From Planctomycetota bacterium (GTDB lineage: Bacteria; Planctomycetota; Planctomycetia; Gemmatales; Gemmataceae), in the NCBI GenBank assembly GCA_016177925.1, contig JACOUH010000243.1, forward strand, positions 1-64,000: DNA of 64,000 bases, written 5' to 3'. Positions 1-64,000 of the stretch are shown here, piece after piece (the first letter of the stretch is position 1; every line of letters begins with the position of its first letter). Position numbers and translations under genes: made by a program. The notes beneath the pieces were generated by a model, which was not told the DNA's origin, searched no databases, and saw nothing but the letters and a program-made list of their open reading frames with translations.

Positions 1-49
1 GGAGGGGCGGCAGGCGGGCTAACGGCGTCGGCGGGGGAGGCCTTCTTCT

Positions 50-91
50 GGCCCCGCCCTCCCTCAGCTCGGGTGAAGGGAGGGCGGGGCC
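50..91. repeat. GC-rich inverted repeat
   Basis: Perfect 15-base arms at 50-64 and 77-91 (GGCCCCGCCCTCCCT and its complement) enclose a 12-base loop. A-rich sequence follows the right arm. It is one of more than ten long gene-boundary hairpins in the window and could act as a terminator for a gene ending left of the window. Nothing else is recognised in bases 1-260. Confidence 0.75.
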
Positions 92-260
92 AAAAGAATG
101 CCTTGGGTCAAGGCCGAGGGTCAGCAGCGACGTGCGAGAGCGGAGTTCTCCACTTCTGCAGCTAAGGAAAGCGCTTTTTTGGTCTAGACAAAGGGGTCCA
201 CCTCAATTCGTCAGGGCAAGATCCCGACGCAGCGCAGTCCGCTCGAACGAGGACCGAGGA

Positions 261-758
261 ATGGCCAGGATTACCGGCGCCCATCACACGAGCTTCACGG
301 TCGCAGACCTCGGGCGCTCCATCGAGTTCTTCCGCGACCGGCTCGGGCTCGAACTGGTTGCCCGCCGCCAGGTGCGCGACGACTATTTCGCCGCGATCGT
401 CGGCTTGCCCGGCGCGGCCGTCGAGGCGGCTCTGCTGCGGGTCCCCGGGGCGTCCCACCACGTCGAACTGTTCCAGTACCTGTCGCCCCAAGGTGTGGCG
501 GTCGAGCCCCGGCCGTGCGATCCGGGCAGCTGCCACCTGTCGCTCCTGGTGGACGACCTGCCGACGTTGTGCGAGCGGCTGGCCGCCGCAGGGGTGGCGT
601 TCGTGAGCCCGCCCGTGCTGATCACCGCCGGCCCCAACCGGGGCGGCTATGGCGTCTACTGCCGCGATCCCAACGGCGTCCTGGTCGAGCTGTTCCAGCT
701 TCCCCCCAGTACCACCGAACCCGGCTCGCCGGAGAGCCCTCCCCCTCCCGGGTCGTGA
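261..758 (+). CDS. VOC/glyoxalase-fold protein
   Basis: This 165-residue cytoplasmic protein has the vicinal-oxygen-chelate fold used by glyoxalase I, dioxygenases and resistance proteins. Two beta-alpha-beta-beta-beta repeats are visible: residues 5-75 open with a GAHHTSFTVADLGRSIEFF-type strand and residues 90-148 hold the second copy. Candidate metal ligands are His8 or His9, Glu69, His92 and Glu143, the usual four positions of the family. The ATG at 261 was chosen because a GAGGA ribosome site lies just upstream and the fold starts six residues later; the frame stays open further upstream without family similarity. The tail after residue 150 is Pro/Ser-rich. The substrate cannot be told. 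Confidence 0.85.
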   Translation: MARITGAHHTSFTVADLGRSIEFFRDRLGLELVARRQVRDDYFAAIVGLPGAAVEAALLRVPGASHHVELFQYLSPQGVAVEPRPCDPGSCHLSLLVDDLPTLCERLAAAGVAFVSPPVLITAGPNRGGYGVYCRDPNGVLVELFQLPPSTTEPGSPESPPPPGS

Positions 759-790
759 AGTCAAGCGATGGACATCACGCCGAGGGTTTC

Positions 791-2347
791 ATGTCACTCG
801 ACGACGCCTTCCTGGCCGACATCCTGGAGCACCCCGAAGACGACACACCGCGGCTGGTGTACGCCGACTGGCTCGACGACCACGGACAGGCCGAGCGCGC
901 CGAGTTTATCCGCGTCCAGTGCCGACTGGAAGGGATGCCCGAGGACGACCCGCGCCGCCCGGTCCTCGAAGACCGTGCCGCCGAGCTGGAGCGCATCTGG
1001 GGCTCGATGTGGGCGCAGCCCTTCCGCGAGCACGCCGAGAGGTGGTCTTTTCGTAGAGGATTTGTCGAAGAAATCTGGCTACGGGCGGCTCGGTCCCTTG
1101 CCGGGGCCGGCCGCCTGTTCCGGCAGTCGCCTGTGCGAACCGCCCATCTGAGCCGCTGCACCCGGGACCTGAAGGGGCTCCTGACCTCCCCCTTCCTGCA
1201 GCGGCTGGCGACGCTCGACCTCGGCTTCAACAGGCTGATGGACCACGACATTCGCCAGCTGACCAGCATCGCCGGGCTCCAGAACCTCGTCGCTCTCGAC
1301 CTCGGCCACAACCTCCTCGGCGACCGCGGTGTGGAGGACCTGGCGACATCGCCTTGTCTGACGAACCTCGCTGTCTTGGAACTGGGGTTCAATCCCATGA
1401 TCACCGACCGCGGCGCGCGGGCGCTGGCGGCGTCACGGCAGCTAGGCCGGCTCAACTCGCTCGGCCTCGGCTTCTGTGCAGTCCATCTGGATGGGGCGCA
1501 GGCGATTGTGACATCGCGGGGGCTCGCAGGCCTGCGGGCGCTGGGGCTGGGCCGCTGTCTGCTGGGCAACGAGGGGCTGGCGGCGCTGCTGGCGCTGCCG
1601 CACCTCGGTCGCTTCCGCAGCCTGGTGCTGGACCGCAACGGCATTGACACGGCGGGAGCGCAGGCACTGGCGGAATGCACCTCGCTTGGCGACCTGACAC
1701 GGCTGAGCCTGCACGACAACAAGATCGGCGACGTCGGGGCGCAGGCGCTGGCCTCGGCCCCCCGACTGTCTCACCTGTCCGAACTTGACCTGCACGGGAA
1801 CGACGTCGGCCCAGTAGGAGCGCAGGCGCTGGCCGCTTCTCCCTACCTGGCGCGGTTGACGTGCCTGTTCCTGTCCGAGTGTCCCCTTGGCGAGGCGAGC
1901 GTCTCGGCGCTGGCGGAGTCGCCCCACCTGACCCGTCTGTCCGAGTTGTACATGAACGGCTCCGGTCTCGGTCCTGGCGGGGCCCGCGTGCTCGCCCGTG
2001 CGCCCCTGCTGTCCGGGCTTCGCTTCCTGCAGCTTGCGGACAACGGCATCGGCGACCAGGGAGCACGGGCACTAGCCGCCTCGCCGCACCTCGGACGGTT
2101 GACCGGCCTGCGCCTCGACAGGAACGCCATCGGCGACGCCGGCGCGGCGGCCCTGGCCAACGCTCCGGCCTCCCGGCTGGGCTGGTTGTGCTTGGAGGAC
2201 AACGCCATCGGCGATGAGGGGGCGCTCGCCCTGGCCGCCTCGCCTCGGCTGGAGCGCCTGACTCGCCTCAGTCTTCGTTACAATCAGATTGGCGAGAGGG
2301 GACGCGAAGCACTGCGACGCCGCTTCGGGCAGCGCGTCGAGTTGTAA
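791..2347 (+). CDS. TIGR02996-type domain plus leucine-rich repeat protein
   Basis: The 518-residue product begins with the roughly 45-residue domain that planctomycetes place before LRR arrays (TIGR02996 type): it contains FLADILEHPEDDTPRLVYAD, then WLDDHG and RAEFIRVQ. From about residue 135 to the end there are some thirteen LRRs of 27-28 residues with the pattern LxxLxLxxNxIGDxGAxALAxSP, which would form one curved solenoid for protein binding. No signal peptide or membrane segment is seen, so it is probably cytosolic. The ATG at 791 starts exactly at the conserved MSLDDAFL. The partner is unknown. Such proteins occur in large paralogous sets in Gemmataceae, which helps place the window taxonomically. 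Confidence 0.85.
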   Translation: MSLDDAFLADILEHPEDDTPRLVYADWLDDHGQAERAEFIRVQCRLEGMPEDDPRRPVLEDRAAELERIWGSMWAQPFREHAERWSFRRGFVEEIWLRAARSLAGAGRLFRQSPVRTAHLSRCTRDLKGLLTSPFLQRLATLDLGFNRLMDHDIRQLTSIAGLQNLVALDLGHNLLGDRGVEDLATSPCLTNLAVLELGFNPMITDRGARALAASRQLGRLNSLGLGFCAVHLDGAQAIVTSRGLAGLRALGLGRCLLGNEGLAALLALPHLGRFRSLVLDRNGIDTAGAQALAECTSLGDLTRLSLHDNKIGDVGAQALASAPRLSHLSELDLHGNDVGPVGAQALAASPYLARLTCLFLSECPLGEASVSALAESPHLTRLSELYMNGSGLGPGGARVLARAPLLSGLRFLQLADNGIGDQGARALAASPHLGRLTGLRLDRNAIGDAGAAALANAPASRLGWLCLEDNAIGDEGALALAASPRLERLTRLSLRYNQIGERGREALRRRFGQRVEL

Positions 2348-2349
2348 TC

Positions 2350-2433
2350 TTAGCCCGACGCGCAAGCGAGGAACCCCCGAGCCCGACGCGGCAGTGAAAG
2401 GATGCCGGTTTCCTCGCTTGCGCGTCGGGCTAA
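2350..2433. repeat. Palindromic repeat, family A (TTAGCCCGACGCGCAAGCGAGG)
   Basis: Perfect 24-base arms lie at 2350-2373 and 2410-2433, and the first begins two bases after the LRR gene stop. The 36-base loop holds a further partial copy, GCCCGACGCG. The same element recurs at 32907-32963 and 38320-38374. It could form a strong terminator hairpin, although no T tract follows. The gap to 2645 holds only this and the next repeat. Confidence 0.85.
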
Positions 2434-2524
2434 GGTCTTCGGCTGAACCTCATTGCCTTCTGCTTCACACCGGATGAGAATGTCGGCACGAGCGGTCGAC
2501 CGCCCCTAACTAGCTGCACGCAAG

Positions 2525-2590
2525 AGGGAAAGTAGCCCGCCGCTCCGCGGCGGTTCTTTTCCCGCCGCGGAGCGGCGGGCTACTTTCCCT
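2525..2590. repeat. Long inverted repeat
   Basis: Perfect 29-base arms at 2525-2553 and 2562-2590 start with AGGGAAAGTAGCCCGCCGCT and flank an 8-base loop (TTCTTTTC). It ends 55 bases before the next start codon, so it may be a terminator or leader structure. It is a different sequence family from the neighbour at 2350-2433. Confidence 0.85.
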
Positions 2591-2645
2591 TGCCCGTGGA
2601 GCTATGTAGCCTGCCAGGACTTTGCATTCCACCCGAGGTAACACC

Positions 2646-4232
2646 ATGCGATCTCTCCTTGCGATCCTCGTCCTCGTGCTGAGCGCCCTTCCCACCCGCG
2701 CGGCGAAGTCGCCTGTCTATGTCTGGCTGGAGCCTGAGTGGTTCGAGGGCGTCAAGGGGACGTTCGCCTACTGGGCCGATGGGACCAAACCACCCAAGCC
2801 GACCGGCGCCTGGGGCATCGCCGGGCCGGGTATCAGCGCCGAGTGGAGCCAGGGCGGCGAGAGTGAATGGAACTCGATCGGCGCCTCCGCCGCGGAGACC
2901 TCCGCCGAGTGCCGCCGCGACCTCGTCGTCCCGCGCGCCGGTAAGTATCGCCTCTGGGTCCGCTATGTCGACCATCGCAAGAAGACGGAGCCGTTCAGTG
3001 TCGCCATCCGCCAAGGGGGCAAGGACGTTCTCGCCGGTGAACTGGGCAGCAAGCCGGTCGTGCCCGCCAACGACGAATACCAGCTTTACTGGGGCTTCTC
3101 GTTCGGCTGGGGCCATGTCGACGGCGACCTCCAGGCCGGGCCCGCTCGGCTGGCGCTGTCGATCAGCAAAACCGGCGAAGCATGGCGCCAGGTCGACGCG
3201 ATCCTGTTGACCGACGACCTCGACTACATCCCCGCCGGCCGCGAGAAGCCGCCCTTCGCCTACGAACGGTCCTTCGGCCTGCACGCGACGAAGGCCGGGC
3301 CGAGCTGGCGCGGCTCAGGCAAAGGCCTGGTTGCCGGGGCGTCGTGGAAGCGACCGGCTGTCGGGGGTCGCGACTTCGCCATGTGGACCGGCGCTGATTC
3401 CGACCCAAAATGGTGGGCAAAGCAGAACACCGCTGCGCTGACGCTGCACGACGTCCTGTTCCAGTTCGCCCCGTCGCCGGACATCCGCGACAAGTTCCAC
3501 CAGCAGTTCGCCGGCCGCAAGGACATCCCGGTGCTATCGTGGCCGCATTTGCTGCCGGGATTCTACCTCGGCTCCACGCCTGACCTCTCGCCCGGCACTC
3601 CGCTGCGCACCTGGCTGGAGCGGACAAAAACGCCCTTCTTCATCCTCACCAACTACGCCTCCGGCCAGTACACCGACAAGACGGGCCGGGCCACCTATGA
3701 GGCCCTCACCGGGCCGCTGTCCGCGCAGTTCCTTGGCTACATCCACGGCGAAGCGCTCGGCACCGGCGGCGTCAGCCCGCCCGACGCCTCCCTCGGCAAG
3801 GATCGCCGCGCTCATGTCGACGCGCTGGGCAAGCGATGGCTGAAACAGCAGGCGGAGGCGTGGAGCAAGATCTACAAGACGCCCGTACCGGAGGGACATT
3901 GGGCGAAGGGCATTTCGTGCCTGTCGGTGGACTCGATCGCACTGGCACACCTGTTCCACGAAATGGGCTCGCAGGTGGTCGGCTATGAGGAGGATGCAAC
4001 GAACGTGCATGTGCCGATGCGGATCGCCTTCGAGCGCGGGGCGGCGCGGCAGTACGGCGGGGCGTGGATCAACTACGCCAGCGGTAACTTCGGCGATGCC
4101 TGCAACTACTTCACGCAGCAGCACATCCCGCGTGGCGCCCCGGCCTGGTTCCATAGCAAGTACGCCATCACCGACGGCGTCAGCGCCGCGTGGTATCGCA
4201 AGCTCTATTATCAACCTCTTTCTCGAGGATAA
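2646..4232 (+). pseudogene. Secreted planctomycete protein, N-terminal part of a broken gene
   Basis: A signal peptide (MRSLLAILVLVLSALPTRA) opens the frame. About 510 residues follow, including a beta-rich segment with VPRAGKYRLWVRYVDH at roughly residues 98-113 that resembles carbohydrate-binding or DUF1080-like modules, and then a longer alpha/beta region. The frame holds good coding character up to WYRKLYY and stops at 4230-4232 within a few codons. The next frame resumes coding at about 4210 and runs to 5127. The most natural reading is one secreted protein of roughly 830 or more residues broken by a frame change near 4205-4225, possibly with loss of sequence. The start is fixed by the signal peptide and the AGGTAAC just upstream. 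The function is unknown. Confidence 0.6.
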
Positions 4233-5127
4233 GGCCGATCTCGAATTGCGCGAACTGTTCAACGTGGCCTGGTATCCGTCCGGCGTGATCGAGGGACTGC
4301 CGGCCGCTCCGGACGTGCAGAGCATGCCGGGCGGCGTCTACGGCAACATCTTCGACGTGCTGGTCGATCGGCCGGGCCGGGCGAAGGCGCTGTTCGACTA
4401 CCCCGTCGTCTGGGCCGCCGGCGACGTCGACCTGAAGGGCCTGGGACAGACGCTCGGCGACTATCTGCGCAAGGGCGGCACGCTGGTGGTAAACGTCGAG
4501 GCGGCCCGCTCGCTGCCAGCCGAGTGGCTCGGCATCAAGCTGACGGGCAAATGGTTGACGGCGGAGGAGTGGACCCCGGATCGATCCGTCGATCCGATAC
4601 GCGCCCGCGTGACGACGCCGTACGAGGTGGCGAGCGTCGAGCTGGCAGGGGCAAAGGTGCTGGCCTGGGCGACGCCGAAGGTGCCGCTGATCACGCGGCA
4701 GAAGGTCGGCGAGGGTGCAGTCCTCCTGACGTTGGCCCCGCGCATGCTCGGGCTGGACGAGCGGGCTCACCCGGCGCTGCCGTGGCTGATGAACGGCGTG
4801 ACGGAAGGACTGTTGCCGATCGAGGTGCGGCTGGCGAACGGCCAGCGGCCGCGCGGCGAGGTGATGTACCAGGTTAATCGCACGAAGGATGGCTACCTGG
4901 TAGCGCTGGTCAACAACCGCGGCATCGACAAGACGCAATCGGGCATCGCGCGCGTCGATCGCCGGGCCTTCGTCGACGTGGTGCTGCGGACCTCGCTGCC
5001 TGTGAAGGCCGCGAAGGAATACACCGAGCCGCGCGACTTGACGGTGACCAAGGGCAAGGACGTCGTCGAGGTCCGGCTGCGTATCCACCCCGGCGACGTG
5101 CAGGTGGTCTCCCTGACCACGCGTTGA
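4210..5127 (+). pseudogene. C-terminal part of the broken secreted protein
   Basis: This is the continuation of the preceding gene in another frame. It has about 305 residues beginning at INLFLEDKADLELRELFNVA, with no start codon or ribosome site of its own at the point where coding character begins. Residues near 45-110 (YPVVWAAGDVDL, then LRKGGTLVVNVEAA) look like a glutamine-amidotransferase-like or trimerisation subdomain of the sort found at the end of glycosidase-like proteins. A beta-sandwich tail follows with VNRTKDGYLVALVNNRG, which resembles the C-terminal domain of some alpha-galactosidase-like enzymes. The family is not firmly identified. A 68-base palindrome follows the stop. Confidence 0.55.
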
Positions 5128-5132
5128 CCCAA

Positions 5133-5200
5133 CAGCGGCCCGGGAGGGCGAGGCTCCTGCCGAGCCGGCTCGGCGGGAGCCTCGCCCTCCCGGGCCGCTG
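5133..5200. repeat. 68-base near-perfect palindrome without a loop
   Basis: Arms at 5133-5166 and 5167-5200 are complementary except for one position. The core runs through GCCGAGCCGGCTCGGC. It sits five bases after the stop of the broken secreted gene and 30 bases before the P450 start. A loopless palindrome this long can extrude as a cruciform and often causes assembly trouble. Confidence 0.85.
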
Positions 5201-5230
5201 CCCCGCTTGTCCCTCGCCGGAGGATTCTTG

Positions 5231-6554
5231 ATGACCGCCCCCCTGCCGCCAGGCCCGCGCGGGCGCCTGTTCAGCGGACACCTGCCCGAGTTCCGTATTC
5301 GGGCCGCGCCGCATCTATCTCGTTAGCGACCCGCACGCCATCGAGGAGGTGCTCGTCACGCACAGCCGCGACTACAGGAAGCACTTCGCCCTGCGCCTCA
5401 ACCCGTCGGTGCTCGGCAACGGCCTCCTGACCAGCGAGGGCGACTTCTGGCTGCGCCAGCGGCGACTGATCCAGCCCGCCTTTCAGCGCGCTCGCCTCAA
5501 CGCTTACGTCCCCGACATGGTCGCCGCCGCCGAGCGCGTCCTGGGCTCCTGGTCGGCCGGCGAGACGCGCGAGATCCTGGCGGAGATGTCGCGGTTGGCG
5601 CTGATGATCGCCGGCAAGACGCTCTTTGGCGCCGAGGTCGAAGATGACGCCCACGAAGTCGGCCAGGCCCTCGAGATCCTGCTCGAACGCTTCCGTGCCC
5701 GCTTCGCCAGCGTGATCTGGCTGCCGCGCTGGCTGCCGACGCCTGGCAAGATCCGCTTCGACCGGGCGGTGCGCCGCCTCGACGAGATCATCTATCGCTT
5801 CATCCGCCAGCGCCGCGAAAGCGGCGAGGAGCGAAGCGACCTGCTGTCGATCCTGTTGCACGCGCGCGACGAGGACGATGGCAGCCGCATGACCGATCAG
5901 CAGCTGCGCGACGAGGCGATGACGCTGTTCCTTGCCGGCCACGAAACGACAGCCTTGACGTTGTCGTGGACGTGGTATCTGCTGGCGCTGAATCCGGACG
6001 TGGCGGAACGGCTGGCCGCCGAGGTAGACGAGGTGCTGGGCGGCCGGCCACCCGACGCCGACGACCTGCCGCGACTGCGCTACACCGAGCAGGTGGTGCA
6101 GGAGGCAATGCGAATCCGTCCGCCGATTTACACGATCGGCCGCGAGGCGCTGCGCGACGGCACCGTGGGCGGCTACCGCGTGCCGAAGGGGACGACCATC
6201 CTGATGAGTCAGTGGGTCGTACACCACGACGCTCGCTGGTTCGACCGGCCGTTGGAGTTCCGCCCAGAGCGGTGGTCCGAGGAGAAGATCAAGGACCTGC
6301 CGCGCTTCGCCTACTTCCCGTTCGGCGGCGGGCCGCGCCTGTGCATTGGCAACACGTTCGCGATGATCGAGGCGACCCTGCTGCTGGCGATGATCGCCCA
6401 GCGCTTCCGCTTTGCAGTCGTCCCGGACCACCCCGTCGAGCCGTTGCCGACCTTCACGCTACGGCCCCGTTACGGCATCAAGGCGCCGGTCGTGCCCCGC
6501 CCAGGGCGGGAGACGGCCGACGCTGCCGCCGGCGCGGGGCGGGAGCGGCGCTGA
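5231..6554 (+). pseudogene. Cytochrome P450, N-terminal frame break
   Basis: The open part (GTG at 5349 to 6554, 401 residues) carries the P450 hallmarks. It has the oxygen-binding I helix AGHETTALTLSW, the ExxR pair in EAMRIRPP, and the heme loop FPFGGGPRLCIG with the thiolate Cys. It lacks the expected first 70 or so residues. An ATG at 5231 after a GGAGG site encodes a typical P450 start (PPGPRGRLFSGHLPEF) that goes out of frame near 5293. The other frame picks up at about 5304 with GPRRIYLVSDPHA. Compared with P450s of this type, roughly two dozen residues around the A helix are missing. The gene is therefore either a real deletion mutant or an assembly error. The substrate is unknown. 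Confidence 0.7.
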
Positions 6555-6564
6555 CGGCCTCGCC

Positions 6565-9174
6565 TCAAGGTGAGTGACGGAGGGTCTCAGGGATGGAGGC
6601 CAGGAAGCGGCTAGGCTGCTGTGGCTTGTCGCGGTCGTCGCGGAGGTGATGGCTGATGAACAGACTTCGCCGCGCACGCGTCATCGCCACGTAGAACAGG
6701 CGGTGCTCCTCGTCGAGGCGGCCCTCCTTCTCGCTCCGCGTCGACGGGAACTGGCGGTCCGTCGCCCCGGCGATGAAGACGGTGTCGAACTCCAGTCCCT
6801 TCGCCTGATGCACCGTCAGCAGATACACTTTCTCCTCGCCCTCGACGTAGCGGTCGACCTCGTTGCCCAGCGCCGCCAGGTGGACGACATTCAGCATCGC
6901 CTCGCGCGGCGCCAGTGCGCCGTCGTCGTAGACGCCGAACAGCCGCGCCAGCTCCATCAGGTTCGCCAGTCGCTTCTTGCCGTTCTCCTGACGACCCCAG
7001 TAGTCGCGCAGCCCCGACTCGTCGAGCACCTTCTCCAGCACGAACACCGGCCGATCGACGTCAAGCAACGCTCGCCAGCGACGCAGGCTCTCGTTGAGTC
7101 CCGCGAACTCCGGCGCGTACTGGGCAACGAAGCGCTCACGCTGGGGCCGCGTTGTCAAGAGCGGAGGGACGAGCCGCTGCAGCAGGTGCCACGTCGTTTT
7201 CACGTCGTCGGTCGCCCGATGCGACGGTGTCGACGGCAGGCGCAGGTCTCGGCAGACATTCGCGAGGGTGTAACTGGGCAGACGGAAGAAACGCCGGCAC
7301 AGGTCGAGTGTGTCAAAGGGTGCGGCCGAGTCCGGCCAGCGGCGGCCCAGGCGGCGCATCTGGCTGCGGACGATGTTGACGTCGTAACGGACGTTGTGCC
7401 CGACCACGACGCAGCCGTCGAGGAAAGTGAGGAACTCGTCGAAGACGTCGGCGGGGGCGCGGCCCTCGCGGTCGAGGACGTCGGCAGTGATGCCGTGTAT
7501 CCGCGACGACTCCTCCAGAGGCAGCGGCGTCCGCAGCAGAGCGTGGAACTCGTCGGTCGTCCCGTGCGTGCCGACCCGGAGCGCCGCCAGCTCGACCACG
7601 TCGTCGCGCGTCACGTCGAGGCCCGTCGACTCGACGTCGAAGACGACGACGCAGCCGTCCGCGTAGCGGCGCAGCAGCAGCCCGAACGGGTCGAGGTATT
7701 CCGCTGTTAGCGGGTCGGCGAAGTCGACGAGACGCAGCCCCACCTCCGGCGGCAGGCCACGGATCGCCTCGATTGTGCGGACGTCGACCTTGGGCGGGCG
7801 CCGCAGCATGCGCAGCAGGCTGTGGGCGTCGTAGGGATTGAGCAGGAAGCGGACGTGGGCCAGCGCGTCCTTCACCTCCGCCTGTCGAAAGAAGCGCACC
7901 TTGTCGACGAGGAAGTGGTCGACCTTCTCGGCCGCCAGCACGCGCGACAGTTCGACCGCCGTCTGGTTGGCCCGCACCAGGATGGCGATCTGCCGCTTGC
8001 CGACGCCTTGTCGGGCGACCTCGGCAATGGTCGCGGCGATCCAGCGGGCCTCGTCCGGGAGCGTCTGCTCGGCATGTACAACGATGCGCCGGCCGGCGTC
8101 CTCGGAGTCGCTGACGAGGGCCTGCGTGACCGCGTTGGGGTGGGCGCGGATGAAGGCCTCGCACGCCTGGAGGATGTCGCGCGAGGAGCGATAGTTCTTC
8201 GTCAGGGCGATCTCGCAGACAGGATCGAAGCGGCGCTTGAACTCGGCGAGCGTGCGGAACGGGTCGGAGCCGCGCCACTCGTAGATTGTCTGGTCGATGT
8301 CGCCAAAGAAGGCAAGGTCGCGCGACTGCTCGGCGAGGCGGGCGAGGATGTGATACTCAGGCAGGTTGGTATCCTGCACCTCGTCGACCTGCACCCAGGC
8401 ATGCAGAGACTGCCAGCGGGCGAGGCGGTCGGGGTGGTTGGCGAAGAGACGGTCTGTGCGGAGAATCAGGTCGGAGAAGTCGAGGGAACCGCTGGCGGAC
8501 AGGGCGGCGTTGTAGTCGGCGAGCAGGCGATCGGGGTCGACACGCGGCAGGGCGGTGCGGGTGGCGGGGTCGGCCTCATCGGCCAGGGCCCAGAGCAGGG
8601 CGGTCGCGTCGTGTCCCTCGCCGGAGCCAACGAGCGACCGCTTCATCCGCTCGACGAGCTTGAACAGGACATCGCCGAGTTTGCCGGCCGCATCGGGGGC
8701 AGCGCCCTGGCGGCGGGCGAGGTCGGCGAGGATCTCTTTCGCATCCTCCTCGTCGCAGATGGTGAAGTCGGCGGGAATGCCGAGGGCGTCGGCTTCGTGG
8801 CGCAGCACCTGCGTGCAGAAGCCGTGAAAAGTGCGGACGGTCACCTCGCCGGAGCGTCCGCCGAGCAGGGTGAGGATACGGTCGCGCAACTCGCGGGCGG
8901 CGCGGTTGGTGAACGACAGGCAGAGGACGTGCGCCGGCTCGATGCCGCTGCGGATGGCATGGGCGGCGCGGTGCGCGATGACGGTCGTCTTGCCGGTGCC
9001 GACCGGAGCGAGGACCAGCAGCGGGCCGCGCAAATGGGCGACGGCCTCGCGTTGCTGCTCGTTGAGGTCGTCGGGAAGCACGACCGGCGCCGGGCGGGCA
9101 ATGGCCCAGGGCGGGCCGGCGGGAACGGAAAAGTTGACAGGCAAGGTGCGAGCGTGGGGTGTGGCCTCGTGCAT
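6565..9174 (-). CDS. UvrD/PcrA-type helicase with embedded DEDDh 3'-5' exonuclease domain
   Basis: This 869-residue SF1 DNA helicase has a nuclease built in. Helicase motifs are Walker A APVGTGKTT (56-64), motif Ia near LSFTNRAARELRDR (87-100), DEVQD (264-268), motif III/IV around GDIDQTIYEWRG (291-302), motif V VHQAKGLEF (788-796) and motif VI FYVAMTRAR (827-835). Between the 2A halves, residues 505-670 form a complete DnaQ/RNase T-like fold: D513 and E515 in VVFDVEST, D598 after GHN, and H652 with D657 in SHRATDD. The ATG at 9174 has a GGAGAT site; an in-frame upstream codon has none. It converges on the P450 gene with a 10-base gap. A role in repair or replication restart is inferred. Confidence 0.88.
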   Translation of the reverse strand: MHEATPHARTLPVNFSVPAGPPWAIARPAPVVLPDDLNEQQREAVAHLRGPLLVLAPVGTGKTTVIAHRAAHAIRSGIEPAHVLCLSFTNRAARELRDRILTLLGGRSGEVTVRTFHGFCTQVLRHEADALGIPADFTICDEEDAKEILADLARRQGAAPDAAGKLGDVLFKLVERMKRSLVGSGEGHDATALLWALADEADPATRTALPRVDPDRLLADYNAALSASGSLDFSDLILRTDRLFANHPDRLARWQSLHAWVQVDEVQDTNLPEYHILARLAEQSRDLAFFGDIDQTIYEWRGSDPFRTLAEFKRRFDPVCEIALTKNYRSSRDILQACEAFIRAHPNAVTQALVSDSEDAGRRIVVHAEQTLPDEARWIAATIAEVARQGVGKRQIAILVRANQTAVELSRVLAAEKVDHFLVDKVRFFRQAEVKDALAHVRFLLNPYDAHSLLRMLRRPPKVDVRTIEAIRGLPPEVGLRLVDFADPLTAEYLDPFGLLLRRYADGCVVVFDVESTGLDVTRDDVVELAALRVGTHGTTDEFHALLRTPLPLEESSRIHGITADVLDREGRAPADVFDEFLTFLDGCVVVGHNVRYDVNIVRSQMRRLGRRWPDSAAPFDTLDLCRRFFRLPSYTLANVCRDLRLPSTPSHRATDDVKTTWHLLQRLVPPLLTTRPQRERFVAQYAPEFAGLNESLRRWRALLDVDRPVFVLEKVLDESGLRDYWGRQENGKKRLANLMELARLFGVYDDGALAPREAMLNVVHLAALGNEVDRYVEGEEKVYLLTVHQAKGLEFDTVFIAGATDRQFPSTRSEKEGRLDEEHRLFYVAMTRARRSLFISHHLRDDRDKPQQPSRFLASIPETLRHSP

Positions 9175-9284
9175 GACCGATCTCCGGGCAGCTGCCGGCT
9201 CTCCCCCGTCGGGGCCGGGTCCTGCTTGCAATTCTCACAGGCGCAGGTGGGGAAGACAAGAGAGGCTTGCTCACCGCTGCCGGG

Positions 9285-9600
9285 TCAGGGCAACGGTTAC
9301 CGCCGACTGACCGCCCAGCTACGCTGCGAGGGCTTCGCGGTCAACCGCAAGCGCGTGCGGCGGCTGATGACCGAGGCAGGCATCCAGGGCACGGCGACCG
9401 TCCGGTGCAAGCGGACGACCAACAGCGACCACGCCTTTCCCCGCTCCCCTAACCTGGTCGAGGTTCTGGGGGGAGTGCAGCCCGAGCAAGGCGGAGTCGT
9501 CGACCTCTCCTCCATTCGCCTCGGCACCGAGTTCATCTACCTGGCGGTAGTCACGAACGTCTTGACCCGCGCCATCCGCGGCTGGCAGTTGTTGGCAAAA
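9285..9600 (+). mobile_element. IS3-family transposase remnant
   Basis: One frame encodes GYRRLTAQLRCEGFAVNRKR, an HTH-linker pattern, and then GIQGTATVRCKRTTNSDHAF and GTEFIYLAVVTNVLTRAIRG. These match the N-terminal half of IS3-family OrfB integrases (HTH_21 and the start of the rve domain). The expected DIT-like stretch with the first catalytic Asp reads VVDLSSIRL, and nothing recognisable of the second Asp or the Glu follows 9600. No start codon, terminal inverted repeat or OrfA was found. It is a decayed fragment next to a toxin-antitoxin locus. Confidence 0.7.
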
Positions 9601-9726
9601 GGTGGTTCGGGGAAATGCTGTGCCGGGCAAAGTGAAGGGCCGGCATCAGCGATCCATCGGTGCAGTCGCCAGGATGCGGGCATCGCATGCAGACGCACAG
9701 AAATGGCCAGCGCCGACGCGGGACAA

Positions 9727-10152
9727 TCAGGACAACCAGTTCTCGAACCGTAGGCCGGGGACTTTCTCAAAGTCTTTCCGGTTCGACGTGAGCAGCACGG
9801 CGTCGTGAACGAGAGCGATCGATGCGATCTTGAGGTCCATGCTGCCGATGCGCACGCCTGCGGAGCGGAGACGCCCGAACTCCGCCGCGGCACGGCCGTC
9901 GAATGGCAGGAGAGTCAGGCGGGCAAAAAAGTCGAAGAGATTGACCAGCTCGGGGTATGCCCCGGTCTGGCGTTCGACGTTTCGCACACGCGAGATCAGG
10001 GCCATCCACCCACGGAACTGCTCCTCGAGCGAGATCACCGTGGTGCCGATGTCCTGATCGGAGGAAGCCCCAAGGCGGGACGCGAGCGCAGCGTACCGCT
10101 CGTGTTCCGGATACTTGAAGACTGTCAGATGGTCCGTGTCCAGCAAGATCAT
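9727..10152 (-). CDS. PIN-domain toxin (VapC-like)
   Basis: This 141-residue PIN endoribonuclease is probably the toxin of a type II pair. The acidic cluster is intact: D5 and D7 in LLDTDHL, E43/E44 in SLEEQF, D106 in SMDLKIA, and N124/D127 in TSNRKDF near the C-terminus. Length and layout match VapC proteins that cleave RNA with Mg2+. Its ATG overlaps the TGA of the preceding small gene by four bases (10149-10152), which implies translational coupling with an upstream antitoxin. It lies beside a transposase remnant, as expected of a mobile accessory locus. Its RNA target is not known. Confidence 0.85.
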   Translation of the reverse strand: MILLDTDHLTVFKYPEHERYAALASRLGASSDQDIGTTVISLEEQFRGWMALISRVRNVERQTGAYPELVNLFDFFARLTLLPFDGRAAAEFGRLRSAGVRIGSMDLKIASIALVHDAVLLTSNRKDFEKVPGLRFENWLS

Positions 10153-10361
10153 TCGCCGCTGCCCTCCTGGCGGTCCGCCTCCCGGATCTGCCGGCCGAGT
10201 TCATCGATCTGCTTCATCAACTCGTTCCCGGCGAACATCCCAGCCGCCTTCCGCCAGTCCTTGAAGCGTGAGGGCCCCGACCTGGCCTGCCTCATCTCGG
10301 CCAGGATTTTCTCAATTGCCGTGACTCGTTCTGATAGCGACTCCAACGTGAGCTGAGACAT
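10149..10361 (-). CDS. Small antitoxin-like protein upstream of the PIN toxin
   Basis: This 70-residue protein starts MSQLTLESLSERVTAIEKIL, a heptad pattern typical of a short coiled coil, followed by a basic stretch and FKDWRKAAGMFAGNELMKQI. The start at 10361 is preceded by AGGAGAA. It overlaps the PIN gene by four bases, the arrangement of an antitoxin gene ahead of its toxin. No classical DNA-binding fold is recognised, so the antitoxin call rests on position and size. It is clearly paralogous to the next gene upstream (10393-10602). Confidence 0.7.
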   Translation of the reverse strand: MSQLTLESLSERVTAIEKILAEMRQARSGPSRFKDWRKAAGMFAGNELMKQIDELGRQIREADRQEGSGE

Positions 10362-10392
10362 AAGATTCTCCTGCGAGCGCTGTTGAGGACGA

Positions 10393-10602
10393 TCACGCCA
10401 CACACTCCGGGCGACCCGCTTCACGAATCAGGCGCCCTGCCTCAAAAATCTCCTTCATTACTTCGTCACCGGCAAACATCCCAATGGTCCGCCGCCAGTC
10501 CTTGCCCGGAGGGAACGTTGGCTGAAGTTGCCGCAGCGTGGCAACGGCCTTCTCCAGAGCCGCAACACGTTCCGCCAGCGTTTCGAGGGTAATCTGCGAC
10601 AT
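10393..10602 (-). CDS. Paralogous antitoxin-like protein without its own toxin
   Basis: This 69-residue protein aligns along its whole length with the gene at 10149-10361. Both have MSQ(I/L)TLE, then (L/S)ERV, an AxEK core, DWR, GMFAG(D/N)E(V/L)MK and a C-terminal RxIREA. A GGAGAT ribosome site precedes the ATG at 10602. No PIN gene follows it: 31 bases after its stop the second copy begins. The locus is thus antitoxin-antitoxin-toxin, probably from tandem duplication with loss of one toxin. Function is inferred only from this context. Confidence 0.65.
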   Translation of the reverse strand: MSQITLETLAERVAALEKAVATLRQLQPTFPPGKDWRRTIGMFAGDEVMKEIFEAGRLIREAGRPECVA

Positions 10603-10748
10603 GGGGATCTCCGTTGAGGTTGATAGGCATTGTAGGTCCTGGTCGACGATTGGGACAAGGGCGGAGCGTTTGAGAAATGGCCGGGGCCGGCGTGGGCGAC
10701 TACCATTTCCCTTGTTCTCCCGCCCTCACCCAACCGCTCGGACTTGCC

Positions 10749-11777
10749 ATGCGCGCACGTCAGGTCGTCATCCGGGAGCCCTTCCAGGTCGCGGTTCGCG
10801 AGGTCGACCTTCCGCCACCGAAAGATAATCAGATCCTCGTTGCGACCGAGGTCAGCGCCGTCAGCCCCGGCACCGAACTGGCCGTCTACACTGGCACGCA
10901 CCAGTGGCTGAAGGACCCCAACTTGCCCGACTGGAAGTTTCCCTTTCCCCCCGGCTACAGCGCGGCCGGCAGCGTCGTTGCCGTCGGCAGCGGTGTCTCC
11001 GGCTGGCAACCAGGCGACCGCGTCAGCTATCCCGGCAACCACGCCTCCGCCGAACTGCTCACCCTCGGCCACGAACGCGGCCGGCTCTGGAAACTGCCTC
11101 CCGCTCTCGAGGCCGAGAAGGCCGCCGTCGCCTGCATCGCCCGCTACGGCCTCGGTGCATCCATCCGAGCGGGGATCACGCTCGGCCGTTCGGCGGCCGT
11201 CCTGGGCCTTGGGGTCATTGGGCAGTTCGCCCTCCGCTGCCTGCTCGCCGCCGGCGCCCACCCCGTCGTCGGCATCGATGCCGTGCGGATGCGGCGCGAG
11301 GCCGCTCGCGCCTCCGGCGCCGACCAGGTCATCGACCCCGGAGCAGGCGACACGCGGCAGCAGCTCAGTGCTTTTCTCTGGACGCACGGGGCCGAAGTGG
11401 TCGCCGATGCCACCGGGGTGCCCGATGCGGTGCCGGTGGCGATGGCGCTGGCTTGCGACGGTGGGCAGGTCGTCGTTGTCGGCAGCCCGCGCGGCAAGGC
11501 GAAGGAGGTCAACTTTTACGACGACCTGCACCGTCGCTATCTCGAGGTGACGGGGGCGCACGGCAACATGCTGCTCGAGCCGGCCCACACGCGGCTGGCG
11601 GGAGCCTGGGACATCAACAAGGCCCAGCGCTGGCTGCTCGCCGCCCTGGCGGCGGGACGCCTCAGCCTCGCCGGGCTGATCACGCACCGCATCGAGCCGG
11701 AGCAACTCGGCTCGGCCTACGAGGGACTGCTGAAGAACAAGGAAGAGTACCTTGGCGTCGTGGTGCGCTGGAAGTAA
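10749..11777 (+). CDS. Zinc-type (MDR) alcohol dehydrogenase-like oxidoreductase
   Basis: This 342-residue medium-chain dehydrogenase/reductase has a GroES-like N-terminal half up to about residue 140 and a Rossmann NAD(P) domain after it. The nucleotide loop is AAVLGLGVIGQFALR at about residues 151-165. Early residues SAVSPGTELAVYTG resemble the BchC-like and bi-domain-oxidoreductase branch of the superfamily, which acts on unusual sugars or cyclitols. The Cys ligands of the structural zinc are absent, and His/Glu positions of a catalytic zinc are only partly recognisable. The ATG at 10749 matches the family start. It stands alone between the toxin locus and a convergent gene. The substrate is unknown. 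Confidence 0.8.
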   Translation: MRARQVVIREPFQVAVREVDLPPPKDNQILVATEVSAVSPGTELAVYTGTHQWLKDPNLPDWKFPFPPGYSAAGSVVAVGSGVSGWQPGDRVSYPGNHASAELLTLGHERGRLWKLPPALEAEKAAVACIARYGLGASIRAGITLGRSAAVLGLGVIGQFALRCLLAAGAHPVVGIDAVRMRREAARASGADQVIDPGAGDTRQQLSAFLWTHGAEVVADATGVPDAVPVAMALACDGGQVVVVGSPRGKAKEVNFYDDLHRRYLEVTGAHGNMLLEPAHTRLAGAWDINKAQRWLLAALAAGRLSLAGLITHRIEPEQLGSAYEGLLKNKEEYLGVVVRWK

Positions 11778-11781
11778 CCGG

Positions 11782-11810
11782 CGTGGGGCAGGCATCTTGC
11801 CTGCCCCACG
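11782..11810. repeat. Palindromic repeat, family B (GGGGCAGGCA)
   Basis: Thirteen-base arms CGTGGGGCAGGCA and TGCCTGCCCCACG flank a three-base loop. It lies between the stops of two convergent genes (11777 and 11812) and is suited to terminate both. Longer relatives are at 27511-27572 and 40365-40420. Confidence 0.8.
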
Positions 11811-11811
11811 G

Positions 11812-12408
11812 TCACGGCGTGAGGCGATCCTCGTCGGTGTAGATCCCCGTATACTGGTCGTCGGGCCCGGCGTAGGCGCGAGGCCACTTTCCTTCCCACG
11901 TCTTGTAGACGACGGGATAGTGGTGGACGGGGGTGTGGCAGGGGCAGCGGTGCAGGAAGTACGTATACGGCGGCGGGTTACAGCAGGGGGCACACTCCTT
12001 GCAACAGCCACCGCAACCGTGGAACAGCCGATGCCGCCTCACGCAGAGAAAGCGTTGTCGAAAGCGACACTCCTGGCAGTCGTCGTCGCAACGGTGGAAG
12101 AGCCGGCGCAAACCACACGAACGGCACGAACCGCAGGAGTCACAACCGCTGGTTGGCAGGGGCCGGTAAGTCGCCCACTGGAAGATTCGGCTCAGGCGCG
12201 GCCGGCGGACGTCGTGCCTGCAACAGCCGGATTCCTCTCCCTCGATAACGGCCTGTCCGCAGGTCGGACAGCCGCCTGGGGCGACGTGACCGTTGACGAC
12301 CACGGCAGCCGCCTTGTGCCGGACGAGAGACTCGTCCGTATCCTGGGCGCGCCCCGATGCAGGCAGGGCGGCCCACACGCTCAGAACCAGCACGAGCGCT
12401 CTCCTCAT
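11812..12408 (-). CDS. Secreted cysteine-rich protein
   Basis: This 198-residue protein has a signal peptide (MRRALVLVLSVWAALPASGRA) and about 20 cysteines between residues 45 and 165. Many are in CxxC or CC pairs, with His-containing pieces such as RRLFHRCDD and HRLFHGCGG. The run CDSCGSCRSC is the densest part. The tail is Tyr/Pro/His-rich (PVHHYPVVYKTWEGKWP). The composition suggests disulfide-linked surface material or metal binding. Cys-rich secreted proteins are common in planctomycetes, which have protein-rich envelopes. The start at 12408 is set by the signal peptide and AAGGAGA. No named family is recognised. Confidence 0.7.
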   Translation of the reverse strand: MRRALVLVLSVWAALPASGRAQDTDESLVRHKAAAVVVNGHVAPGGCPTCGQAVIEGEESGCCRHDVRRPRLSRIFQWATYRPLPTSGCDSCGSCRSCGLRRLFHRCDDDCQECRFRQRFLCVRRHRLFHGCGGCCKECAPCCNPPPYTYFLHRCPCHTPVHHYPVVYKTWEGKWPRAYAGPDDQYTGIYTDEDRLTP

Positions 12409-12668
12409 TGCCGTCTCCTTCGTAAATTCCCTCCCTTGAGAGGAGGTCGTTATTTTCGCTTTGCGCGGACGAATCGCTTCTGCTTCTCCTTTCGGTTTTC
12501 CGCCCTGCCCGGCAGAGAGCGAAAGCACCCGTGACCGGTATCGTCCACCGGCACAGTCCATACGCCCGGAACAACCCGCGCACTCTACAATGAGCGGAGT
12601 GATCACCGCGGAGAGACTGCAAAAGCTGCGGGGCCTGCGCGGTTTCCCTGCCCCGTGAGGGTATCGGG

Positions 12669-14603
12669 ATGCTCCGATTTCGATCGTCACTGCCCGCGTC
12701 GCCCGTTCCGCTGTCTGACGATTCGGTGCGCCGGCTAGCGGAGGCCGTCCTGGCTCCCGGGCACTTCTTCACGGGCTCCGGCGTGGGGCTGGAGGGGGAG
12801 CACGACGCGGAGCAAGAGACGGCGTGGGAGGTCTTCCGCGGCCGGCTTGTCGACCGGGCCCACACGCGGCAGACGCAGACATTCGAGGCCTGGGATATCT
12901 ACCTCGTCGACGATTCCGGACGCTCCGGCGAACCGCTGTTGTCGCTGAAATTCGACCGCGCAGGAGATAGATTGCACGTTGTCCGCGGGCTCCTGTGCTA
13001 TGTCTGGGAGGGCTACGACGCGGGCGGCAACGTTTACCTCAGTCGCGAGACGACGCGCTGGGTGCGCGAGCTGACTGGGACGATTTCTCTTGGACACTTC
13101 GCGACGGAAAGCGACCTGCTGGACGAGTTGGTCTGCCGCCTGTTCCAGGCCGTCGTCGGCGCCAGCCGCCTGCCGCTCACCTCGGTCGAGGCCCCACTGC
13201 CGGGATTCTCGTTCGGCCGCCTCGCCTATTTCTACCGCCCCGGTCCGCGCCTCGATCGGCCCGCCCGCTCGTGGGCGGAGTTGCTGGAGTCGATGCGCGG
13301 GGCCGGCCTGGGTGGGACGGAGCAGGCGAAGCTCCTGGAGACGCTGCTGCACGCGACGTCGCCCAACGAGATGGCGGACCTCGCAACCCGCCTCGCGCAG
13401 CAGGAGGGGCCTGCGCTGTTGCGACTGCTGCGGACGCTGTTCAACGAGGTATCGCTGTCGCCCTGGACCGACCTCGTGGACAAGACCCTCTCCCTGCTCG
13501 ACGAGTTGGAGCGACAGGGGCATGTCACCGCGGAGCAGGCGGTCGACTTCCTCGGCGGGCTCATTCGCCAGATCGGCCGGCACCTGACCGCCTACGACCT
13601 GGTGACCTTCCACCACCGCGGCGCCAACTATCCCGATGCTCTTTTGCTCGACGCGGCCCTGAAGGCCCTCCTGTCCCGCCTCGAATCGCACTCCGAACTG
13701 TTCGACGACGCCACCGAAGACGGCGGTGAGGTGCGGGACCGCAAGCGACTTTGCCGCCGCGCTTTGCGCCAGGGATGGCTGCTGCGTCGCTTCTACGAGG
13801 GTCATCCCGTCCCCGACGCGCCGACCTCTCCCGGCGAGAGCATGCGCGTGCTACCGCTGCCACATGTCCGCGTACCGGAAGAGCAGATCCTCCAGCCGTC
13901 GAAGCGGACGCGCCACCTCTTCGCCGGGGACCCACTGGCCAACCACCTTGGACCGCACGGCGAGGAAACTCTGCGCCAGGGCCTCCGCGACCTGCACCAC
14001 CCGCAGGAGCTGCTCGAGCTAGGACTGGCACTGTTTCTCGACCGGCCCCTCGGCGCCGGCAAGGGACCGGGCGAGGCGGACCAGACGGTCCTGCTCTCGC
14101 ACCTGGCGTTCAGCCGCTCCATCGCCCTGCGCCGGCTGAAGTTCCTCGGCGAAACGGGCCTGGTGGCGCCGGCGGCCGTCGGAGTGCCGCTGTCGGCAGT
14201 CGGCGGCCGCGCTCGGCCCGGGGCGGTGTCCGTCGCCGATGCCCGCCAGGTCGCCGACGACTTCGTCTTCCTCCGGACCACGGCTTCGTCGGCGCGTGAC
14301 TTCTTTCGCCAGTACGACTTCGGCCCGCTGTTTTCTCGTTTCCGGCTCGAAGACATCGCCGAGGGTCGCACGATGTTGATCCTGCCTCTTGCGGAGGGCC
14401 GGCTGGTCGTCCATGATGCTGCGATGCGCCGGCGGTTGGAACTGCTCCCCGACGTGAGCCAGGGCTACGCGAGCCGGGCCGGCAACGAGTATCTGACCGC
14501 GGGGCTTCAGGTGCTGCGTGTCGGGGAGGAGACGGATCGGCCGGGCGAGCTGCGCGAACACGATCTCTCCGTGCCCGTTCGTGTCCTTCCGGCCACTCCT
14601 TGA
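12669..14603 (+). CDS. Uncharacterised 644-residue protein
   Basis: This is a long intact frame with even coding character and no family I can name. No signal peptide or membrane helix is seen, so it is probably cytosolic. Residues 1-170 look alpha/beta (for example HVVRGLLCYVWEGYDAGGN), the middle third is strongly helical with many Leu and Arg, and the last 130 residues return to mixed structure with VADDFVFLRTTASSARDFF. The region 430-520 has short acidic and Gly stretches. It is followed 30 bases later by an MFS transporter gene on the same strand, so the two may be cotranscribed. A lineage-specific planctomycete protein is the best description. Confidence 0.65.
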   Translation: MLRFRSSLPASPVPLSDDSVRRLAEAVLAPGHFFTGSGVGLEGEHDAEQETAWEVFRGRLVDRAHTRQTQTFEAWDIYLVDDSGRSGEPLLSLKFDRAGDRLHVVRGLLCYVWEGYDAGGNVYLSRETTRWVRELTGTISLGHFATESDLLDELVCRLFQAVVGASRLPLTSVEAPLPGFSFGRLAYFYRPGPRLDRPARSWAELLESMRGAGLGGTEQAKLLETLLHATSPNEMADLATRLAQQEGPALLRLLRTLFNEVSLSPWTDLVDKTLSLLDELERQGHVTAEQAVDFLGGLIRQIGRHLTAYDLVTFHHRGANYPDALLLDAALKALLSRLESHSELFDDATEDGGEVRDRKRLCRRALRQGWLLRRFYEGHPVPDAPTSPGESMRVLPLPHVRVPEEQILQPSKRTRHLFAGDPLANHLGPHGEETLRQGLRDLHHPQELLELGLALFLDRPLGAGKGPGEADQTVLLSHLAFSRSIALRRLKFLGETGLVAPAAVGVPLSAVGGRARPGAVSVADARQVADDFVFLRTTASSARDFFRQYDFGPLFSRFRLEDIAEGRTMLILPLAEGRLVVHDAAMRRRLELLPDVSQGYASRAGNEYLTAGLQVLRVGEETDRPGELREHDLSVPVRVLPATP

Positions 14604-14633
14604 ACGGTCGGACCACGGCAAGAGAAAAGACTC

Positions 14634-15998
14634 ATGGGATCAGAAGCCGCACCGCCGGGAGGCAGGCCGACGAATGTCCGCTGGGTCGTCTTCTCCCTGG
14701 CATTCGGCACGTCGTGGCTGCTGTACCTGCACCGCTACGCGCTGAACATCCTCATGCCGGAATTCAAGGAGGAGTTCGGCTGGTCGGATGAACAGCTGGG
14801 CTGGCTCGACTCGGCGTTTTTCCTCTGCTACATGATTTTTCAGGTTCCCTTCGGCATCTTCGCCGATACCTTCGGGACGAGGTGGTTCCTCGCCGGCATG
14901 ATCCTGCTCTGGTCGGTGGTGCTGGGTCTCCACGTGCTGACAGGCTCCCTGGCCGCCCTGGTCGGCCTGCATGCCCTGATGGTGATGATCGGCCTGCGTG
15001 GTCTTTTTGGCCTGGGTCAGGCGGGGGCGTATGCGATCCTCAGCCGGGTCACGCGCTTCTGGTTCCCGCTCTCGGTGCGAACGTCGGTGCAGGGATGGAT
15101 CGCCGTGTTTGCCGGCCGCATCGGGGGGGCCAGTGCCAGCCTGCTCCTGGCGACGTTTCTCCTCGGCATGTTACATCTCAGCTGGCGCTCCTCGCTGTTG
15201 CTCTTCGCGCTGATCGGCGTGACACTGGCCGTGCTCTTCTGGCTGTTTTTCCGCGACACACCGCGGCAGCATCCCTGGGTCAACGAGGAAGAAGCCCTCC
15301 TGATCGAGGAAGGCCCCGTAGCGGGGAAGCGAAAAATCTCCATTCGCGAGATGTTTCAGCGAATGAAGCTGCGGGCTCTCCTGAACCTGCTGGTGCTCAA
15401 CATGCAGTCGTTCCTGAGCACGGTCGCCGACCTGATCTACGCCAGTTGGCTTCACCAGTTTCTGGTGAAAACTTACGGCATGGGGCCCACGGAACGGGGC
15501 TGGCTGGTGATGGGGGTCTTGCTGGCCGGTGCCTGCGGCGGGCCGATTGGCGGCTATCTCAACGATTACCTGATCCGCCGCACCGGCAACCGCCGCTGGG
15601 CACGTCGAGTGATCGGGCTGGCAGGCAAGGGAACCGCGGGCGTGCTGCTACTGGGTGGCATCCTGTTCTGTTTCGACAACCCGATCGCATTCTGCACGGT
15701 CCTGTTCTTCGTGAAGCTGTTCAGTGACTGGAGCCTGGCCGGCACCTGGGGCACTGTCACCGACATTGGCGGGCGGGCGACGGCGACCGTGTTCGCGTAC
15801 AACAACACGGTCGCAAGCATCGGCGGCGTGGTGGGCTCGCCGCTGATCGGACGCCTGGCCGCCGCGCAAGGCTGGATCAGCGTCTTCCAGGTGATCGTCG
15901 GCGTCTACGTCCTGTGCGCTTCCTCGTGGCTGCTCATCGACTGCACCATCCCTCTCCTGGCCGAGAGGGAATCCGACCCATTGCAAATGTCAGGTTGA
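14634..15998 (+). CDS. MFS transporter
   Basis: This 454-residue inner-membrane carrier of the major facilitator superfamily has about twelve hydrophobic helices. The first contains SLAFGTSWLLYLHRYALNIL and the loop after helix 2 has FGIFADTFGTRWFLAG, a variant of MFS motif A. The pattern of an N-terminal (Y/H)RYALN helix and the central loop near residues 205-240 fits the anion:cation symporter branch that takes up organic acids or sugar acids, but the substrate cannot be read from sequence. The ATG at 14634 follows GAGAAAAG. It could be cotranscribed with the unknown gene upstream; a hairpin region follows its stop. Confidence 0.85.
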   Translation: MGSEAAPPGGRPTNVRWVVFSLAFGTSWLLYLHRYALNILMPEFKEEFGWSDEQLGWLDSAFFLCYMIFQVPFGIFADTFGTRWFLAGMILLWSVVLGLHVLTGSLAALVGLHALMVMIGLRGLFGLGQAGAYAILSRVTRFWFPLSVRTSVQGWIAVFAGRIGGASASLLLATFLLGMLHLSWRSSLLLFALIGVTLAVLFWLFFRDTPRQHPWVNEEEALLIEEGPVAGKRKISIREMFQRMKLRALLNLLVLNMQSFLSTVADLIYASWLHQFLVKTYGMGPTERGWLVMGVLLAGACGGPIGGYLNDYLIRRTGNRRWARRVIGLAGKGTAGVLLLGGILFCFDNPIAFCTVLFFVKLFSDWSLAGTWGTVTDIGGRATATVFAYNNTVASIGGVVGSPLIGRLAAAQGWISVFQVIVGVYVLCASSWLLIDCTIPLLAERESDPLQMSG

Positions 15999-16016
15999 AG
16001 ATTGTAGATTTGAAGA

Positions 16017-16148
16017 AGCCCCGGGTTCCGAAGACTCCACCCGGGGCTTTCCAGTCCTCAAGAAAGGCGCGAGCCTGTCGATACCCCCGCTGACTTGGTC
16101 CGGTCTTCTGGAATAGGGCCCGGGGTGGAGTCTTCGGAACCCCGGGCT
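16017..16148. repeat. Inverted repeat with long spacer
   Basis: Arms at 16017-16046 and 16119-16148 are near-perfect complements around the core GGTTCCGAAGACTCCACCC, separated by 72 bases. It fills most of the gap between the MFS gene and the aminotransferase. It may be two copies of one short element in opposite orientation, and could serve as a terminator. Confidence 0.75.
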
Positions 16149-16180
16149 GACGCTGGGATGTTAACAGCTCCTCTTACCCC

Positions 16181-17389
16181 ATGAATGACTCGTTCTGGGC
16201 GACGGCGCGGGCACAGATGCTCCTCGATGCCGCTGTCGCCAACCTCAACACGGGGTCGTTCGGCCCGTTGCCGCGGCCCGTCTTCGAGCGCGTTACGGTC
16301 CTGCGCCAGCGCCTCGCCGAGGAGCCGATGGACTTCCTCCTGCGCGGCGCCCCGCCGCTGCTGTGGGAGGCACGCACGCGCTTGGCGCAGTTCGTCGGTG
16401 CCGACCCGCGCCGCCTCGTCTTCACGGCCAACGTCACCGCGGCGATCAACCTCGTCGCCTCGTCCTTGTCCCTGGAGGCCCCGGGCGAGGTGCTGATGAC
16501 CGACCACGAGTACGGCGCCATGCAGTGGGCCTGGGAGCGCGCGGCCCAACGACAGGGGTTGACCGTCCGCACCTTCCCGCTGCCGGCCGTCCCGAGCGAG
16601 CCCGGCGAAGTCGTCGCGGCGGCGAAGGCGGCGCTGACGAACACGACGCGGCTGCTGTTCTTCAGCCATGTCCTATCGCCGACGGGGATGATCCTGCCGG
16701 CGCGCGAATTGTGTGCCGCAGCGAGGAAGCGGGGCATTCCCACGGTTGTCGACGGGGCCCACGCGCCGGCGTTCGTGCCGCTGGACCTGGATTCGATCGG
16801 GGCCGATTTCTACTCGGCCAACTGTCACAAGTGGCTCTTGGCGCCGACCGGCTCGGGCTTCCTCCACCTCGGGCTGGGCAACGAAGATGCCCTCCAACCG
16901 TTGCAGGTGAGTTGGGGCTGGAACCCCGACCGGGCCCGACTCGACGAGCCCGACGAGTTCGGCTCGACGCCACGGCTGCGTTTGTTGGAGTTCGAGGGGA
17001 CGCGTGATCCGTGCCCGTGGCTGGCCGTGCCGGCGGCCCTCGACTTCCAGGCGGCCCTCGGCTGGCAGGCGATCCGCGAGCGCATCGCGACCCTGGCCGG
17101 TCACACGCGGCGAAGGCTCGGCGGCGAACTGGGGCTGACGCTCGCCACGCCGATGCACCCGGCGCTGCACGGCGCGATGACCGCGTTTCGCCTGCCGGCC
17201 GGGCCGGGGCACCCGCGCCAGCGGGTCGCGTCGGAGTTGCGGCAGCGACTGTGGCAGGAATACCGCATCGAGGTGCCGATCATCGAGCGGCCCGAGGGCC
17301 TCCTGGTGCGCGTCTCGACCCACTTCTTCAACACCGAGGAGGAAGTCGATCGTCTCTGCGTAGCTCTCGACCGTCTCGTGTTGAGGTGA
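16181..17389 (+). CDS. Class V aminotransferase (isopenicillin N epimerase-like)
   Basis: This 402-residue PLP enzyme of fold type I, class V, has the cofactor Lys in SANCHKWLLAPTGSGFL near residue 215, the Asp that pairs with the PLP ring in VVDGAHAP near residue 190, and VTAAINLVASSL near 85-96 for the phosphate-binding region. The closest named relatives are isopenicillin N epimerase-like and cysteine desulfurase-like proteins, but the Cys loop of desulfurases is not seen. The ATG at 16181 has a weak site (CTCTTAC upstream), so translation may depend on other signals. No pathway partner is adjacent, so the substrate is open. Confidence 0.82.
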   Translation: MNDSFWATARAQMLLDAAVANLNTGSFGPLPRPVFERVTVLRQRLAEEPMDFLLRGAPPLLWEARTRLAQFVGADPRRLVFTANVTAAINLVASSLSLEAPGEVLMTDHEYGAMQWAWERAAQRQGLTVRTFPLPAVPSEPGEVVAAAKAALTNTTRLLFFSHVLSPTGMILPARELCAAARKRGIPTVVDGAHAPAFVPLDLDSIGADFYSANCHKWLLAPTGSGFLHLGLGNEDALQPLQVSWGWNPDRARLDEPDEFGSTPRLRLLEFEGTRDPCPWLAVPAALDFQAALGWQAIRERIATLAGHTRRRLGGELGLTLATPMHPALHGAMTAFRLPAGPGHPRQRVASELRQRLWQEYRIEVPIIERPEGLLVRVSTHFFNTEEEVDRLCVALDRLVLR

Positions 17390-17642
17390 GCGACGGCGTG
17401 CAGCGCGGGGAATGCTCCCTGGCTGGCCGGGGCGGAGTCCGTGTCGCGAACAATGATGCCAGGAACCGATAAACCAGATAGTTATTGATCCTTTACGCCT
17501 TCGTTCGCCGAGAGCTACGGGGCGAGGAGGAATTGCCGGAGTAACTCGAAAACGGCATTCGTCCAGGGGCAGAAACCCGCCTGGGCCGCTTCCCCGAGAC
17601 GCTGGTCTGGCTCCGCTGAGGACAAGACCTCCGGTGCAAGCA

Positions 17643-18944
17643 TCACCGTTTCGGCCAGTTGAGGTGCTTGTGCAGGAACGCGTAGGTCTCCTTGCCGTTG
17701 ATCGTGTGGGGCCCGACAAACCATTCGATCGCGCAGTGGTCCATCAGCTTCAGACGCGCCTGGTACAGGTTCCGCACCTTGGCGAACTCGAAGCCCACCT
17801 CCTCATCAACGCCGACGCCGTCGAAGTGGCCACGCTCGACCATGAACGGCCGCGGACAGATCAGGGCCGCCATCTCCGCATAGTTGAACGTGCTGCCCAG
17901 GTCGAACTCGAAAATCTCGTATTCGCCCGTCCAGACGTAGGAGTAGGGGGCGCGCGTGGAGGCGTTCTTCTTGACCCACTCGTTGAAGTCCGCCGAGCAG
18001 ATCGACAGGCAGTAGTCGGTCACCAGTGGCGGGATGCGCATCGCCGACTTGCCGCCATACGACAGCCCGTAGAATGCGATGCGCTCCGGATCGACGTTGG
18101 GCAGCGTCTTGAGCCAGTTCACGATCTGCTGGTGCTGCGGCACGATGATCGAAAAGAGTGTCTTCTTGAGCGGGTTCGCCTTGCGCTGGAGCGTGCGGAA
18201 TCGGTCGGTGAAGATGTAGAGGTTCTGCGGCGCGAAGGTGATGAAGCCGCGCTCGGCCAACTCTCCCGCGAAGCCCTTGTAGTAGGGCGAGCCGTCGCCG
18301 GTCTTGAAGAGGACGTGTTGCGGCCTACCTTCCAGACCGTGCTGGCAGACGACGACGGGCCGCTTGTCGCCGGGTTTCAGGTCCTTCGGCAGCAGCAGGA
18401 TGCCGTAGGCGATCACGTCGGGGAAGACGTCGAGCACGACTTCATGGCCGGTCCACTTGGGCGTGTCGTAGGTCTTGCGCGAGCGGGCGTTGAAGGGAAG
18501 CAGCGGCCGATCGAACTTGCCGATAACCTCCTCGGCGAAGTGCTTGCGGTAGGGCTCGATGGTCTTCTTGAAGGTATCGAGGGAGGAGGTGTTGAGGTTC
18601 TTGAAGAAGTCGCGGCGAACATCGGCACAGTCCCGCAGCACCAACTGGTTGTGGCGGTCGATCTCGTGGATCTGTCGCTTCTGCCGCTCCTCGGGGTCAA
18701 AATCCTTGCGGAGGTGCTGAGGCGCGTTCCCCTCGGCCAGCAGGCGGACAGACGCCAGGTGATCCAGCAACCAAGTGAGCGTCCCTTTCCTAAGTGGCCC
18801 GACCCCGCCGGTCACCGACACAAGGCCTCCAATTTTCTCCTTCAAGCCGAACTCTTCGAGCAGCGCCCGTACTTGCCTAGTCTGCTTGGAGAACTCGTGG
18901 TCCCTGGGGGGGGGGCACGAGCCGGGCTGGCGCTCCTCCCTCAC
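17643..18944 (-). pseudogene. Second alpha/beta-hydrolase domain of a frameshifted tandem hydrolase
   Basis: This reading frame of up to 433 residues continues the gene at 18877-19953 after a frame change at a run of ten G (18906-18915; C on the coding strand). Useful sequence starts at PPPRDHEFSKQTRQVRALLE. It then holds an alpha/beta-hydrolase domain: the HGLEG oxyanion stretch follows RPVVVCQ, the nucleophile elbow is FYGLSYGGKSAM, the acid region is near MVERGHFDGVG, and the catalytic His is probably in GPHTIN. The apparent upstream start has no ribosome site and its first residues make sense only in the other frame. The whole product would be a secreted two-domain esterase-like protein of about 770 residues. 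Confidence 0.75.
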
Positions 18945-19953
18945 CCGGAAGGGTCAATTCCGGTGCCTTCGTGTTCTCAAGGATGAGAAAACGCGGCGAG
19001 ACCATAGATGCTAGTTCTACGTCGCCAAACTCGTCGAGCAGGCCGAACACGTTGCGGTCGATTGGCTGTTCCCAGATGCGGTTGCGGTTGCCAAAGTAAC
19101 CGCTGACACACACGGCGTCGATACGTGTGTCAAGCGCGCCGGCGTACAGCGCCAGCATCCCGCCCTCGCCGTATCCGATCACGCCGATCTTCACTGTCTT
19201 CTTACCCGCGTCCTTCGTGAACCAGTCGACCGCGGCCAGTATCTTCTGCACCTCGTAGCCGATCAGGTGGCGACCCAGCTCGAACGCCGAGCGGTACAGA
19301 TACTCGCGGCTTGTCAGGTTGGCGCGGCCGTTGCGCTTCTCCATCTTGCGGCTGATCAGCGTTGGCACGATGACGCGGCAACCGCTCTCGGCGAGGCGGC
19401 GGGCGAACTGCGATTCCGCCGGCACGCCCTCCACCAGGCCAGCAATCTGCTCGGGCGTCTGGTCGGCGTCGGGGATGGCGACGACGTCGGCAACCTTCTT
19501 CTTGCCCGTCGGCACGAGCAGCAGACCCTCGCCGTGGATGTCGCCGACGGCGGGCCAGCGCACTGCGAAGACCTCGAAGCCGGTCCCTTTACCGACGAGC
19601 GCCGGCTGCGACGTCGTCGCGATCAACTCCGGGGCGTCGAACGGGACGCGCGGGTCGCGCAGGCCGAGGATGTGCCTCAGTCGCTCGCGGTTAGGCTCGA
19701 TCGACTTGTTGTACGCCTCTGCCGAGGAGAAGTCGCGCTTCCAGTGGCGGGCGCGTCGCTCGACCGATTTCTCGATCTCGTTCAGCAGGAACTTGTCGAC
19801 GCCGGCGACGAGCTGCGAAGCGATGTCGCCTTTCATCGTCAGCGGCTTTGTGCCAGGCAGCGGCGCCGGCTCGACGGCTTTCTCCTCCGGGCGAGCCTCC
19901 GCGGCCGCCAGGGCAAGAAGGGTGATAGACGCAAACACGATCCGTTTCATCAT
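18877..19953 (-). pseudogene. First half of a frameshifted tandem alpha/beta-hydrolase (acetylxylan esterase-like)
   Basis: It starts at 19953 (or the adjacent ATG at 19950) after a GAGGAAG site and has a signal peptide (MMKRIVFASITLLALAAAEA). The protein holds an alpha/beta-hydrolase domain with VIGYGEGGMLALYAGA. The usual nucleophile Ser is replaced by Glu in GYGEGG, so this copy may be inactive and structural. The true frame runs to ELTLPGEGGAPARLVPPP, then breaks at the ten-G run at 18906-18915 and ends with unrelated residues. Joined to the next frame it gives an N-terminal degenerate and a C-terminal active-looking domain. A polysaccharide deacetylase or esterase role is inferred from the fold and export signal. 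Confidence 0.75.
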
Positions 19954-20156
19954 TCTTCCTCTGGCGGATAGCGTTCGGGTGGGGCGAAAAGGTAACGCAA
20001 GCAGAGACTGCCAGACCACGGGCCATAGGTCAACGAAAATCGTGCGGGCGCGCCCGGTTGCTTTATGGTTGCCACGTCTTCGGTCCGGGCCCTATCCTAA
20101 ACAGAGAGTCCTTCCCACTTAGCCCGCACCGCCGACGGGCCCACCAGGGGCTGCCG

Positions 20157-23100
20157 ATGAATCATTGTTTCTCTCTTCCCGCCAGGGGCAACGGACGTTC
20201 CCTTGCCGGTTTCTCTCTCGCGCTGCTCGCGGCCGTCCCGGCCCTCTTTGCCGACGGCAAGCCCGCTCAGCCCGTCGACAAGGACCACGCGGCGAAGATG
20301 GCCCGCGGCCTGGCGCTGTTCAAGGAGCAGGTCCGGTCCGTACTGACGAAGCGCTGCCTGCGCTGCCACGGTGGCAAGTCGACCGAGTCGGAGTTTGACC
20401 TGCACGACCGTGATGGACTGCTCAAGGGCGGCACCAGCGGCCCGGTGATCGTCCCGGGCAAGGCGCGCGACAGCCGGCTGCTCCGGCTCGTCCGCCATCA
20501 GAAGGAGCCGCACATGCCGCAGGGCGGCGCGAAGCTCCCCGACGAGACAATCCGGCACCTCGCCGACTGGATCGACCTCGGTGCCCCCTACGATCGACCC
20601 CTGCTCGAGAAGGAAGTCGTCGCCGCCTGGACGCGCAAGGTCGTCCCCGCGGCGGCCCGGCAGTTCTGGTCGTTCCGTCCTCTGCAGCGCGTCGAGCCGC
20701 CCACGGTGAAGAACGAGGCCCGGGTCCGCACGCCGGTCGATCGCTTCATCCTGGCGAAGTTGGAGGCGGCCGGCATTGCCCCCAACAACAGCGTCGACCG
20801 CCGGCAGCTCCTCCGCCGCGCTTCCCTCGACCTGGTCGGTTTGCCGCCGGCGCCGGAGGAGGTCGATGCCTTCCTGAAGGACAATTCACGCGATGCCTTT
20901 GCCAAGGTGGTCGATCGGCTGCTGGCGTCGCCGCGCTACGGCGAGCGCTGGGGTCGGCACTGGCTTGACCTCGCCCGCTTCGCTGAAAGTCACGGCTTCG
21001 AGCACGACTACGACCGCCCCACCGCGTACCACTATCGCGACTTCGTCATCCAGGCCCTCAATGACGATCTGCCATTCGACACCTTCGTCAAGTGGCAGCT
21101 CGCCGGCGACGAACTGGCTCCCGACAATCCGCTCGCGCTGAAAGCGACGGGCTTCCTCGCCGCGGGAGTCCACAGCACGCAGATCACGCAGCGCGAGGTC
21201 GAGAAGCACCGCTACGACGAGTTGGACGACATGATCGCGACGACGGGCACGGCGATGCTCGGGCTGACTGTCGGCTGCGCCCGCTGCCATGACCACAAGT
21301 ATGACCCCATCCCGCAGGCCGATTATTACCGATTGGTGTCCGCCTTCACCACGACGGTGCGCAGCGAGATCGAGCTGCCTGTCGAGATGGAGGCGTATCG
21401 CAAGGCGAAGGCAGCGTTCAATACGGAACACGCTCCGCTCCTGGCCGCCCTTCAGCGATACGAGAAAGAGCAATTACCGGCTCACCTTGCCACCTGGGAG
21501 AAGAACGGCGGCGCGAAGGAAAGGCCCGCCTGGTTGGTGCCGGACGTGGTGCAGACGCATTCGCAGGGCGGGGCGACCATTACGCCGCTGGCGGATGGGT
21601 CATTCCTCATCAGCGGCCAGAACCCGCCGATGGAAGGGCTGACCTTCACGGTCCACAGCGATCTGACAAATGTCACGGCGGTGCGGCTGGAGGCCCTCTC
21701 GCACCCGTCGCTGGTCAAGGGGGGCCCCGGACGCGCCGGCAACGGCAATTTCGCCCTGAGCCATTTCGCACTGACCATCGCGCCGCGCAGCGGCAAGGGC
21801 GAGCCCGTGAAGGTGAAGTTCCGGAGCGCTCGCGCCACCTTCGAGCAGAAGGGGCTTCCGGTCAAGGCGGCCATCGATGACGATCCCGTGTCGGCGTGGG
21901 CGGTCGATCCGCAGTTCGGCAAGGACCACGCTGCCGTCTTCGAGACCGATAAGCCGATCGGGTTCGAGGGCGGATCGGTGCTCACCTTCCGGTTGATATT
22001 CACCAACAACACTCAACACGGCCTGGGCCGGCCGCGGCTGTCTCTGGCGACGGCGGCCACGGCGGACCTGACTTCAACGCCGATGTCCGAAGCCGTCGTG
22101 CGGGCGCTGGCAATGCCGGCCGACCGGCGCTCCGCCGAGCAGACGGCGAGCCTGCTGCGCTGGCTCGCCACGCGCGATCCCGGCTGGCAGGCGTTGAATC
22201 GCAAGGTACAGGACCACCTGGCGAAGGAGCCAAAGCGGAAGAAAGTCAAGGTGTTGATCTCAACGGAGGGCCTGCCGGCCGTTCGGCTGCACACGCAGGG
22301 CGCCGACTTCCTGAACGAGACGCACTTCCTCCGCCGCGGCGACCCGGACCAGAAACAGGGCGCCGCACCGCTCGGCTATCTTCAGGTGCTGATGACGGCG
22401 TCGGACGGAGCGAAACACTGGTCGGCGAAACCGCCGAGTGGGTGGCGGACCTCGTATCGGCGCACCGCCCTGGCGAACTGGATGACTGATGCGGAACACG
22501 GAGCGGGACACCTACTCGCGCGCGTGATCGTCAACCGTCTATGGCAGCATCACATGGGCCGTGGCCTCGTCGCCACGCCGAGCGACTTCGGCACACGCGG
22601 CGAAAAACCGACGCACCCCGAACTGCTCGACTGGCTGGCGTCAGAGTTGATCCGCAACGGATGGCGTCTGAAGCCGATCCACAAACTCGTCGTGATGAGC
22701 GCGACCTACGCCGAGAGTTCCGCGCGCGACGAGCGGAAGGAGACGAAGGACCGCGACAATCATCTGTTCTGGCGACGGCCCGTGCTGCGGCTGGAGGCCG
22801 AGGCGGTCCGCGACTCGCTGCTGGCGGTCGGTGGAATGCTCGACACGACCATGTACGGTCCCGGCACGCTCGACGAGGCGAGCCGGCGACGGAGCATCTA
22901 CTTCACCGTCAAGCGCAGCAAGCTGATCCCGATGCTGCAAGTGTTCGACGCTCCGGAGTCGCTGGTCAGCCTCGGCGAGCGGCCGGCGACCACGATCGCG
23001 CCGCAGGCGCTGCTGTTGATGAACAACGCCCACGTTCGCTCCTGGGCCCGTGGCTTTGCTCGCCGCATCGCTCCAGCGGAGTTGACGCCGATCGAGACAG

Positions 23101-23291
23101 CGGTCGCGAGCGGCTACCGGATCGCCCTGACACGCGAGCCGACGCGGCAGGAGCTGGCCGACTCGGTCGCGTTCATCAAGTCGCAGTTGGCCTCGTCCAC
23201 GGCAGAGGGTAGAAAGGACGCAAGAGAGCACGCCCTGGCCGATTTCTGCCAGGTGCTCATGTGCCTGAACGAGTTCGTCTACGTGGATTGA
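20157..23291 (+). CDS. DUF1549/DUF1553 protein with N-terminal planctomycete cytochrome c domain
   Basis: This 1044-residue exported protein has a signal segment (SLAGFSLALLAAVPALFA, about 15-32), a cytochrome c-like domain with heme motif CLRCH at 67-71, DUF1549 at roughly 200-410, a central beta-rich insert around 480-640, and DUF1553 from about 770 to the end. A second CxxCH (CARCHDHKYDP, near residue 378) is the usual signature within DUF1549. These proteins are abundant in planctomycetes and are normally followed by a DUF1501 protein. Here that partner is 717 bases downstream, behind two small genes. Roles in extracellular polymer breakdown coupled to redox have been proposed but not proven. 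Confidence 0.9.
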   Translation: MNHCFSLPARGNGRSLAGFSLALLAAVPALFADGKPAQPVDKDHAAKMARGLALFKEQVRSVLTKRCLRCHGGKSTESEFDLHDRDGLLKGGTSGPVIVPGKARDSRLLRLVRHQKEPHMPQGGAKLPDETIRHLADWIDLGAPYDRPLLEKEVVAAWTRKVVPAAARQFWSFRPLQRVEPPTVKNEARVRTPVDRFILAKLEAAGIAPNNSVDRRQLLRRASLDLVGLPPAPEEVDAFLKDNSRDAFAKVVDRLLASPRYGERWGRHWLDLARFAESHGFEHDYDRPTAYHYRDFVIQALNDDLPFDTFVKWQLAGDELAPDNPLALKATGFLAAGVHSTQITQREVEKHRYDELDDMIATTGTAMLGLTVGCARCHDHKYDPIPQADYYRLVSAFTTTVRSEIELPVEMEAYRKAKAAFNTEHAPLLAALQRYEKEQLPAHLATWEKNGGAKERPAWLVPDVVQTHSQGGATITPLADGSFLISGQNPPMEGLTFTVHSDLTNVTAVRLEALSHPSLVKGGPGRAGNGNFALSHFALTIAPRSGKGEPVKVKFRSARATFEQKGLPVKAAIDDDPVSAWAVDPQFGKDHAAVFETDKPIGFEGGSVLTFRLIFTNNTQHGLGRPRLSLATAATADLTSTPMSEAVVRALAMPADRRSAEQTASLLRWLATRDPGWQALNRKVQDHLAKEPKRKKVKVLISTEGLPAVRLHTQGADFLNETHFLRRGDPDQKQGAAPLGYLQVLMTASDGAKHWSAKPPSGWRTSYRRTALANWMTDAEHGAGHLLARVIVNRLWQHHMGRGLVATPSDFGTRGEKPTHPELLDWLASELIRNGWRLKPIHKLVVMSATYAESSARDERKETKDRDNHLFWRRPVLRLEAEAVRDSLLAVGGMLDTTMYGPGTLDEASRRRSIYFTVKRSKLIPMLQVFDAPESLVSLGERPATTIAPQALLLMNNAHVRSWARGFARRIAPAELTPIETAVASGYRIALTREPTRQELADSVAFIKSQLASSTAEGRKDAREHALADFCQVLMCLNEFVYVD

Positions 23292-23317
23292 AAGCGAAAA
23301 GACAGGAGGGAAGAGTC

Positions 23318-23572
23318 ATGGACTCGAACCCGGAACGGCAACTGAATGAAGCTGCTTATCGACAGCTGAAACCCACGATCGACCAGCAGTACCCTCCGGG
23401 GCGGTTTGTGGCAATCCACGAGGGGAGGATCGTAGACGACGCAGCCAGTTTCCGCGAACTCGATGAAGCTCTGACCGCCAAGGGGTTCACTTCGAGGGAT
23501 ATTCTGGTCGTGCAAGCGGGGATTGACTACCCGGACTACGCCGACATCCTCGGGCTGAGGCTTCTTGGATGA
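23318..23572 (+). CDS. Small DUF5678-like protein paired with an aspartic protease-like gene
   Basis: This 84-residue cytosolic protein begins MDSNPERQLNEAAYRQLKPT and ends with LVVQAGIDYPDYADILGLRL. The centre holds PPGRFVAIHEGRIVDDAASF, the pattern of the small DUF5678 family that often precedes retropepsin-like genes. An AGGAGGGAAG site precedes the ATG at 23318. Its TGA overlaps the ATG of the next gene by four bases, so the two are translationally coupled. The pair sits between the DUF1549/1553 gene and its DUF1501 partner. The biochemical role is unknown. Confidence 0.75.
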   Translation: MDSNPERQLNEAAYRQLKPTIDQQYPPGRFVAIHEGRIVDDAASFRELDEALTAKGFTSRDILVVQAGIDYPDYADILGLRLLG

Positions 23573-23988
23573 GTGGCGCAAGCCTGGAACAGCGGAATCC
23601 TTATAAAGGCACCAGGCCACGCGCCTGGGTTCGCGTCCAGCTACTGGCACTTGACGGCAGCACGGAAGAGGTAGACCTGCTCGCGGATACGGGAAACCCT
23701 TTCGCCCTGGTCATTGGCTCTGTCAGGATGGGCCGGGTCATCCGGCGTGGCGTCCCACCCGTGACCACCAACTTTGGCCGAATGAACGGCGGTTGGGTGC
23801 GCGTCATGATCCCGGATGTGGGGTTCGACGAGGAAGTGCTAGGTTACGCAAGTGACAGGGTAGTCAATACCGCCCAGCGTGACAGCCCGGACTTTGAGGG
23901 GCTCGTCGGGCTTCCCCTCTTGCGCATGCTGGAGTATGGCGGGGATGCCGATTGGTTCTGGATTCGCCCGCAGGGCAGCAACCCATAA
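23569..23988 (+). CDS. Retropepsin-like (clan AA) aspartic protease-like protein
   Basis: This 139-residue protein has the single-domain architecture of bacterial retropepsin-like proteins. The catalytic D-T-G is at 40-42 in DLLADTGNPFALVI, and the second hydrophobic signature is GLVGLPLLRMLEYGG near residues 111-125, like the helix after the flap in retroviral proteases. Such proteins work as homodimers with one Asp from each subunit. No signal peptide is present, so it should be cytosolic. It overlaps the upstream small gene by four bases. The substrate is unknown; processing or control of its small partner is a possibility. Confidence 0.75.
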   Translation: MSGASLEQRNPYKGTRPRAWVRVQLLALDGSTEEVDLLADTGNPFALVIGSVRMGRVIRRGVPPVTTNFGRMNGGWVRVMIPDVGFDEEVLGYASDRVVNTAQRDSPDFEGLVGLPLLRMLEYGGDADWFWIRPQGSNP

Positions 23989-24007
23989 GAGACTTGTGAG
24001 GCCGTTC

Positions 24008-25468
24008 ATGGACATCCCGACTGTCTTCGCCCCACCCCACCCGGTCTACCGCACCCGCCGCGAGTTCCTCCAACGCGCCGGCGGCGGGGCTGGTTTGCTC
24101 GCTCTCGCCGGGCTGCTCGACCAGCAGGGGCTCCTCGGCGCCGAGGTGGCGGCCAACCCGCTGGCGCCGAAGAAGGGACACTTCTCCGCGAAGGCCAAGG
24201 CGGTCATCTGGCTATTCATGAACGGCGGGCCATCGCACGTCGATACCTGGGACTACAAGCCCGAACTGGAGAAGCGCCACGGCCAGGAGCTGAAGGGTTT
24301 CGACAAGACGACCGGCTTCTTCGTCAACCAGGTCGGCCCGCTGATGAAGTCGCCGTTCAGGTTCCGGCAGCACGGCAGCTGCGGCGCCTGGGTCTCGGAC
24401 TTGTTCCCGAACATGGCCAAGCACGTCGACAAGATGGCGTTCCTGTACTCGTGCTGGACCGACTCGAACAACCACTCGCCGGCACTGTTCAAGATCAACA
24501 CCGGCATGAGCCGCATGGGCTTCCCGTGCGTCGGCGCCTGGGTCACCTACGGCCTGGGCAGCGAGAGCCAGAACCTGCCGGCGTTCGTCACCATGTACGA
24601 CACCCTCGGTCGCGGTATCCCCAAGGGCCACGCTCAGAACTGGGGGGCCGGCTTCCTGCCCGGCGTCTACCAGGGGACGGCCCTCCGGCCCCAGGGGGCG
24701 CCGATCGACAACCTCGCCCCGCCGTCCGGCATGACGCCCGACCGCCAGCGCGCCCAACTCGACCTGCTGGCGAAGCTCAACCGCCGCCAGCTCGAACAGC
24801 GGCCCGGCGAGTCCGAGCTGTCCGCACGGGTCGAGTCGTTCGAGCTGGCCTATCGCATGCAAATGGCGGCCCCCGAGGCCCTCGACCTGGCCAAAGAACC
24901 TCAGCACATTCAGAAACTCTACGGCCTCGACGATCCGAAATGTACCCACTTCGCCCGGCAGTGTCTGATCGCGCGCCGGCTGGTGGAGCGTGGCGTGCGC
25001 TTCGTGCAGATCTACTCCGGGGGGATGGAGAACCAGCTCTCCTGGGACGGGCACAATGACATCGCCGGCAATCACTCCGGCTTCGCGCGCGAGACGGACG
25101 TGCCGATCGCGGGCCTTTTGACCGACCTCACCGCGCGCGGGCTGCTCGATTCGACGCTGGTCATCTGGGGCGGCGAGTTCGGGCGGCTGCCGGTGACGCA
25201 GACGGGAGCGAAGCCGGGCCGCGACCATAACCCCCATGCCTTCACCGTTTGGCTCGCTGGCGGGGGCGTCAAGGGCGGCACGCTGTACGGCAGGACGGAC
25301 GAGGTCGGCCTCAAGGCGGCCGAGAATCGCGTCAGCGTCAACGACCTGCACGCGACGATCCTGCACCTGCTCGGCCTGGATCACAAGCGCCTGACCTACC
25401 GCTACAATGGCCGCGACTTCCGCCTCACCGACGTCGCGGGCAACGTCGTCAAGCAGGTCGTGGCGTGA
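24008..25468 (+). CDS. DUF1501 protein (Tat-exported, sulfatase-like fold)
   Basis: This 486-residue protein has a twin-arginine signal (TRREFLQRAGGGAGLLALAG, about 14-33). DUF1501 belongs to the alkaline phosphatase/sulfatase fold. The typical motifs are NGGPSHVDTWDYKP near 77-90, GHNDIAGNH in the middle, IWGGEFGRLP with a metal-type Asp/Glu region, and GRDHNPHAF near residue 405. The ATG at 24008 gives the normal spacing before the RR motif. It is the usual partner of the DUF1549/1553 protein upstream, although two small genes intervene. A hydrolytic role on the cell surface or in the periplasm is inferred from the fold; the substrate has not been established for the family. Confidence 0.88.
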   Translation: MDIPTVFAPPHPVYRTRREFLQRAGGGAGLLALAGLLDQQGLLGAEVAANPLAPKKGHFSAKAKAVIWLFMNGGPSHVDTWDYKPELEKRHGQELKGFDKTTGFFVNQVGPLMKSPFRFRQHGSCGAWVSDLFPNMAKHVDKMAFLYSCWTDSNNHSPALFKINTGMSRMGFPCVGAWVTYGLGSESQNLPAFVTMYDTLGRGIPKGHAQNWGAGFLPGVYQGTALRPQGAPIDNLAPPSGMTPDRQRAQLDLLAKLNRRQLEQRPGESELSARVESFELAYRMQMAAPEALDLAKEPQHIQKLYGLDDPKCTHFARQCLIARRLVERGVRFVQIYSGGMENQLSWDGHNDIAGNHSGFARETDVPIAGLLTDLTARGLLDSTLVIWGGEFGRLPVTQTGAKPGRDHNPHAFTVWLAGGGVKGGTLYGRTDEVGLKAAENRVSVNDLHATILHLLGLDHKRLTYRYNGRDFRLTDVAGNVVKQVVA

Positions 25469-25472
25469 CAGA

Positions 25473-26171
25473 TCAGGAGACGGGGCACGGTTCCGGGATT
25501 GCGTCGAGGAGGTCGTGGTCGACCAGCGTTCGCATCTGCCGCAGGGCGTTCCGCTTCAGCCGGAAGACCTGGTCGCGCGTCCGATCGAGTTCACGGGCCA
25601 GCTCATTCAGTGTGGCTGCACCGCCCTCCAGGCCGAAACTCCGCACCAACACCGTCTTCCCCAGCGGCGGGTCGAGCCGGTCGAGGGCCTCACGCAGCAC
25701 GCGCCGCAGGTAGCCGAGCGCTTCCCCCCGGTCGACCCCCTCGCAATCGCCGTCATCCAGGAAGCCGCCGTCCTCGACGTGCTCCAAGAGCAGCGGACGA
25801 TACTCGCACTCGAAGACGGAACGAGCCGCCTCGATGCTGGTGGCGGCCATGCGGCAACTGCGCGTCGGCCCCAGGCCCAGCGCCCGCCGCCGGGCCTCGT
25901 TGATCGCGTACAGCGGTAGCCGGACCAGCGCCGAACTGTACGCCTCCATCAGCATGAAGTGCTGGATGACGACGTAGGCGTACGTGGTGAAGCTCGTGCC
26001 GCGGTCGGCGCGGTAGGCCTGCCGGGCCCGCAGGTAGCCGAGATAGCCGGCCCCGAGGTAGGCGTCGACGTGCGACCCCAGCCGCCGGCGGCAGAGCGGA
26101 CTGCTCTCGATCAGGTGCCGCGCGACGCTCACAATCAATTTCAGGTGCGGAAAGTCGCTCGAGTGCGCCAT
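25473..26171 (-). CDS. Sigma-70-like RNA polymerase sigma factor
   Basis: This 232-residue protein has a sigma-70 core. Residues 10-80 carry a region 2 pattern, with DAYLGAGYLGYLRARQAY resembling 2.1-2.2 and GTSFTTYAYVVIQHFMLMEA the 2.3-2.4 helix that contacts the -10 element. The C-terminal 60 residues form region 4, with an HTH in ATLNELARELDRTRDQVFRL followed by KRNALRQMR. A long middle segment (95-170) suggests a region 3-containing, group 3/4-like factor rather than a short ECF type. It is convergent with the DUF1501 gene with a four-base gap. No anti-sigma gene is adjacent, so its regulon cannot be inferred. Confidence 0.82.
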   Translation of the reverse strand: MAHSSDFPHLKLIVSVARHLIESSPLCRRRLGSHVDAYLGAGYLGYLRARQAYRADRGTSFTTYAYVVIQHFMLMEAYSSALVRLPLYAINEARRRALGLGPTRSCRMAATSIEAARSVFECEYRPLLLEHVEDGGFLDDGDCEGVDRGEALGYLRRVLREALDRLDPPLGKTVLVRSFGLEGGAATLNELARELDRTRDQVFRLKRNALRQMRTLVDHDLLDAIPEPCPVS

Positions 26172-26394
26172 GTCGCCTGGTCCCTCCTTCCTCGCCGATC
26201 ACGGCGGTGCCGCTCTCTGGAGGATAGCCGCACCGGACGAGGGAGACAATGCGGTCCCGGAATCCTCGCCACACGATTCTGGCCGGGAGGAGTAAAAAAA
26301 GATTTGCCGCGACGCGGGCGGGGTGGTATCTACAATAGCTCGCACGGCCGGAAAACCAGGACGCCTCGGTCGAGCGGGGCGATGGGAGGCCGCC

Positions 26395-27507
26395 ATGTCC
26401 GGAGTGATCCTGATGCGCAGCATGCTGTTGCTGGCAGTCGGCGAGAGTGCCCGGCAAAACGTGTCGATCTTCGACCCGGCCTCGCCGCAGGCGGAATCGA
26501 TCCGCAACCTGGGCATCCTCGTCCTCGCCATCACGGGCGGCATCTTCCTCGTCGTCGAGGGCATCCTCTTCTACACGATGTTCCGCTTCCGCCGCGGCGC
26601 TCCTCCGGGCCCGCTTGTACCGAACCCCGACCCGAAAGTTCCGCCCCCGGTCACGGTCGAGCCGGCCGGCACGTCGCCGGAGCCGCCCCAGGTCTACGGC
26701 AGCAAGCCGATCGAGATCGCCTGGACAGCGGCCCCGACGCTCGTCGTCCTCATCCTCCTCCTGGTCATCACGCGCACCCTGTGGGAGATCGCCCCTGACC
26801 GGCCCGAGCCTCACGAGGGAGACAATGCCCTGTTCGTCACCGTCATCGGCCGGCAGTGGTGGTGGGAGTATCGCTATGACCATTACAACGGTCGACCGCT
26901 AGGCTTCACCACGGCCAACGAGCTGCACATCCCCGTTGGCCGGGATGGCAAGGACTATCCCGTCTACCTGACGCTGCAGTCCGCCGACGTCTGTCACAGC
27001 TTCTGGGTACCGCGGCTGGCCGGCAAGACGGATCTCATCCCGGGACGCACCAACCACATGACGTTTCACACCGCCACCGCCGGCCTGTACGTCGGCCAGT
27101 GCGCGGAATACTGCGGCACGCAGCACGCCAAGATGCTGCTCCGCGTGAACGCCCAACCCTCCGAGGAGTTCGAGAGTTGGCTGCGCCACGAGGAGCAGCC
27201 AGCCACAGACGTTGAGACGGTTCGCGAGGACAAGCACGTCTTCCTCAAACAGTCATGCGTCAACTGTCACCTCGTGCGAGGCACGGAAAAAGACACCCCG
27301 GCCCGGCGCCGCGAGTACGCGCCGGACCTGACGCACCTGATGAGCCGCAAGACCCTCGCCTCGGGCATCATCGTGAACGACGTGAAGACCCTGCGCGATT
27401 GGGTGCGCGACCCGCAGAACATCAAGGCCGGCTGCCTGATGCCGGCGTTCGGGCTGAGCGACCGCGAGCTGGACAGCGTCGTGCGCTACCTGCTGACACT
27501 TCGCTGA
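26395..27507 (+). CDS. coxB: Cytochrome c oxidase subunit II with C-terminal cytochrome c (caa3 type)
   Basis: This 370-residue electron-entry subunit of a heme-copper oxidase has two N-terminal membrane helices at about 38-62 and 108-132. The cupredoxin domain begins with GRQWWWEYRYD. The CuA site is complete: the early His in DVCHSFWVP and the cluster CAEYCGTQHAKM near residues 235-246. A heme c domain follows with CVNCH near 287 and a Met ligand probably in GCLMPAF. This makes it a caa3-type subunit that takes electrons from cytochrome c domains. ATG at 26395 has GGGAGG upstream. It is the first gene of a co-directional respiratory cluster to 37.4 kb. Confidence 0.93.
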   Translation: MSGVILMRSMLLLAVGESARQNVSIFDPASPQAESIRNLGILVLAITGGIFLVVEGILFYTMFRFRRGAPPGPLVPNPDPKVPPPVTVEPAGTSPEPPQVYGSKPIEIAWTAAPTLVVLILLLVITRTLWEIAPDRPEPHEGDNALFVTVIGRQWWWEYRYDHYNGRPLGFTTANELHIPVGRDGKDYPVYLTLQSADVCHSFWVPRLAGKTDLIPGRTNHMTFHTATAGLYVGQCAEYCGTQHAKMLLRVNAQPSEEFESWLRHEEQPATDVETVREDKHVFLKQSCVNCHLVRGTEKDTPARRREYAPDLTHLMSRKTLASGIIVNDVKTLRDWVRDPQNIKAGCLMPAFGLSDRELDSVVRYLLTLR

Positions 27508-27510
27508 GAA

Positions 27511-27572
27511 GTGGGGCAGGTCGCTGACCTGCCAGCCGCGAGGCAGGGAGGCAGGTCAGCGACCTGCCCCAC
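27511..27572. repeat. Palindromic repeat, family B
   Basis: Perfect 23-base arms (27511-27533 and 27550-27572) start GTGGGGCAGGTCGCTGACCT. Each arm contains the smaller palindrome CAGGTCGCTGACCTG-like core, so alternative hairpins are possible. It lies between coxB and coxA and is related to 11782-11810 and 40365-40420. Confidence 0.85.
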
Positions 27573-27592
27573 GACCGACCGGGAGTTGAAGC

Positions 27593-29263
27593 ATGGCCGT
27601 CGCTGAACAGACGACGTCGGAACCCAAGCCGGACGCGGCCGCCGAGCACGGGCCGGAGCCGGGCTCGCTGCTCGACTGGCTGACCACCGTCGACCACAAG
27701 AAACTCGGCCTCTTGTATATCTTCCTGAGCCTGTTCTTCCTGGTCGTCGGCGGCATCGAGGCGCTCTTGATGCGCTGGCAGCTCATGTGGCCCGACTACG
27801 ACTTCGTGACCCGGGATCGGTTCAACGCCCTGTTCACCATGCACGGCACCACGATGGTCTTCTTCGTGGGCATGCCGATCCTGATCGGGCTGGGCAACTA
27901 CTTCGTGCCGCTGATGATCGGGGCCCGCGACATGGCCTTCCCGCGCCTGAATGCTTTCGGTTTGTGGGCGACTCTGTTCGGCGGGTTCCTGGTCTATTTC
28001 AGCTTCGCCACCGGCGGGGCGCCGGCCCTCGGCTGGTTCGCCTACGCGCCGCTGACCGAGAAGACCTTCTCGCGCGGACCGGCGACCGACCTGTGGGCGC
28101 TGGGACTGATCGTGAGCGGGGCCGGCACCATCGCGGGCGGCGTCAACTTCATTGCCACCATCCTGGGGATGCGCGCCCCCGGCATGACACTGTTCAAGGT
28201 CCCGTTCTTCGTCTGGACGATGCTGTGGACCTCCTTCCTGATCCTGGTGGCTATCCCGCCGCTGACCGCCGGGCTGATCATGATCCTGCTCGACCGCAAC
28301 CTGGGGGCGCACTTCTTCGACGCGCAGAACGGCGGCTCGGCGATCATGTGGCAGCACATGTTCTGGTTCTTCGGCCATCCGGAGGTCTACATCCTTATCC
28401 TGCCGGTCTTCGGCATGGTCTCGGAGATCATCCCGGTCTTCTCGCGCAAGGTACTGTTCGGCTACGAGTTCATGGCCGCGGCCACGATGGGCATCGCCTT
28501 CGTCAGCCTGGGCGTCTGGGCGCACCACATGTTCACCGTAGGGATGACCCGCACACAGGACCTCTTCTTCGTGGCGTCCACGCTGATCATCTCGATCCCC
28601 ACCGGCATCAAATTCTTCAACTGGCTGGCGACGATGTACGGAGGCCGGCTTCGCTTTGAGTCGCCAATGCTCTTCTGTTTCGGCTTCCTGTCGATGTTCC
28701 TGATCGGCGGACTGACGGGTATCATGCTGGCGGCGGCGCCGTTCACCTTCCAGCTGTCCGACACCTACTTCGTCGTCGCCCACTTCCACTGGGTGCTGAT
28801 CGGCGGGACGCTGTTCGGCACCTTCGCGGGCATCTACTACTGGTATCCCAAGATGACCGGCAGGATGCTCGACGAGCGGTTGGCAAAGTGGCAATTCTGG
28901 CTGCTCTACATCGGCTTCATGCTGACCTTCGGGCCGATGCACATCTCGGGGATGCTCGGCATGGCCCGCCGCATCTACACCTACGAGGCGGACCGCGGCT
29001 GGATGTTCTGGAACCAGCTGACGACCGTGGGAGCGTTGATCCAGGCACCGAGTTTTGCGATCTTCATCTGGAACGTGATCGTGTCGTGGCGGAAGGGGAA
29101 ACCGGCGGGCGACAACCCGTGGGATGCCTGGACGCTGGAGTGGGCGACGGCCTCGCCGCCGCCGTCGTATAACTTCGAGGAGGTCCCGGTGGTACACAGT
29201 CGCCGGCCGCTGTGGGACCTGAAGCATCCGGACGACCCGGACTGGAAGTACGAACATGAGTGA
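27593..29263 (+). CDS. coxA: Cytochrome c oxidase subunit I
   Basis: This 556-residue catalytic membrane subunit is of heme-copper oxidase type A. About twelve helices carry the metal ligands: the heme a His in FTMHGTTMVFF, the CuB His-Tyr pair in FFGHPEVYILILP, the two further CuB His in WAHHMFTVG, and the paired heme a/a3 His in VVAHFHWVLIGG. The Glu before VYILI places it with the A1-like proton-channel class, although the D-channel entry was not checked residue by residue. ATG at 27593 follows GGGAGTTGAAGC. Subunit III starts 15 bases after its stop. It reduces oxygen to water and pumps protons with subunit II and III partners here. Confidence 0.95.
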   Translation: MAVAEQTTSEPKPDAAAEHGPEPGSLLDWLTTVDHKKLGLLYIFLSLFFLVVGGIEALLMRWQLMWPDYDFVTRDRFNALFTMHGTTMVFFVGMPILIGLGNYFVPLMIGARDMAFPRLNAFGLWATLFGGFLVYFSFATGGAPALGWFAYAPLTEKTFSRGPATDLWALGLIVSGAGTIAGGVNFIATILGMRAPGMTLFKVPFFVWTMLWTSFLILVAIPPLTAGLIMILLDRNLGAHFFDAQNGGSAIMWQHMFWFFGHPEVYILILPVFGMVSEIIPVFSRKVLFGYEFMAAATMGIAFVSLGVWAHHMFTVGMTRTQDLFFVASTLIISIPTGIKFFNWLATMYGGRLRFESPMLFCFGFLSMFLIGGLTGIMLAAAPFTFQLSDTYFVVAHFHWVLIGGTLFGTFAGIYYWYPKMTGRMLDERLAKWQFWLLYIGFMLTFGPMHISGMLGMARRIYTYEADRGWMFWNQLTTVGALIQAPSFAIFIWNVIVSWRKGKPAGDNPWDAWTLEWATASPPPSYNFEEVPVVHSRRPLWDLKHPDDPDWKYEHE

Positions 29264-29278
29264 GCGGAGGGCCGTGCC

Positions 29279-29953
29279 GTGAACGAGCTGACCGCACCCG
29301 CGGCGCCTCCCGCCGGACAGGAGCCGGCGCCCGGTGCCGGCGAGACGCCGAGCGGGCCCGAAGCACCGCCGCCGATCACGCCGGAGAAAACGCTGCAGCC
29401 GGCGCAGTGGGGCATGATCTGCTTTCTCGCCTCGGAAGCGGCGTTCTTCTGCACGCTGATCACGGCCTACTTGACGTTCCTGGGCAGCGCCGCGGCTGAC
29501 GCCGACCCGAAGCCGGCCGATGCGCTGAAGCTGTCGCTGCTGGTCATCGCGTCCACCCTCTGCCTGCTGTCCAGCAGCTTCACCGTTCACAAGGCGGAGG
29601 GCGCGCTACGAGCGGGGAGGCAGGGAGGCTTCTGCCTGTGGTGGGGACTCACGATTCTGCTCGGCGTGATCTTTCTGACGGGTACGGGGGTCGAGTGGCG
29701 CGAGCTGATTGTCGAGAAACACCTGACCATCAGTCGCAACCTGTTCGGCACGAGCTACTACACGCTGGTCGGCTTCCACGCCCTGCACGTGACGGGGGGG
29801 GTGATCGCCATGTCGGTCGTACTCGGCATGGGGCTGCGCAACGAGGTGACGGCGAAGAACCATCTCGGCGCTGAGATGGTGGCCTGGTACTGGCACTTCG
29901 TCGATGGGGTTTGGGTGGTGGTATTCACGGTGGTCTACCTGGTGGGGAGCTAG
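29279..29953 (+). CDS. coxC: Cytochrome c oxidase subunit III
   Basis: This 224-residue membrane protein has about five helices after a Pro/Ala-rich hydrophilic N-terminus of some 40 residues. Family signatures are GMICFLASEAAFFCTLITAY (about 44-63), GFHALHVTGGVIAMS and the final WYWHFVDGVWVVVFTVVYL. The start codon is GTG at 29279 behind GCGGAGGG. The gene includes a run of eight G at 29794-29801 that keeps the correct frame, unlike the longer runs in two other genes of this window. Subunit III stabilises the proton-pumping core. A palindrome begins at the base after its stop. Confidence 0.92.
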   Translation: MNELTAPAAPPAGQEPAPGAGETPSGPEAPPPITPEKTLQPAQWGMICFLASEAAFFCTLITAYLTFLGSAAADADPKPADALKLSLLVIASTLCLLSSSFTVHKAEGALRAGRQGGFCLWWGLTILLGVIFLTGTGVEWRELIVEKHLTISRNLFGTSYYTLVGFHALHVTGGVIAMSVVLGMGLRNEVTAKNHLGAEMVAWYWHFVDGVWVVVFTVVYLVGS

Positions 29954-30005
29954 GATTTGCCGCTTGCGGCTTTGCAGCTCTGCTAAGCCGCAAGCGGGGG
30001 AAATC
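29954..30005. repeat. Inverted repeat (CCGCTTGCGGCTT)
   Basis: The arms 29960-29972 and 29985-29997 are perfect over CCGCTTGCGGCTT, with imperfect extension to 29954 and 30005. It follows the coxC stop directly. A half copy (CCGCAAGCGG) occurs near 37359-37368, between the FixH-like and DUF1080 segments. Confidence 0.75.
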
Positions 30006-30022
30006 AACGAGGCTGGGAACCA

Positions 30023-31312
30023 ATGGCAAGCGAGCCACATGCGGTCCCGGAGTCGCCGCACGGCCACGACGGTCACGGCGCCGTCGAGATGCCGCGACCG
30101 ACCATCGCGCCGCTCGTCGTGTCCCTGGGGATGGCGCTGCTCGCCACGGGCGTGGCGTTCGGGCTGAGCTTCCTGATTGCGGGGATCGTCCTGCTGGCCT
30201 GCGGGCTGGCGCTCTGGAGCGGACAGCTGCTGCCGGGCCGGGGCCACATCCACGAGCCGATAGTCGAGCCGGAGCAGCGGCCCAAGGTCGTGACCGCGGC
30301 GCCGGGGACCGTCGAGCACCTTCAAGAGGGCAAGGTAGGATACCGCTTCCGCCTGCCTCTCGAGGTCCACCCGGTTTCTGCCGGTGTCAAAGGCGGGATC
30401 GTCGGCGGACTGCTGATGATCGTGCCGGCGTTGGCGTGGGGCGTTTTCAGCGGACACGGCATCTGGTATCCTGTCAACCTGCTGTCCGGCATGGTTCTGC
30501 CTGGCATCGGCAAGATGGAAGTCGCGGAACTGGAGCAGTTTAACTTCGGGATGCTGATCGCGGGAGTGCTCATCCACGTCACGACATCGGTAATCATGGG
30601 CCTGATGTACGGCGTACTGCTGCCGACACTGCCGGACATCCCGCAGTCGATGGCCTGGGCTGCCCTGCTGGCACCGATCCTGTGGACCGCGGCGAGCTAC
30701 TTCCTGCTGAGCCTTGCTCAGCTCGAACTTCCGAAGGGCGCCTGGCCCTGGTTCATCCTGTCGCAGTTCGTGTATGGCCTGGTGATGGCCGTCGCCGTCG
30801 TCGGCCAGACGGGGCATCACCGGCCAGTCGTGTCGGGCATCCTGGGCGGGCTTCTCGGCGGAGCGCTGATGACGCTCCCGGCGATCCTGTGGGGGCTGAC
30901 CCACGGGACCGTCTGGTATCCGGTCAACCTGCTCGCCGCCATGGTCGTCCCCGGCGCGAGCGAACTGACCCAATTCCATGCCGACTGGTTCGCCATCGCG
31001 TGCCTCATGCATGCGATCCTGTCGGCGGGCTTTGGCGTCGCGTACGCTCTGCTGGCGCCGAAGCTGCGACCGATCCCGGCGCCGCTGGCCTGGGGCGGAC
31101 TGTTGTTCCCCCTGTTCTGGACGGGGATGAGCTACAGCCTGATGGGAGTCGTCAACCCTGTGTTTCAGGACCACGTCGACTGGCCGTGGTTCATTGTCTC
31201 GCAGTTCGTCTTCGGGATGGCGGCGGCGATCGTGGTGGTGCGCTCGGAGAAGGTTTACATTCAGCCCAAGGGGAAGGGCCCTGACCGCGTGGCCGACTTC
31301 GTGACCGGCTGA
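30023..31312 (+). CDS. Polytopic membrane protein with internal duplication, respiratory cluster
   Basis: This 429-residue protein has no family name I can give with certainty. The first 90 residues have a His-rich start (SPHGHDGHGAVEMPRP) and two helices, in the style of oxidase subunit IV-like small subunits. Residues 120-430 contain two copies of one module of about 150 residues. Shared landmarks are (I/V)WYPVNLL(S/A)(G/A)M(V)(L/V)PG, an AP(I)LWTAASY/PLFWTGMSY segment, and WPWFI(L/V)SQFV(Y/F)G. Each module has about four helices, so roughly ten in all. Position between coxC and the Rieske/cytochrome b genes suggests an accessory subunit of the oxidase or the bc-like complex. Confidence 0.75.
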   Translation: MASEPHAVPESPHGHDGHGAVEMPRPTIAPLVVSLGMALLATGVAFGLSFLIAGIVLLACGLALWSGQLLPGRGHIHEPIVEPEQRPKVVTAAPGTVEHLQEGKVGYRFRLPLEVHPVSAGVKGGIVGGLLMIVPALAWGVFSGHGIWYPVNLLSGMVLPGIGKMEVAELEQFNFGMLIAGVLIHVTTSVIMGLMYGVLLPTLPDIPQSMAWAALLAPILWTAASYFLLSLAQLELPKGAWPWFILSQFVYGLVMAVAVVGQTGHHRPVVSGILGGLLGGALMTLPAILWGLTHGTVWYPVNLLAAMVVPGASELTQFHADWFAIACLMHAILSAGFGVAYALLAPKLRPIPAPLAWGGLLFPLFWTGMSYSLMGVVNPVFQDHVDWPWFIVSQFVFGMAAAIVVVRSEKVYIQPKGKGPDRVADFVTG

Positions 31313-31366
31313 ACCAACCCGAAGCGCCAGCGAGGGACACTCAACCCCGAAGTGCGAGCGAGGGAG
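31313..31366. repeat. Tandem half-copies of a GAAGCG(C/A)CAGCGAGGGA element
   Basis: Two direct copies of a half-palindrome occur just after the stop at 31312: ACCCGAAGCGCCAGCGAGGG and, about 28 bases later, CCCCGAAGTGCGAGCGAGGG. They resemble one arm of the family A palindromes and the single half-copy at 34440-34475. The second copy also supplies the purine-rich ribosome site of the cytochrome c gene. Confidence 0.65.
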
Positions 31367-31372
31367 AAAGAC

Positions 31373-32276
31373 GTGAAGGAGAACCGGATCAACGAGGGAC
31401 GACCGCGTCGCGGCCGGTTCACCTTGGTATCTTGGCATCTTGTCACCTTGTCCGCTCTGTTCGCGGTCGGGTGTAACTGGCCCGGCAAGCCGAACCCCGA
31501 CGAGCGCCCGGTGCCGCCGGAGTATGTGCTGGCGTTCGACGCCCTGTACAAGCGCAACTGCGCCGGCTGTCACGGGGCCGACGGCACCCTGGGACCGGCC
31601 CCGCCGCTGAATGACTCTCTCTTCCGCGCGGTGGTGGACGAGAAGGAACTGAAGGACGTCATCAGCAGAGGGCGGCGGAGCGGGTCGGGGACGAAGGACG
31701 ATCTGCGGACATCCATGCCGGCTTTCCTCAAGGAACACGGGGGAACACTGTCGGAAGCGCAAGTCAAGGTGCTGGTTTACGAGATCAAGGGAATTCGTTA
31801 CCGGGTTGAGCGCGAGGGCGAGGAGTACGACGCCAAGGTCGAGGTCGTCAAGGAGGGCGAGAAGACCACCCTACGCCAGGTTGACAAAGTCGACCCTCGA
31901 TCCCCGACGTGGGGCATCCCCCAGCCCTTGGCGAAAGATACGCCGCCCTACCTGGCGTCGAAGAGGGGGGACAAGGACCGGGGGGGGGCTGGTGTTCGAC
32001 CGCGCCTGTGCCATTTGCCATGGCGACAACGGCAAGGGCACCAAGGAAAACGACCGACTTGTCATCAACCATCCCGCGCTACTGGGCCTCATCAGCGACC
32101 GCGAACTGCGACGCATCGCCATCACCGGGCGGCCCGATCTCGGCATGCCGAACTACGCGGAGACGGGGCCCAATGGGGAGCGTGGAGATTTCAAGCCGCT
32201 GACCGCGGACGAGATCACGGATTTGGTCGCCTTCCTGGCCTCCTGGAGGCGCGAGGGAGTTGCCAGGGGCAAATGA
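31373..32276 (+). pseudogene. Diheme cytochrome c lipoprotein, frameshifted at a nine-G run
   Basis: GTG at 31373 behind GGGAGAAAG starts a lipoprotein signal with lipobox ALFAVGC. The first heme c motif is CAGCHGADG near residue 62. The frame runs correctly to SKRGDKDRG and then shifts at nine G (31980-31988). In the other frame the second cytochrome domain is perfect: GGLVFDRACAICHGDNGKG, then GMPNYAE for the Met ligand and a stop at 32274-32276. In the original frame the sequence reads nonsense into the Rieske gene. A one-base error at the G run would restore a diheme lipoprotein of about 300 residues that could carry electrons from Rieske to the caa3 oxidase. Confidence 0.8.
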
Positions 32277-32338
32277 CCCCCACGGGGGCGACGACGGGAC
32301 AGACTACCTTTCTGACAGCATTCACGGGATGGACAACG

Positions 32339-32899
32339 ATGGAACCTGAAGCAACGCAGAACCCCCCGGCCGACGCCCCCAGCCGGCGCAGCTTTTTCTG
32401 GTGGCTGACCGCGGGAGCGTCCGCGGTGGCCGCGGTGGCCGCAGGCATTCCCCTGCTGGGCTATTTCCTGAGCACGCGCAAGCGGGACGCCAAGTGGATC
32501 AACCTCGGCCCGGGGAGCGCGTTCCCGGTCGCCGAAACGCGGATGAAGACCTTTGAAAACACGCTCAAGGAGCCGTGGGACGGGATGACCGCCAACACCG
32601 GCGTCTACGTCCGCAACCTCGGCAAGGACAAGGACCAGAAGGATCGGTTCCTGGTGCTGGCCGTCAATTGCGCCCACCTGGGCTGCCCGGTGGCCTGGTT
32701 TGCGGAGTCCGGTCTGTTCATGTGCCCCTGCCACGGCGGTGTTTACTACGCCAACGGCGAGCGCGCCTCGGGGCCGCCGCCCCACGGGATGTTCCACTGC
32801 GACTGGAAGGTGGACAAGAAAGGCCAACTGTGGGTCCAGGCCCCTCACTACCCCACCGAGGCGGACCCGCTGGTGAAAGACAACAAGCCGAAGGTGTGA
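32339..32899 (+). CDS. Rieske [2Fe-2S] protein
   Basis: This 186-residue iron-sulfur subunit belongs to the quinol:electron-acceptor complex. It has a short basic segment (SRRSFFWWLTAGASA), then one helix through AVAAGIPLLGYFLS, an anchor that may be Tat-translocated. The cluster ligands are CAHLGC near residue 104 and CPCHGG about 16 residues later, giving the CxH...CxxH set; the two extra Cys form the usual disulfide. ATG at 32339 is preceded by a weak GGGATGGACAACG. It lies between the cytochrome c and cytochrome b genes, the normal order of a bc-like complex. A family A palindrome follows. Confidence 0.92.
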   Translation: MEPEATQNPPADAPSRRSFFWWLTAGASAVAAVAAGIPLLGYFLSTRKRDAKWINLGPGSAFPVAETRMKTFENTLKEPWDGMTANTGVYVRNLGKDKDQKDRFLVLAVNCAHLGCPVAWFAESGLFMCPCHGGVYYANGERASGPPPHGMFHCDWKVDKKGQLWVQAPHYPTEADPLVKDNKPKV

Positions 32900-32906
32900 C
32901 ACACAA

Positions 32907-32963
32907 ATTAGCCCGAAGCGCAAGCGAGGAAGCCAAAGAACCTCGCTTGCGCTTCGGGCTAAT
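32907..32963. repeat. Palindromic repeat, family A
   Basis: Perfect 23-base arms at 32907-32929 and 32941-32963 begin ATTAGCCCGAAGCGCAAGCG. The 11-base loop is AAGCCAAAGAA. It lies eight bases after the Rieske stop and ends 12 bases before the cytochrome b start. Relatives: 2350-2433 and 38320-38374. Confidence 0.85.
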
Positions 32964-32975
32964 CGGAGGCGGGCG

Positions 32976-34439
32976 ATGAAGCGGTTGTTGCAGAACGTCG
33001 GGAACTGGTTCGAGTCCCGCCTGGGACTGCGCGCGGCCTTCGCGCCGGTGGCGGCGCACCCCGTCCCGAAAGAGATCGCCGGGCCGATGGGTTGGTGGTA
33101 CGTCTTCGGCAGTGCCTCCGTCACGCTCCTGGTGATCCAGATCCTGTCCGGCATCGGCCTGGCGATGGTCTACGTCCCCTCGGCCGACCAGGCCTACCAG
33201 AGCCTGCTGTTCCTCGACTACCAGCAGCCACTCGGCTGGTTCCTGCGGGCGCTCCACTACTATGCCGGGTCTGGCATGGTCGTGATGGTCATTGCCCACA
33301 TGACCCAGGTATTTCTGCACGGGGCGTACAAGTATCCGCGCGAGCTGACGTGGACCCTGGGCGTCGTGCTGTTCCTGCTGACGCTCGGCATGTTCTTCAG
33401 CGGCCAGATCCTGCGCTGGGACCCGGACGCGTACTGGGGCCTGGCGGTCGCCGGATCGATGGCGGGGCGGGTACCGTTGCTGGGCCCGTGGATCGTCGAG
33501 TTGCTGCTGGGCGGGCCGATCATCGGGGGCGGCGCCCTGAGCCGCTTCTTTGCCCTGCACGTCTTCATCATCCCCGCCCTGCTCCTGATCGTCCTGGCCC
33601 TGCACCTGTGGCTGGTCGTGAAGCTGGGTGTCAGCTCTCCGCCGGTCCCCGGCCGGACCGTCGACCCCAAGACGTACGACGCGGAGTATCACAAGGAGAT
33701 GGAGACGACGGGCGTTCCCTTCTCGGCGGAGCCGATGCTGAAGGATGTCCTCGCCTCCGCCGTGGCAGTGACGCTCGTTGTGCTACTCTCCGCGATCCTG
33801 GGACCGAAGGGACCGGAACTCCCGCCCGATCCGACGCTGTCGGGCGCCAACCCGCGGCCGGAGTGGCCGTTTTTGTGGCTGTTCGGTCTGCTGTCGCTGA
33901 GCCCTCCGGAGGCCGAGACGTTCATCATCCTGGTCTTCCCGGTGATCCTGATCGGGGTGCTGTTCCTGGTGCCGTTCGTGTCCAACCGCGGTGAGCGGGC
34001 GCCAAGTCGCCGACCGCTCGGGGTGCTTGTGGTGGTGGTGATCTACGCCGCCCTGGCCGCCCTGACGTACCAGGGCATCACCGCCCCGTGGTCGCCGAAC
34101 ATGACCGCCTGGAGCGGCGAGCCGATCCCGGAGAAGATCGTCCGTCGCAGCACGCCGGTAGAATTGCAGGGAGCACTGGTTTTCCAGAACAAGAACTGCC
34201 GCAACTGTCACGCCCTGGAGGGCACGGGCGGACAGCGCGGGCCGGACCTGACCGCGGTCGGCACGCGCCTGACGCGCGACCAGCTCATCGACCAGGTGAG
34301 CAACGGGACGCCGGGCGGCGGCAACATGCCGGCGTATGGCAAGCAACTCAGCGCCGCGGAGATGGAGGCCCTCGCCGAGTTCCTGACTTCCCTGCGCCCG
34401 AAGGGCCAGTCGGCGGCTCAGCCCGCCCACACACGCTGA
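32976..34439 (+). CDS. Cytochrome b fused to a C-terminal cytochrome c domain
   Basis: In this 487-residue protein, residues 1-210 are the b6-type core with the two bis-His heme helices: LRALHYYAGSGMVVMVIAH in helix B and ALHVFIIPALLLIVLALH in helix D. Residues 245-370 form the C-terminal subunit IV-like part with three further helices, and the quinol-binding PDP-type loop is represented by PPEAETFII. At residue 408 a heme c motif CRNCH starts a cytochrome c domain, with Met likely in GGGNMPAYGK. The ATG at 32976 follows CGGAGGCGGGCG. Together with the Rieske and the cytochrome c gene it should form a quinol-oxidising complex that tethers its own electron exit. Confidence 0.92.
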   Translation: MKRLLQNVGNWFESRLGLRAAFAPVAAHPVPKEIAGPMGWWYVFGSASVTLLVIQILSGIGLAMVYVPSADQAYQSLLFLDYQQPLGWFLRALHYYAGSGMVVMVIAHMTQVFLHGAYKYPRELTWTLGVVLFLLTLGMFFSGQILRWDPDAYWGLAVAGSMAGRVPLLGPWIVELLLGGPIIGGGALSRFFALHVFIIPALLLIVLALHLWLVVKLGVSSPPVPGRTVDPKTYDAEYHKEMETTGVPFSAEPMLKDVLASAVAVTLVVLLSAILGPKGPELPPDPTLSGANPRPEWPFLWLFGLLSLSPPEAETFIILVFPVILIGVLFLVPFVSNRGERAPSRRPLGVLVVVVIYAALAALTYQGITAPWSPNMTAWSGEPIPEKIVRRSTPVELQGALVFQNKNCRNCHALEGTGGQRGPDLTAVGTRLTRDQLIDQVSNGTPGGGNMPAYGKQLSAAEMEALAEFLTSLRPKGQSAAQPAHTR

Positions 34440-34475
34440 CAGGCTGAACCAGCCCGACGCGCCAGCGAGAGACAC
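34440..34475. repeat. Half-palindrome copy
   Basis: GCTGAACCAGCCCGACGCGC then CAGCGAGAGACAC follows the cytochrome b stop. The same stretch, with four differences, follows the stop at 31312. Both are single arms of the family A palindrome. The sequence runs up to the GTG start at 34478. Confidence 0.65.
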
Positions 34476-34477
34476 CC

Positions 34478-36817
34478 GTGAGCCCGACGCTCGACGCCTT
34501 CCTGCGCTCCTGGCCGTTTGAGCCCTGGCTCCTCACTGCGCTGCTGCTGTCTGCCTGGGTCTACTGGCGCGGCTGGCGTGTCCTGTATCGACGGGATGCG
34601 GCTCGCTGGCACGCCGGGCATCTGTGGGCCTTCCTGGGTGGGCTGGCGGCGATCTTCCTGGCGCTGGCGTCGCCGATCGAGCCGTTCGCGGCCTTGCTGC
34701 TACAGGTCCACATGCTGCAGCACCTGCTGCTGTCGATGGTGGCGCCGCCGCTGCTGTGGCTGGGGGCGCCGCTGTTTCCGCTCTTGCGCGGCCTGCCGGC
34801 CCCGGTCCGCACCTACTGGGCCGCGCCCGTTTTCCGCTCGCCGTTGGTGCGGCGGCTGTTCGGACGGCTGACGCACCCCGGCACGGCCCTGCCGCTGTTC
34901 GCCGCCGCGTTCTGGCTCTGGCACGTCCCGGCCCTGTACGACCTCGCCCTGCGCTCGGACGGCTGGCACTTCGTGCAGCACGCCTGTTTCCTCGGCACGG
35001 GCCTCCTGTTCTGGTATCCGGTAGTCCGTCCCTACCCGAGCCGGCCGCGCTGGTCGCTCTGGCTGCTGTTTCCCTACCTGATCGCGGCGGACGTGCAGAA
35101 CACGATCCTGTCGGCGCTGCTCACGTTCTCCAGTCAAGTGCTCTATCCCCATTACGCGCAGGTGCCGCGGCTGGGAGGGCTGCCTGCCCTGGACGATCAG
35201 TCAGCGGCCGGCGTCCTCATGTGGGTGCCCAGCTCGCTGGCTTACCTCTTGCCGCTGTTTGGTCTCGGCGTCCGGCTGATGTCCGGCGGCGCAGACTTCG
35301 TGGCCGGGGCTGAGTCCGCGAAGCCCCGGGGTAGTGCCGGGGCTTCGCGGACTCAGCCCCGGCCACGAAGCCTCCGCCTCTCACTCCCTCTCATGACACC
35401 GTCCCAGGCTCCGGTCCCCGTGTCCTCTTTCGACCTGCTCCGCGTGCCGCTGCTGGGCCGGTTCCTGAAATGGCGCCACGCCCGCCTCTGTCTGCAACTG
35501 CCCCTGCTGCTGGTGGCCGTCGCGGTGGTGCATGACGGACTTTCCGGGCCTGCGGTGGGCCCGATGAACCTCGCCGGCGTGCTGCCGTGGGTCCACTGGC
35601 GCGGCCTGCTGATCCTGGGGCTGCTCGTGGCGGGCAACGTCTTCTGCCTGGCGTGCCCGTTCATGCTGCCGCGGGCCATCGCGCGGCGTTTCCTGCCGCG
35701 CGGCCGCGCGTGGCCGCGCTGGCTGCGGGGCAAGTGGCTGGCGATCGTCCTGCTCGCGCTGTTCCTGTGGGCGTACGAGGCCTTCTCGCTGTGGGATAGC
35801 CCGTGGTGGACCGCCTGGATCGTCCTCGCCTACTTCGCGGCGGCGCTCGTGGTCGACGGCTTCTTCCGCGGTGCCGCGTTCTGCAAGTACGTCTGCCCGA
35901 TCGGCCAGTTCAACTTTGTGCAGTCGCTGGCCTCGCCCCTGGAGGTCAAGGCCCGCGACGCGGCCGTCTGTGCTTCGTGCCGGACGAAGGACTGCATCCG
36001 TGGCCGTGACGGCATCCCTGGCTGCGAGTTGCACCTGTTTGTGCCGCGCAAGGCAGGCAACATGGACTGCACCGCCTGTCTCGACTGCGTCCACGCTTGC
36101 CCGCACGAAAACATTGGCCTGGTCGCCGCCCCTCCGGCGGCAGACCTGTGGCACGATCCCCATCGTTCCGGCGTCGGTCGACTCGGCAAGCGCCCGGACA
36201 TCGCGGCCCTGGTGCTGCTGCTCGTGTTCGGTGCCTTCGCCAACGCCGCAGGCATGGTCGCTCCCGTGGTGGAGTGGCAGGAACGGCTCGGCGCCCCGCG
36301 CCTGCTGACGATAACGATGTTCTCCCTGTTGGCCCTGGTCGCGCTACCACTGATGACGGCGGGTGCCGCTGCTTCCCTGGGTCGCTGGTGGGGTCGGGAA
36401 ACGGCGAGTCTGCTGGAGGTGGGCACGCGCTATGCCTACGCTCTGTTGCCGCTGGGATTTGCGATGTGGTTGTCTCACTACTCGTTCCACTTCCTGAGCA
36501 GCTACGACACGGCGGTGCCCGTCGCCCAGCGCTTCGCGGCCGACGTCGGCGGCGTCTCCCTCGGCGAGCCGCAGTGGGTCGCCGCCTGCTGCCGCCCGGT
36601 CGGCACCTGGCTGCTTCGGCTGGAAGTCCTCTTCCTCGATGTGGGACTCTTGCTGTCGCTGTACACCGGCTATCGGATCGCCCTGTCGCGGTCGCCGCGG
36701 CTGTCGCTGGCCCTGAAGGCGCTGACGCCGTGGGCGCTGCTGATCCTGCTGCTGTTCGCCGCGGGTGTTTGGATCGTGTTCCAGCCGATGCAGATGCGCG
36801 GCACCCTGGAAGGATGA
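34478..36817 (+). CDS. CtaG-type oxidase assembly protein fused in frame to a 4Fe-4S membrane protein
   Basis: One open frame of 779 residues. Residues 1-275 are a caa3-oxidase CtaG-like membrane protein with about seven helices and conserved His/Met such as LLQVHMLQHLLLSMVAPPLL, which resembles copper delivery to the CuB site. Residues 276-305 are encoded by a perfect palindrome at 35296-35370. From residue 306 there follows a NapH/FixG-like protein: helices, CKYVCPIGQFNF, and a ferredoxin set CTACLDCVHACPHENIG, plus more helices to the end. An in-frame ATG at 35393 could start this part alone, but has no clear ribosome site. GTG at 34478 is the start of the first part. Both parts belong to oxidase maturation. 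Confidence 0.75.
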   Translation: MSPTLDAFLRSWPFEPWLLTALLLSAWVYWRGWRVLYRRDAARWHAGHLWAFLGGLAAIFLALASPIEPFAALLLQVHMLQHLLLSMVAPPLLWLGAPLFPLLRGLPAPVRTYWAAPVFRSPLVRRLFGRLTHPGTALPLFAAAFWLWHVPALYDLALRSDGWHFVQHACFLGTGLLFWYPVVRPYPSRPRWSLWLLFPYLIAADVQNTILSALLTFSSQVLYPHYAQVPRLGGLPALDDQSAAGVLMWVPSSLAYLLPLFGLGVRLMSGGADFVAGAESAKPRGSAGASRTQPRPRSLRLSLPLMTPSQAPVPVSSFDLLRVPLLGRFLKWRHARLCLQLPLLLVAVAVVHDGLSGPAVGPMNLAGVLPWVHWRGLLILGLLVAGNVFCLACPFMLPRAIARRFLPRGRAWPRWLRGKWLAIVLLALFLWAYEAFSLWDSPWWTAWIVLAYFAAALVVDGFFRGAAFCKYVCPIGQFNFVQSLASPLEVKARDAAVCASCRTKDCIRGRDGIPGCELHLFVPRKAGNMDCTACLDCVHACPHENIGLVAAPPAADLWHDPHRSGVGRLGKRPDIAALVLLLVFGAFANAAGMVAPVVEWQERLGAPRLLTITMFSLLALVALPLMTAGAAASLGRWWGRETASLLEVGTRYAYALLPLGFAMWLSHYSFHFLSSYDTAVPVAQRFAADVGGVSLGEPQWVAACCRPVGTWLLRLEVLFLDVGLLLSLYTGYRIALSRSPRLSLALKALTPWALLILLLFAAGVWIVFQPMQMRGTLEG
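35296..35370. repeat. Perfect palindrome inside a coding frame
   Basis: Thirty-four-base arms at 35296-35329 and 35337-35370 (starting CTTCGTGGCCGGGGCTGAGT) with a seven-base loop GGTAGTG lie within the CtaG/ferredoxin frame. It encodes the hydrophilic linker with GAESAKPRGSAGASRTQPR. All other palindromes in the window are intergenic, so this one has probably joined two genes that were separate. Confidence 0.88.
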
Positions 36818-36820
36818 AGG

Positions 36821-38314
36821 ATGCAAGGTACGATACGATTCCCTGTTGTCTGCGTCTTTGTTTCATGCTTCATGCTTCATGCTTCATCCTCTCTGAGGGC
36901 GGACGGGGGGGCCCTGTGTCTGCTGGAGCGGGCGGGCGGGTATCAGGTGGCCGTCTTCACCTCGCCGACGCCGTTGCGGGCCGGGCCGGTGGATGTCAGT
37001 ATCCTTGTGCAAGACGCTTCGACCAGGGAACAGCTGCCAGGGGCTCGCGTGGTCGTCCGGCTGAGACGGCGCGGCACGACCGGGCCACCGCTGGAATATC
37101 AGGCCACGACCGAGACAGCGACCAACAAGCTCTTCCATGCGGCGAAGTTCGACCTGCCCGAACCAGGACGCTGGGAAGTTGAGGTCCGCATTGACAGCCC
37201 GCTCGGGTCGGCCAGGGTGAGGTGCGAGGTGGAAGCAGTCGGGCCGCTACCGCGCTGGCTCGAAGTGTGGCCGTGGGTCGGCTGGCCGGCCCTGGCGATC
37301 TTGCTGTTCTGCGTCCATCAACGCCTGGTCCGTCGGCGAGTACGCTTGCTGGCCCCAGCCGCAAGCGGCAGCAGGGGAGAAAGAGAGGACAACATGAGAA
37401 TGGATCGATTCGTTTGGTTGCTGCTGGTGCTGGCAGTTCCGGCCGTGGCGCAGAAGAAGCCCGTGGACGTTTTCACCGACCCCGACAAGGCTGGCCCCGA
37501 CTTCAAGACGCAGGGCGAGTACCAGGGCGACATTGCCGGCAAGAAGTACGGCGCCCAGGTGGTGGCGCTGGGCGATGGCAAGTTCGACGTCTACTTCCTC
37601 GCGGGCGGTCTGCCCGGCGCCGGCTGGGACGGCAAGACGCGCCGGCGTGTCTCCACCACCGTCGCCCGCGGCAAGACGCTCTTCTCGACGACCGAGTGGA
37701 ACGGCGAGATTGGCAACGGGCAACTCGCCGGCGAGACCGCCGACAAGAAACTGATCAGCCTGAAGCGTGTTGAGCGGAAGAGCCCGACACTGGGGGAGAA
37801 GCCGCCGCAAGGGGCGGTCGTGCTGTTTGACGGCAGCAGCGCCGACGAGTGGGCCAACGGCAAACTGGTCGAAGGCAACCTCCTCCGCTGGGGCACGCAC
37901 AGCAAGAAGGGATTCGCCACCGGCAAGCTGCACGTCGAGTTCCGCACGCCGTTTCAGCCGAAGGCGCGCGGGCAGGGGCGCGGCAACAGCGGTGTCTACA
38001 TCCACAACACCGAAATCCAGGTGCTCGACAGTTTCGGCCTGACTGGCGCGAACAACGAGTGCGGGGCGTTCTACGGCTACGCCAAGCCGGTGGTCAACAT
38101 GTGCCTGCCGCCGCTGTCATGGCAGACCTACGATGTGGAGGTAAAGCCGGGCAGCAAGGAGGGCGAATTGCTGGCAACGGTCTGGCACAACGGCGTGAAG
38201 GTCCACGACGACTTCCCGCTCAAGGGGTCGGCGTCGAAGCCGGTGTCGATCCTTTTGCAGGATCACGGCAACCCGGTTGCGTATCGCAACATCTGGTTCG
38301 TCCCGAGCGAGTAG
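36821..38314 (+). CDS. FixH/YtkA-like membrane protein in frame with a DUF1080 lectin-like protein
   Basis: The 497-residue frame starts four bases after the CtaG/ferredoxin stop. Residues 1-27 are a signal-like segment; 28-140 form a beta-sandwich of the FixH/YtkA type with GPVDVSILVQDASTREQLPG and LPEPGRWEVEVRID; 148-170 is a helix. This fits an oxidase-assembly protein next to a FixG-like gene. From residue 192 (ATG 37394) a new signal peptide (FVWLLLVLAVPAVAQ) opens a DUF1080 domain (3-keto-disaccharide hydrolase fold) with GAVVLFDGSSADEW, GNSGVYIHN and a last VAYRNIWFVP. No stop separates them, so they are one fusion or two genes that overlap as frames. Confidence 0.7.
   Translation: MQGTIRFPVVCVFVSCFMLHASSSLRADGGALCLLERAGGYQVAVFTSPTPLRAGPVDVSILVQDASTREQLPGARVVVRLRRRGTTGPPLEYQATTETATNKLFHAAKFDLPEPGRWEVEVRIDSPLGSARVRCEVEAVGPLPRWLEVWPWVGWPALAILLFCVHQRLVRRRVRLLAPAASGSRGEREDNMRMDRFVWLLLVLAVPAVAQKKPVDVFTDPDKAGPDFKTQGEYQGDIAGKKYGAQVVALGDGKFDVYFLAGGLPGAGWDGKTRRRVSTTVARGKTLFSTTEWNGEIGNGQLAGETADKKLISLKRVERKSPTLGEKPPQGAVVLFDGSSADEWANGKLVEGNLLRWGTHSKKGFATGKLHVEFRTPFQPKARGQGRGNSGVYIHNTEIQVLDSFGLTGANNECGAFYGYAKPVVNMCLPPLSWQTYDVEVKPGSKEGELLATVWHNGVKVHDDFPLKGSASKPVSILLQDHGNPVAYRNIWFVPSE
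37381..37396 (+). promoter_or_regulatory. Probable internal start of the DUF1080 protein
   Basis: GAGAGG at 37383-37388 lies five bases before the ATG at 37394, and the next residues form a clean signal peptide. This supports separate translation of a 306-residue DUF1080 protein even though the upstream frame has no stop codon. The bases just before (37359-37368, CCGCAAGCGG) are half of the palindrome seen at 29954-30005. Confidence 0.6.
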
Positions 38315-38319
38315 GTAAC

Positions 38320-38374
38320 TTAGCCCGACGCGCGAGCGAGGAATGCAGCAACCCTCGCTCGCGCGTCGGGCTAA
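38320..38374. repeat. Palindromic repeat, family A, between convergent genes
   Basis: Perfect 22-base arms at 38320-38341 and 38353-38374 start TTAGCCCGACGCGCGAGCGA, with an 11-base loop. It begins just after the DUF1080 stop, and its right arm contains the stop codon (CTA, read as TAG) of the minus-strand gene. It probably terminates both transcripts. Confidence 0.88.
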
Positions 38375-38967
38375 AAAGAGGCCTCGAGCACGAAGCGCGA
38401 CCACGTCTCGAATTCGTCGGCCTGCGCTCGCAGCTCCAACAACGGCGCGAAACCGGCTCGCGTCAGCACCTGCTCGCGGCGACGCACCTTCGGCTCGTCC
38501 AGGTCGAAGACATGAACGATCCCCAGGTGTACCTGCCCGACCGCGTTGCTGTCGTCATTGATCAGGCCGACGCAGCGCTCCCGATACGTTGTCTGGAGAT
38601 GGACCTCCTCCTCGACCTCGCGCTGCATGCCGGTGCGATAGGGATCGTCGAACAGTCCGCTGTCGCCGGCGCTGATGTGCCCGCCGACGCCGACCGACCG
38701 CAGCGCCCGCAGCCGGTCCTCCGTCGCTTTCTTGCCGCGTGTGTAGTGGAACAGCTGATCGCCCCAGCGGAGCACGACATAGGGGATGATCTGTTTGAAT
38801 GACGGGTCGGTCTCGACCTCCGCCCGCGGCCGGTAGCTGAGCCGGGCCAGGTCGAGCAAGCGCGGCAGGTAGTCGTCCACACGCGGGCTGAATCCCTGGA
38901 AGACGCCAATCTCATGGAACAGTGCCGTCGGCACCACCAGCACGCGCTCCGTCGATTTCTCGCTCAC
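38371..38967 (-). CDS. NUDIX-like phosphoesterase
   Basis: This 198-residue protein has a NUDIX-type core. The box is degenerate at its first half but keeps the helix with REVEEEV: GGHISAG and FDDPYRTGMQREVEEEV place Asp where the box usually has Glu. Downstream residues HLGIVHVFDLDEP form the following strand. Substrates of NUDIX enzymes are nucleoside diphosphates linked to another group; the exact one cannot be read. It starts with GTG at 38967, chosen because this overlaps the TGA of the next gene upstream by four bases (38964-38967), a coupled arrangement. Its stop lies in the palindrome at 38320-38374. Confidence 0.7.
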   Translation of the reverse strand: MSEKSTERVLVVPTALFHEIGVFQGFSPRVDDYLPRLLDLARLSYRPRAEVETDPSFKQIIPYVVLRWGDQLFHYTRGKKATEDRLRALRSVGVGGHISAGDSGLFDDPYRTGMQREVEEEVHLQTTYRERCVGLINDDSNAVGQVHLGIVHVFDLDEPKVRRREQVLTRAGFAPLLELRAQADEFETWSRFVLEASF

Positions 38968-40289
38968 GGGCTCCCTCCCTGGTTGAGTTTCCTCTCCAGC
39001 AAGTCGACCATCTCCTCCGGCCGGAGGTCTGAGTTCTTGTATCGCTCGATGCCGTGTTTGTACAGCAGGCCGCGTAACTGACGACTCGCTGGCCCGAGGT
39101 GCCACAGGTCTCGACCCGCGCGTTTCGGGTCGGGCGTGCCGAGGTGGACATCGATCGCATGCAGCAACTCCGTCGGCACGTCGTGACGATCGACCGACAG
39201 TACCGCGGCGGCACGCAGCGGGTCGGGAATCGGCCCGACCGCGCCGCCGAAAGCGAGCACGGCGCCGGGCACGGCCGGTCGCTCCGGCACTTTCAGGCGG
39301 GTCGAGAGTTGTCGCAGCCGGGTGGCCAGGACGCGGGTCTGCTCCGCGCTCAGCGGAGCGAACTTCTCCACCGACGGCGGCTCGAAGGCCGAATCGCTGG
39401 GGGACCGGCGCTCGGGCTCCTTGTCGCCCTCCTTGTCCTTGAGCAGAGCGAAGATCAACGGCAGGAAGAAGACGATGGCCAGTAGGAACAGGGCGAGCTT
39501 CCTCGTCTCTTTGTAGCTACGGCGCGAGAAGAGAGCGTCCAGCTCCTCCTGGTTGCCGGCCTCCGCCGCGGTTTGCAGGGCCAACTCGTAATGCCCTTCG
39601 GGGTAGTCGCCGGCCTTCTCCTCGAGGATGTACGTGGCGAACATGCCCGGGTCGAGCCGCGGCACCACGAGGGCATCGAAGCCCAACGCGTTGCCGAAGG
39701 CGAACGATGCCGGCCACAGTTCTTTTCGTGTCGCCGTCGGCAGCAGCGCCCACAGGCTGCGCAAGACGCTCTCGTCTGGGGCCGAGCGCTCGAAAACGAC
39801 CTTGCCGCCGTCGAGCAGCGCCTGCGTCCCGCCGAGCAGCGTGGCACTGTTGGGCACGTCGATCACCTTGCGGACCTCCGCCACGGTGCGCCGCTCCGCG
39901 GCCGGCTCCGGGCAGTTCAGCGGCGTCAGCACGTCGCGGCTGCCCCAGGGCGATGGCATCCGCTCGGCGAGGTAAAACGGGTCGCCACCGAGATGGCCGT
40001 AGAGATCAGCCGGCAGTACCACGATGTGAAAGCCGAGCGGCCCGGGACGGCCCTCTCTGTCCTGTCCCTGGTCGGCCGCCCGCACGACGGCGACGTGCGA
40101 TTTGCCGATTGGCCGCGCGAAGACGGAGCCCGGACAGGCAAGGCCTTCGGGCCTCTCGCCAAAGCCGGCGCAGAGTCGCTCCGTCTGGGCCTGCCACTCG
40201 TCGAGGAATCCCGGCGAGCGCGCCAGGAGACGAAAGGTCCCGTCGCGAACCTCGCAGAGGGCATGTTCGAGCAACGGAAGATCGTTCAT
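38964..40289 (-). CDS. Uncharacterised single-pass membrane protein coupled to the NUDIX-like gene
   Basis: In this 441-residue protein, residues 1-260 form a soluble domain with HALCEVRDGTFRLLARSPGF and, later, GPLGFHIVVLPADLYGHLGGD. This recalls the N-terminal GTPase-associated (GAP1-N type) domain of bacterial conflict systems, but the resemblance is weak. One membrane helix is at about 272-290 (LALFLLAIVFFLPLIFALL), followed by a charged linker and a helical C-terminal domain of about 120 residues with ERPAVPGAVLAFGGAVGP. The last part ends four bases inside the NUDIX-like gene. It is divergent from the sigma-54 activator across a palindrome. Function is unknown; membrane localisation is the only firm inference. 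Confidence 0.65.
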   Translation of the reverse strand: MNDLPLLEHALCEVRDGTFRLLARSPGFLDEWQAQTERLCAGFGERPEGLACPGSVFARPIGKSHVAVVRAADQGQDREGRPGPLGFHIVVLPADLYGHLGGDPFYLAERMPSPWGSRDVLTPLNCPEPAAERRTVAEVRKVIDVPNSATLLGGTQALLDGGKVVFERSAPDESVLRSLWALLPTATRKELWPASFAFGNALGFDALVVPRLDPGMFATYILEEKAGDYPEGHYELALQTAAEAGNQEELDALFSRRSYKETRKLALFLLAIVFFLPLIFALLKDKEGDKEPERRSPSDSAFEPPSVEKFAPLSAEQTRVLATRLRQLSTRLKVPERPAVPGAVLAFGGAVGPIPDPLRAAAVLSVDRHDVPTELLHAIDVHLGTPDPKRAGRDLWHLGPASRQLRGLLYKHGIERYKNSDLRPEEMVDLLERKLNQGGSP

Positions 40290-40364
40290 GATGCCGTCGG
40301 GCCGTCCTTCTCATTCTCGTTGCGTGGCGACTACTATACCAATAGCGAGAACCTTCCGTCATTC

Positions 40365-40420
40365 GTAGGGCAGGCGTCTCGCCTGCCACGCAGTCAGGGC
40401 AGGCGAGACGCCTACCCTAC
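40365..40420. repeat. Palindromic repeat, family B, between divergent genes
   Basis: Twenty-three-base arms at 40365-40387 and 40398-40420 (GTAGGGCAGGCGTCTCGCCT and complement, one mismatch). Unlike most of the others it lies between divergent starts (40289 and 40436), 15 bases before the sigma-54 activator gene, where it cannot serve as a terminator for its flanking genes and may instead affect leader structure. Confidence 0.82.
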
Positions 40421-40435
40421 AGGGATTGCGAACCA

Positions 40436-41818
40436 ATGGCGTCGCGCCGCCTGCTGATCGTCGATGATGAGCCGCTGATCCGCGAGACCCTTGCCGAGTA
40501 CCTCGGTCACGAAGGGTTCGCCGTCACGACCTGCGCGACGGGCGAAAAGGCCCTCTCGACAGCGAGCGAGCAGCACTTCGAGGTCGTCCTGTGTGACGTT
40601 CAGTTGCCCGACCTCGACGGGCTGGAACTGCTCGATCGCCTGCTGAAGATCAGTCCCGATTCGAGTGTGCTGCTGATCACCGCTTACGCGACGGTGGAAA
40701 ACGCCATCCAGGCCTTTCAGCGCGGTGCCCACGACTACTTGATGAAACCGCTGCTGCTCGACGAGGTCGCCGGCAAGGTGCGCCGCCTGCTCGCCGCACG
40801 CGACCTCGCCCTGGAAAATCAATGGCTGCGCCGTGAGCTGAACCGGCGCCGCGACGAGGAGAAGATCGTTGGCACCTCGCCCGCCATGCAGGCAGTGTTC
40901 GAGGTGGCGCGCAAGGTGGCCCGCACGCGGTCGACCGTGCTCTTGACCGGCGAGAGCGGCACCGGCAAGGAGCTGATCGCTCGCGCCATCCACCGCGGCG
41001 GCACCGACGCCGACAAACGGTTCCTGGCGTTCAACTGCGCCGCCATTCCGCACGACCTCTTGGAGAATCAGCTTTTCGGCCACCGCAAGGGCGCTTTCAC
41101 CGGCGCCGACCGCGATGCCGACGGCCTGTTCGTCCATGCCGGCCGCGGCACCCTCTTCCTCGACGAGATCGGCGAGATGCCCCCCGCGACCCAGGCCAAG
41201 CTGCTGCGTGCCATCGAGCAGAAGGAGGTGCTGCCGATCGGGGCCAACGAGCCGGTGTGTGTCGAGGCGCGTATCCTGGCGGCCAGCAACAAGGATCTCG
41301 GCGCCGAGGTCGAGGCCGGCCGATTCCGCGAGGACGTCTACTACCGCCTCAACGTCGTCTCGATCCGCCTGCCGGCGTTGCGCGAGCGGCGCGAGGACAT
41401 CCCCGACCTGGTGGAGTATCTGCTCGATCGCCACGCGCGAACGCTGGGCAAGCCGATCCACGGCGTGACGCACGAGGCGATGCAGAGACTGCGGGCAGGC
41501 GGCTGGAAGGGCAACGTCCGCGAACTGGACAATGTGCTGCAACGGGCGGTCATCCTTGGCGACGGGCCGCTGATCGGCGTCGGCGACCTGCCCGCCGACC
41601 TGGCCGTCGTCGAGGACGACCCGTCGCTGGTGGACAACCTCGTCGAGGCCGTGCGCCGCTTCGAGCGACGACACATCGAGCGTGTGCTGGCCCAGGCGCC
41701 GGACAAGAAGACGGCGGCCCAGCGGCTGGACATCGCCCTCAGCTCGCTGTACCGGCGGATCGCCGATCTCGGCATCAGCGCCCCATCCGGCGGGCGTGGC
41801 GACACGCCGGACATCTGA
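40436..41818 (+). CDS. Sigma-54-dependent response regulator (NtrC family)
   Basis: This 460-residue activator has three domains. The receiver at 1-120 has the phosphoacceptor Asp54 in VVLCDVQLPDLDG, acidic D10/D11 and a conserved Lys after DYLMKP. The AAA+ domain at about 140-380 has Walker A GESGTGKELIARA, the sigma-54 contact loop GAFTGAD, Walker B GTLFLDEIGEMPP and the arginine region REDVYYRLN. The C-terminal 50 residues are a Fis-type HTH (RRHIERVLAQAPDKKTAAQR then LSSLYRRIADL). It would open sigma-54 promoters when phosphorylated by an unlinked kinase. No histidine kinase gene is adjacent. Its ribosome site is weak (AGGGATTGCG). Confidence 0.9.
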   Translation: MASRRLLIVDDEPLIRETLAEYLGHEGFAVTTCATGEKALSTASEQHFEVVLCDVQLPDLDGLELLDRLLKISPDSSVLLITAYATVENAIQAFQRGAHDYLMKPLLLDEVAGKVRRLLAARDLALENQWLRRELNRRRDEEKIVGTSPAMQAVFEVARKVARTRSTVLLTGESGTGKELIARAIHRGGTDADKRFLAFNCAAIPHDLLENQLFGHRKGAFTGADRDADGLFVHAGRGTLFLDEIGEMPPATQAKLLRAIEQKEVLPIGANEPVCVEARILAASNKDLGAEVEAGRFREDVYYRLNVVSIRLPALRERREDIPDLVEYLLDRHARTLGKPIHGVTHEAMQRLRAGGWKGNVRELDNVLQRAVILGDGPLIGVGDLPADLAVVEDDPSLVDNLVEAVRRFERRHIERVLAQAPDKKTAAQRLDIALSSLYRRIADLGISAPSGGRGDTPDI

Positions 41819-41837
41819 AACCGCCCGCGGAACTGCG

Positions 41838-42557
41838 TCAGCTCCCCGCCGGAACCTGGCTTTCGAGGAAAGTCAGCACGGCAGCGAGGTTCTGCTCGGC
41901 TTCCTCACGCGGGATGCCTTCCCGGGCCAGGTGATCGACCGCCGCCTCGAAGCCATCGTCGGTTGCCATCAGTTCGGGCTTCGGCGGCGGCGCTTCCCCC
42001 TTCGCCTCTGCCGCGCTGGCTTTCTCACCCCAGTCCTGCAACAGGGCCCTGCGCTGCTCGTCCCGTTCGCGCATGAGCTGCAGCGCCCCCTGATAACGCT
42101 CGTCGCCGAGCAGACGCTGAACGCGGCGCTGCTTTCCCTTGCGGAGCATGGCCATCGGCGTAAACACGACCACGCAGCCGCCGATGATGAGCAGGCCGAG
42201 CGGAAAGCGGTAGAAGAATGGCTTGCCCAACTCTGCGGGGGACTTGCCCAAGAGGGCAGCTGCCCTGTCCTCAGAGATTTCCCACCCCTGTTTGTCGCGG
42301 TAGACGACGTACTTTCCGCCCCAAGTCCAGAGGTCGATCCAGAATACCCCGAAGTAGTCGTAGGCGAAACCGACGGTTACGTCCGTTCGCCCGAGATTTT
42401 GTGCAATCCAGGCTTTGCCATCGGGGGTGGCGACCGATCCGTAGTCTTTGATCGTGCTCCCACTCGTGATGAGGATGACCCCGGCCGAGGCCCGGGTCGG
42501 GCTGAAGAAAACCAGGACCAGCGCCAGGGGAAGACCGCGCGTCAGCAGGTGTCGCAT
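41838..42557 (-). CDS. Secreted or membrane-anchored uncharacterised protein
   Basis: This 239-residue protein has a signal peptide (LPLALVLVFFSPTRASA, about 9-25). An extracytoplasmic region with GKYVVYRDKQGWEIS follows up to residue 115. One membrane helix lies at about 118-138 (FPLGLLIIGGCVVVFTPMAML), and the cytoplasmic tail is basic then acidic, helical and Ala/Glu-rich up to residue 239 (ERDEQRRALLQDW; REEAEQNLAAVLTFL). A GGGAGC precedes the ATG at 42557. It is convergent with the sigma-54 activator. No family is recognised; a receptor or transducer across the membrane is possible from the layout alone. Confidence 0.65.
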   Translation of the reverse strand: MRHLLTRGLPLALVLVFFSPTRASAGVILITSGSTIKDYGSVATPDGKAWIAQNLGRTDVTVGFAYDYFGVFWIDLWTWGGKYVVYRDKQGWEISEDRAAALLGKSPAELGKPFFYRFPLGLLIIGGCVVVFTPMAMLRKGKQRRVQRLLGDERYQGALQLMRERDEQRRALLQDWGEKASAAEAKGEAPPPKPELMATDDGFEAAVDHLAREGIPREEAEQNLAAVLTFLESQVPAGS

Positions 42558-43052
42558 CGTGGGCTCCCGTTGTGGGTGAGAGGGTGTCGGTCCTTGATAC
42601 CGTCAAGCGAGGTTTATTGTCGAGATAAGTGAAGCCGTTCAAAGCATGATGCTACTTGCCGGGCACCGCAACGGCAAGCGTCCCGTTGCGGCCGGTCGAC
42701 CTTGCCCCGCAGCAGTCGGACGAGACGCTCCTCAAGCGTGCGGCGTACCATTACCGGCAGGATCTCCCGGAGACGTTCGGTCAGGTCTACCGGGATGCGG
42801 CGCCGGGGTGAGAATGATCCACACGCCCCGGTCGGGGGCGATTGCTGGACACATGAAACAGCGGTCGGCTGGCGCGGCAAGAAGCGCTTGTTCCTGCGCG
42901 GATCGAGAATCGATTGGGTCCGTTCGGTATCGTAGCCACATAGACTCGAGGCCGAACGAGACGCTGCCCACCATACTGGTTTCGCGCGACATCCAGCTCT
43001 TGCAGCGGCCCGGCAGTGAACTTTATCGTTAGGCCACGCTTAACAGTTGCAA
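42558..43052. other. Gene-poor stretch with a possible primase-like remnant
   Basis: No complete gene is seen. On the plus strand a frame after a stop at about 42646 reads GTATASVPLRPVDLAPQQSD and then ETLLKRAAYHYRQDLPETF before stopping at about 42812. This faintly resembles the region after the zinc finger of CHC2-type primase proteins, but it is too short to be sure. The rest (42813-43052) shows no family similarity in any frame. The stretch looks like a decayed accessory region. Confidence 0.35.
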
Positions 43053-43175
43053 ATGGATACCCCACGCCCCGATTCCTGAGACCGGCGCGGTTGTGGCGAT
43101 GTCGGCGACATCGCGCCGCCTACGCCCCGCTGGTGGGTTGTCTTCTGGTCTGCCTGGGGACTCCTCCTGGCTGGG

Positions 43176-43727
43176 TTGATTCTGCTTCTGGACCGGCAGC
43201 CCGCGCTCGCGGGGCTTTGGGCTATCGGTGGGGTGGTCCTTGGGCTTTTCGGCCTAAAGGTTCTCCGGCCGTTCTCGTCCCCACTGTCGGATTGGTATGA
43301 CAGTTGGAATGAGGATGAGGGGCGACTTCGGCTGATGGATGCACTCACCCGCGAGGGGAAGACCGATACCGAAGCGTTCGAGCGCTGTCTGGCGGAGGTG
43401 CCCTTCGGGAACTATCTAGCCCTTCCGCCCCTCTTCGGACTATTTCATGGCGTCTGGCTTGGCGCCCTTGGCGGTGCCTTGTGCGGGTTGAACACGGATT
43501 GGGGTTTCTCGGCGTTTGCGGCTGCTGCCCTGGGAATGGTCGTGGGACCGATATCGATCGCGTTCGTTGCCGGCATGACGTTGGCGTGGACGGTTGAAGT
43601 TGACAAAGGACTGCCGCTCCGCGTCCGCTTGGCTCGCCGCGGCCTGCTCGTGGTTTCGCCGCTATTCATTGTCCCTGCCGCATGGTACTGTGTGCGACGG
43701 GTGGTCCGACGCAGGGGAGGGGCGTAA
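43176..43727 (+). CDS. Small polytopic membrane protein with uncertain start
   Basis: About 183 residues from a TTG at 43176, with three or four hydrophobic segments: LAGLWAIGGVVLGLFGLKVL, ALPPLFGLFHGVWLGALGGA, FAAAALGMVVGPISIAFVAG and LLVVSPLFIVPAAWYCV. Between the first two is an acidic loop with SDWYDSWNEDEGRLRLMDAL. The same frame is clearly coding upstream (PRWWVVFWSAWGLLLAG), so the real start must lie before 43176. The only ATG in frame is at 43053, but a TGA interrupts it at the ninth codon. Either a non-standard start is used or the 5' end carries a nonsense mutation. Function unknown. Confidence 0.6.
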   Translation: MILLLDRQPALAGLWAIGGVVLGLFGLKVLRPFSSPLSDWYDSWNEDEGRLRLMDALTREGKTDTEAFERCLAEVPFGNYLALPPLFGLFHGVWLGALGGALCGLNTDWGFSAFAAAALGMVVGPISIAFVAGMTLAWTVEVDKGLPLRVRLARRGLLVVSPLFIVPAAWYCVRRVVRRRGGA

Positions 43728-43766
43728 CCCCTGGCTCCATCCTGGGGTTCAAACCGAGGGAAACCA

Positions 43767-45179
43767 ATGTCCGAAGCAGCCATGCGATGGAAGCGGTGGT
43801 TCCTGGGCTTCGCTCTGGCGGCATTGGCGATTGTCACTCCGGCTCGGGGAGACGATCCGCCGAAGAAGCCCGATACTGGCAAGCTGCCCCCGCCAGTGCA
43901 AATGATCGCCCAACAAGATCACAAGCGGATGATGGAGCTGCTGAACATCAAGGAACTCCGGCGAGGAGCCAACGGCCGCGATCCGAAGGCCCCGAACGCG
44001 GCCAACTACGACGAGTCCAAGGCCAATCCCTACCCCAACCTGCCAGACCCGTTGGTGCTGAAGAACGGCAAGAAGGTCACCACGGCCCAGAGGTGGTGGA
44101 AGCAACGGCGGCCGGAGATCGTTGAGGACTTCGACCGGGAAATCTACGGCCGGGTTCCCAAGGACACCCCCAAGGTGAAGTGGGAGGTGACCACGACGGA
44201 GAAGCAGACGGTCGGCGACGTGCCGGTCGTCACGAAGCGGCTCGTGGGGCACGTCGACAACTCCTCGTACCCGTTGATTACCGTGGACATCCGGCTAACG
44301 CTGACCACCCCAGCCGCCGCGACCCGTCCCGTGCCGGTGATCTTGGAGTTCGGGTTCGGCGGGTTCGGTGGCAGAGGTCCGGGGAGTGGGAGAGGCGGTC
44401 CCAGTTGGCAACAACAGGTCCTCGCCAAGGGCTGGGGTTATGCCATCCTCGTTCCCAATAGCATTCAGGCCGACAGCGGCGCGGGCCTGACGAAAGGCAT
44501 CATCGGCCTGTGCAACAAGGGTCAGCCCCGCAAGGTGGATGATTGGGGGGCGTTGCGGGCCTGGGCCTGGGGTGCCAGCCGCGCCCTGGATTATTTCGAG
44601 ACCGTCAAAGCCGTGGACGCCAAGCGCGTCGGCATCGAGGGCCTGTCGCGCTATGGGAAGGCGGCCATCGTCGCCCTGGCGTACGAGGAGCGCTTTGCCA
44701 TCGGCTTCATCGGCTCTTCCGGCGAAGGAGGCGTCAAGCTGCACCGCCGCAATTTTGGTGAGCTGGTGGAGAACGTCGCCAGCGCGGGCGAGTACCACTG
44801 GATGGCCGGCAACTTCCTCAAATACGCCGGCCCGCTGAAGTGGGACGACCTGCCCGTGGACTCGCACGAGTTGGTCGCCCTGTGTGCCCCGCGCCCCGTC
44901 TTCATCAGCGTCGGTTCGCAACAGGTGGAGGGCGGCTGGGTGGACGCCAAGGGCATGTTCCTGGCTGGCGTCGGCGCCGGCCCGGTGTACCGGCTCCTGG
45001 GCAAGAAGGACCTGGGGACCACCCAGTTCCCCCCGCAGGAAACCGCCCTGATCGACGGCGCGGTGGCTTTCCGGCAGCACAGCGGCGGACACACCACCGG
45101 CCCGAACTGGCCGGCGTTCCTGAAGTTCGCCGACCGCTACTTCAAGGGCTCGTCGGCGGCCGGGCCAGACAAGCGATAA
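43767..45179 (+). CDS. Glucuronoyl esterase-like protein (CE15 type)
   Basis: This 470-residue protein is exported (RWKRWFLGFALAALAIVTPA signal). It has an alpha/beta-hydrolase domain of the CE15 kind. The nucleophile Ser lies in GLSRYGKAAIVAL near residue 294, matching the GCSRxGK signature except for Leu in place of Cys; a Glu-bearing GSSGEGG near residue 318 and a His near HSGGHTTGPNW at 433-443 could complete the site. CE15 enzymes cleave ester links between lignin and glucuronoxylan. A Gly-rich loop (GFGGFGGRGPGSGRGG) precedes it. ATG at 43767 behind GAGGGAAA is preferred over the ATG at 43782. Its stop is seven bases from a convergent DUF1501 gene. Confidence 0.8.
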   Translation: MSEAAMRWKRWFLGFALAALAIVTPARGDDPPKKPDTGKLPPPVQMIAQQDHKRMMELLNIKELRRGANGRDPKAPNAANYDESKANPYPNLPDPLVLKNGKKVTTAQRWWKQRRPEIVEDFDREIYGRVPKDTPKVKWEVTTTEKQTVGDVPVVTKRLVGHVDNSSYPLITVDIRLTLTTPAAATRPVPVILEFGFGGFGGRGPGSGRGGPSWQQQVLAKGWGYAILVPNSIQADSGAGLTKGIIGLCNKGQPRKVDDWGALRAWAWGASRALDYFETVKAVDAKRVGIEGLSRYGKAAIVALAYEERFAIGFIGSSGEGGVKLHRRNFGELVENVASAGEYHWMAGNFLKYAGPLKWDDLPVDSHELVALCAPRPVFISVGSQQVEGGWVDAKGMFLAGVGAGPVYRLLGKKDLGTTQFPPQETALIDGAVAFRQHSGGHTTGPNWPAFLKFADRYFKGSSAAGPDKR

Positions 45180-45186
45180 GAGCCGC

Positions 45187-46602
45187 TTACCCAAACAGTT
45201 CCAGAATCGGCTGGCCCGTGCTCAGCGGCTTGGAGGCACCGTCCTTGGTCAATCGCGATTGAAACGGCACTCCCAGGGCATGATAAATCGTGGCGCTGAA
45301 GTCCTCGGGCCGGACCGGCTTGTCCTTCACGTACGCGCCGATCTTGTCGGACTCGCCATAGACCATCCCGCCTCGAATCCCGGCGCCGGCCAGCATGGCC
45401 GAATAACAGAACGGCCAGTGCTGGCGGCCCGGAATGCCCTGGTTCGTGTTGATCCGTGGCGTGCGTCCAAACTCACCGAGCACGACCACCAACGTGCTCT
45501 TGAGCAGGCCGCGCTCCTCGAGATCGATCAGCAAGGCGGACAGCCCGGCATCCAGGCAAGGCAAGCACCAGCCCATGCCGTAGGAACCATTGCCGAAGGC
45601 ATTCCCCATGCCCATCTCGCCGCCGTGCATGTCCCAGCTTGAGCTGGGCGGTCCCCCGCCCGTCTGACCCGGTGCCGGCCCCGTCCAGCCATTGACCATC
45701 ACAAACCCGACTCCCGACTCGACCAGCCGCCGGGCCAGGAGCAGGTTCTGCCCCAGGGGATTGCGGCCGTAGCGATCGCGGAGACGGGGGTCTTCCTGTT
45801 CCACGTCGAAGGCCTGGCGCGGTCCCAGCGTGGTCGCGATTTCAAAGCCGCGCCGGTGCAGTTTCTGCCATTCTTCTTGATGTCTTTCGCTGCTGGGCCG
45901 TTCCAGGCCGTCCAGCAACTGCCGCCGTCCCCGCATGCGCTCGGGCACCTCCGACGAGACGAGCAAATCCGGCGCTTTGAAGCCTGGCTTGGCGGGATGG
46001 TTCTCGGCCGAGCCGACGAAGAGCGGAGCGTACGGGGTGCCCAGGGAGCCGCCCGTGGCGATGTTCGGAGCGCAGAAGACTGGATCACCGACGCACTTGA
46101 TCAGCCACACGTAGTCAGCCACCGCGCGCTGGCTGGGCCGGACCTTGGCCAGCACCGAACCGAGGTACGGCGAGTCCGCGGGCGCACCCGCCTGACCGCT
46201 CAGGCAGTTGTGCATGGCGTCGAAATGATTGCTGATGTTGCCGGGGTGTGTCATCGACCGGATCAGGCAGAAGTGCTTGGTCAACTTGGCCAGGCGCGGA
46301 TGAAGCTCGCTGATCCGCATGCCGGGGACCGTCGTGGCGATCGGCTTGTAGGGACCCCGGATCTCCGCGGGTGCCGCCGGCTTCAGGTCCCACGTATCGA
46401 GGTGGCTCGGACCACCACAGAGCAAGATGAAGATGCAAGACTTCTCAGCACGGTTTCGACGTCCTTGCCTCCCATTGTCACGAGCCACAACGATTCCTGG
46501 AATGCCCAGGTGCAGCATGCCGATGCCGCCAGCTTGGAGGAGGCGGCGGCGGGAGATCATGCCCAACGACGATGGCCCGTTGGCTCTTGAGGAAGTGCTC
46601 AT
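45187..46602 (-). CDS. DUF1501 protein (Tat-exported)
   Basis: This 471-residue protein is the second DUF1501 in the window. A twin-arginine signal lies at about 17-45 (ISRRRLLQAGGIGMLHLGIP). The core carries ILLCGGPSHLDTWDLKP, a central NGWTGPAPGQTGGGPP loop before WDMHGGE, VLGEFGRTPRIN and GRQHWPFCY. ATG at 46602 is used here, but the ATG 14 residues later (MISRRR) is an equally good start. It has no DUF1549/1553 partner beside it, unlike the gene at 24008. It converges on the CE15-like gene. The function of the family is not established; a surface hydrolase of the phosphatase/sulfatase fold is inferred. Confidence 0.86.
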   Translation of the reverse strand: MSTSSRANGPSSLGMISRRRLLQAGGIGMLHLGIPGIVVARDNGRQGRRNRAEKSCIFILLCGGPSHLDTWDLKPAAPAEIRGPYKPIATTVPGMRISELHPRLAKLTKHFCLIRSMTHPGNISNHFDAMHNCLSGQAGAPADSPYLGSVLAKVRPSQRAVADYVWLIKCVGDPVFCAPNIATGGSLGTPYAPLFVGSAENHPAKPGFKAPDLLVSSEVPERMRGRRQLLDGLERPSSERHQEEWQKLHRRGFEIATTLGPRQAFDVEQEDPRLRDRYGRNPLGQNLLLARRLVESGVGFVMVNGWTGPAPGQTGGGPPSSSWDMHGGEMGMGNAFGNGSYGMGWCLPCLDAGLSALLIDLEERGLLKSTLVVVLGEFGRTPRINTNQGIPGRQHWPFCYSAMLAGAGIRGGMVYGESDKIGAYVKDKPVRPEDFSATIYHALGVPFQSRLTKDGASKPLSTGQPILELFG

Positions 46603-46786
46603 GCGGGTTCCCCGGAAGGAAGGTCAGGAGGCAAGCAGGCATCCAGGCATACCTTGGCGGGTTCGCCTGACTTGCGAGGGTATAAGATAGCCGATGCTCG
46701 TGCTCTTGTCAGTCCAAAAAGAGCGGAAATCGGCTGGCGGGGAGTGGCCCGCGAACTTTCTCCTTTCTGACGCTTTGGAGGACGTC

Positions 46787-47851
46787 ATGCGAAATCACAA
46801 GCTGTTGGCCACCACGACACTGTTTGGGGCCTGCGTGCTGCTCGGCGGGCTGGCGACTTCTGCTCAGGACCGACCCGAGAAGGAAAAGTCTTTCGTCCAT
46901 GTTGGGGACACGGTTTCTCCAGAGGCTCGTCAGTACCTCGAGTCGCTCCCCGACCCGGCCACCTTACCCGCATGGCCGGCCCCGAGCGACGTGACAGGAT
47001 GGAAACGGGCGTGGGAGGCAGGGGAAGCTGCAAGCGAGCCGAAGGTCCAGGCCACGCTGAAGCGGTATGAACCCACGGTCAAGGAGCGGAAGCTTGGGGG
47101 CGTCCCGGTTCTGGACATCAAACCCAAGGGCTGGAAGGACAACGGCAAGGTGCTCGTGCATGCCCACGGCGGGGCGTACACGATGTACAGCGCCCGCTCG
47201 CGCTTGCCGAGCAGCGTGCCGGCCGCCGCCGCAACCGGCCTGCGCGTGATCTCGGTCGATTACAGCGTCGCTCCGCTGGGCAAGTGGCAGAAGGTGACCG
47301 ACCAGGTCGTCGCGGTGTTCGATGGCCTCCGGAAGGAGGGACACAAGCGGAAGGACATCGCCATTTACGGGGAATCGGCCGGAGGCGCGCTGGCGGCGGG
47401 GTCGGTCCTCAAGATGCGGGACCAGGGGCGGGGGATGCCGGCTGCGGTCGTACTCTGGTCCCCCTGGGCCGACATCACCAACCGCGGCGACTCGGCCGTG
47501 ACGCTGAAGCAATTCGAGCCCACGTACCTCTACGACAAGCACCTCAAGCCCGCGGCCGACGCCTACGCCGACCCGAAGGACCAGAAGCATCCCTACGTCT
47601 CGCCGGTCTACGGGGATTACTCGAAGGGCTTCCCGCCGACCCTTATCCAGGGCGGGACGAAGGAACTCTTCCTGAGCCACTTCGTCCGCCAGTACCGGGC
47701 GATCGATGGGGCCGATGGGATGGCAGTGCTGGACCTGTACGAGGGCATGCCGCACGTCTTCCAGATCCGCCCGGAGCTGGCGGACGCGCCGGAGACCAGG
47801 GCGGCGCTGAAGAAGATGGCCGCTTTTCTGAAACGGCACCTGGGGGACTGA
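46787..47851 (+). CDS. HSL-type alpha/beta-hydrolase (esterase/lipase), secreted
   Basis: This 354-residue esterase has a signal peptide (LLATTTLFGACVLLGGLATSAQ). The hormone-sensitive-lipase branch is indicated by the oxyanion motif HAHGGAYTMY near residues 127-136 and the nucleophile elbow YGESAGGALAAG near 204-215. The acid is probably the Asp in LDLYEGMPHVF and the base the His in PHVF. Small acyl esters are the usual substrates. The ATG at 46787 sits behind TTGGAGGACGTC; an earlier in-frame codon lacks such a site. It is divergent from the DUF1501 gene with 184 bases between starts, which must hold both promoters. Confidence 0.85.
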   Translation: MRNHKLLATTTLFGACVLLGGLATSAQDRPEKEKSFVHVGDTVSPEARQYLESLPDPATLPAWPAPSDVTGWKRAWEAGEAASEPKVQATLKRYEPTVKERKLGGVPVLDIKPKGWKDNGKVLVHAHGGAYTMYSARSRLPSSVPAAAATGLRVISVDYSVAPLGKWQKVTDQVVAVFDGLRKEGHKRKDIAIYGESAGGALAAGSVLKMRDQGRGMPAAVVLWSPWADITNRGDSAVTLKQFEPTYLYDKHLKPAADAYADPKDQKHPYVSPVYGDYSKGFPPTLIQGGTKELFLSHFVRQYRAIDGADGMAVLDLYEGMPHVFQIRPELADAPETRAALKKMAAFLKRHLGD

Positions 47852-47967
47852 AGAGGCCCTTGAGCGAGAAAAACAGACGTTGCTGCGATGCCTGCGCCGT
47901 CTCGTGGATGACGTCGAACTTGTCGCACTGCCCTGGCCGGCGCCGGACGCAACCCGGCCGCAGGCGG

Positions 47968-48873
47968 TTATTCTGCCCCGTTCTGTTTTGGCAGGAGCTG
48001 GGCCTCAAGCTGCTCCGAAAGTCGGTATAATTCCTCGATAGGTTGCCTGAGCAACTCCTCCTTCGGCGTCAGCGGCTGCTTCAGCATGCGCTGGCACAGG
48101 TGAATCCGGCCGATCAACTCCCCTTCCTCGCGCCCCTCCTCCAGCCCTGATTCCCGGGCAAGGCGGTAGCCGTGTTGCAGGGAGGCTGCATCGCGTTCCG
48201 CCTTGAGGCGGTCGAGGTAGCGCTCGCGTTCCAGCTCGTCTTGGCTCAACATGCGAAGGATCTCCAGGGCCTGTCGGATCGGCGGGACGTCCAGCGACGG
48301 CGGCAGATTCTCGTCGTCCAGCGTCGCGCCGTGTTTGAGGAAAGAGCACCAACGCTCCAACGGTGTCGAGCACTGCTCGGCCGTCAGGTTGAACTTGGGC
48401 AACTCTATCGTGTGCATCTCCAGATCTTTGCACAACTCCGTCCCTCTGCGTGCGTCCCATACCCGGAAGGTGTGGTGGTAGTGGTCGTCCTCCAACAGCC
48501 GGCCGTTGAGGAAGGCAATGGAGTAAGTGGCGCAGAGCGTCTGGTAGAAGTCGCCCTCACGAAGTTGACCGGCGTGGTGTTGCGCCCAGTAGAAGAGGAA
48601 ACGCTTGGGGAACGCCCAGCCGACGGCCAGCTGCATCTCCAGGTGGTGCTGCCGGCCGGACTCGTCGGACGCCCGGACGTCGAGTATCGACGCCTTGTCT
48701 TCGGCATAGGCCTTGTCGCTGAACGGGTTGCGCAGGGCGACCTCGCGCACCCGCTTGCCCAGCGGCAGGGACAGCACCGCGTTGAGCAGGTCGACCAGCA
48801 GAGCGACGTAGGCCTCGCTGCCGAACAGCCGCTTGAAAGCGTAGTCCACCTTGGGATCGATCCCCGACTGCAT
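47968..48873 (-). CDS. Rpn-type PD-(D/E)XK nuclease/transposase family protein
   Basis: This 301-residue protein belongs to the family annotated as Rpn recombination-promoting nuclease or PD-(D/E)XK family transposase. It opens with the typical IDPKVDYAFKRLFGSEAYVA, and the catalytic stretch is KASILDVRASDESGRQHHLEMQLA, with D in ILDVRA and the E-x-Q of HLEMQ forming the PD-(D/E)XK centre. The C-terminal part is a long helical Glu/Arg-rich tail with repeats of ERERYLDRLKAERD type, as in relatives. AGGAGG precedes the ATG at 48873. These genes promote DNA exchange and occur as multiple copies in accessory regions. Confidence 0.85.
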   Translation of the reverse strand: MQSGIDPKVDYAFKRLFGSEAYVALLVDLLNAVLSLPLGKRVREVALRNPFSDKAYAEDKASILDVRASDESGRQHHLEMQLAVGWAFPKRFLFYWAQHHAGQLREGDFYQTLCATYSIAFLNGRLLEDDHYHHTFRVWDARRGTELCKDLEMHTIELPKFNLTAEQCSTPLERWCSFLKHGATLDDENLPPSLDVPPIRQALEILRMLSQDELERERYLDRLKAERDAASLQHGYRLARESGLEEGREEGELIGRIHLCQRMLKQPLTPKEELLRQPIEELYRLSEQLEAQLLPKQNGAE

Positions 48874-48945
48874 GGCCGGCCTCCTGCCCCTTCCGTGGTC
48901 ATTCTCTCCGGCCGCCCCACGGGACGCAACCCCACCTCCGCGACG

Positions 48946-50721
48946 TCAGCGCGGCTTCTTGAGGCGCTCGCGCACCAGCTCGGGCAGGTACTTCACCGGC
49001 AGCGTCCCGTGGGCCAGTACCGCCTCGTGGTAGCGACCCAGGTCGAATTGCTGGCCCATTTCGCGCTGCACCACTTGCCGCAATCGGTAGAACGCCATCC
49101 GGCCGACGAAGTAGGTCGATAGCTGGCACGAGCTGAGCTTCGCCCGGCTGATCTTGCCGACCGCCTCGCCCTCCGACTGGTAGACGTCCTCGGTCAGGAA
49201 CTTCAGCGCCTCCTCGTCGCTCAGCCCGGCGCAGTGCATGCGATAGTCGAGCAGGGCGTTGGCCACCGCACGCAAATAGAACTTGAGCTGGTTCAACCGC
49301 AATGGCAGATTGCCGTCGCCGAAACCCTGGTCGAGCATCATCTGCTCGGTGTAGACGGCCCAGCCCTCGGCGAAGACACCGGAAAACAGCACGCGGCGGA
49401 TCAGCGACGGATGACGATTGGAATACTCCAGTTGTACGTAGTGTCCGGGATAGGCCTCGTGAACGGAGAGGATCAGCAGCATGTGCTGGTTGTACTCCTC
49501 CAGAAACGAGGCCCTGCGGCGGTCATCCCAATCGCGCGGCGGCGGGCTGATGGCGTAGACGCTGCGGGCCTGCGGGTCCAGTGGCGGCGCCTGATTCAGA
49601 TAGGCTACCGAGAAGCCGCGCTGGAACTCCGGCATCTCGATCACCGCACAGCGGTCCGGCTCCGGCAGACGCAGGATGTCGTTCTTGGTGATGAACTCCT
49701 TGATTCGCTTGACAGCGCCGCCGATGTCGCGCACCAGATCGTCCGCCTTGCCGTGGTCGCGGTTGAAGTGTTCGAGCACCCGATGGATCGTCTCGCGCCG
49801 GCCCTTGTTGTCGTCGGCCGGCAGCGGCTTGCTCGTGTACGCCTGCCCCCACAGTTGCCGGGCGATCACGTACATCTCGCGCTCGACCCGCGCGAACTCC
49901 TCCTGGGCATCGCGCAGTACCTGTTCCGACGTCAGACCGGCGTCCAGCTCCAGTTCCAGCTTCTTCGCGAACTTCTCCTTGCCGAGCCGCCAGTCGCCCT
50001 TCGCTCGCGGCAGCAGGTCGTCCTCGAGGAACGTCTGATACTCCTTCAGCACCGGCACCAGCTTCCGCGACGCCGTCTTCAGTTCGTCGAGCCGTTCCGT
50101 CTTGCCGACGACGTCGAACAGTCCGCTCTGGTAGAACTGGATCACGGCGCGGTTCTGGCGGACCGCCCGTTCGACGAAGACACGCGGCGGATTGCGCAGG
50201 CTGTCGCGCGCCGCCTTCACCACGCGCGGAATCTCTGCCATCCGCGCGATGCAGTTCCGGACCAGGACCTCCTTCGGCAATGTCGACTGCGTCAGTGGAA
50301 GATAGATGCTGTCACTGATGTAGTCGAAGTAGAGGGTGGGGTCGGTCGCGTAGGGGTTGGTGTTCTCATCCAGCCAGAGCGAGCGCTTCAGGTGGTGTTC
50401 GAGGATCTGGTAGTCGACACGGGCGGAGGACGAGAGTTTCTTCACGTCGACCTGACGGGGCAGGCCGGCGAGGGCCTTGCGCGTGCGCGTCGTCGTGGCG
50501 GCACGGGCCTTCGCCGAGAGGTCGTCGAGGCGGTGGTCGAAGCGATGATCGCCGAGGCGCGTCGCCTCCATCGGCCGGTGGTGGAACTCTTCATCGAGAT
50601 ACTTCTTGAAGAACGTCGTCAGCCGGGCGTCCTCGACGTTGTCCTGGTCGGGGGCCCGTCCGCTTCCGTCCATCGCGATCCCCAATGCACAGAGCCCCGC
50701 CAGCGTCGCCAGCCGCGTCAT
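48946..50721 (-). CDS. DUF885 family peptidase-like protein, secreted
   Basis: This 591-residue exported helical protein starts with a signal peptide (MTRLATLAGLCALGIAMDGS). The metal-type motif HEAYPGHYVQLEYSNR is present near residue 418, as HExxPGH, followed by GVFAEGWAVYTEQMM near residue 446 which supplies the downstream Glu. This is the layout of DUF885, a family related to gluzincin carboxypeptidases and dipeptidases. The start has a GGGAGG site. Most members of the family are exported. The substrate is unknown but a zinc-dependent peptidase function is likely from the motif. It is on the same strand as the Rpn-type gene, 72 bases upstream of it. Confidence 0.85.
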   Translation of the reverse strand: MTRLATLAGLCALGIAMDGSGRAPDQDNVEDARLTTFFKKYLDEEFHHRPMEATRLGDHRFDHRLDDLSAKARAATTTRTRKALAGLPRQVDVKKLSSSARVDYQILEHHLKRSLWLDENTNPYATDPTLYFDYISDSIYLPLTQSTLPKEVLVRNCIARMAEIPRVVKAARDSLRNPPRVFVERAVRQNRAVIQFYQSGLFDVVGKTERLDELKTASRKLVPVLKEYQTFLEDDLLPRAKGDWRLGKEKFAKKLELELDAGLTSEQVLRDAQEEFARVEREMYVIARQLWGQAYTSKPLPADDNKGRRETIHRVLEHFNRDHGKADDLVRDIGGAVKRIKEFITKNDILRLPEPDRCAVIEMPEFQRGFSVAYLNQAPPLDPQARSVYAISPPPRDWDDRRRASFLEEYNQHMLLILSVHEAYPGHYVQLEYSNRHPSLIRRVLFSGVFAEGWAVYTEQMMLDQGFGDGNLPLRLNQLKFYLRAVANALLDYRMHCAGLSDEEALKFLTEDVYQSEGEAVGKISRAKLSSCQLSTYFVGRMAFYRLRQVVQREMGQQFDLGRYHEAVLAHGTLPVKYLPELVRERLKKPR

Positions 50722-51119
50722 CGCACACCTCCCCGGTTGTTTGCCTGCCCGTTCAGTATACGGGGTTGGCCTAGATCAACCCGTCGGACCGATTGCTGTC
50801 GAGAACGCGAATGATCTCCACGCTGCCTTTGGCCCGTACGGAATACAATGTTCGGCAGTAGCGTGGATCAAGAAGCGAATCGTAGCAGAAGGGTTGAATG
50901 AGATGCTGTCCCGGCTTCTTACGTTCTGCGAATCCAGGTTGGCAGCACACTTTCAGGCACATGGGTTTGTTCCCAGCGCCGACCCAGTCGCTACAGCAAA
51001 CCGGCCACACGAATGAGTTGTGTGTCAGGCGGTGCGGTGTGATACGTGGCGGCTATTGCCGAGTCGCTCGGTTTCTGCCACCATTGAAATGAGCACGGAG
51101 AGTTTGGTTCCCGCGGAAC
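50722..51119. other. Intergenic stretch of about 400 bases, no confident gene
   Basis: A minus-strand frame at 50771-51010 (79 codons) ends with TLYSVRAKGSVEIIRVLDSN, which faintly resembles the end of small toxin proteins, but has no ribosome site and an odd Cys-rich start. No other frame looks coding. Since hicAB follows directly, this may be the remains of an older toxin-antitoxin gene plus the hicAB promoter. Confidence 0.4.
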
Positions 51120-51125
51120 TTGAGC

Positions 51126-51314
51126 GTGACGGTTCGTGAGGTCATCAAGCTGATTGAGGCCGACGGCTGGTATCTCGCCCGCCAGCGGTCCAGCCACCGG
51201 CAGTTCAAGCACTCAACCAAACGGGGACTGGTGACGGTGGCCGGACATCCCTCCAAGGTACTCGCCCCGAAGACACTCAAAAGCATCCTTCGTCAAGCAG
51301 GGCTCGCACCATGA
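51126..51314 (+). CDS. hicA: HicA-type mRNA interferase toxin
   Basis: About 62 residues with the HicA double-stranded RNA-binding-like fold. It opens TVREVIKLIEADGW and holds the catalytic His in RSSHRQFKH (near residue 25), followed by LVTVAGHPSKVLAPKTLKSI. HicA cleaves mRNA independently of ribosomes and is neutralised by HicB. A GTG start at 51126 gives the standard N-terminus; a TTG two codons earlier is possible. The stop overlaps the hicB start by four bases. Toxin-first order is normal for hicAB, and autoregulation usually depends on HicB. Confidence 0.88.
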   Translation: MTVREVIKLIEADGWYLARQRSSHRQFKHSTKRGLVTVAGHPSKVLAPKTLKSILRQAGLAP

Positions 51315-51559
51315 GGTATCTGATCATCCTGGAGCCGACGGCGACGGGTTACTCGGCTTACTCCCCGGACCTGGACGGGTGCGTCGCGGCCGGCGACGAC
51401 CGGGATGAGACGATTGCGCTCATGCAAGAGGCAATCACGTTCCACCTTGAGGGCATGGCCGCAGAGGGCTACCCGCTCCCAGCTCCACGAAGTGAGTCCG
51501 CCTACATCGAGATAGTCGACCCAGGCGCCGCAGAAGACCTTTCTTCCCAGGAGCCGTAG
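51311..51559 (+). CDS. hicB: HicB-type antitoxin
   Basis: This 82-residue protein has the partial RNase H-like fold of HicB: RYLIILEPTATGYSAYSPDL, GCVAAGDDRDETIALMQEAI and FHLEGMAAEGYPLPAP are the family signatures. It lacks a C-terminal DNA-binding domain (HTH or RHH), being only 82 residues long, so autorepression may need another factor or HicA itself. It overlaps hicA by ATGA at 51311-51314. The gene lies 134 bases before the amidohydrolase. Confidence 0.88.
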   Translation: MRYLIILEPTATGYSAYSPDLDGCVAAGDDRDETIALMQEAITFHLEGMAAEGYPLPAPRSESAYIEIVDPGAAEDLSSQEP

Positions 51560-51692
51560 GCACAGGCCGCGGCGGAGCCATCCGGGCGGAACCATCGTCC
51601 CCGTGAATCGGCGACGCCCTTGAAGTTGGTCTCTCCCGCCCTTATCATCCTCAAGGGAGGCGGCTGTCCGTTGTCCGGCGGGGAATTCAGTG

Positions 51693-52943
51693 ATGCCGAA
51701 AGGCGTTGAGCACAAGACCCTGCTCTGCACAGCCGACCGGCTGTTCGACGGCACCGGGACGGCCGCTCTCTCTCATCCGGTCGTTCGCATCAGCGGAGAG
51801 CGCGTCGAGGCGGTCGGCACCGGGCAGTTCCCACCCGTGGCGAGCGGCGCCCAACGCTTTGACTTCCCCGGCTGCACCATCCTGCCCGGCCTCATCGATA
51901 CGCACGTTCACCTCGTTTTCTCCGCCCTGCACAGTCACGCTGCCATCATCGAGCAGGTGACCGGTGAGACAGACGCACAGTTGCTGCAGCGAGCCCTGGC
52001 GAACGCCCGGGCGGCCCTGCACGCCGGCGTTACGACGGTGCGCGATTGCGGCGGCCGTGGTCGTGTCATCCAGGAGGTGCGCGACTGCATCCGGCGCGGC
52101 GACGCGGAGGGCGCAGACGTCCTGGCATGTGGCGCGCCGATCACCACGCGGACCGGACACTGCCACTGGCTCGGCCTCGTCGCCGATACCCCGCAGGAGG
52201 TCCGCTCCGCCGCGGAGCGAATGCTCGCCGAGGGCGCCGACTTCTTGAAGGTGATGGCCACCGGCGGCAACATGACCCCCTCTTCGGACCCGATGAGGGC
52301 GCAATACGATTCCCAGACGCTGACAGCGGTCGCCGACCTCGGCCGGCGGGCGCGGCGGCACACGGCCGCTCACGTCCTGAGTCAGGCGGGGCTGCCGGCC
52401 GCCATCGCCGCTCGTGTCCGCACCATCGAACACTGCGACTGGCGCGTCGAGGTGGACCGCCACCAGTTCAACCCCGAGGCCGCCCGGCGGCTGATTGACC
52501 AGGACCAGTACATCGGCCTGACCATGGGCGGCATGACGCGGCGGGCCTTCCTGGGACGGGCGGTGATCGACGACAGCGGGCCGGTGCGCCGTCTCGACGC
52601 GCGCTTTGCCTGCGAGCGGCAGATGATCGAGTTCGGGGTCCCTTTCACGCTGCACTCGGATGCGGGGGTGCGCTGGACGCCGATCGACCGCTTTGCGCTC
52701 GGACTGCGGGCAGCAGTGGTCGAACTGTGCCTGAGTCCCGCCGAGGCGATCGTGGCGGCGACGCGGACCGCTGCCGAGGCGCTCGGTCTCGACGATCGTG
52801 GCGTGCTGTTGCCGGGCCGCCGGGCCGATCTGCTCGTCGTCGAGGGGAACCCGTTGCGCGACCCAGCCTGCCTGGAGGACGTCCGTGCCGTGATGAAGGC
52901 CGGCCGCTGGGTGTCCCTGGGAGGGGCGGCACCGTTTGTGTGA
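51693..52943 (+). CDS. Amidohydrolase family protein
   Basis: This 416-residue cytosolic enzyme has the TIM-barrel amidohydrolase fold. The first metal motif is LIDTHVHLVF (HxH) near residue 66. FLKVMATGG near residue 183 holds the usual Lys bridging position, HTAAHVLSQAG and RTIEHCDW give the His of strands 5 and 6, and LHSDAGVRWTP supplies the final Asp. The small beta-sandwich is formed by the first 55 and last 60 residues (PGRRADLLVVEGNPL). The best fit is with the imidazolonepropionase/prolidase-like branch. The start at 51693 adjoins a GTG at 51690; GGGGAATTCAG lies upstream. Substrate unknown. Confidence 0.85.
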   Translation: MPKGVEHKTLLCTADRLFDGTGTAALSHPVVRISGERVEAVGTGQFPPVASGAQRFDFPGCTILPGLIDTHVHLVFSALHSHAAIIEQVTGETDAQLLQRALANARAALHAGVTTVRDCGGRGRVIQEVRDCIRRGDAEGADVLACGAPITTRTGHCHWLGLVADTPQEVRSAAERMLAEGADFLKVMATGGNMTPSSDPMRAQYDSQTLTAVADLGRRARRHTAAHVLSQAGLPAAIAARVRTIEHCDWRVEVDRHQFNPEAARRLIDQDQYIGLTMGGMTRRAFLGRAVIDDSGPVRRLDARFACERQMIEFGVPFTLHSDAGVRWTPIDRFALGLRAAVVELCLSPAEAIVAATRTAAEALGLDDRGVLLPGRRADLLVVEGNPLRDPACLEDVRAVMKAGRWVSLGGAAPFV

Positions 52944-53053
52944 CAGCCTCTTGTCCCTCCCTCACGCATTTGGTACATTCAAAACCTCTCATCACATGTG
53001 CTTGCCCATCGAGGGCGACGTGACGAAGAGCCCGGTCTTCGGGAGTTGTGCTG

Positions 53054-55135
53054 GTGCCGCCCGATCCTGCCACAGCTGACGACCCGCGGAGCGCGCTGCA
53101 GCACGCCTGTGCCGAGCTGGAGCGGCGCCTTCGTGCCGGCGAGGACTGTCACGCCGAGCAACTGCTCGCGGACTATCCTGGCCTCGCCTCCGACCCCGAT
53201 TGCGCCCTCGAGTTGGTGCAGGCCGAATGGCTCGCTCGCAAGGCGCTGGGACGCTCTGGCCCGCCCGAGGACTGGTTCACTCGTTTTCCCCAGTGGCGCG
53301 AGTCGCTGAAGCGCTGGCTCGACAGGGATGGCCCGCTACCGGGCAGCACTGCCGACAGCGAACGCACCGTCCCGGCGAGTAACTCCCCGCCCCGGCACCC
53401 CAACCTGCCCCTGCCGGAGCAAACGCTCGACGACCTGGAGGTGCGCGGCGAGATCGGCCACGGCGGCATGGGCAACGTCTACCGCGCCTGGGACCCGATT
53501 CTGAAGCGCGAGGTGGCGCTGAAGAAGATTCGCACGGGCACGCTGGCCACGCCCGAGCAGGTCCACCGCTTCTACCGCGAGGCGCGGGCGGCGGCCCGGT
53601 TGCAGCACCCCAACATCCTGCCGATCCACGGCATGGGGCTGCACCGTGGCGAACACTGCTTCACCATGCCGTTGGTGACCGGCGGTTCCCTCGCCGACCG
53701 GGGCAGCCGCGACAGCGGGTCGGGTCGCTCCGCCGCCGACCCGCGCGGTGCCGTCGCCCTGGTCGAGAAAGTGGCGCGGGCGGTGCAGCACGCTCACCAC
53801 AAGGGCATCATCCACCGCGATCTCAAGCCCGGCAACATCTTCCTCGACGACTGCGGCGAGCCGCTCGTCGGCGACTTCGGCCTCGCCAAGTTCAGCGACC
53901 CCGGCGCCGAGGTGACGCTACCGGGCCAGGTGCTCGGCACGCCCGCCTACATGGCCCCTGAACAGGCTGCCGGCCAGGTCTGGAAGGTCGGCCCCGGCAG
54001 CGATATCTATAGTCTCGGTGTTATCCTCTTCGAGCTGCTCACCGGGCGACGACCCTTCGAGGGCAAGAAGTCGGAGGAGGTCCTGCGGCAGGTCCTGACG
54101 AAGTCGCCGCCACGGCTACGCGAACTGCGTCCTGGCCTGGACCGCGGCCTGGAGGCGATCGTCCTGCGCTGCCTCGAGCGCGAGCCCGAGCACCGCTACG
54201 CCACCGCCGCGGCGCTGGCCGACGACCTGGGACGCTGGCTGCACGGCAGGCCGGTCCGCGCCCTCCGCCTGCCCTGGTTCGCCCCGCCCTGGCGAGCAGG
54301 CCGAGGGCGGTATGCCACCATCGCGGTCCTGCTCCTCTTCTTGACGGCGCTGGTCGTCTTGCTCCCCGGCACTCGCTCCTCATCGTCCCCCGCCACGACA
54401 CAGCCGAAGGGCGACCCCCAAGCGGAGGACGTGCAGGCTGCGCTGCAGCGGGAGCTGGCAGCCGGACGGAAGGTCATGCTGCTCGGGCCAGACGGAAAGC
54501 CGCGCTGGCACCGCTTCCTCACTGAGAAACGGCGCTTACCTGCCGCCGCCCGTCCGGGCGATTCTTTCCGCCTGGAGGCGTGGGACGTCACCCTGATGGA
54601 GCTGCTGCCGACCCCCGGCACGTCCGCGTACCGCTTCGAGGCGGAGGTCCAGCACGAGCAGAGCAACCAGGGGAGGGCAGGGATCTTCTTCGCGGCCCGC
54701 GAGTCCCGCGCCGGGTCCGGTGAATTCTCCTTCTGCACTCTGGCTTATGCCAGTCAGGGCAAGCAGGCTGGCGAATGGCGTTTCTGGCGCCACCGCTACG
54801 CCGAGGCAGGGACCGTCCCCCACGGCCTCAATCTCCCCAGTTCACCGCTGCTGAGCGGCCGGCCGCCTGACCTAAAGCCGGGCAGCAACTCCTGGCGCAG
54901 GCTGGCGATCGAAGTCAGGCCGCGCGAGGTTCGCGTCTTCTGGGAAGACGATCCTGTGCGGGGGATCTCTTGCAAAGCGTTGGAACGACGGACGAGGATC
55001 GTGCTCACCCGGCCCGACTTCCCCCAACTCGGGCCTCTCCCGCCGTTCGACATCCGCGGCAGCCTCGGGCTCTACGTCGACGGCGGCATTGCCTGGTTCA
55101 AGAACGTTGCAGTGACTCCCTTGGCCGATAAGTAA
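53054..55135 (+). CDS. Ser/Thr protein kinase with planctomycete N-domain and C-terminal lectin-like domain (copy 1)
   Basis: In this 693-residue protein, residues 1-92 are a conserved helical domain with ELERRLRAGEDC, YPGLASDPD and RFPQWRESLKRWLD. The kinase domain (128-400) has the G-loop GHGGMGNVY, Lys157/158 in VALKKI, IIHRDLKPGNI, DFGLAKF and GTPAYMAPEQ, all intact. One membrane helix lies at about 416-435 (YATIAVLLLFLTALVVLLP), followed by an extracytoplasmic beta-sandwich (540-690) that ends SLGLYVDGGIAWFKNVAV. GTG at 53054 is preferred because it has GGGAG eight bases upstream and matches the start of copy 2. The next gene starts 24 bases after the stop. Confidence 0.88.
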   Translation: MPPDPATADDPRSALQHACAELERRLRAGEDCHAEQLLADYPGLASDPDCALELVQAEWLARKALGRSGPPEDWFTRFPQWRESLKRWLDRDGPLPGSTADSERTVPASNSPPRHPNLPLPEQTLDDLEVRGEIGHGGMGNVYRAWDPILKREVALKKIRTGTLATPEQVHRFYREARAAARLQHPNILPIHGMGLHRGEHCFTMPLVTGGSLADRGSRDSGSGRSAADPRGAVALVEKVARAVQHAHHKGIIHRDLKPGNIFLDDCGEPLVGDFGLAKFSDPGAEVTLPGQVLGTPAYMAPEQAAGQVWKVGPGSDIYSLGVILFELLTGRRPFEGKKSEEVLRQVLTKSPPRLRELRPGLDRGLEAIVLRCLEREPEHRYATAAALADDLGRWLHGRPVRALRLPWFAPPWRAGRGRYATIAVLLLFLTALVVLLPGTRSSSSPATTQPKGDPQAEDVQAALQRELAAGRKVMLLGPDGKPRWHRFLTEKRRLPAAARPGDSFRLEAWDVTLMELLPTPGTSAYRFEAEVQHEQSNQGRAGIFFAARESRAGSGEFSFCTLAYASQGKQAGEWRFWRHRYAEAGTVPHGLNLPSSPLLSGRPPDLKPGSNSWRRLAIEVRPREVRVFWEDDPVRGISCKALERRTRIVLTRPDFPQLGPLPPFDIRGSLGLYVDGGIAWFKNVAVTPLADK

Positions 55136-55159
55136 CTGCCAGCAAAGGAGATTGTCTTC

Positions 55160-55450
55160 GTGACAGTAACCGTAACCATTACCTCGCCGACCAACGGCTC
55201 CCAGGTAGGCACCACCTTCCAGGCAACAGGTACGGTCAGCCTCAACGGCGCCTCCAACATGCGTGCGTACCTGATCAACAGCACCGGCCAGCTGTTCTAT
55301 GGGCAGCGGCTCGACGGGGGGACGACCAACTGGGCGTTTCAGTTTACCGCCGTCCCGCCGGTGTGGCAGCACGGGGTGACGCTCATCGTCACCGGCGTCG
55401 ACGGCACCGACGTAGGTAGCGACTCCGTCGACATCCAGGTCGTGCCGTGA
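55160..55450 (+). CDS. Small Ig-like beta-protein, partner of kinase copy 1
   Basis: This 96-residue protein has no signal peptide or membrane helix. Alternating strands form an Ig-like sandwich: TVTITSPTNGSQVGTTF, the strand with LINSTGQLFYG, NWAFQFTAV and TLIVTGVDGTDVGSDS. GTG at 55160 follows AAAGGAG. It lies 24 bases after kinase copy 1, and a homologous gene lies 24 bases after copy 2. Identical spacing and shared strands (VT(I)(T/I)SP, (L/V)N(S/A)(T/D)G, (N/D)W(A/T)F(Q/N)F) show the pair was duplicated as a unit. A kinase substrate or ligand role is an inference. Confidence 0.8.
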   Translation: MTVTVTITSPTNGSQVGTTFQATGTVSLNGASNMRAYLINSTGQLFYGQRLDGGTTNWAFQFTAVPPVWQHGVTLIVTGVDGTDVGSDSVDIQVVP

Positions 55451-55493
55451 GGGTTGCTCGCCCGCGGTTCTGTTCTTGCGAAGGATTCCTGTG

Positions 55494-57641
55494 ATGCCCG
55501 ATCCCGCCACCGTTGAAGACGTGCAGAGCCTTCTCCGCCGCGTCTGTGCCGAACTGGAGCGGCGCCTCCAGGTCGGCGAGGACTGCCGCGCCGAGCAGTT
55601 CCTGGAAGCGTACCCCGGGCTGGCCTCCGATCCGGACAGCGCCCTCGAGTTGATCCGGGCGGAGTGGCTGGCCCGCAAGGCGCTGCGGCAGGACGGCAGC
55701 TCCGAAGAGTTGCTGGCGCGTTTTCCCCAGTGGCGGGAGTCGCTGCAGCGCTGGCTCGACCAGGATCCGGCACCGCTTGGCACGACCGATGGTGGGGTGA
55801 GGACCGTCGCCCAGCGTCGCGGCTGCCCGGCAGTGGAACCGGCCCAACCGCTGCCGGTCGCGGCCCAGTCGCTCGACGACCACGAGATCCGGGGCGAACT
55901 GGGACGCGGCGGCATGGGCGTCGTCCACCGCGCCTGGGACCCGACGCTGAAACGCGAGGTGGCGCTGAAGAAGATCCGCGCGGGCACCCTCGCCACGCCC
56001 GACGAGGTGCGCCGCTTCTACCGGGAGGCCGAGGCCGCTGCCCGCCTCTACCACCCCAACATCGTCCCGATTTACGGCATGGGGCTGCACGGCGGCGAGC
56101 ACTGCTTCACCATGTTGCTGCTGACGGGCGGGAGTCTTGAGCAGAACAAGCAGCGTTTCCAGGGCGACGCGCGGGTCGCTGTCCGCCTGGTCGCGAAGGT
56201 GGCGGGGGCGGTCCAGGCGGCTCATGCGAAAGGAATTGTGCATCGGGATCTGAAGCCCGCCAACATCCTCCTCGACGAGCGCGGCGAGCCGTTGGTCAGC
56301 GACTTCGGGCTGGCCAAGCTCAGTGACGTCCGCAGCGAGGAAACGCTGTCCGGCCAGGTGCTGGGGACGCCTGCGTACATGGCCCCCGAACAGGCCGCAG
56401 GGCACACGCGAGCGGCCACCCCGGCAACGGACGTGTGGGCCCTCGGCGTCATCCTCTACGAACTGCTGGCTGGCCGGCGTCCGTTTCACGGGCAGCACAC
56501 CGACGAGATCCTGCGCCAGATCGCGCGGGCCGATCCGCCGCGACTGCACTGCCCGCACGGGCTCGAACGCGACCTGGAAACCATCGTCAACAAGTGCCTG
56601 GAGAAAGACCCGGCTTGTCGTTACGAGTCCGCCGGGGCGCTGGCGGACGACCTGCACCATTGGCAGGCCCACGAGCCGATCGGGGCCCGGCCGCGGCCCT
56701 GGTATCAGCGCCTAGGGCGCTCCTTTGGGCGATATTTCGGGTCGGGGAAGATCGCGTCCCTGCTACTGGGGCTCGTGCTGGTGGGTGCGGGACTGTTAGC
56801 GACCCTCCCGCCGGCCGCAGCTCCCTCGACAGGACTGGAGCCTCCGCAACAGCGGGAGGCACTGGCCCTGGCGGCCCTCCAGCGCGACCTCGCCGCCGGG
56901 AAGACGGTCACCCTGGTGAGTGACAAGGGCGTCCCAGACTGGTATCAATGGCGGACGGAGAAGACGCGGCCCCGCCTGGCGCGGCAGCGTAGTGTCCCCG
57001 TGGGCGTCGAATCCTGGACCATCTGCCTGCTCGAGTTGTTGCCGAGCACGCCGCCCCACTTCGTTCTGAGCGGGGAGGTGCAGCTCGTCGCAACGAACAA
57101 CGGATCGGCCGGCCTCTACTTGTTCGGCGAGGAGCGGCTGACCCCGGACGGCCCGCAGCACCATTTCTGCGCGCTGACAGTCGCTGGCCGGCCGGCGGCG
57201 GCACCCGCTTGGGGGGCGGCGGCCGGCTGGGGCGCGGTGGTCGCCCAGTCGGTCACCGACAAGGGGGCGGCCAGCGAGTTCAGACTGTTTTTCGACCGCT
57301 ACCGCGAGATCGACCGCGACCGCCCCCACGACCGGCGCCGCCTCTCCCTGAGAAGGGCCCCTGTCCCCCTGGGCAAACCCGGCTCCGACGGGTGGTGCCG
57401 GTTGGACGTGGAAGCCACCCTGCCCCTGCTGACCGTCCGAGTAAACGGCCGCCTGCTCCGCCGCCTCCCCCGCGGCGAACAGGACGGGTACGTCCGCCTC
57501 TGGTGGGCGGACCTGCACCGCGAGATGGCCCCCGCTCCGCCGCCTCCGCCCTACGCTCCCGGCGGCGCCCTCGGTCTGTTCGTGGAACGAGGCACAGCTC
57601 GCTTTCGGAACGTTATCGTTCAACCGCTTCCCGAGCGGTGA
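55494..57641 (+). CDS. Ser/Thr protein kinase with planctomycete N-domain and C-terminal lectin-like domain (copy 2)
   Basis: This 715-residue protein is paralogous to the gene at 53054 along its length. The N-domain (1-92) has ELERRLQVGEDC and FPQWRESLQRWLD. The kinase (130-400) has GRGGMGVVHRAWD, LKREVALKKI, IVHRDLKPANILL, VSDFGLAKL and GTPAYMAPEQ, all intact. A helix at about 427-447 (IASLLLGLVLVGAGLLATLP) spans the membrane, and a beta-sandwich tail has LQRDLAAGKTVTL and LGLFVERGTARFRNVIV as in copy 1. ATG at 55494 is 43 bases after the small beta-protein of copy 1, so all four genes are likely one transcript. Kinase target unknown. Confidence 0.88.
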   Translation: MPDPATVEDVQSLLRRVCAELERRLQVGEDCRAEQFLEAYPGLASDPDSALELIRAEWLARKALRQDGSSEELLARFPQWRESLQRWLDQDPAPLGTTDGGVRTVAQRRGCPAVEPAQPLPVAAQSLDDHEIRGELGRGGMGVVHRAWDPTLKREVALKKIRAGTLATPDEVRRFYREAEAAARLYHPNIVPIYGMGLHGGEHCFTMLLLTGGSLEQNKQRFQGDARVAVRLVAKVAGAVQAAHAKGIVHRDLKPANILLDERGEPLVSDFGLAKLSDVRSEETLSGQVLGTPAYMAPEQAAGHTRAATPATDVWALGVILYELLAGRRPFHGQHTDEILRQIARADPPRLHCPHGLERDLETIVNKCLEKDPACRYESAGALADDLHHWQAHEPIGARPRPWYQRLGRSFGRYFGSGKIASLLLGLVLVGAGLLATLPPAAAPSTGLEPPQQREALALAALQRDLAAGKTVTLVSDKGVPDWYQWRTEKTRPRLARQRSVPVGVESWTICLLELLPSTPPHFVLSGEVQLVATNNGSAGLYLFGEERLTPDGPQHHFCALTVAGRPAAAPAWGAAAGWGAVVAQSVTDKGAASEFRLFFDRYREIDRDRPHDRRRLSLRRAPVPLGKPGSDGWCRLDVEATLPLLTVRVNGRLLRRLPRGEQDGYVRLWWADLHREMAPAPPPPPYAPGGALGLFVERGTARFRNVIVQPLPER

Positions 57642-57665
57642 AACTCTTTCCTACGGAGAGCACTC

Positions 57666-58025
57666 ATGGCGAAAAAATGGTACGTCAAGAGTAGTCGCAC
57701 AATCACCATCACGAACAAGGACCTCAAGCCCGCCCTGAGCGTGACCATCATCAGCCCGCTCGACGACCTCAGCCAGCAACCGAACAATCCCTTCGTCGCC
57801 GTGGCGACTGTCACCGGAGCAAGCACTCCCCCGACCGCGTGGCTGGTCAATGCGGACGGCACCCGGATCAATCCTTCATCGATGTCGCAGTCGGGGAATG
57901 ACTGGACGTTCAACTTCGGCACCGCCGCGAACCCGATCCCGGCCGGCTACTACCTCCTCACCGTGACGGCCACAAACCCCCCCAACACGGCGAGCGATAC
58001 CATTCCTGTCCTCGTCAAGGTGTGA
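57666..58025 (+). CDS. Small Ig-like beta-protein, partner of kinase copy 2
   Basis: This 119-residue protein is homologous to the 96-residue gene at 55160, with an N-terminal extension (MAKKWYVKSSRTITITNKD). Shared strands are VTIISP, AWLVNADGTRI and NDWTFNFGTA, then YYLLTVTATNPPN. There is no export signal. It starts 24 bases after the kinase stop with a GGAGA site, the same spacing as in copy 1. Its last 76 bases overlap the antisense zinc-ribbon frame, which supports the view that the antisense C-terminus is not real coding sequence. Confidence 0.8.
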   Translation: MAKKWYVKSSRTITITNKDLKPALSVTIISPLDDLSQQPNNPFVAVATVTGASTPPTAWLVNADGTRINPSSMSQSGNDWTFNFGTAANPIPAGYYLLTVTATNPPNTASDTIPVLVKV

Positions 58026-58504
58026 TGCCAGTGAGCCGCGTCCACCGGGCAGAACGGCTTGGGTGCCAACGGTGGGGTGCCAACGGTGTCAGTTCGCTCT
58101 CGATCCCGATCACGATCGGGCGGTCTACGGTAGCCCCGAAGCGCAAGTCGAAGTAGTTCACCGCTACTGTCGTCGAGGACACGGACGGGGAAGTGGAAAC
58201 GTGGGGCAGAGCGGCGGCGGGAGACGGGCCGCCGGAGCGGGGCAACGCCGGGCAGCGCGACGGGACGAGGCCCCGGTGCCGGGTTCGGCTCCCGTTGCAG
58301 CTCGACCGGAGTAGTTTCCGCCTCCGGGATCGGCTCCAGATCGATCACGTCGAGGACAGGCTGTGCCGGCTCCGCGTCCTCCGGCTCGGGCGGCTTCGCC
58401 GTGAAGGTGTTCTTGCACTTGGGGCAGCGAACGAGGCGGCCCACATGATCCTCGTTCAGTATGAGCGCGCCCTTGCAGTGGGCGCAGCTGATCTTGACGA
58501 GCAT
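57950..58504 (-). CDS. Zinc-ribbon protein with degenerate C-terminus
   Basis: The ATG at 58504 opens a short zinc ribbon, VKISCAHCKGALILNEDHVG then RLVRCPKCKNTFTAKP, a CxxC...CxxC module like those of planctomycete MJ0042-type proteins. An acidic Pro/Glu linker (PEPEDAEPAQPVLDV) follows. After about residue 90 the sequence becomes Arg/Pro-rich with no clear structure, and the frame runs on to 57950 over the end of the opposite gene. The N-terminal module is well supported; the C-terminal part probably reflects a lost stop or a decayed gene. 184 residues as read. Confidence 0.5.
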   Translation of the reverse strand: MLVKISCAHCKGALILNEDHVGRLVRCPKCKNTFTAKPPEPEDAEPAQPVLDVIDLEPIPEAETTPVELQREPNPAPGPRPVALPGVAPLRRPVSRRRSAPRFHFPVRVLDDSSGELLRLALRGYRRPPDRDRDRERTDTVGTPPLAPKPFCPVDAAHWHHTLTRTGMVSLAVLGGFVAVTVRR

Positions 58505-58653
58505 GGTTGTCCTCGCAAGCGGATTCTCTCCCAATAGGTTGATGATACACAGTGGCAAATCGCTGGCCACAGGCTGTTCGCTCATCTTGCTGGTTCGCAC
58601 GCCGTCGCTATCGTACCCAGCAGCCCTCCCGCCTTTTTTCAGGACGGCACGCC

Positions 58654-60159
58654 ATGAATCCTCGTCTCACTCTCGCCGATCTGTTCACCCGCGCGCAGCC
58701 CGGGCACGCAGCGGTCATCCTGCCCGAGGATGGGTTCACGACAAGCTACCGCAGCCTGACAGTGCAGATCGAGGCGCTGGCGGCGATGCTGCGCGGCGTG
58801 CTGCGGCCGGGACAGGTAGTGGCGATCGTGCTGGCCAACGGGCTGGAGTATCTGGCGTCGTTCCTGGCAGTGGCGCGGGCGCGGCTGGTGGCGGCGCCGC
58901 TCAACCCGGCATACAAGCCCGACGAGGTCCGCTTCTACCTTGAGGACTCCGGTGCCGCGGCGCTGATCGTTCCGCCCGAGGCGCACCCGTCCCGCGACGT
59001 GGCCCGCGAGCTGGGACTGTCCGTCTGGAGCGCCACCCGCGACGGACGCGGGCAGGTCCGCGTCGAGGGGGTCGGGCTGGCGCCGACGGGCCTCGACGTG
59101 GAACCGCCACGGCCCGATGACGTGGCGCTGTTCCTGCACACCAGCGGCACGACGAGCCGGCCCAAGGGCGTGCCGCTGACCCACGGCAACCTGATGGCGT
59201 CGGTCGACAACATCGCGACACACTATCAACTGAGTCCCGCCGACACCGGTCTTGTCCTGATGCCGCAGTTTCATGTGCATGGGCTGGTCGGGTCAACGCT
59301 GGCGCCGCTGTACGCTGGCGGAACGATCGTCACTCCGCCGCGTTTCAGCGCCAGCGGCTTGTGGCCGGCGGTACGGGCGTATCACGTCACGTGGTACTCG
59401 TCGGCGCCGACGATCCATCAGATCCTTCTCGCACGAGCCGACAGCGACAGCGCCCCGGCGCAGAGCGGCTTCCGCTTCATCCGCTCGTGCAGCGCGGCGC
59501 TGTCGGGCCTGACGCTGGCCGGCCTCGAGTCGCGTTTCGGCGCCCCGGTGCTGGAAGCCTACGCGATGACCGAGGCATCGCATCAGATGACGTCAAATCC
59601 GTTGCCGCCGGGCACTCGCAAGCCGGGCAGCGTCGGCCGCGGGACGAACGTCGAGGTTGGCATCATGGACGAGGCGGGGAATCTGCTCCCGGCCGGGACG
59701 CAGGGCGAGGTGGTGATACGCGGGCCGAACGTGACGCACGGCTACCACAACAATCCCGAGGCGAACGCCACTTCATTTACCAACGGCTGGTTCCGCACGG
59801 GAGACCGCGGCGTGATGGATAGCGAAGGCTATTTGACGCTTATCGGGCGCATCAAGGAGCTGATCAACCGCGGCGGTGAGAAAATTTCGCCTTTGGAGAT
59901 CGACGCCGTGCTACTGGAGCATCCCGCGGTCGCGGAGGTCGCGACCTTTGCCGCGCCCGACCCGAAGTACGGCGAGGAGGTCCACGCCGCCGTGGTGCTG
60001 AAGGGCGAGGTGACGGCCGAGCAACTGCAAGCGCACTGCGGCGCGCGGTTGGCGGACTTCAAGGTGCCGAAGGTGATACACATCACGAAGGAGCTGCCGC
60101 GGACGGCGACGGGCAAGGTCCAGCGCCGGCAGGTGGCGGCGGCATTTCTCAAAAGCTGA
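58654..60159 (+). CDS. Acyl-CoA synthetase, possibly oxalate-CoA ligase
   Basis: This 501-residue adenylate-forming enzyme has the ATP/AMP signature LFLHTSGTTSRPKGV near residue 160, the AMP-binding YAMTEASHQM (near 305), the hinge TGDRGVMDSEGYL and GRIKELINRGGEKISP, and the C-terminal catalytic Lys in PRTATGKVQRR. Among fatty-acyl and oxalate ligases, FHVHGLVGSTLAPLYAGG and the following gene point to the Pcs60/AAE3 type that makes oxalyl-CoA. The next gene starts 11 bases after the stop and encodes a ThDP enzyme. Other substrates such as malonate or fatty acids are possible. ATG at 58654 follows AGGACGGCACGCC. Confidence 0.82.
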   Translation: MNPRLTLADLFTRAQPGHAAVILPEDGFTTSYRSLTVQIEALAAMLRGVLRPGQVVAIVLANGLEYLASFLAVARARLVAAPLNPAYKPDEVRFYLEDSGAAALIVPPEAHPSRDVARELGLSVWSATRDGRGQVRVEGVGLAPTGLDVEPPRPDDVALFLHTSGTTSRPKGVPLTHGNLMASVDNIATHYQLSPADTGLVLMPQFHVHGLVGSTLAPLYAGGTIVTPPRFSASGLWPAVRAYHVTWYSSAPTIHQILLARADSDSAPAQSGFRFIRSCSAALSGLTLAGLESRFGAPVLEAYAMTEASHQMTSNPLPPGTRKPGSVGRGTNVEVGIMDEAGNLLPAGTQGEVVIRGPNVTHGYHNNPEANATSFTNGWFRTGDRGVMDSEGYLTLIGRIKELINRGGEKISPLEIDAVLLEHPAVAEVATFAAPDPKYGEEVHAAVVLKGEVTAEQLQAHCGARLADFKVPKVIHITKELPRTATGKVQRRQVAAAFLKS

Positions 60160-60170
60160 GGAGCGAGGTC

Positions 60171-61856
60171 ATGGCCACGACGGTTCAGCGGGATGCAGCC
60201 ACTTCGACGCGCACCGTGACGGGGGGACATCTCGTGGCCCGTGCGCTGAAGGCCGAGGGCATCGAGGCGATCTTCACGCTGTGCGGCGGGCACATCATGG
60301 ACATCTACGATGGCTGCGTCGACGCCGGTATCCGCATCGTCGACGTGCGCCACGAGCAGGCTGCCGCCCATGCCGCCGACGCCTGGACTCGCCTCACTGG
60401 CGTCCCTGGCTGCGCCGTCGTGACCGCTGGCCCGGGCCTCACCGATACCGTCACGGCCGTTGCCAACGCCTGGCGCGCCCAGACGCCGATGCTCGTCATC
60501 GGCGGCCAGGGACCGCTCGGGCAGGCGCACATGGGATCGCTGCAGGAACTCGATCATGTCGGCCTGCTGCGGCCCATCACCAAATTCGCCACCACTGTTT
60601 ACCACACCGAAAGAATCCCCGAGATCCTCAGCACCGCGTTTCGACAGGCGTACAACGGACGTCCCGGACCTGCCTTCGTCGAGATCCCTGCCGACGTCCT
60701 TTTCAGTCCCGTCGACGAGAATGCCGTCATCGATCCCGGCAAGTACCGCTCAGCCGGCAAAGCCTACGGCGACATCCGCCTCGTCGAGGAAGCGGCCCGT
60801 CTGCTGAGCGTTGCTCAGCGTCCCGCCGTCCTTGCCGGCAGCCAGGTCTGGCACTGCCGCGGCGTCGCCGAATTGCAGAGCCTCGCCGAGTCGCTGTCGC
60901 TGCCCGTCTATCTCAATGGCTCCGCCCGCGGGGCGCTGCCGCCGGGACACCCACTGCTGTTCGTGCGGTCCCGGCGCGAGGCCCTCGCCCGGGCCGACGT
61001 TGTCCTCATCGTCGGCACCCCCTTCGACTTCCGCCTCGGCTACGGTCGCCGCCTCGCTTCCGACGCCAAGATCATCCAGGTCGACCTCGACTACGGCGAA
61101 CTGGGCCACAATCGCGGCGTCGACGTCGCCATCGCCGGCGACGCCGCGGCGGTGCTGGGTCAGCTCGCTGCCGCGGCTCGACCGGTCGCCGGGCAGACGA
61201 AGGCATGGCTTGATCACCTCCGCGCTGCCGAGCAGAAGGCCCTCGACAAGGACCTGCCGTTGATGAACTCCGAGGCAATGCCGATCCACCCGCTGCGGCT
61301 GGCAACAGAAATCAACGACTTCCTGACGTCCGATACGATCTTCATCGGCGATGGCGGCGATGTGGTGACATTCAGCGCCAGCGTGATCCAGACGCGCAAG
61401 CCGGGGCAGTGGCTCGACCCCGGCCCGCTCGGCACGCTCGGTGTCGGCATGCCGTTCGCCATCGCCGCCAAGGTGGCGCGGCCCGACCAGGAAGCGTTCA
61501 TCCTCTTTGGCGACGGAGCATTCGGCCTCAACGGCTTCGAGTTCGACACGGCCCTGCGCTTCAACTTGCCCGTCGTGTCGGTGGTCGGTAACAATGCGGC
61601 GTGGAACCAGATCCGTTATGGACAGGTTTCGCGCTACGGTGAGGCCCGCGGCGACATTGCGAACCTGTTGGCACCGACGCCCTACGACCGTGTCGTCGAG
61701 GCGCTGGGCGGTCATGGCGAGCACGTCACCGAGCCGAAGAAGATCCGTCCGGCCCTCGAGCGCGCCCGCGCCTCGGGCAAGGCATCGTGCGTCAACGTCA
61801 TGATCGACCCCAACGTCTACAGCCCTGGGACGATGAACCAGACCATGTACAAGTAG
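60171..61856 (+). CDS. Thiamine diphosphate enzyme, possibly oxalyl-CoA decarboxylase / 2-hydroxyacyl-CoA lyase-like
   Basis: In this 561-residue protein of the acetolactate synthase superfamily, the Pyr domain (18-185) has the catalytic Glu in VDVRHEQAAAHAADA (near residue 61), the central domain is at 205-340, and the PP domain (375-550) has the ThDP/Mg site GDGAFGLNG with NNAAWN 26 residues later. Acetolactate synthases have a different C-terminal part and no FAD-specific features are clear. The coupled acyl-CoA ligase upstream (11-base gap, GAGGAGCGAGGTC ribosome site) suggests a pair like AAE3 and oxalyl-CoA decarboxylase or HACL1. Formate and CO2 release from oxalate is an inference. 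Confidence 0.8.
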   Translation: MATTVQRDAATSTRTVTGGHLVARALKAEGIEAIFTLCGGHIMDIYDGCVDAGIRIVDVRHEQAAAHAADAWTRLTGVPGCAVVTAGPGLTDTVTAVANAWRAQTPMLVIGGQGPLGQAHMGSLQELDHVGLLRPITKFATTVYHTERIPEILSTAFRQAYNGRPGPAFVEIPADVLFSPVDENAVIDPGKYRSAGKAYGDIRLVEEAARLLSVAQRPAVLAGSQVWHCRGVAELQSLAESLSLPVYLNGSARGALPPGHPLLFVRSRREALARADVVLIVGTPFDFRLGYGRRLASDAKIIQVDLDYGELGHNRGVDVAIAGDAAAVLGQLAAAARPVAGQTKAWLDHLRAAEQKALDKDLPLMNSEAMPIHPLRLATEINDFLTSDTIFIGDGGDVVTFSASVIQTRKPGQWLDPGPLGTLGVGMPFAIAAKVARPDQEAFILFGDGAFGLNGFEFDTALRFNLPVVSVVGNNAAWNQIRYGQVSRYGEARGDIANLLAPTPYDRVVEALGGHGEHVTEPKKIRPALERARASGKASCVNVMIDPNVYSPGTMNQTMYK

Positions 61857-61860
61857 GTCC

Positions 61861-61879
61861 GACAGGCGGCTCGCCTGTC
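61861..61879. repeat. Short palindrome after the ThDP enzyme gene
   Basis: GACAGGCGGCTCGCCTGTC forms an 8-base-pair hairpin with a GCT loop five bases after the stop at 61856. It is similar in layout to family B and may terminate the two-gene operon. Confidence 0.65.
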
Positions 61880-61918
61880 ATGTGTTCCTGGACATCTGTG
61901 CCCGGCGTTCGCGCTGGA

Positions 61919-62824
61919 TCATCGGACGGCGCCGGCGGCCGGGCGTGTCAACGCTTCCAGGGCAGGGCGTACCGCAGCATCCAGCCCCGCGAGTTTGAGG
62001 GCGTGAGAAGCCCAGGTCTGCCACGCGGGGACGGCCAGCGGGTCGAGCTTCCTCGCTGCCGCGAAGGCATGGCAGAGTTGAGAGACCTCTTCTATCCCCA
62101 AAACCGCTGCATCTACTTCGTACAGGGCGAGCGTCAGCGGCTCGGCCGGCAGTCGTTCCAGCGGCAGGTCGGCGTGCAGGCCGCCGGGCTCTTTCCCCGG
62201 TCGCGGCACGGTGAACTGTTCCCGCACGTCCTTCCGATCACCAAGAAGGACACGCAGCAGGACGGGCGTCTGCGCGTTCCCGGGCCGCTCGAGTCGCAGC
62301 AGGGGTGGGGCAGTGCGGAGCAGGACGGCAGAATGACCGGCGGCCTCGAAAGCGAAAGGCTGTTCGGCGCGAAGTCCGGAGGAGGCGGGCGCGAGAAGTG
62401 CGGAGGCGCCGGAGGCGAGCATGCGGCCGAGGCGAGTGGCCGTGTCGCCGGCTCGCTGCCGCACCCGTGTCGCCAGCCGGGCGAGCAGCCGGTCGGCCTG
62501 CAACAAGATCGACAGCCGCTGACAGCGACGGCAAGCGTCGGTCTGGAGGTGGCGGGCGGCGTCGGCATCGTCAACGAGGCCGCGGGCGTGCCAGAACAAA
62601 CGGAGCAGCGATGGGTGCCAGACCTGCCGCCGCGCCTGGGCCTCGGTCTGCCGGCAAACGTCGCATCCCGCTTTGTGCCGCTGCTCGGCGTCGGTCCAGT
62701 CCTCGCGCAGCAAGGCGGTGCGGAAGCGCGGCAACGGCAGGCAGGAGGGAGTCGGCATCGTCGTGGGCTCGGTGTCCTCACTCGCCAGCCCCAGCAGCAA
62801 TCGTGACAACCCGTGCTCGTTCAT
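61919..62824 (-). CDS. Anti-sigma-like zinc-finger protein
   Basis: This 301-residue protein has two zf-HC2-like motifs: HKAGCDVC near residue 50 and a longer H-x4-C-x2-C in HLQTDACRRCQRL near residue 92-104, patterns typical of zinc-dependent anti-sigma factors. The middle is hydrophobic but no clear membrane helix stands out (LGRMLASGASALLAPASS is the best candidate). The C-terminal half is beta-strand rich (VLLRTAPPLLRLERPGN). No sigma gene is adjacent on the minus strand within the window, so the partner, if any, is elsewhere. The TGA/ATG context is weak. Call is tentative. Confidence 0.55.
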   Translation of the reverse strand: MNEHGLSRLLLGLASEDTEPTTMPTPSCLPLPRFRTALLREDWTDAEQRHKAGCDVCRQTEAQARRQVWHPSLLRLFWHARGLVDDADAARHLQTDACRRCQRLSILLQADRLLARLATRVRQRAGDTATRLGRMLASGASALLAPASSGLRAEQPFAFEAAGHSAVLLRTAPPLLRLERPGNAQTPVLLRVLLGDRKDVREQFTVPRPGKEPGGLHADLPLERLPAEPLTLALYEVDAAVLGIEEVSQLCHAFAAARKLDPLAVPAWQTWASHALKLAGLDAAVRPALEALTRPAAGAVR

Positions 62825-62861
62825 CGGCGACCACCTCGTTGGTGAGCGAACAACCTTCGGA

Positions 62862-62948
62862 TTATACCGGCCGCGGTCCGCCTGAAAAATGGTGCGTCTC
62901 TTCCGGCGCGGGAAGGTCCAACTCGAGGCCCTCGGCCTTGCTGCTCAT
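62862..62948 (-). CDS. Possible 28-residue small protein
   Basis: The frame MSSKAEGLELDLPAPEETHH ending in FSGGPRPV has a strong GAGGGGGG ribosome site just before the ATG at 62948 and stops 38 bases before the anti-sigma-like gene. It is acidic in the middle, with no membrane helix. It may be a leader or microprotein of the same transcript. Only comparison with related genomes can tell. Confidence 0.35.
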   Translation of the reverse strand: MSSKAEGLELDLPAPEETHHFSGGPRPV

Positions 62949-63229
62949 GCGTCCCCCCTCTGTGCGAAGTGCCTGGCCGACCGCCAGGAAAGAAACGCCC
63001 CCGGACTACGAAAGATCCAGCGGCGTGGTGATCAGACGGCGGTCGCGGGGGACGTCCGGAACCCCCGCAACGCAATAGTACGCCCGAGGCCCGGACAGAT
63101 TTCACACTCCGTCGGGCAAGTCCTGCGGAGACGCTTCGTGAGGTAGGATCAAGTCCTGAGAATCTGTCAAGAAGATTTTCGCAACTTTTTTCAAACGCTT
63201 CCGAAGGGACCTCCGTCGTAGAGGTGTAA

Positions 63230-64000
63230 ACAGGACGAAGCGACGGTGAGGACGAAACACTTCCCCGTCACACCGGCTCGACTCTCGAGGCCTACAAGGA
63301 CCTCGAGAAACGTGACGTCCCTGTGTTCATCACGGCCGACACGCTGCTGCACCTCTATCACGTCCAGTTCGACGAGACGCTCAAGGACATCGAGGAACGC
63401 GAATTCTACAAGGACATCAGCGCCCTCGCCCGCGCCCTGTTCGATCACGTCGCGGCCGAGAAGCCCTCCGCCGACTGCGCCGACTTCCGTGAGGCCCGCC
63501 GCAAAGCGCTGACCTACCTCGCCGTCGGCCTGAAGGCGCTAGAGCCGCAGGCGAAGCTCCCGGCGGGCGTCGACCACAAGGACATCGAGGTCGTGCGGGA
63601 GAAGATGCAGAAGCACGAGGGCTTCTGGCCCGAGCCCGGCACGGCCGAGCGCGACTGGCCGCTGTTCCGCTACGCCGAAGACTTCTCGCAATATGTCCCA
63701 CGCGGCCACTACACGCGGAGTGACGTCCTCAAGAGATATTTCATCGGCATGATGTGGTTCGGCCGCATGACCTTCCTGATCAAGGGGCATGCCAAGCACG
63801 GTGCCAGCACCCGCGCCCCGGCCCTTGTCGGCGTCGAGGAGTCGGACCAGCAGACGCTCGCCGCCGCGATGCTCACCCGAGCCCTGGAAAAGGCCGAACT
63901 GCCCGACGGACGCAAGGCTGCTGAGGTCTGGGAGCGGATCTACGCCGTCACCAGCTTCTACGTCGGCCTGGCCGATGACCTGGGCCTGCAAGAGTACCGC
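63230..64000 (+). pseudogene. DUF3160 protein, 5'-truncated and running off the window
   Basis: From the stop at 63227-63229 this frame is open to the end of the window (257 codons). The coding character starts near GSTLEAYKDLEKRDVPVFIT, followed by the DUF3160 signature ADTLLHLYHVQFDETLKDIE and REFYKDISALARALFD. DUF3160 proteins are exported, so a signal peptide and about 100 residues should precede this; none is found in any frame here. The bases before it contain TTTTTTCAAACG and then GAGGTGTAAACAGGACGAAG, which looks like another gene's start region. Either the gene is broken or the junction is an assembly artefact. The 3' end lies beyond the window. Confidence 0.65.

Follow-up and report, generated by a model that had tools for sequence, protein, structure and literature searches.

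Transmembrane Ser/Thr kinases of the Gemmataceae that bear a predicted lectin-like jelly-roll domain on their outer side are encoded as a unit with a small Ig-like protein: about 92 of 105 such kinases have, directly downstream and in the same orientation, a small gene for a beta-rich protein (curated count). Judged from the sequences, the best explanation, which we hold tentatively, is that the small Ig protein might serve its own receptor kinase, in the cytosol, as a dedicated client or output adaptor. The starting point is a stretch of 64,000 nucleotides (contig JACOUH010000243.1, positions 1 to 64,000; here called the window), whose positions 53054-58025 hold, on the plus strand and in the order K1, S1, K2, S2, two copies of one kinase/small-gene unit:

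53054..55135, plus strand: K1, transmembrane Ser/Thr kinase with N-domain, Pkinase domain, one TM helix and extracytoplasmic jelly-roll domain (Pfam Pkinase, 152 bits)
54422..55132, plus strand: outer domain of K1, predicted lectin-like jelly roll (AlphaFold2, Foldseek; no Pfam family)
55160..55450, plus strand: S1, small Ig-fold partner (96 aa) starting 24 nt behind the K1 stop (AlphaFold2, matches to Ig-fold structures, profile from another genus)
55494..57641, plus strand: K2, transmembrane Ser/Thr kinase built as K1 and its sister (Pfam Pkinase, 160 bits)
56862..57638, plus strand: outer domain of K2 (match to profile A6, E=2e-45)
57666..58025, plus strand: S2, small Ig-fold partner homologous to S1 (119 aa), N-terminally extended by a basic stretch and starting 24 nt behind the K2 stop

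The first-pass annotation had described these four genes as a duplicated module, which is confirmed by identities of 47% between K1 and K2 (732 alignment columns) and 30% between S1 and S2 (E=5e-7) and by the gap of 24 nt in both pairs. K1 and K2 are sister kinases in the tree (SH-aLRT 98). The start of K1 lies at 53048 or 53054—GTG in either case—with 53054 fitting the K2 start MPDPAT by homology; K2 starts at 55476 (TTG) or 55494 (ATG). Shine-Dalgarno-like sequences precede S1 (AAGGAG) and S2 (GGAGAG).

The common N-domain of 90 residues that had been noted in both kinases is 69% identical between them (E=7e-38) and nearly private to this pair, as a relative was found in just one further protein genome-wide. 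The kinase domains are intact as claimed: Pfam Pkinase scores 152.1 bits in K1 (residues 131-391) and 159.7 bits in K2 at a cut-off of 31.7, and the motifs EVALKKI, HRDLKPGNIF/HRDLKPANIL and DFGLAKF/DFGLAKL keep the Lys, the HRD Asp and the DFG Asp. Each kinase bears a single hydrophobic segment with an excess of Lys and Arg on the kinase side, in line with the one membrane helix described, and this arrangement extends to the family, where a TM segment separates kinase and outer domain in 97 kinases and the kinase side is richer in Lys and Arg in 86 of these 97. That planctomycetes possess many such kinases is reflected in 128 Pkinase matches in the genome of the window. Two more specific identities were rejected. 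NCBIfam PknB_PASTA_kin, the best model, covers the catalytic part only and stays, at 257.8 and 239.6 bits, below its cut-off of 450, the outer domain being a jelly roll instead; and the PADLOC matches to defence kinases (PD-T4-6 and others) cover only the generic kinase domain (residues ~123-405), with no PADLOC match for S1 or S2.

The outer domain had been called lectin-like, and structure prediction bears this out. AlphaFold2 with a family alignment gives a jelly-roll model for the K1 outer domain (pLDDT 86.9, pTM 0.89), whose Foldseek matches are CBM66, galectin-like and 3-keto-glycoside hydrolase structures—that is, a predicted fold of the ConA/galectin/CBM66 type. No Pfam family exceeds its cut-off for this domain in the scan of K1 or in 58 scanned family members; 3keto-disac_hyd (PF06439) was rejected at 11.4 bits against 26.8 for K1, with a weak match in 4 of the 58. 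The domain is always C-terminal in its kinase. A first profile of it recovered kinases in 45 of 95 Gemmataceae genomes, about 65 in all, and the refined profile A6 found such kinases in 58 of the 102 genomes of the order (Gemmataceae plus one sister family), four of them from the sister family. In a sample of 291 genomes from elsewhere in the phylum, with the top candidates scored per genome, the domain was not found. A search of plasmids gave no match.

The small proteins had been claimed to be related beta-sandwich proteins. Besides their detectable homology, AlphaFold2 with a family alignment predicts an Ig sandwich of eight strands for S1 (pLDDT 93.2, pTM 0.85); Foldseek aligns this model to solved Ig-fold domains with TM-scores of up to 0.74. 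Named Pfam Big families stay below their cut-offs in S1 and S2 (Big_7 16.5 vs 24.1 bits, likewise A2M_BRD 17.9 vs 22.7), and across the family most partners lack any Pfam family, with weak Gmad2 matches in 4 of 52 and Big_7 in one; no FHA domain was found in any partner scanned. Partners either comprise a single Ig domain of about 95-130 aa or reach roughly double this length. At L102, the partner ORF after position 3345 finishes with a very long C-terminal polyproline tail whose last residues are HHHP.

The association was assessed for 108 distinct outer-domain kinases from 57 genomes, of which the 105 given above have sufficient downstream DNA; "directly downstream" covers partner starts from -35 to about +160 nt. 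About 60 partners are recognised by an iterated Ig profile, the others being classed by position, size and eye. Four further kinases have their partner 255-600 nt off or upstream (L059, L079, L105, L056), and only 9 of 105 have none. By an automatic rule, any small coding-like ORF follows 51 of 65 outer-domain kinases vs 9 of 40 control kinases, and an ORF matching the Ig profile at E<=0.1 follows 21 of 65 vs 0 of 40. The iterated Ig profile matches 51 called partners and about 10 adjacent ORFs, with 0 of 38 for the control kinases. Hereby, the Ig-like neighbour predicted the receptor, since the controls L123 and L143/L195, which have Ig-like neighbours, were later shown with profile A6 to bear the outer domain. 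Likewise, a kinase at G086:C900, missed by the first outer-domain profile, was recovered via its Ig neighbour.

Profiles that make no use of gene order lead to the same picture. A profile of S1 and S2 alone, run on 149 relatives, matched in just two more genomes, and both matches are the ORF directly behind a kinase bearing the same outer domain. A genus-held-out profile, trained on the 18 partner sequences of genus g17 and run on all partners, the controls and 5,484 other ORFs, matched 35 ORFs in other genera—every one downstream of an outer-domain kinase, and including S1 (E=2e-7) and S2 (E=8e-4)—and none of the controls or of the 5,484 unrelated ORFs. Genome-wide, the short frames found by the Ig profile A7 all adjoin outer-domain kinases except L199 (G039, separated) and L200 (G060, a secreted relative); as A7 was built including those partners, it is the lack of other matches that is informative. 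Weak Ig matches at L192, L193 and L194 were judged spurious, being likely non-gene frames according to ORF maps, and of the A7 matches in frames of ~550 aa one was inspected (L201), which by appearance is a sialate O-acetylesterase-like protein with a signal peptide. The search beside such kinases in other Gemmataceae, as proposed by the first-pass annotation, hence shows that homologues of the kinases usually have the small gene and that the small proteins almost never stand apart from kinases; its suggestion of functional pairing and joint duplication withstood both attempts at refutation, as far as sequence comparison can probe it.

Some loci depart from the common layout. L162 carries two related Ig partner genes in tandem behind one kinase (1798-2559, minus strand), and the two-domain Ig protein at L056 lies just before its kinase, the sole case of reversed gene order. 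Within one genus, the Ig gene is found ~580 nt from the kinase in one genome and at another locus in a second (L199:3415-3762 and L105:3888-4535)—a relocation that offers a possible natural test of partner dependence.

The exact spacing of 24 bases emphasised by the first-pass annotation holds for both window pairs and fails for the family. Among 87 pairs, the distance between kinase and partner varies from -26 to about +60 nt (median 17), and just 6 of the 87 have 24 nt. A 4-nt overlap, as in translational coupling, is seen in 15 of 87. These varied gaps and overlaps rule out a conserved spacing of 24 nt as a family feature, and the identical gaps in the window are attributed to local duplication. 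In the window, kinase and small gene share one reading frame across the kinase stop in each pair; readthrough into a kinase-Ig fusion is nevertheless unsupported, with gap frames of 33/21/33, common frame-shifted overlaps and mixed stop codons. True kinase-Ig fusions were found in 0 of 109 cases.

Tandem arrays occur elsewhere (L057, L061, L078, L081, L168, L170, L176, L189), and show repeated duplication, mostly with one partner per kinase. Within these units, the parts diverge at different rates: between K1 and K2, catalytic domains share 66% and outer domains 38% identity, next to 30-31% for the partners. Hence, catalytic domains diverge slowly, and outer domain and partner diverge together. 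Partial correlations of partner similarity amount to 0.49 with the outer domain, 0.30 with the N-domain and -0.24 with the catalytic domain. This covariation could reflect a contact on the outer side, or merely fast evolution of both elements together with adjacency.

Clues on the location of the partners point in more than one direction. The absence of an export signal claimed for S1 and S2 stands, as no signal peptide is seen in either of them, and about 85 partners bear essentially no signal peptide or TM segment. The exceptions—L161, truncated at the end of its contig, and probably L157, which has a hydrophobic segment at its N-terminus—both belong to the sister family. Five partners carry Lys/Ala/Pro-rich histone-H1-like tails, N-terminal in L123, L170, L180 and L182 and C-terminal in L173, and the L066 partner bears a basic C-tail; tailed partners occur in several lineages, and the tails join small beta-rich or Ig-like proteins. 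By sequence character, such tails would fit a location in the cytosol or at the nucleoid. The Ig domains themselves contain few charged residues (12% KRDE) and many Ser and Thr residues (21%). At L059 (5253-6662), the Ig partner ends a much larger frame without Pfam match that contains a motif, VRLDVERLDCRALPGS, like those of planctomycete extracellular N-termini.

The proposed mechanism would connect these elements as follows. The jelly-roll domain would face the extracytoplasmic side, probably as a sensor of glycans or other surface ligands, and one TM helix would link it to a predicted active Hanks-type kinase in the cytosol. The Ig protein would be translated beside its kinase from the same mRNA and, bearing no export signal, would remain in the cytosol, where the kinase would bind and probably phosphorylate it; the partner would then pass the signal on—to DNA, perhaps, for those with histone-H1-like tails. 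As unit and partner duplicate jointly, a genome of about 100 kinases could keep its pairs insulated. Such a client is supported by the pairing itself, by the shared strand and gene order, by the overlaps, and by joint duplication and missing export signals. Against it stand the secreted-looking Ig composition, the covariation with the outer domain, L157 and L059, and the partnerless kinases.

Most of these objections feed the main rival, in which the Ig partner is exported without a classical signal peptide and acts on the extracytoplasmic side of the membrane, where it would serve the outer domain as co-receptor or ligand-binding subunit. Ig-like domains of such composition are usually extracellular, the outer domain is the best correlate of partner similarity, and L157 with its hydrophobic N-terminus, L059 with its extracellular-type motif and the secreted relative L200 away from kinases would all fit. 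Yet, essentially none of about 85 partners has a signal peptide or TM segment, several bear polycationic tails, and the partner is never fused to the outer domain despite the adjoining genes. We hence regard this co-receptor as possible but clearly less likely than a cytosolic client, which seems the most economical reading of the sequence data.

A cytosolic partner need not be an output, as it might also be an inhibitor or regulatory subunit that keeps its cognate kinase inactive as long as nothing engages the outer domain. The strict one-to-one pairing, the 4-nt overlaps suggestive of translational coupling and the rapid co-divergence would suit such a stoichiometric regulator. However, the partners do not diverge in step with the catalytic domain, and tails of the H1 type point to an output, which leaves inhibition somewhat less probable than even the co-receptor. 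A folding or assembly factor of the kinase could likewise be small, highly diverged and encoded beside it, but an Ig fold, H1-type tails and two-domain forms would be unusual in a chaperone and about 9% of the kinases manage without a partner, so that this role is improbable. Lastly, the genes might be chance neighbours, or products of a recent local duplication that has no functional meaning; local duplication does account for the identical gaps of 24 nt. The pairing, though, recurs in many genera at high divergence and is specific with respect to 38 controls and about 5,500 other ORFs; as it survives the genus-held-out profile test, this reading is already refuted.

Among known systems, PknB/PASTA receptor kinases share with K1 and K2 the cytosolic Pkinase domain, the one TM helix and the C-terminal extracytoplasmic sensor. 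K1 and K2 differ in lacking PASTA repeats and in bearing the 90-residue N-domain, the jelly-roll outer domain and an adjacent Ig-fold partner. PknG-GarA, PknH-EmbR and PpkA-Fha each couple a kinase to a dedicated neighbouring beta-sandwich substrate, and their clients have FHA domains; the logic of one kinase and one client is alike, whereas the partners described here have an Ig fold and no FHA match. In two-component systems, a membrane sensor and its cognate downstream protein are encoded alongside each other and duplicated as pairs. This likeness is an analogy only, as the K1-S1/K2-S2 unit has no histidine kinase or receiver domain. Still, one may speculate—with considerable doubt—that the Gemmataceae possess a Ser/Thr analogue of two-component signalling, made up of many paralogous, insulated pairs of receptor kinase and Ig client, with some H1-tailed clients acting directly on the nucleoid. 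Bacterial Ig domains such as Big_7 and Gmad2 have a similar fold; the present partners are set apart by being stand-alone, small, free of signal peptides and located beside kinases.

Receptor-type Hanks kinases and the large kinomes of the Gemmataceae are already known from the relevant passages of two papers (PMC11032199, PMC8567305), which give about 98-140 Ser/Thr kinases per proteome and discuss WD40 and TPR fusions. These passages name neither the present outer domain nor a neighbouring Ig gene. With 100 or more Ser/Thr kinases, the Gemmataceae have some of the largest kinomes known in bacteria. The literature searched, to which subscription papers do not belong, contains no mention of the outer domain, the neighbouring Ig gene or their pairing and assigns no substrates to Gemmataceae kinases. 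Hence, neither the obligate Ig partner nor the outer-domain family seems to have been described so far. They define two apparently new protein families, a jelly-roll receptor domain and an Ig partner, and through the one-to-one unit every kinase of this receptor class gains a named partner that can be tested.

The surroundings of the kinase cluster hold two further gene pairs. Downstream, at 58552-61856 on the plus strand, an AMP-binding enzyme of the acyl-CoA synthetase type is followed after 11 nt by a TPP enzyme (Pfam); the pair looks like an operon of an oxalate-type CoA ligase and an oxalyl-CoA decarboxylase-like enzyme, with the substrate being a guess. Upstream, at 51120-51559 on the plus strand, a HicA toxin and a HicB-like antitoxin overlap by 4 nt (Pfam).
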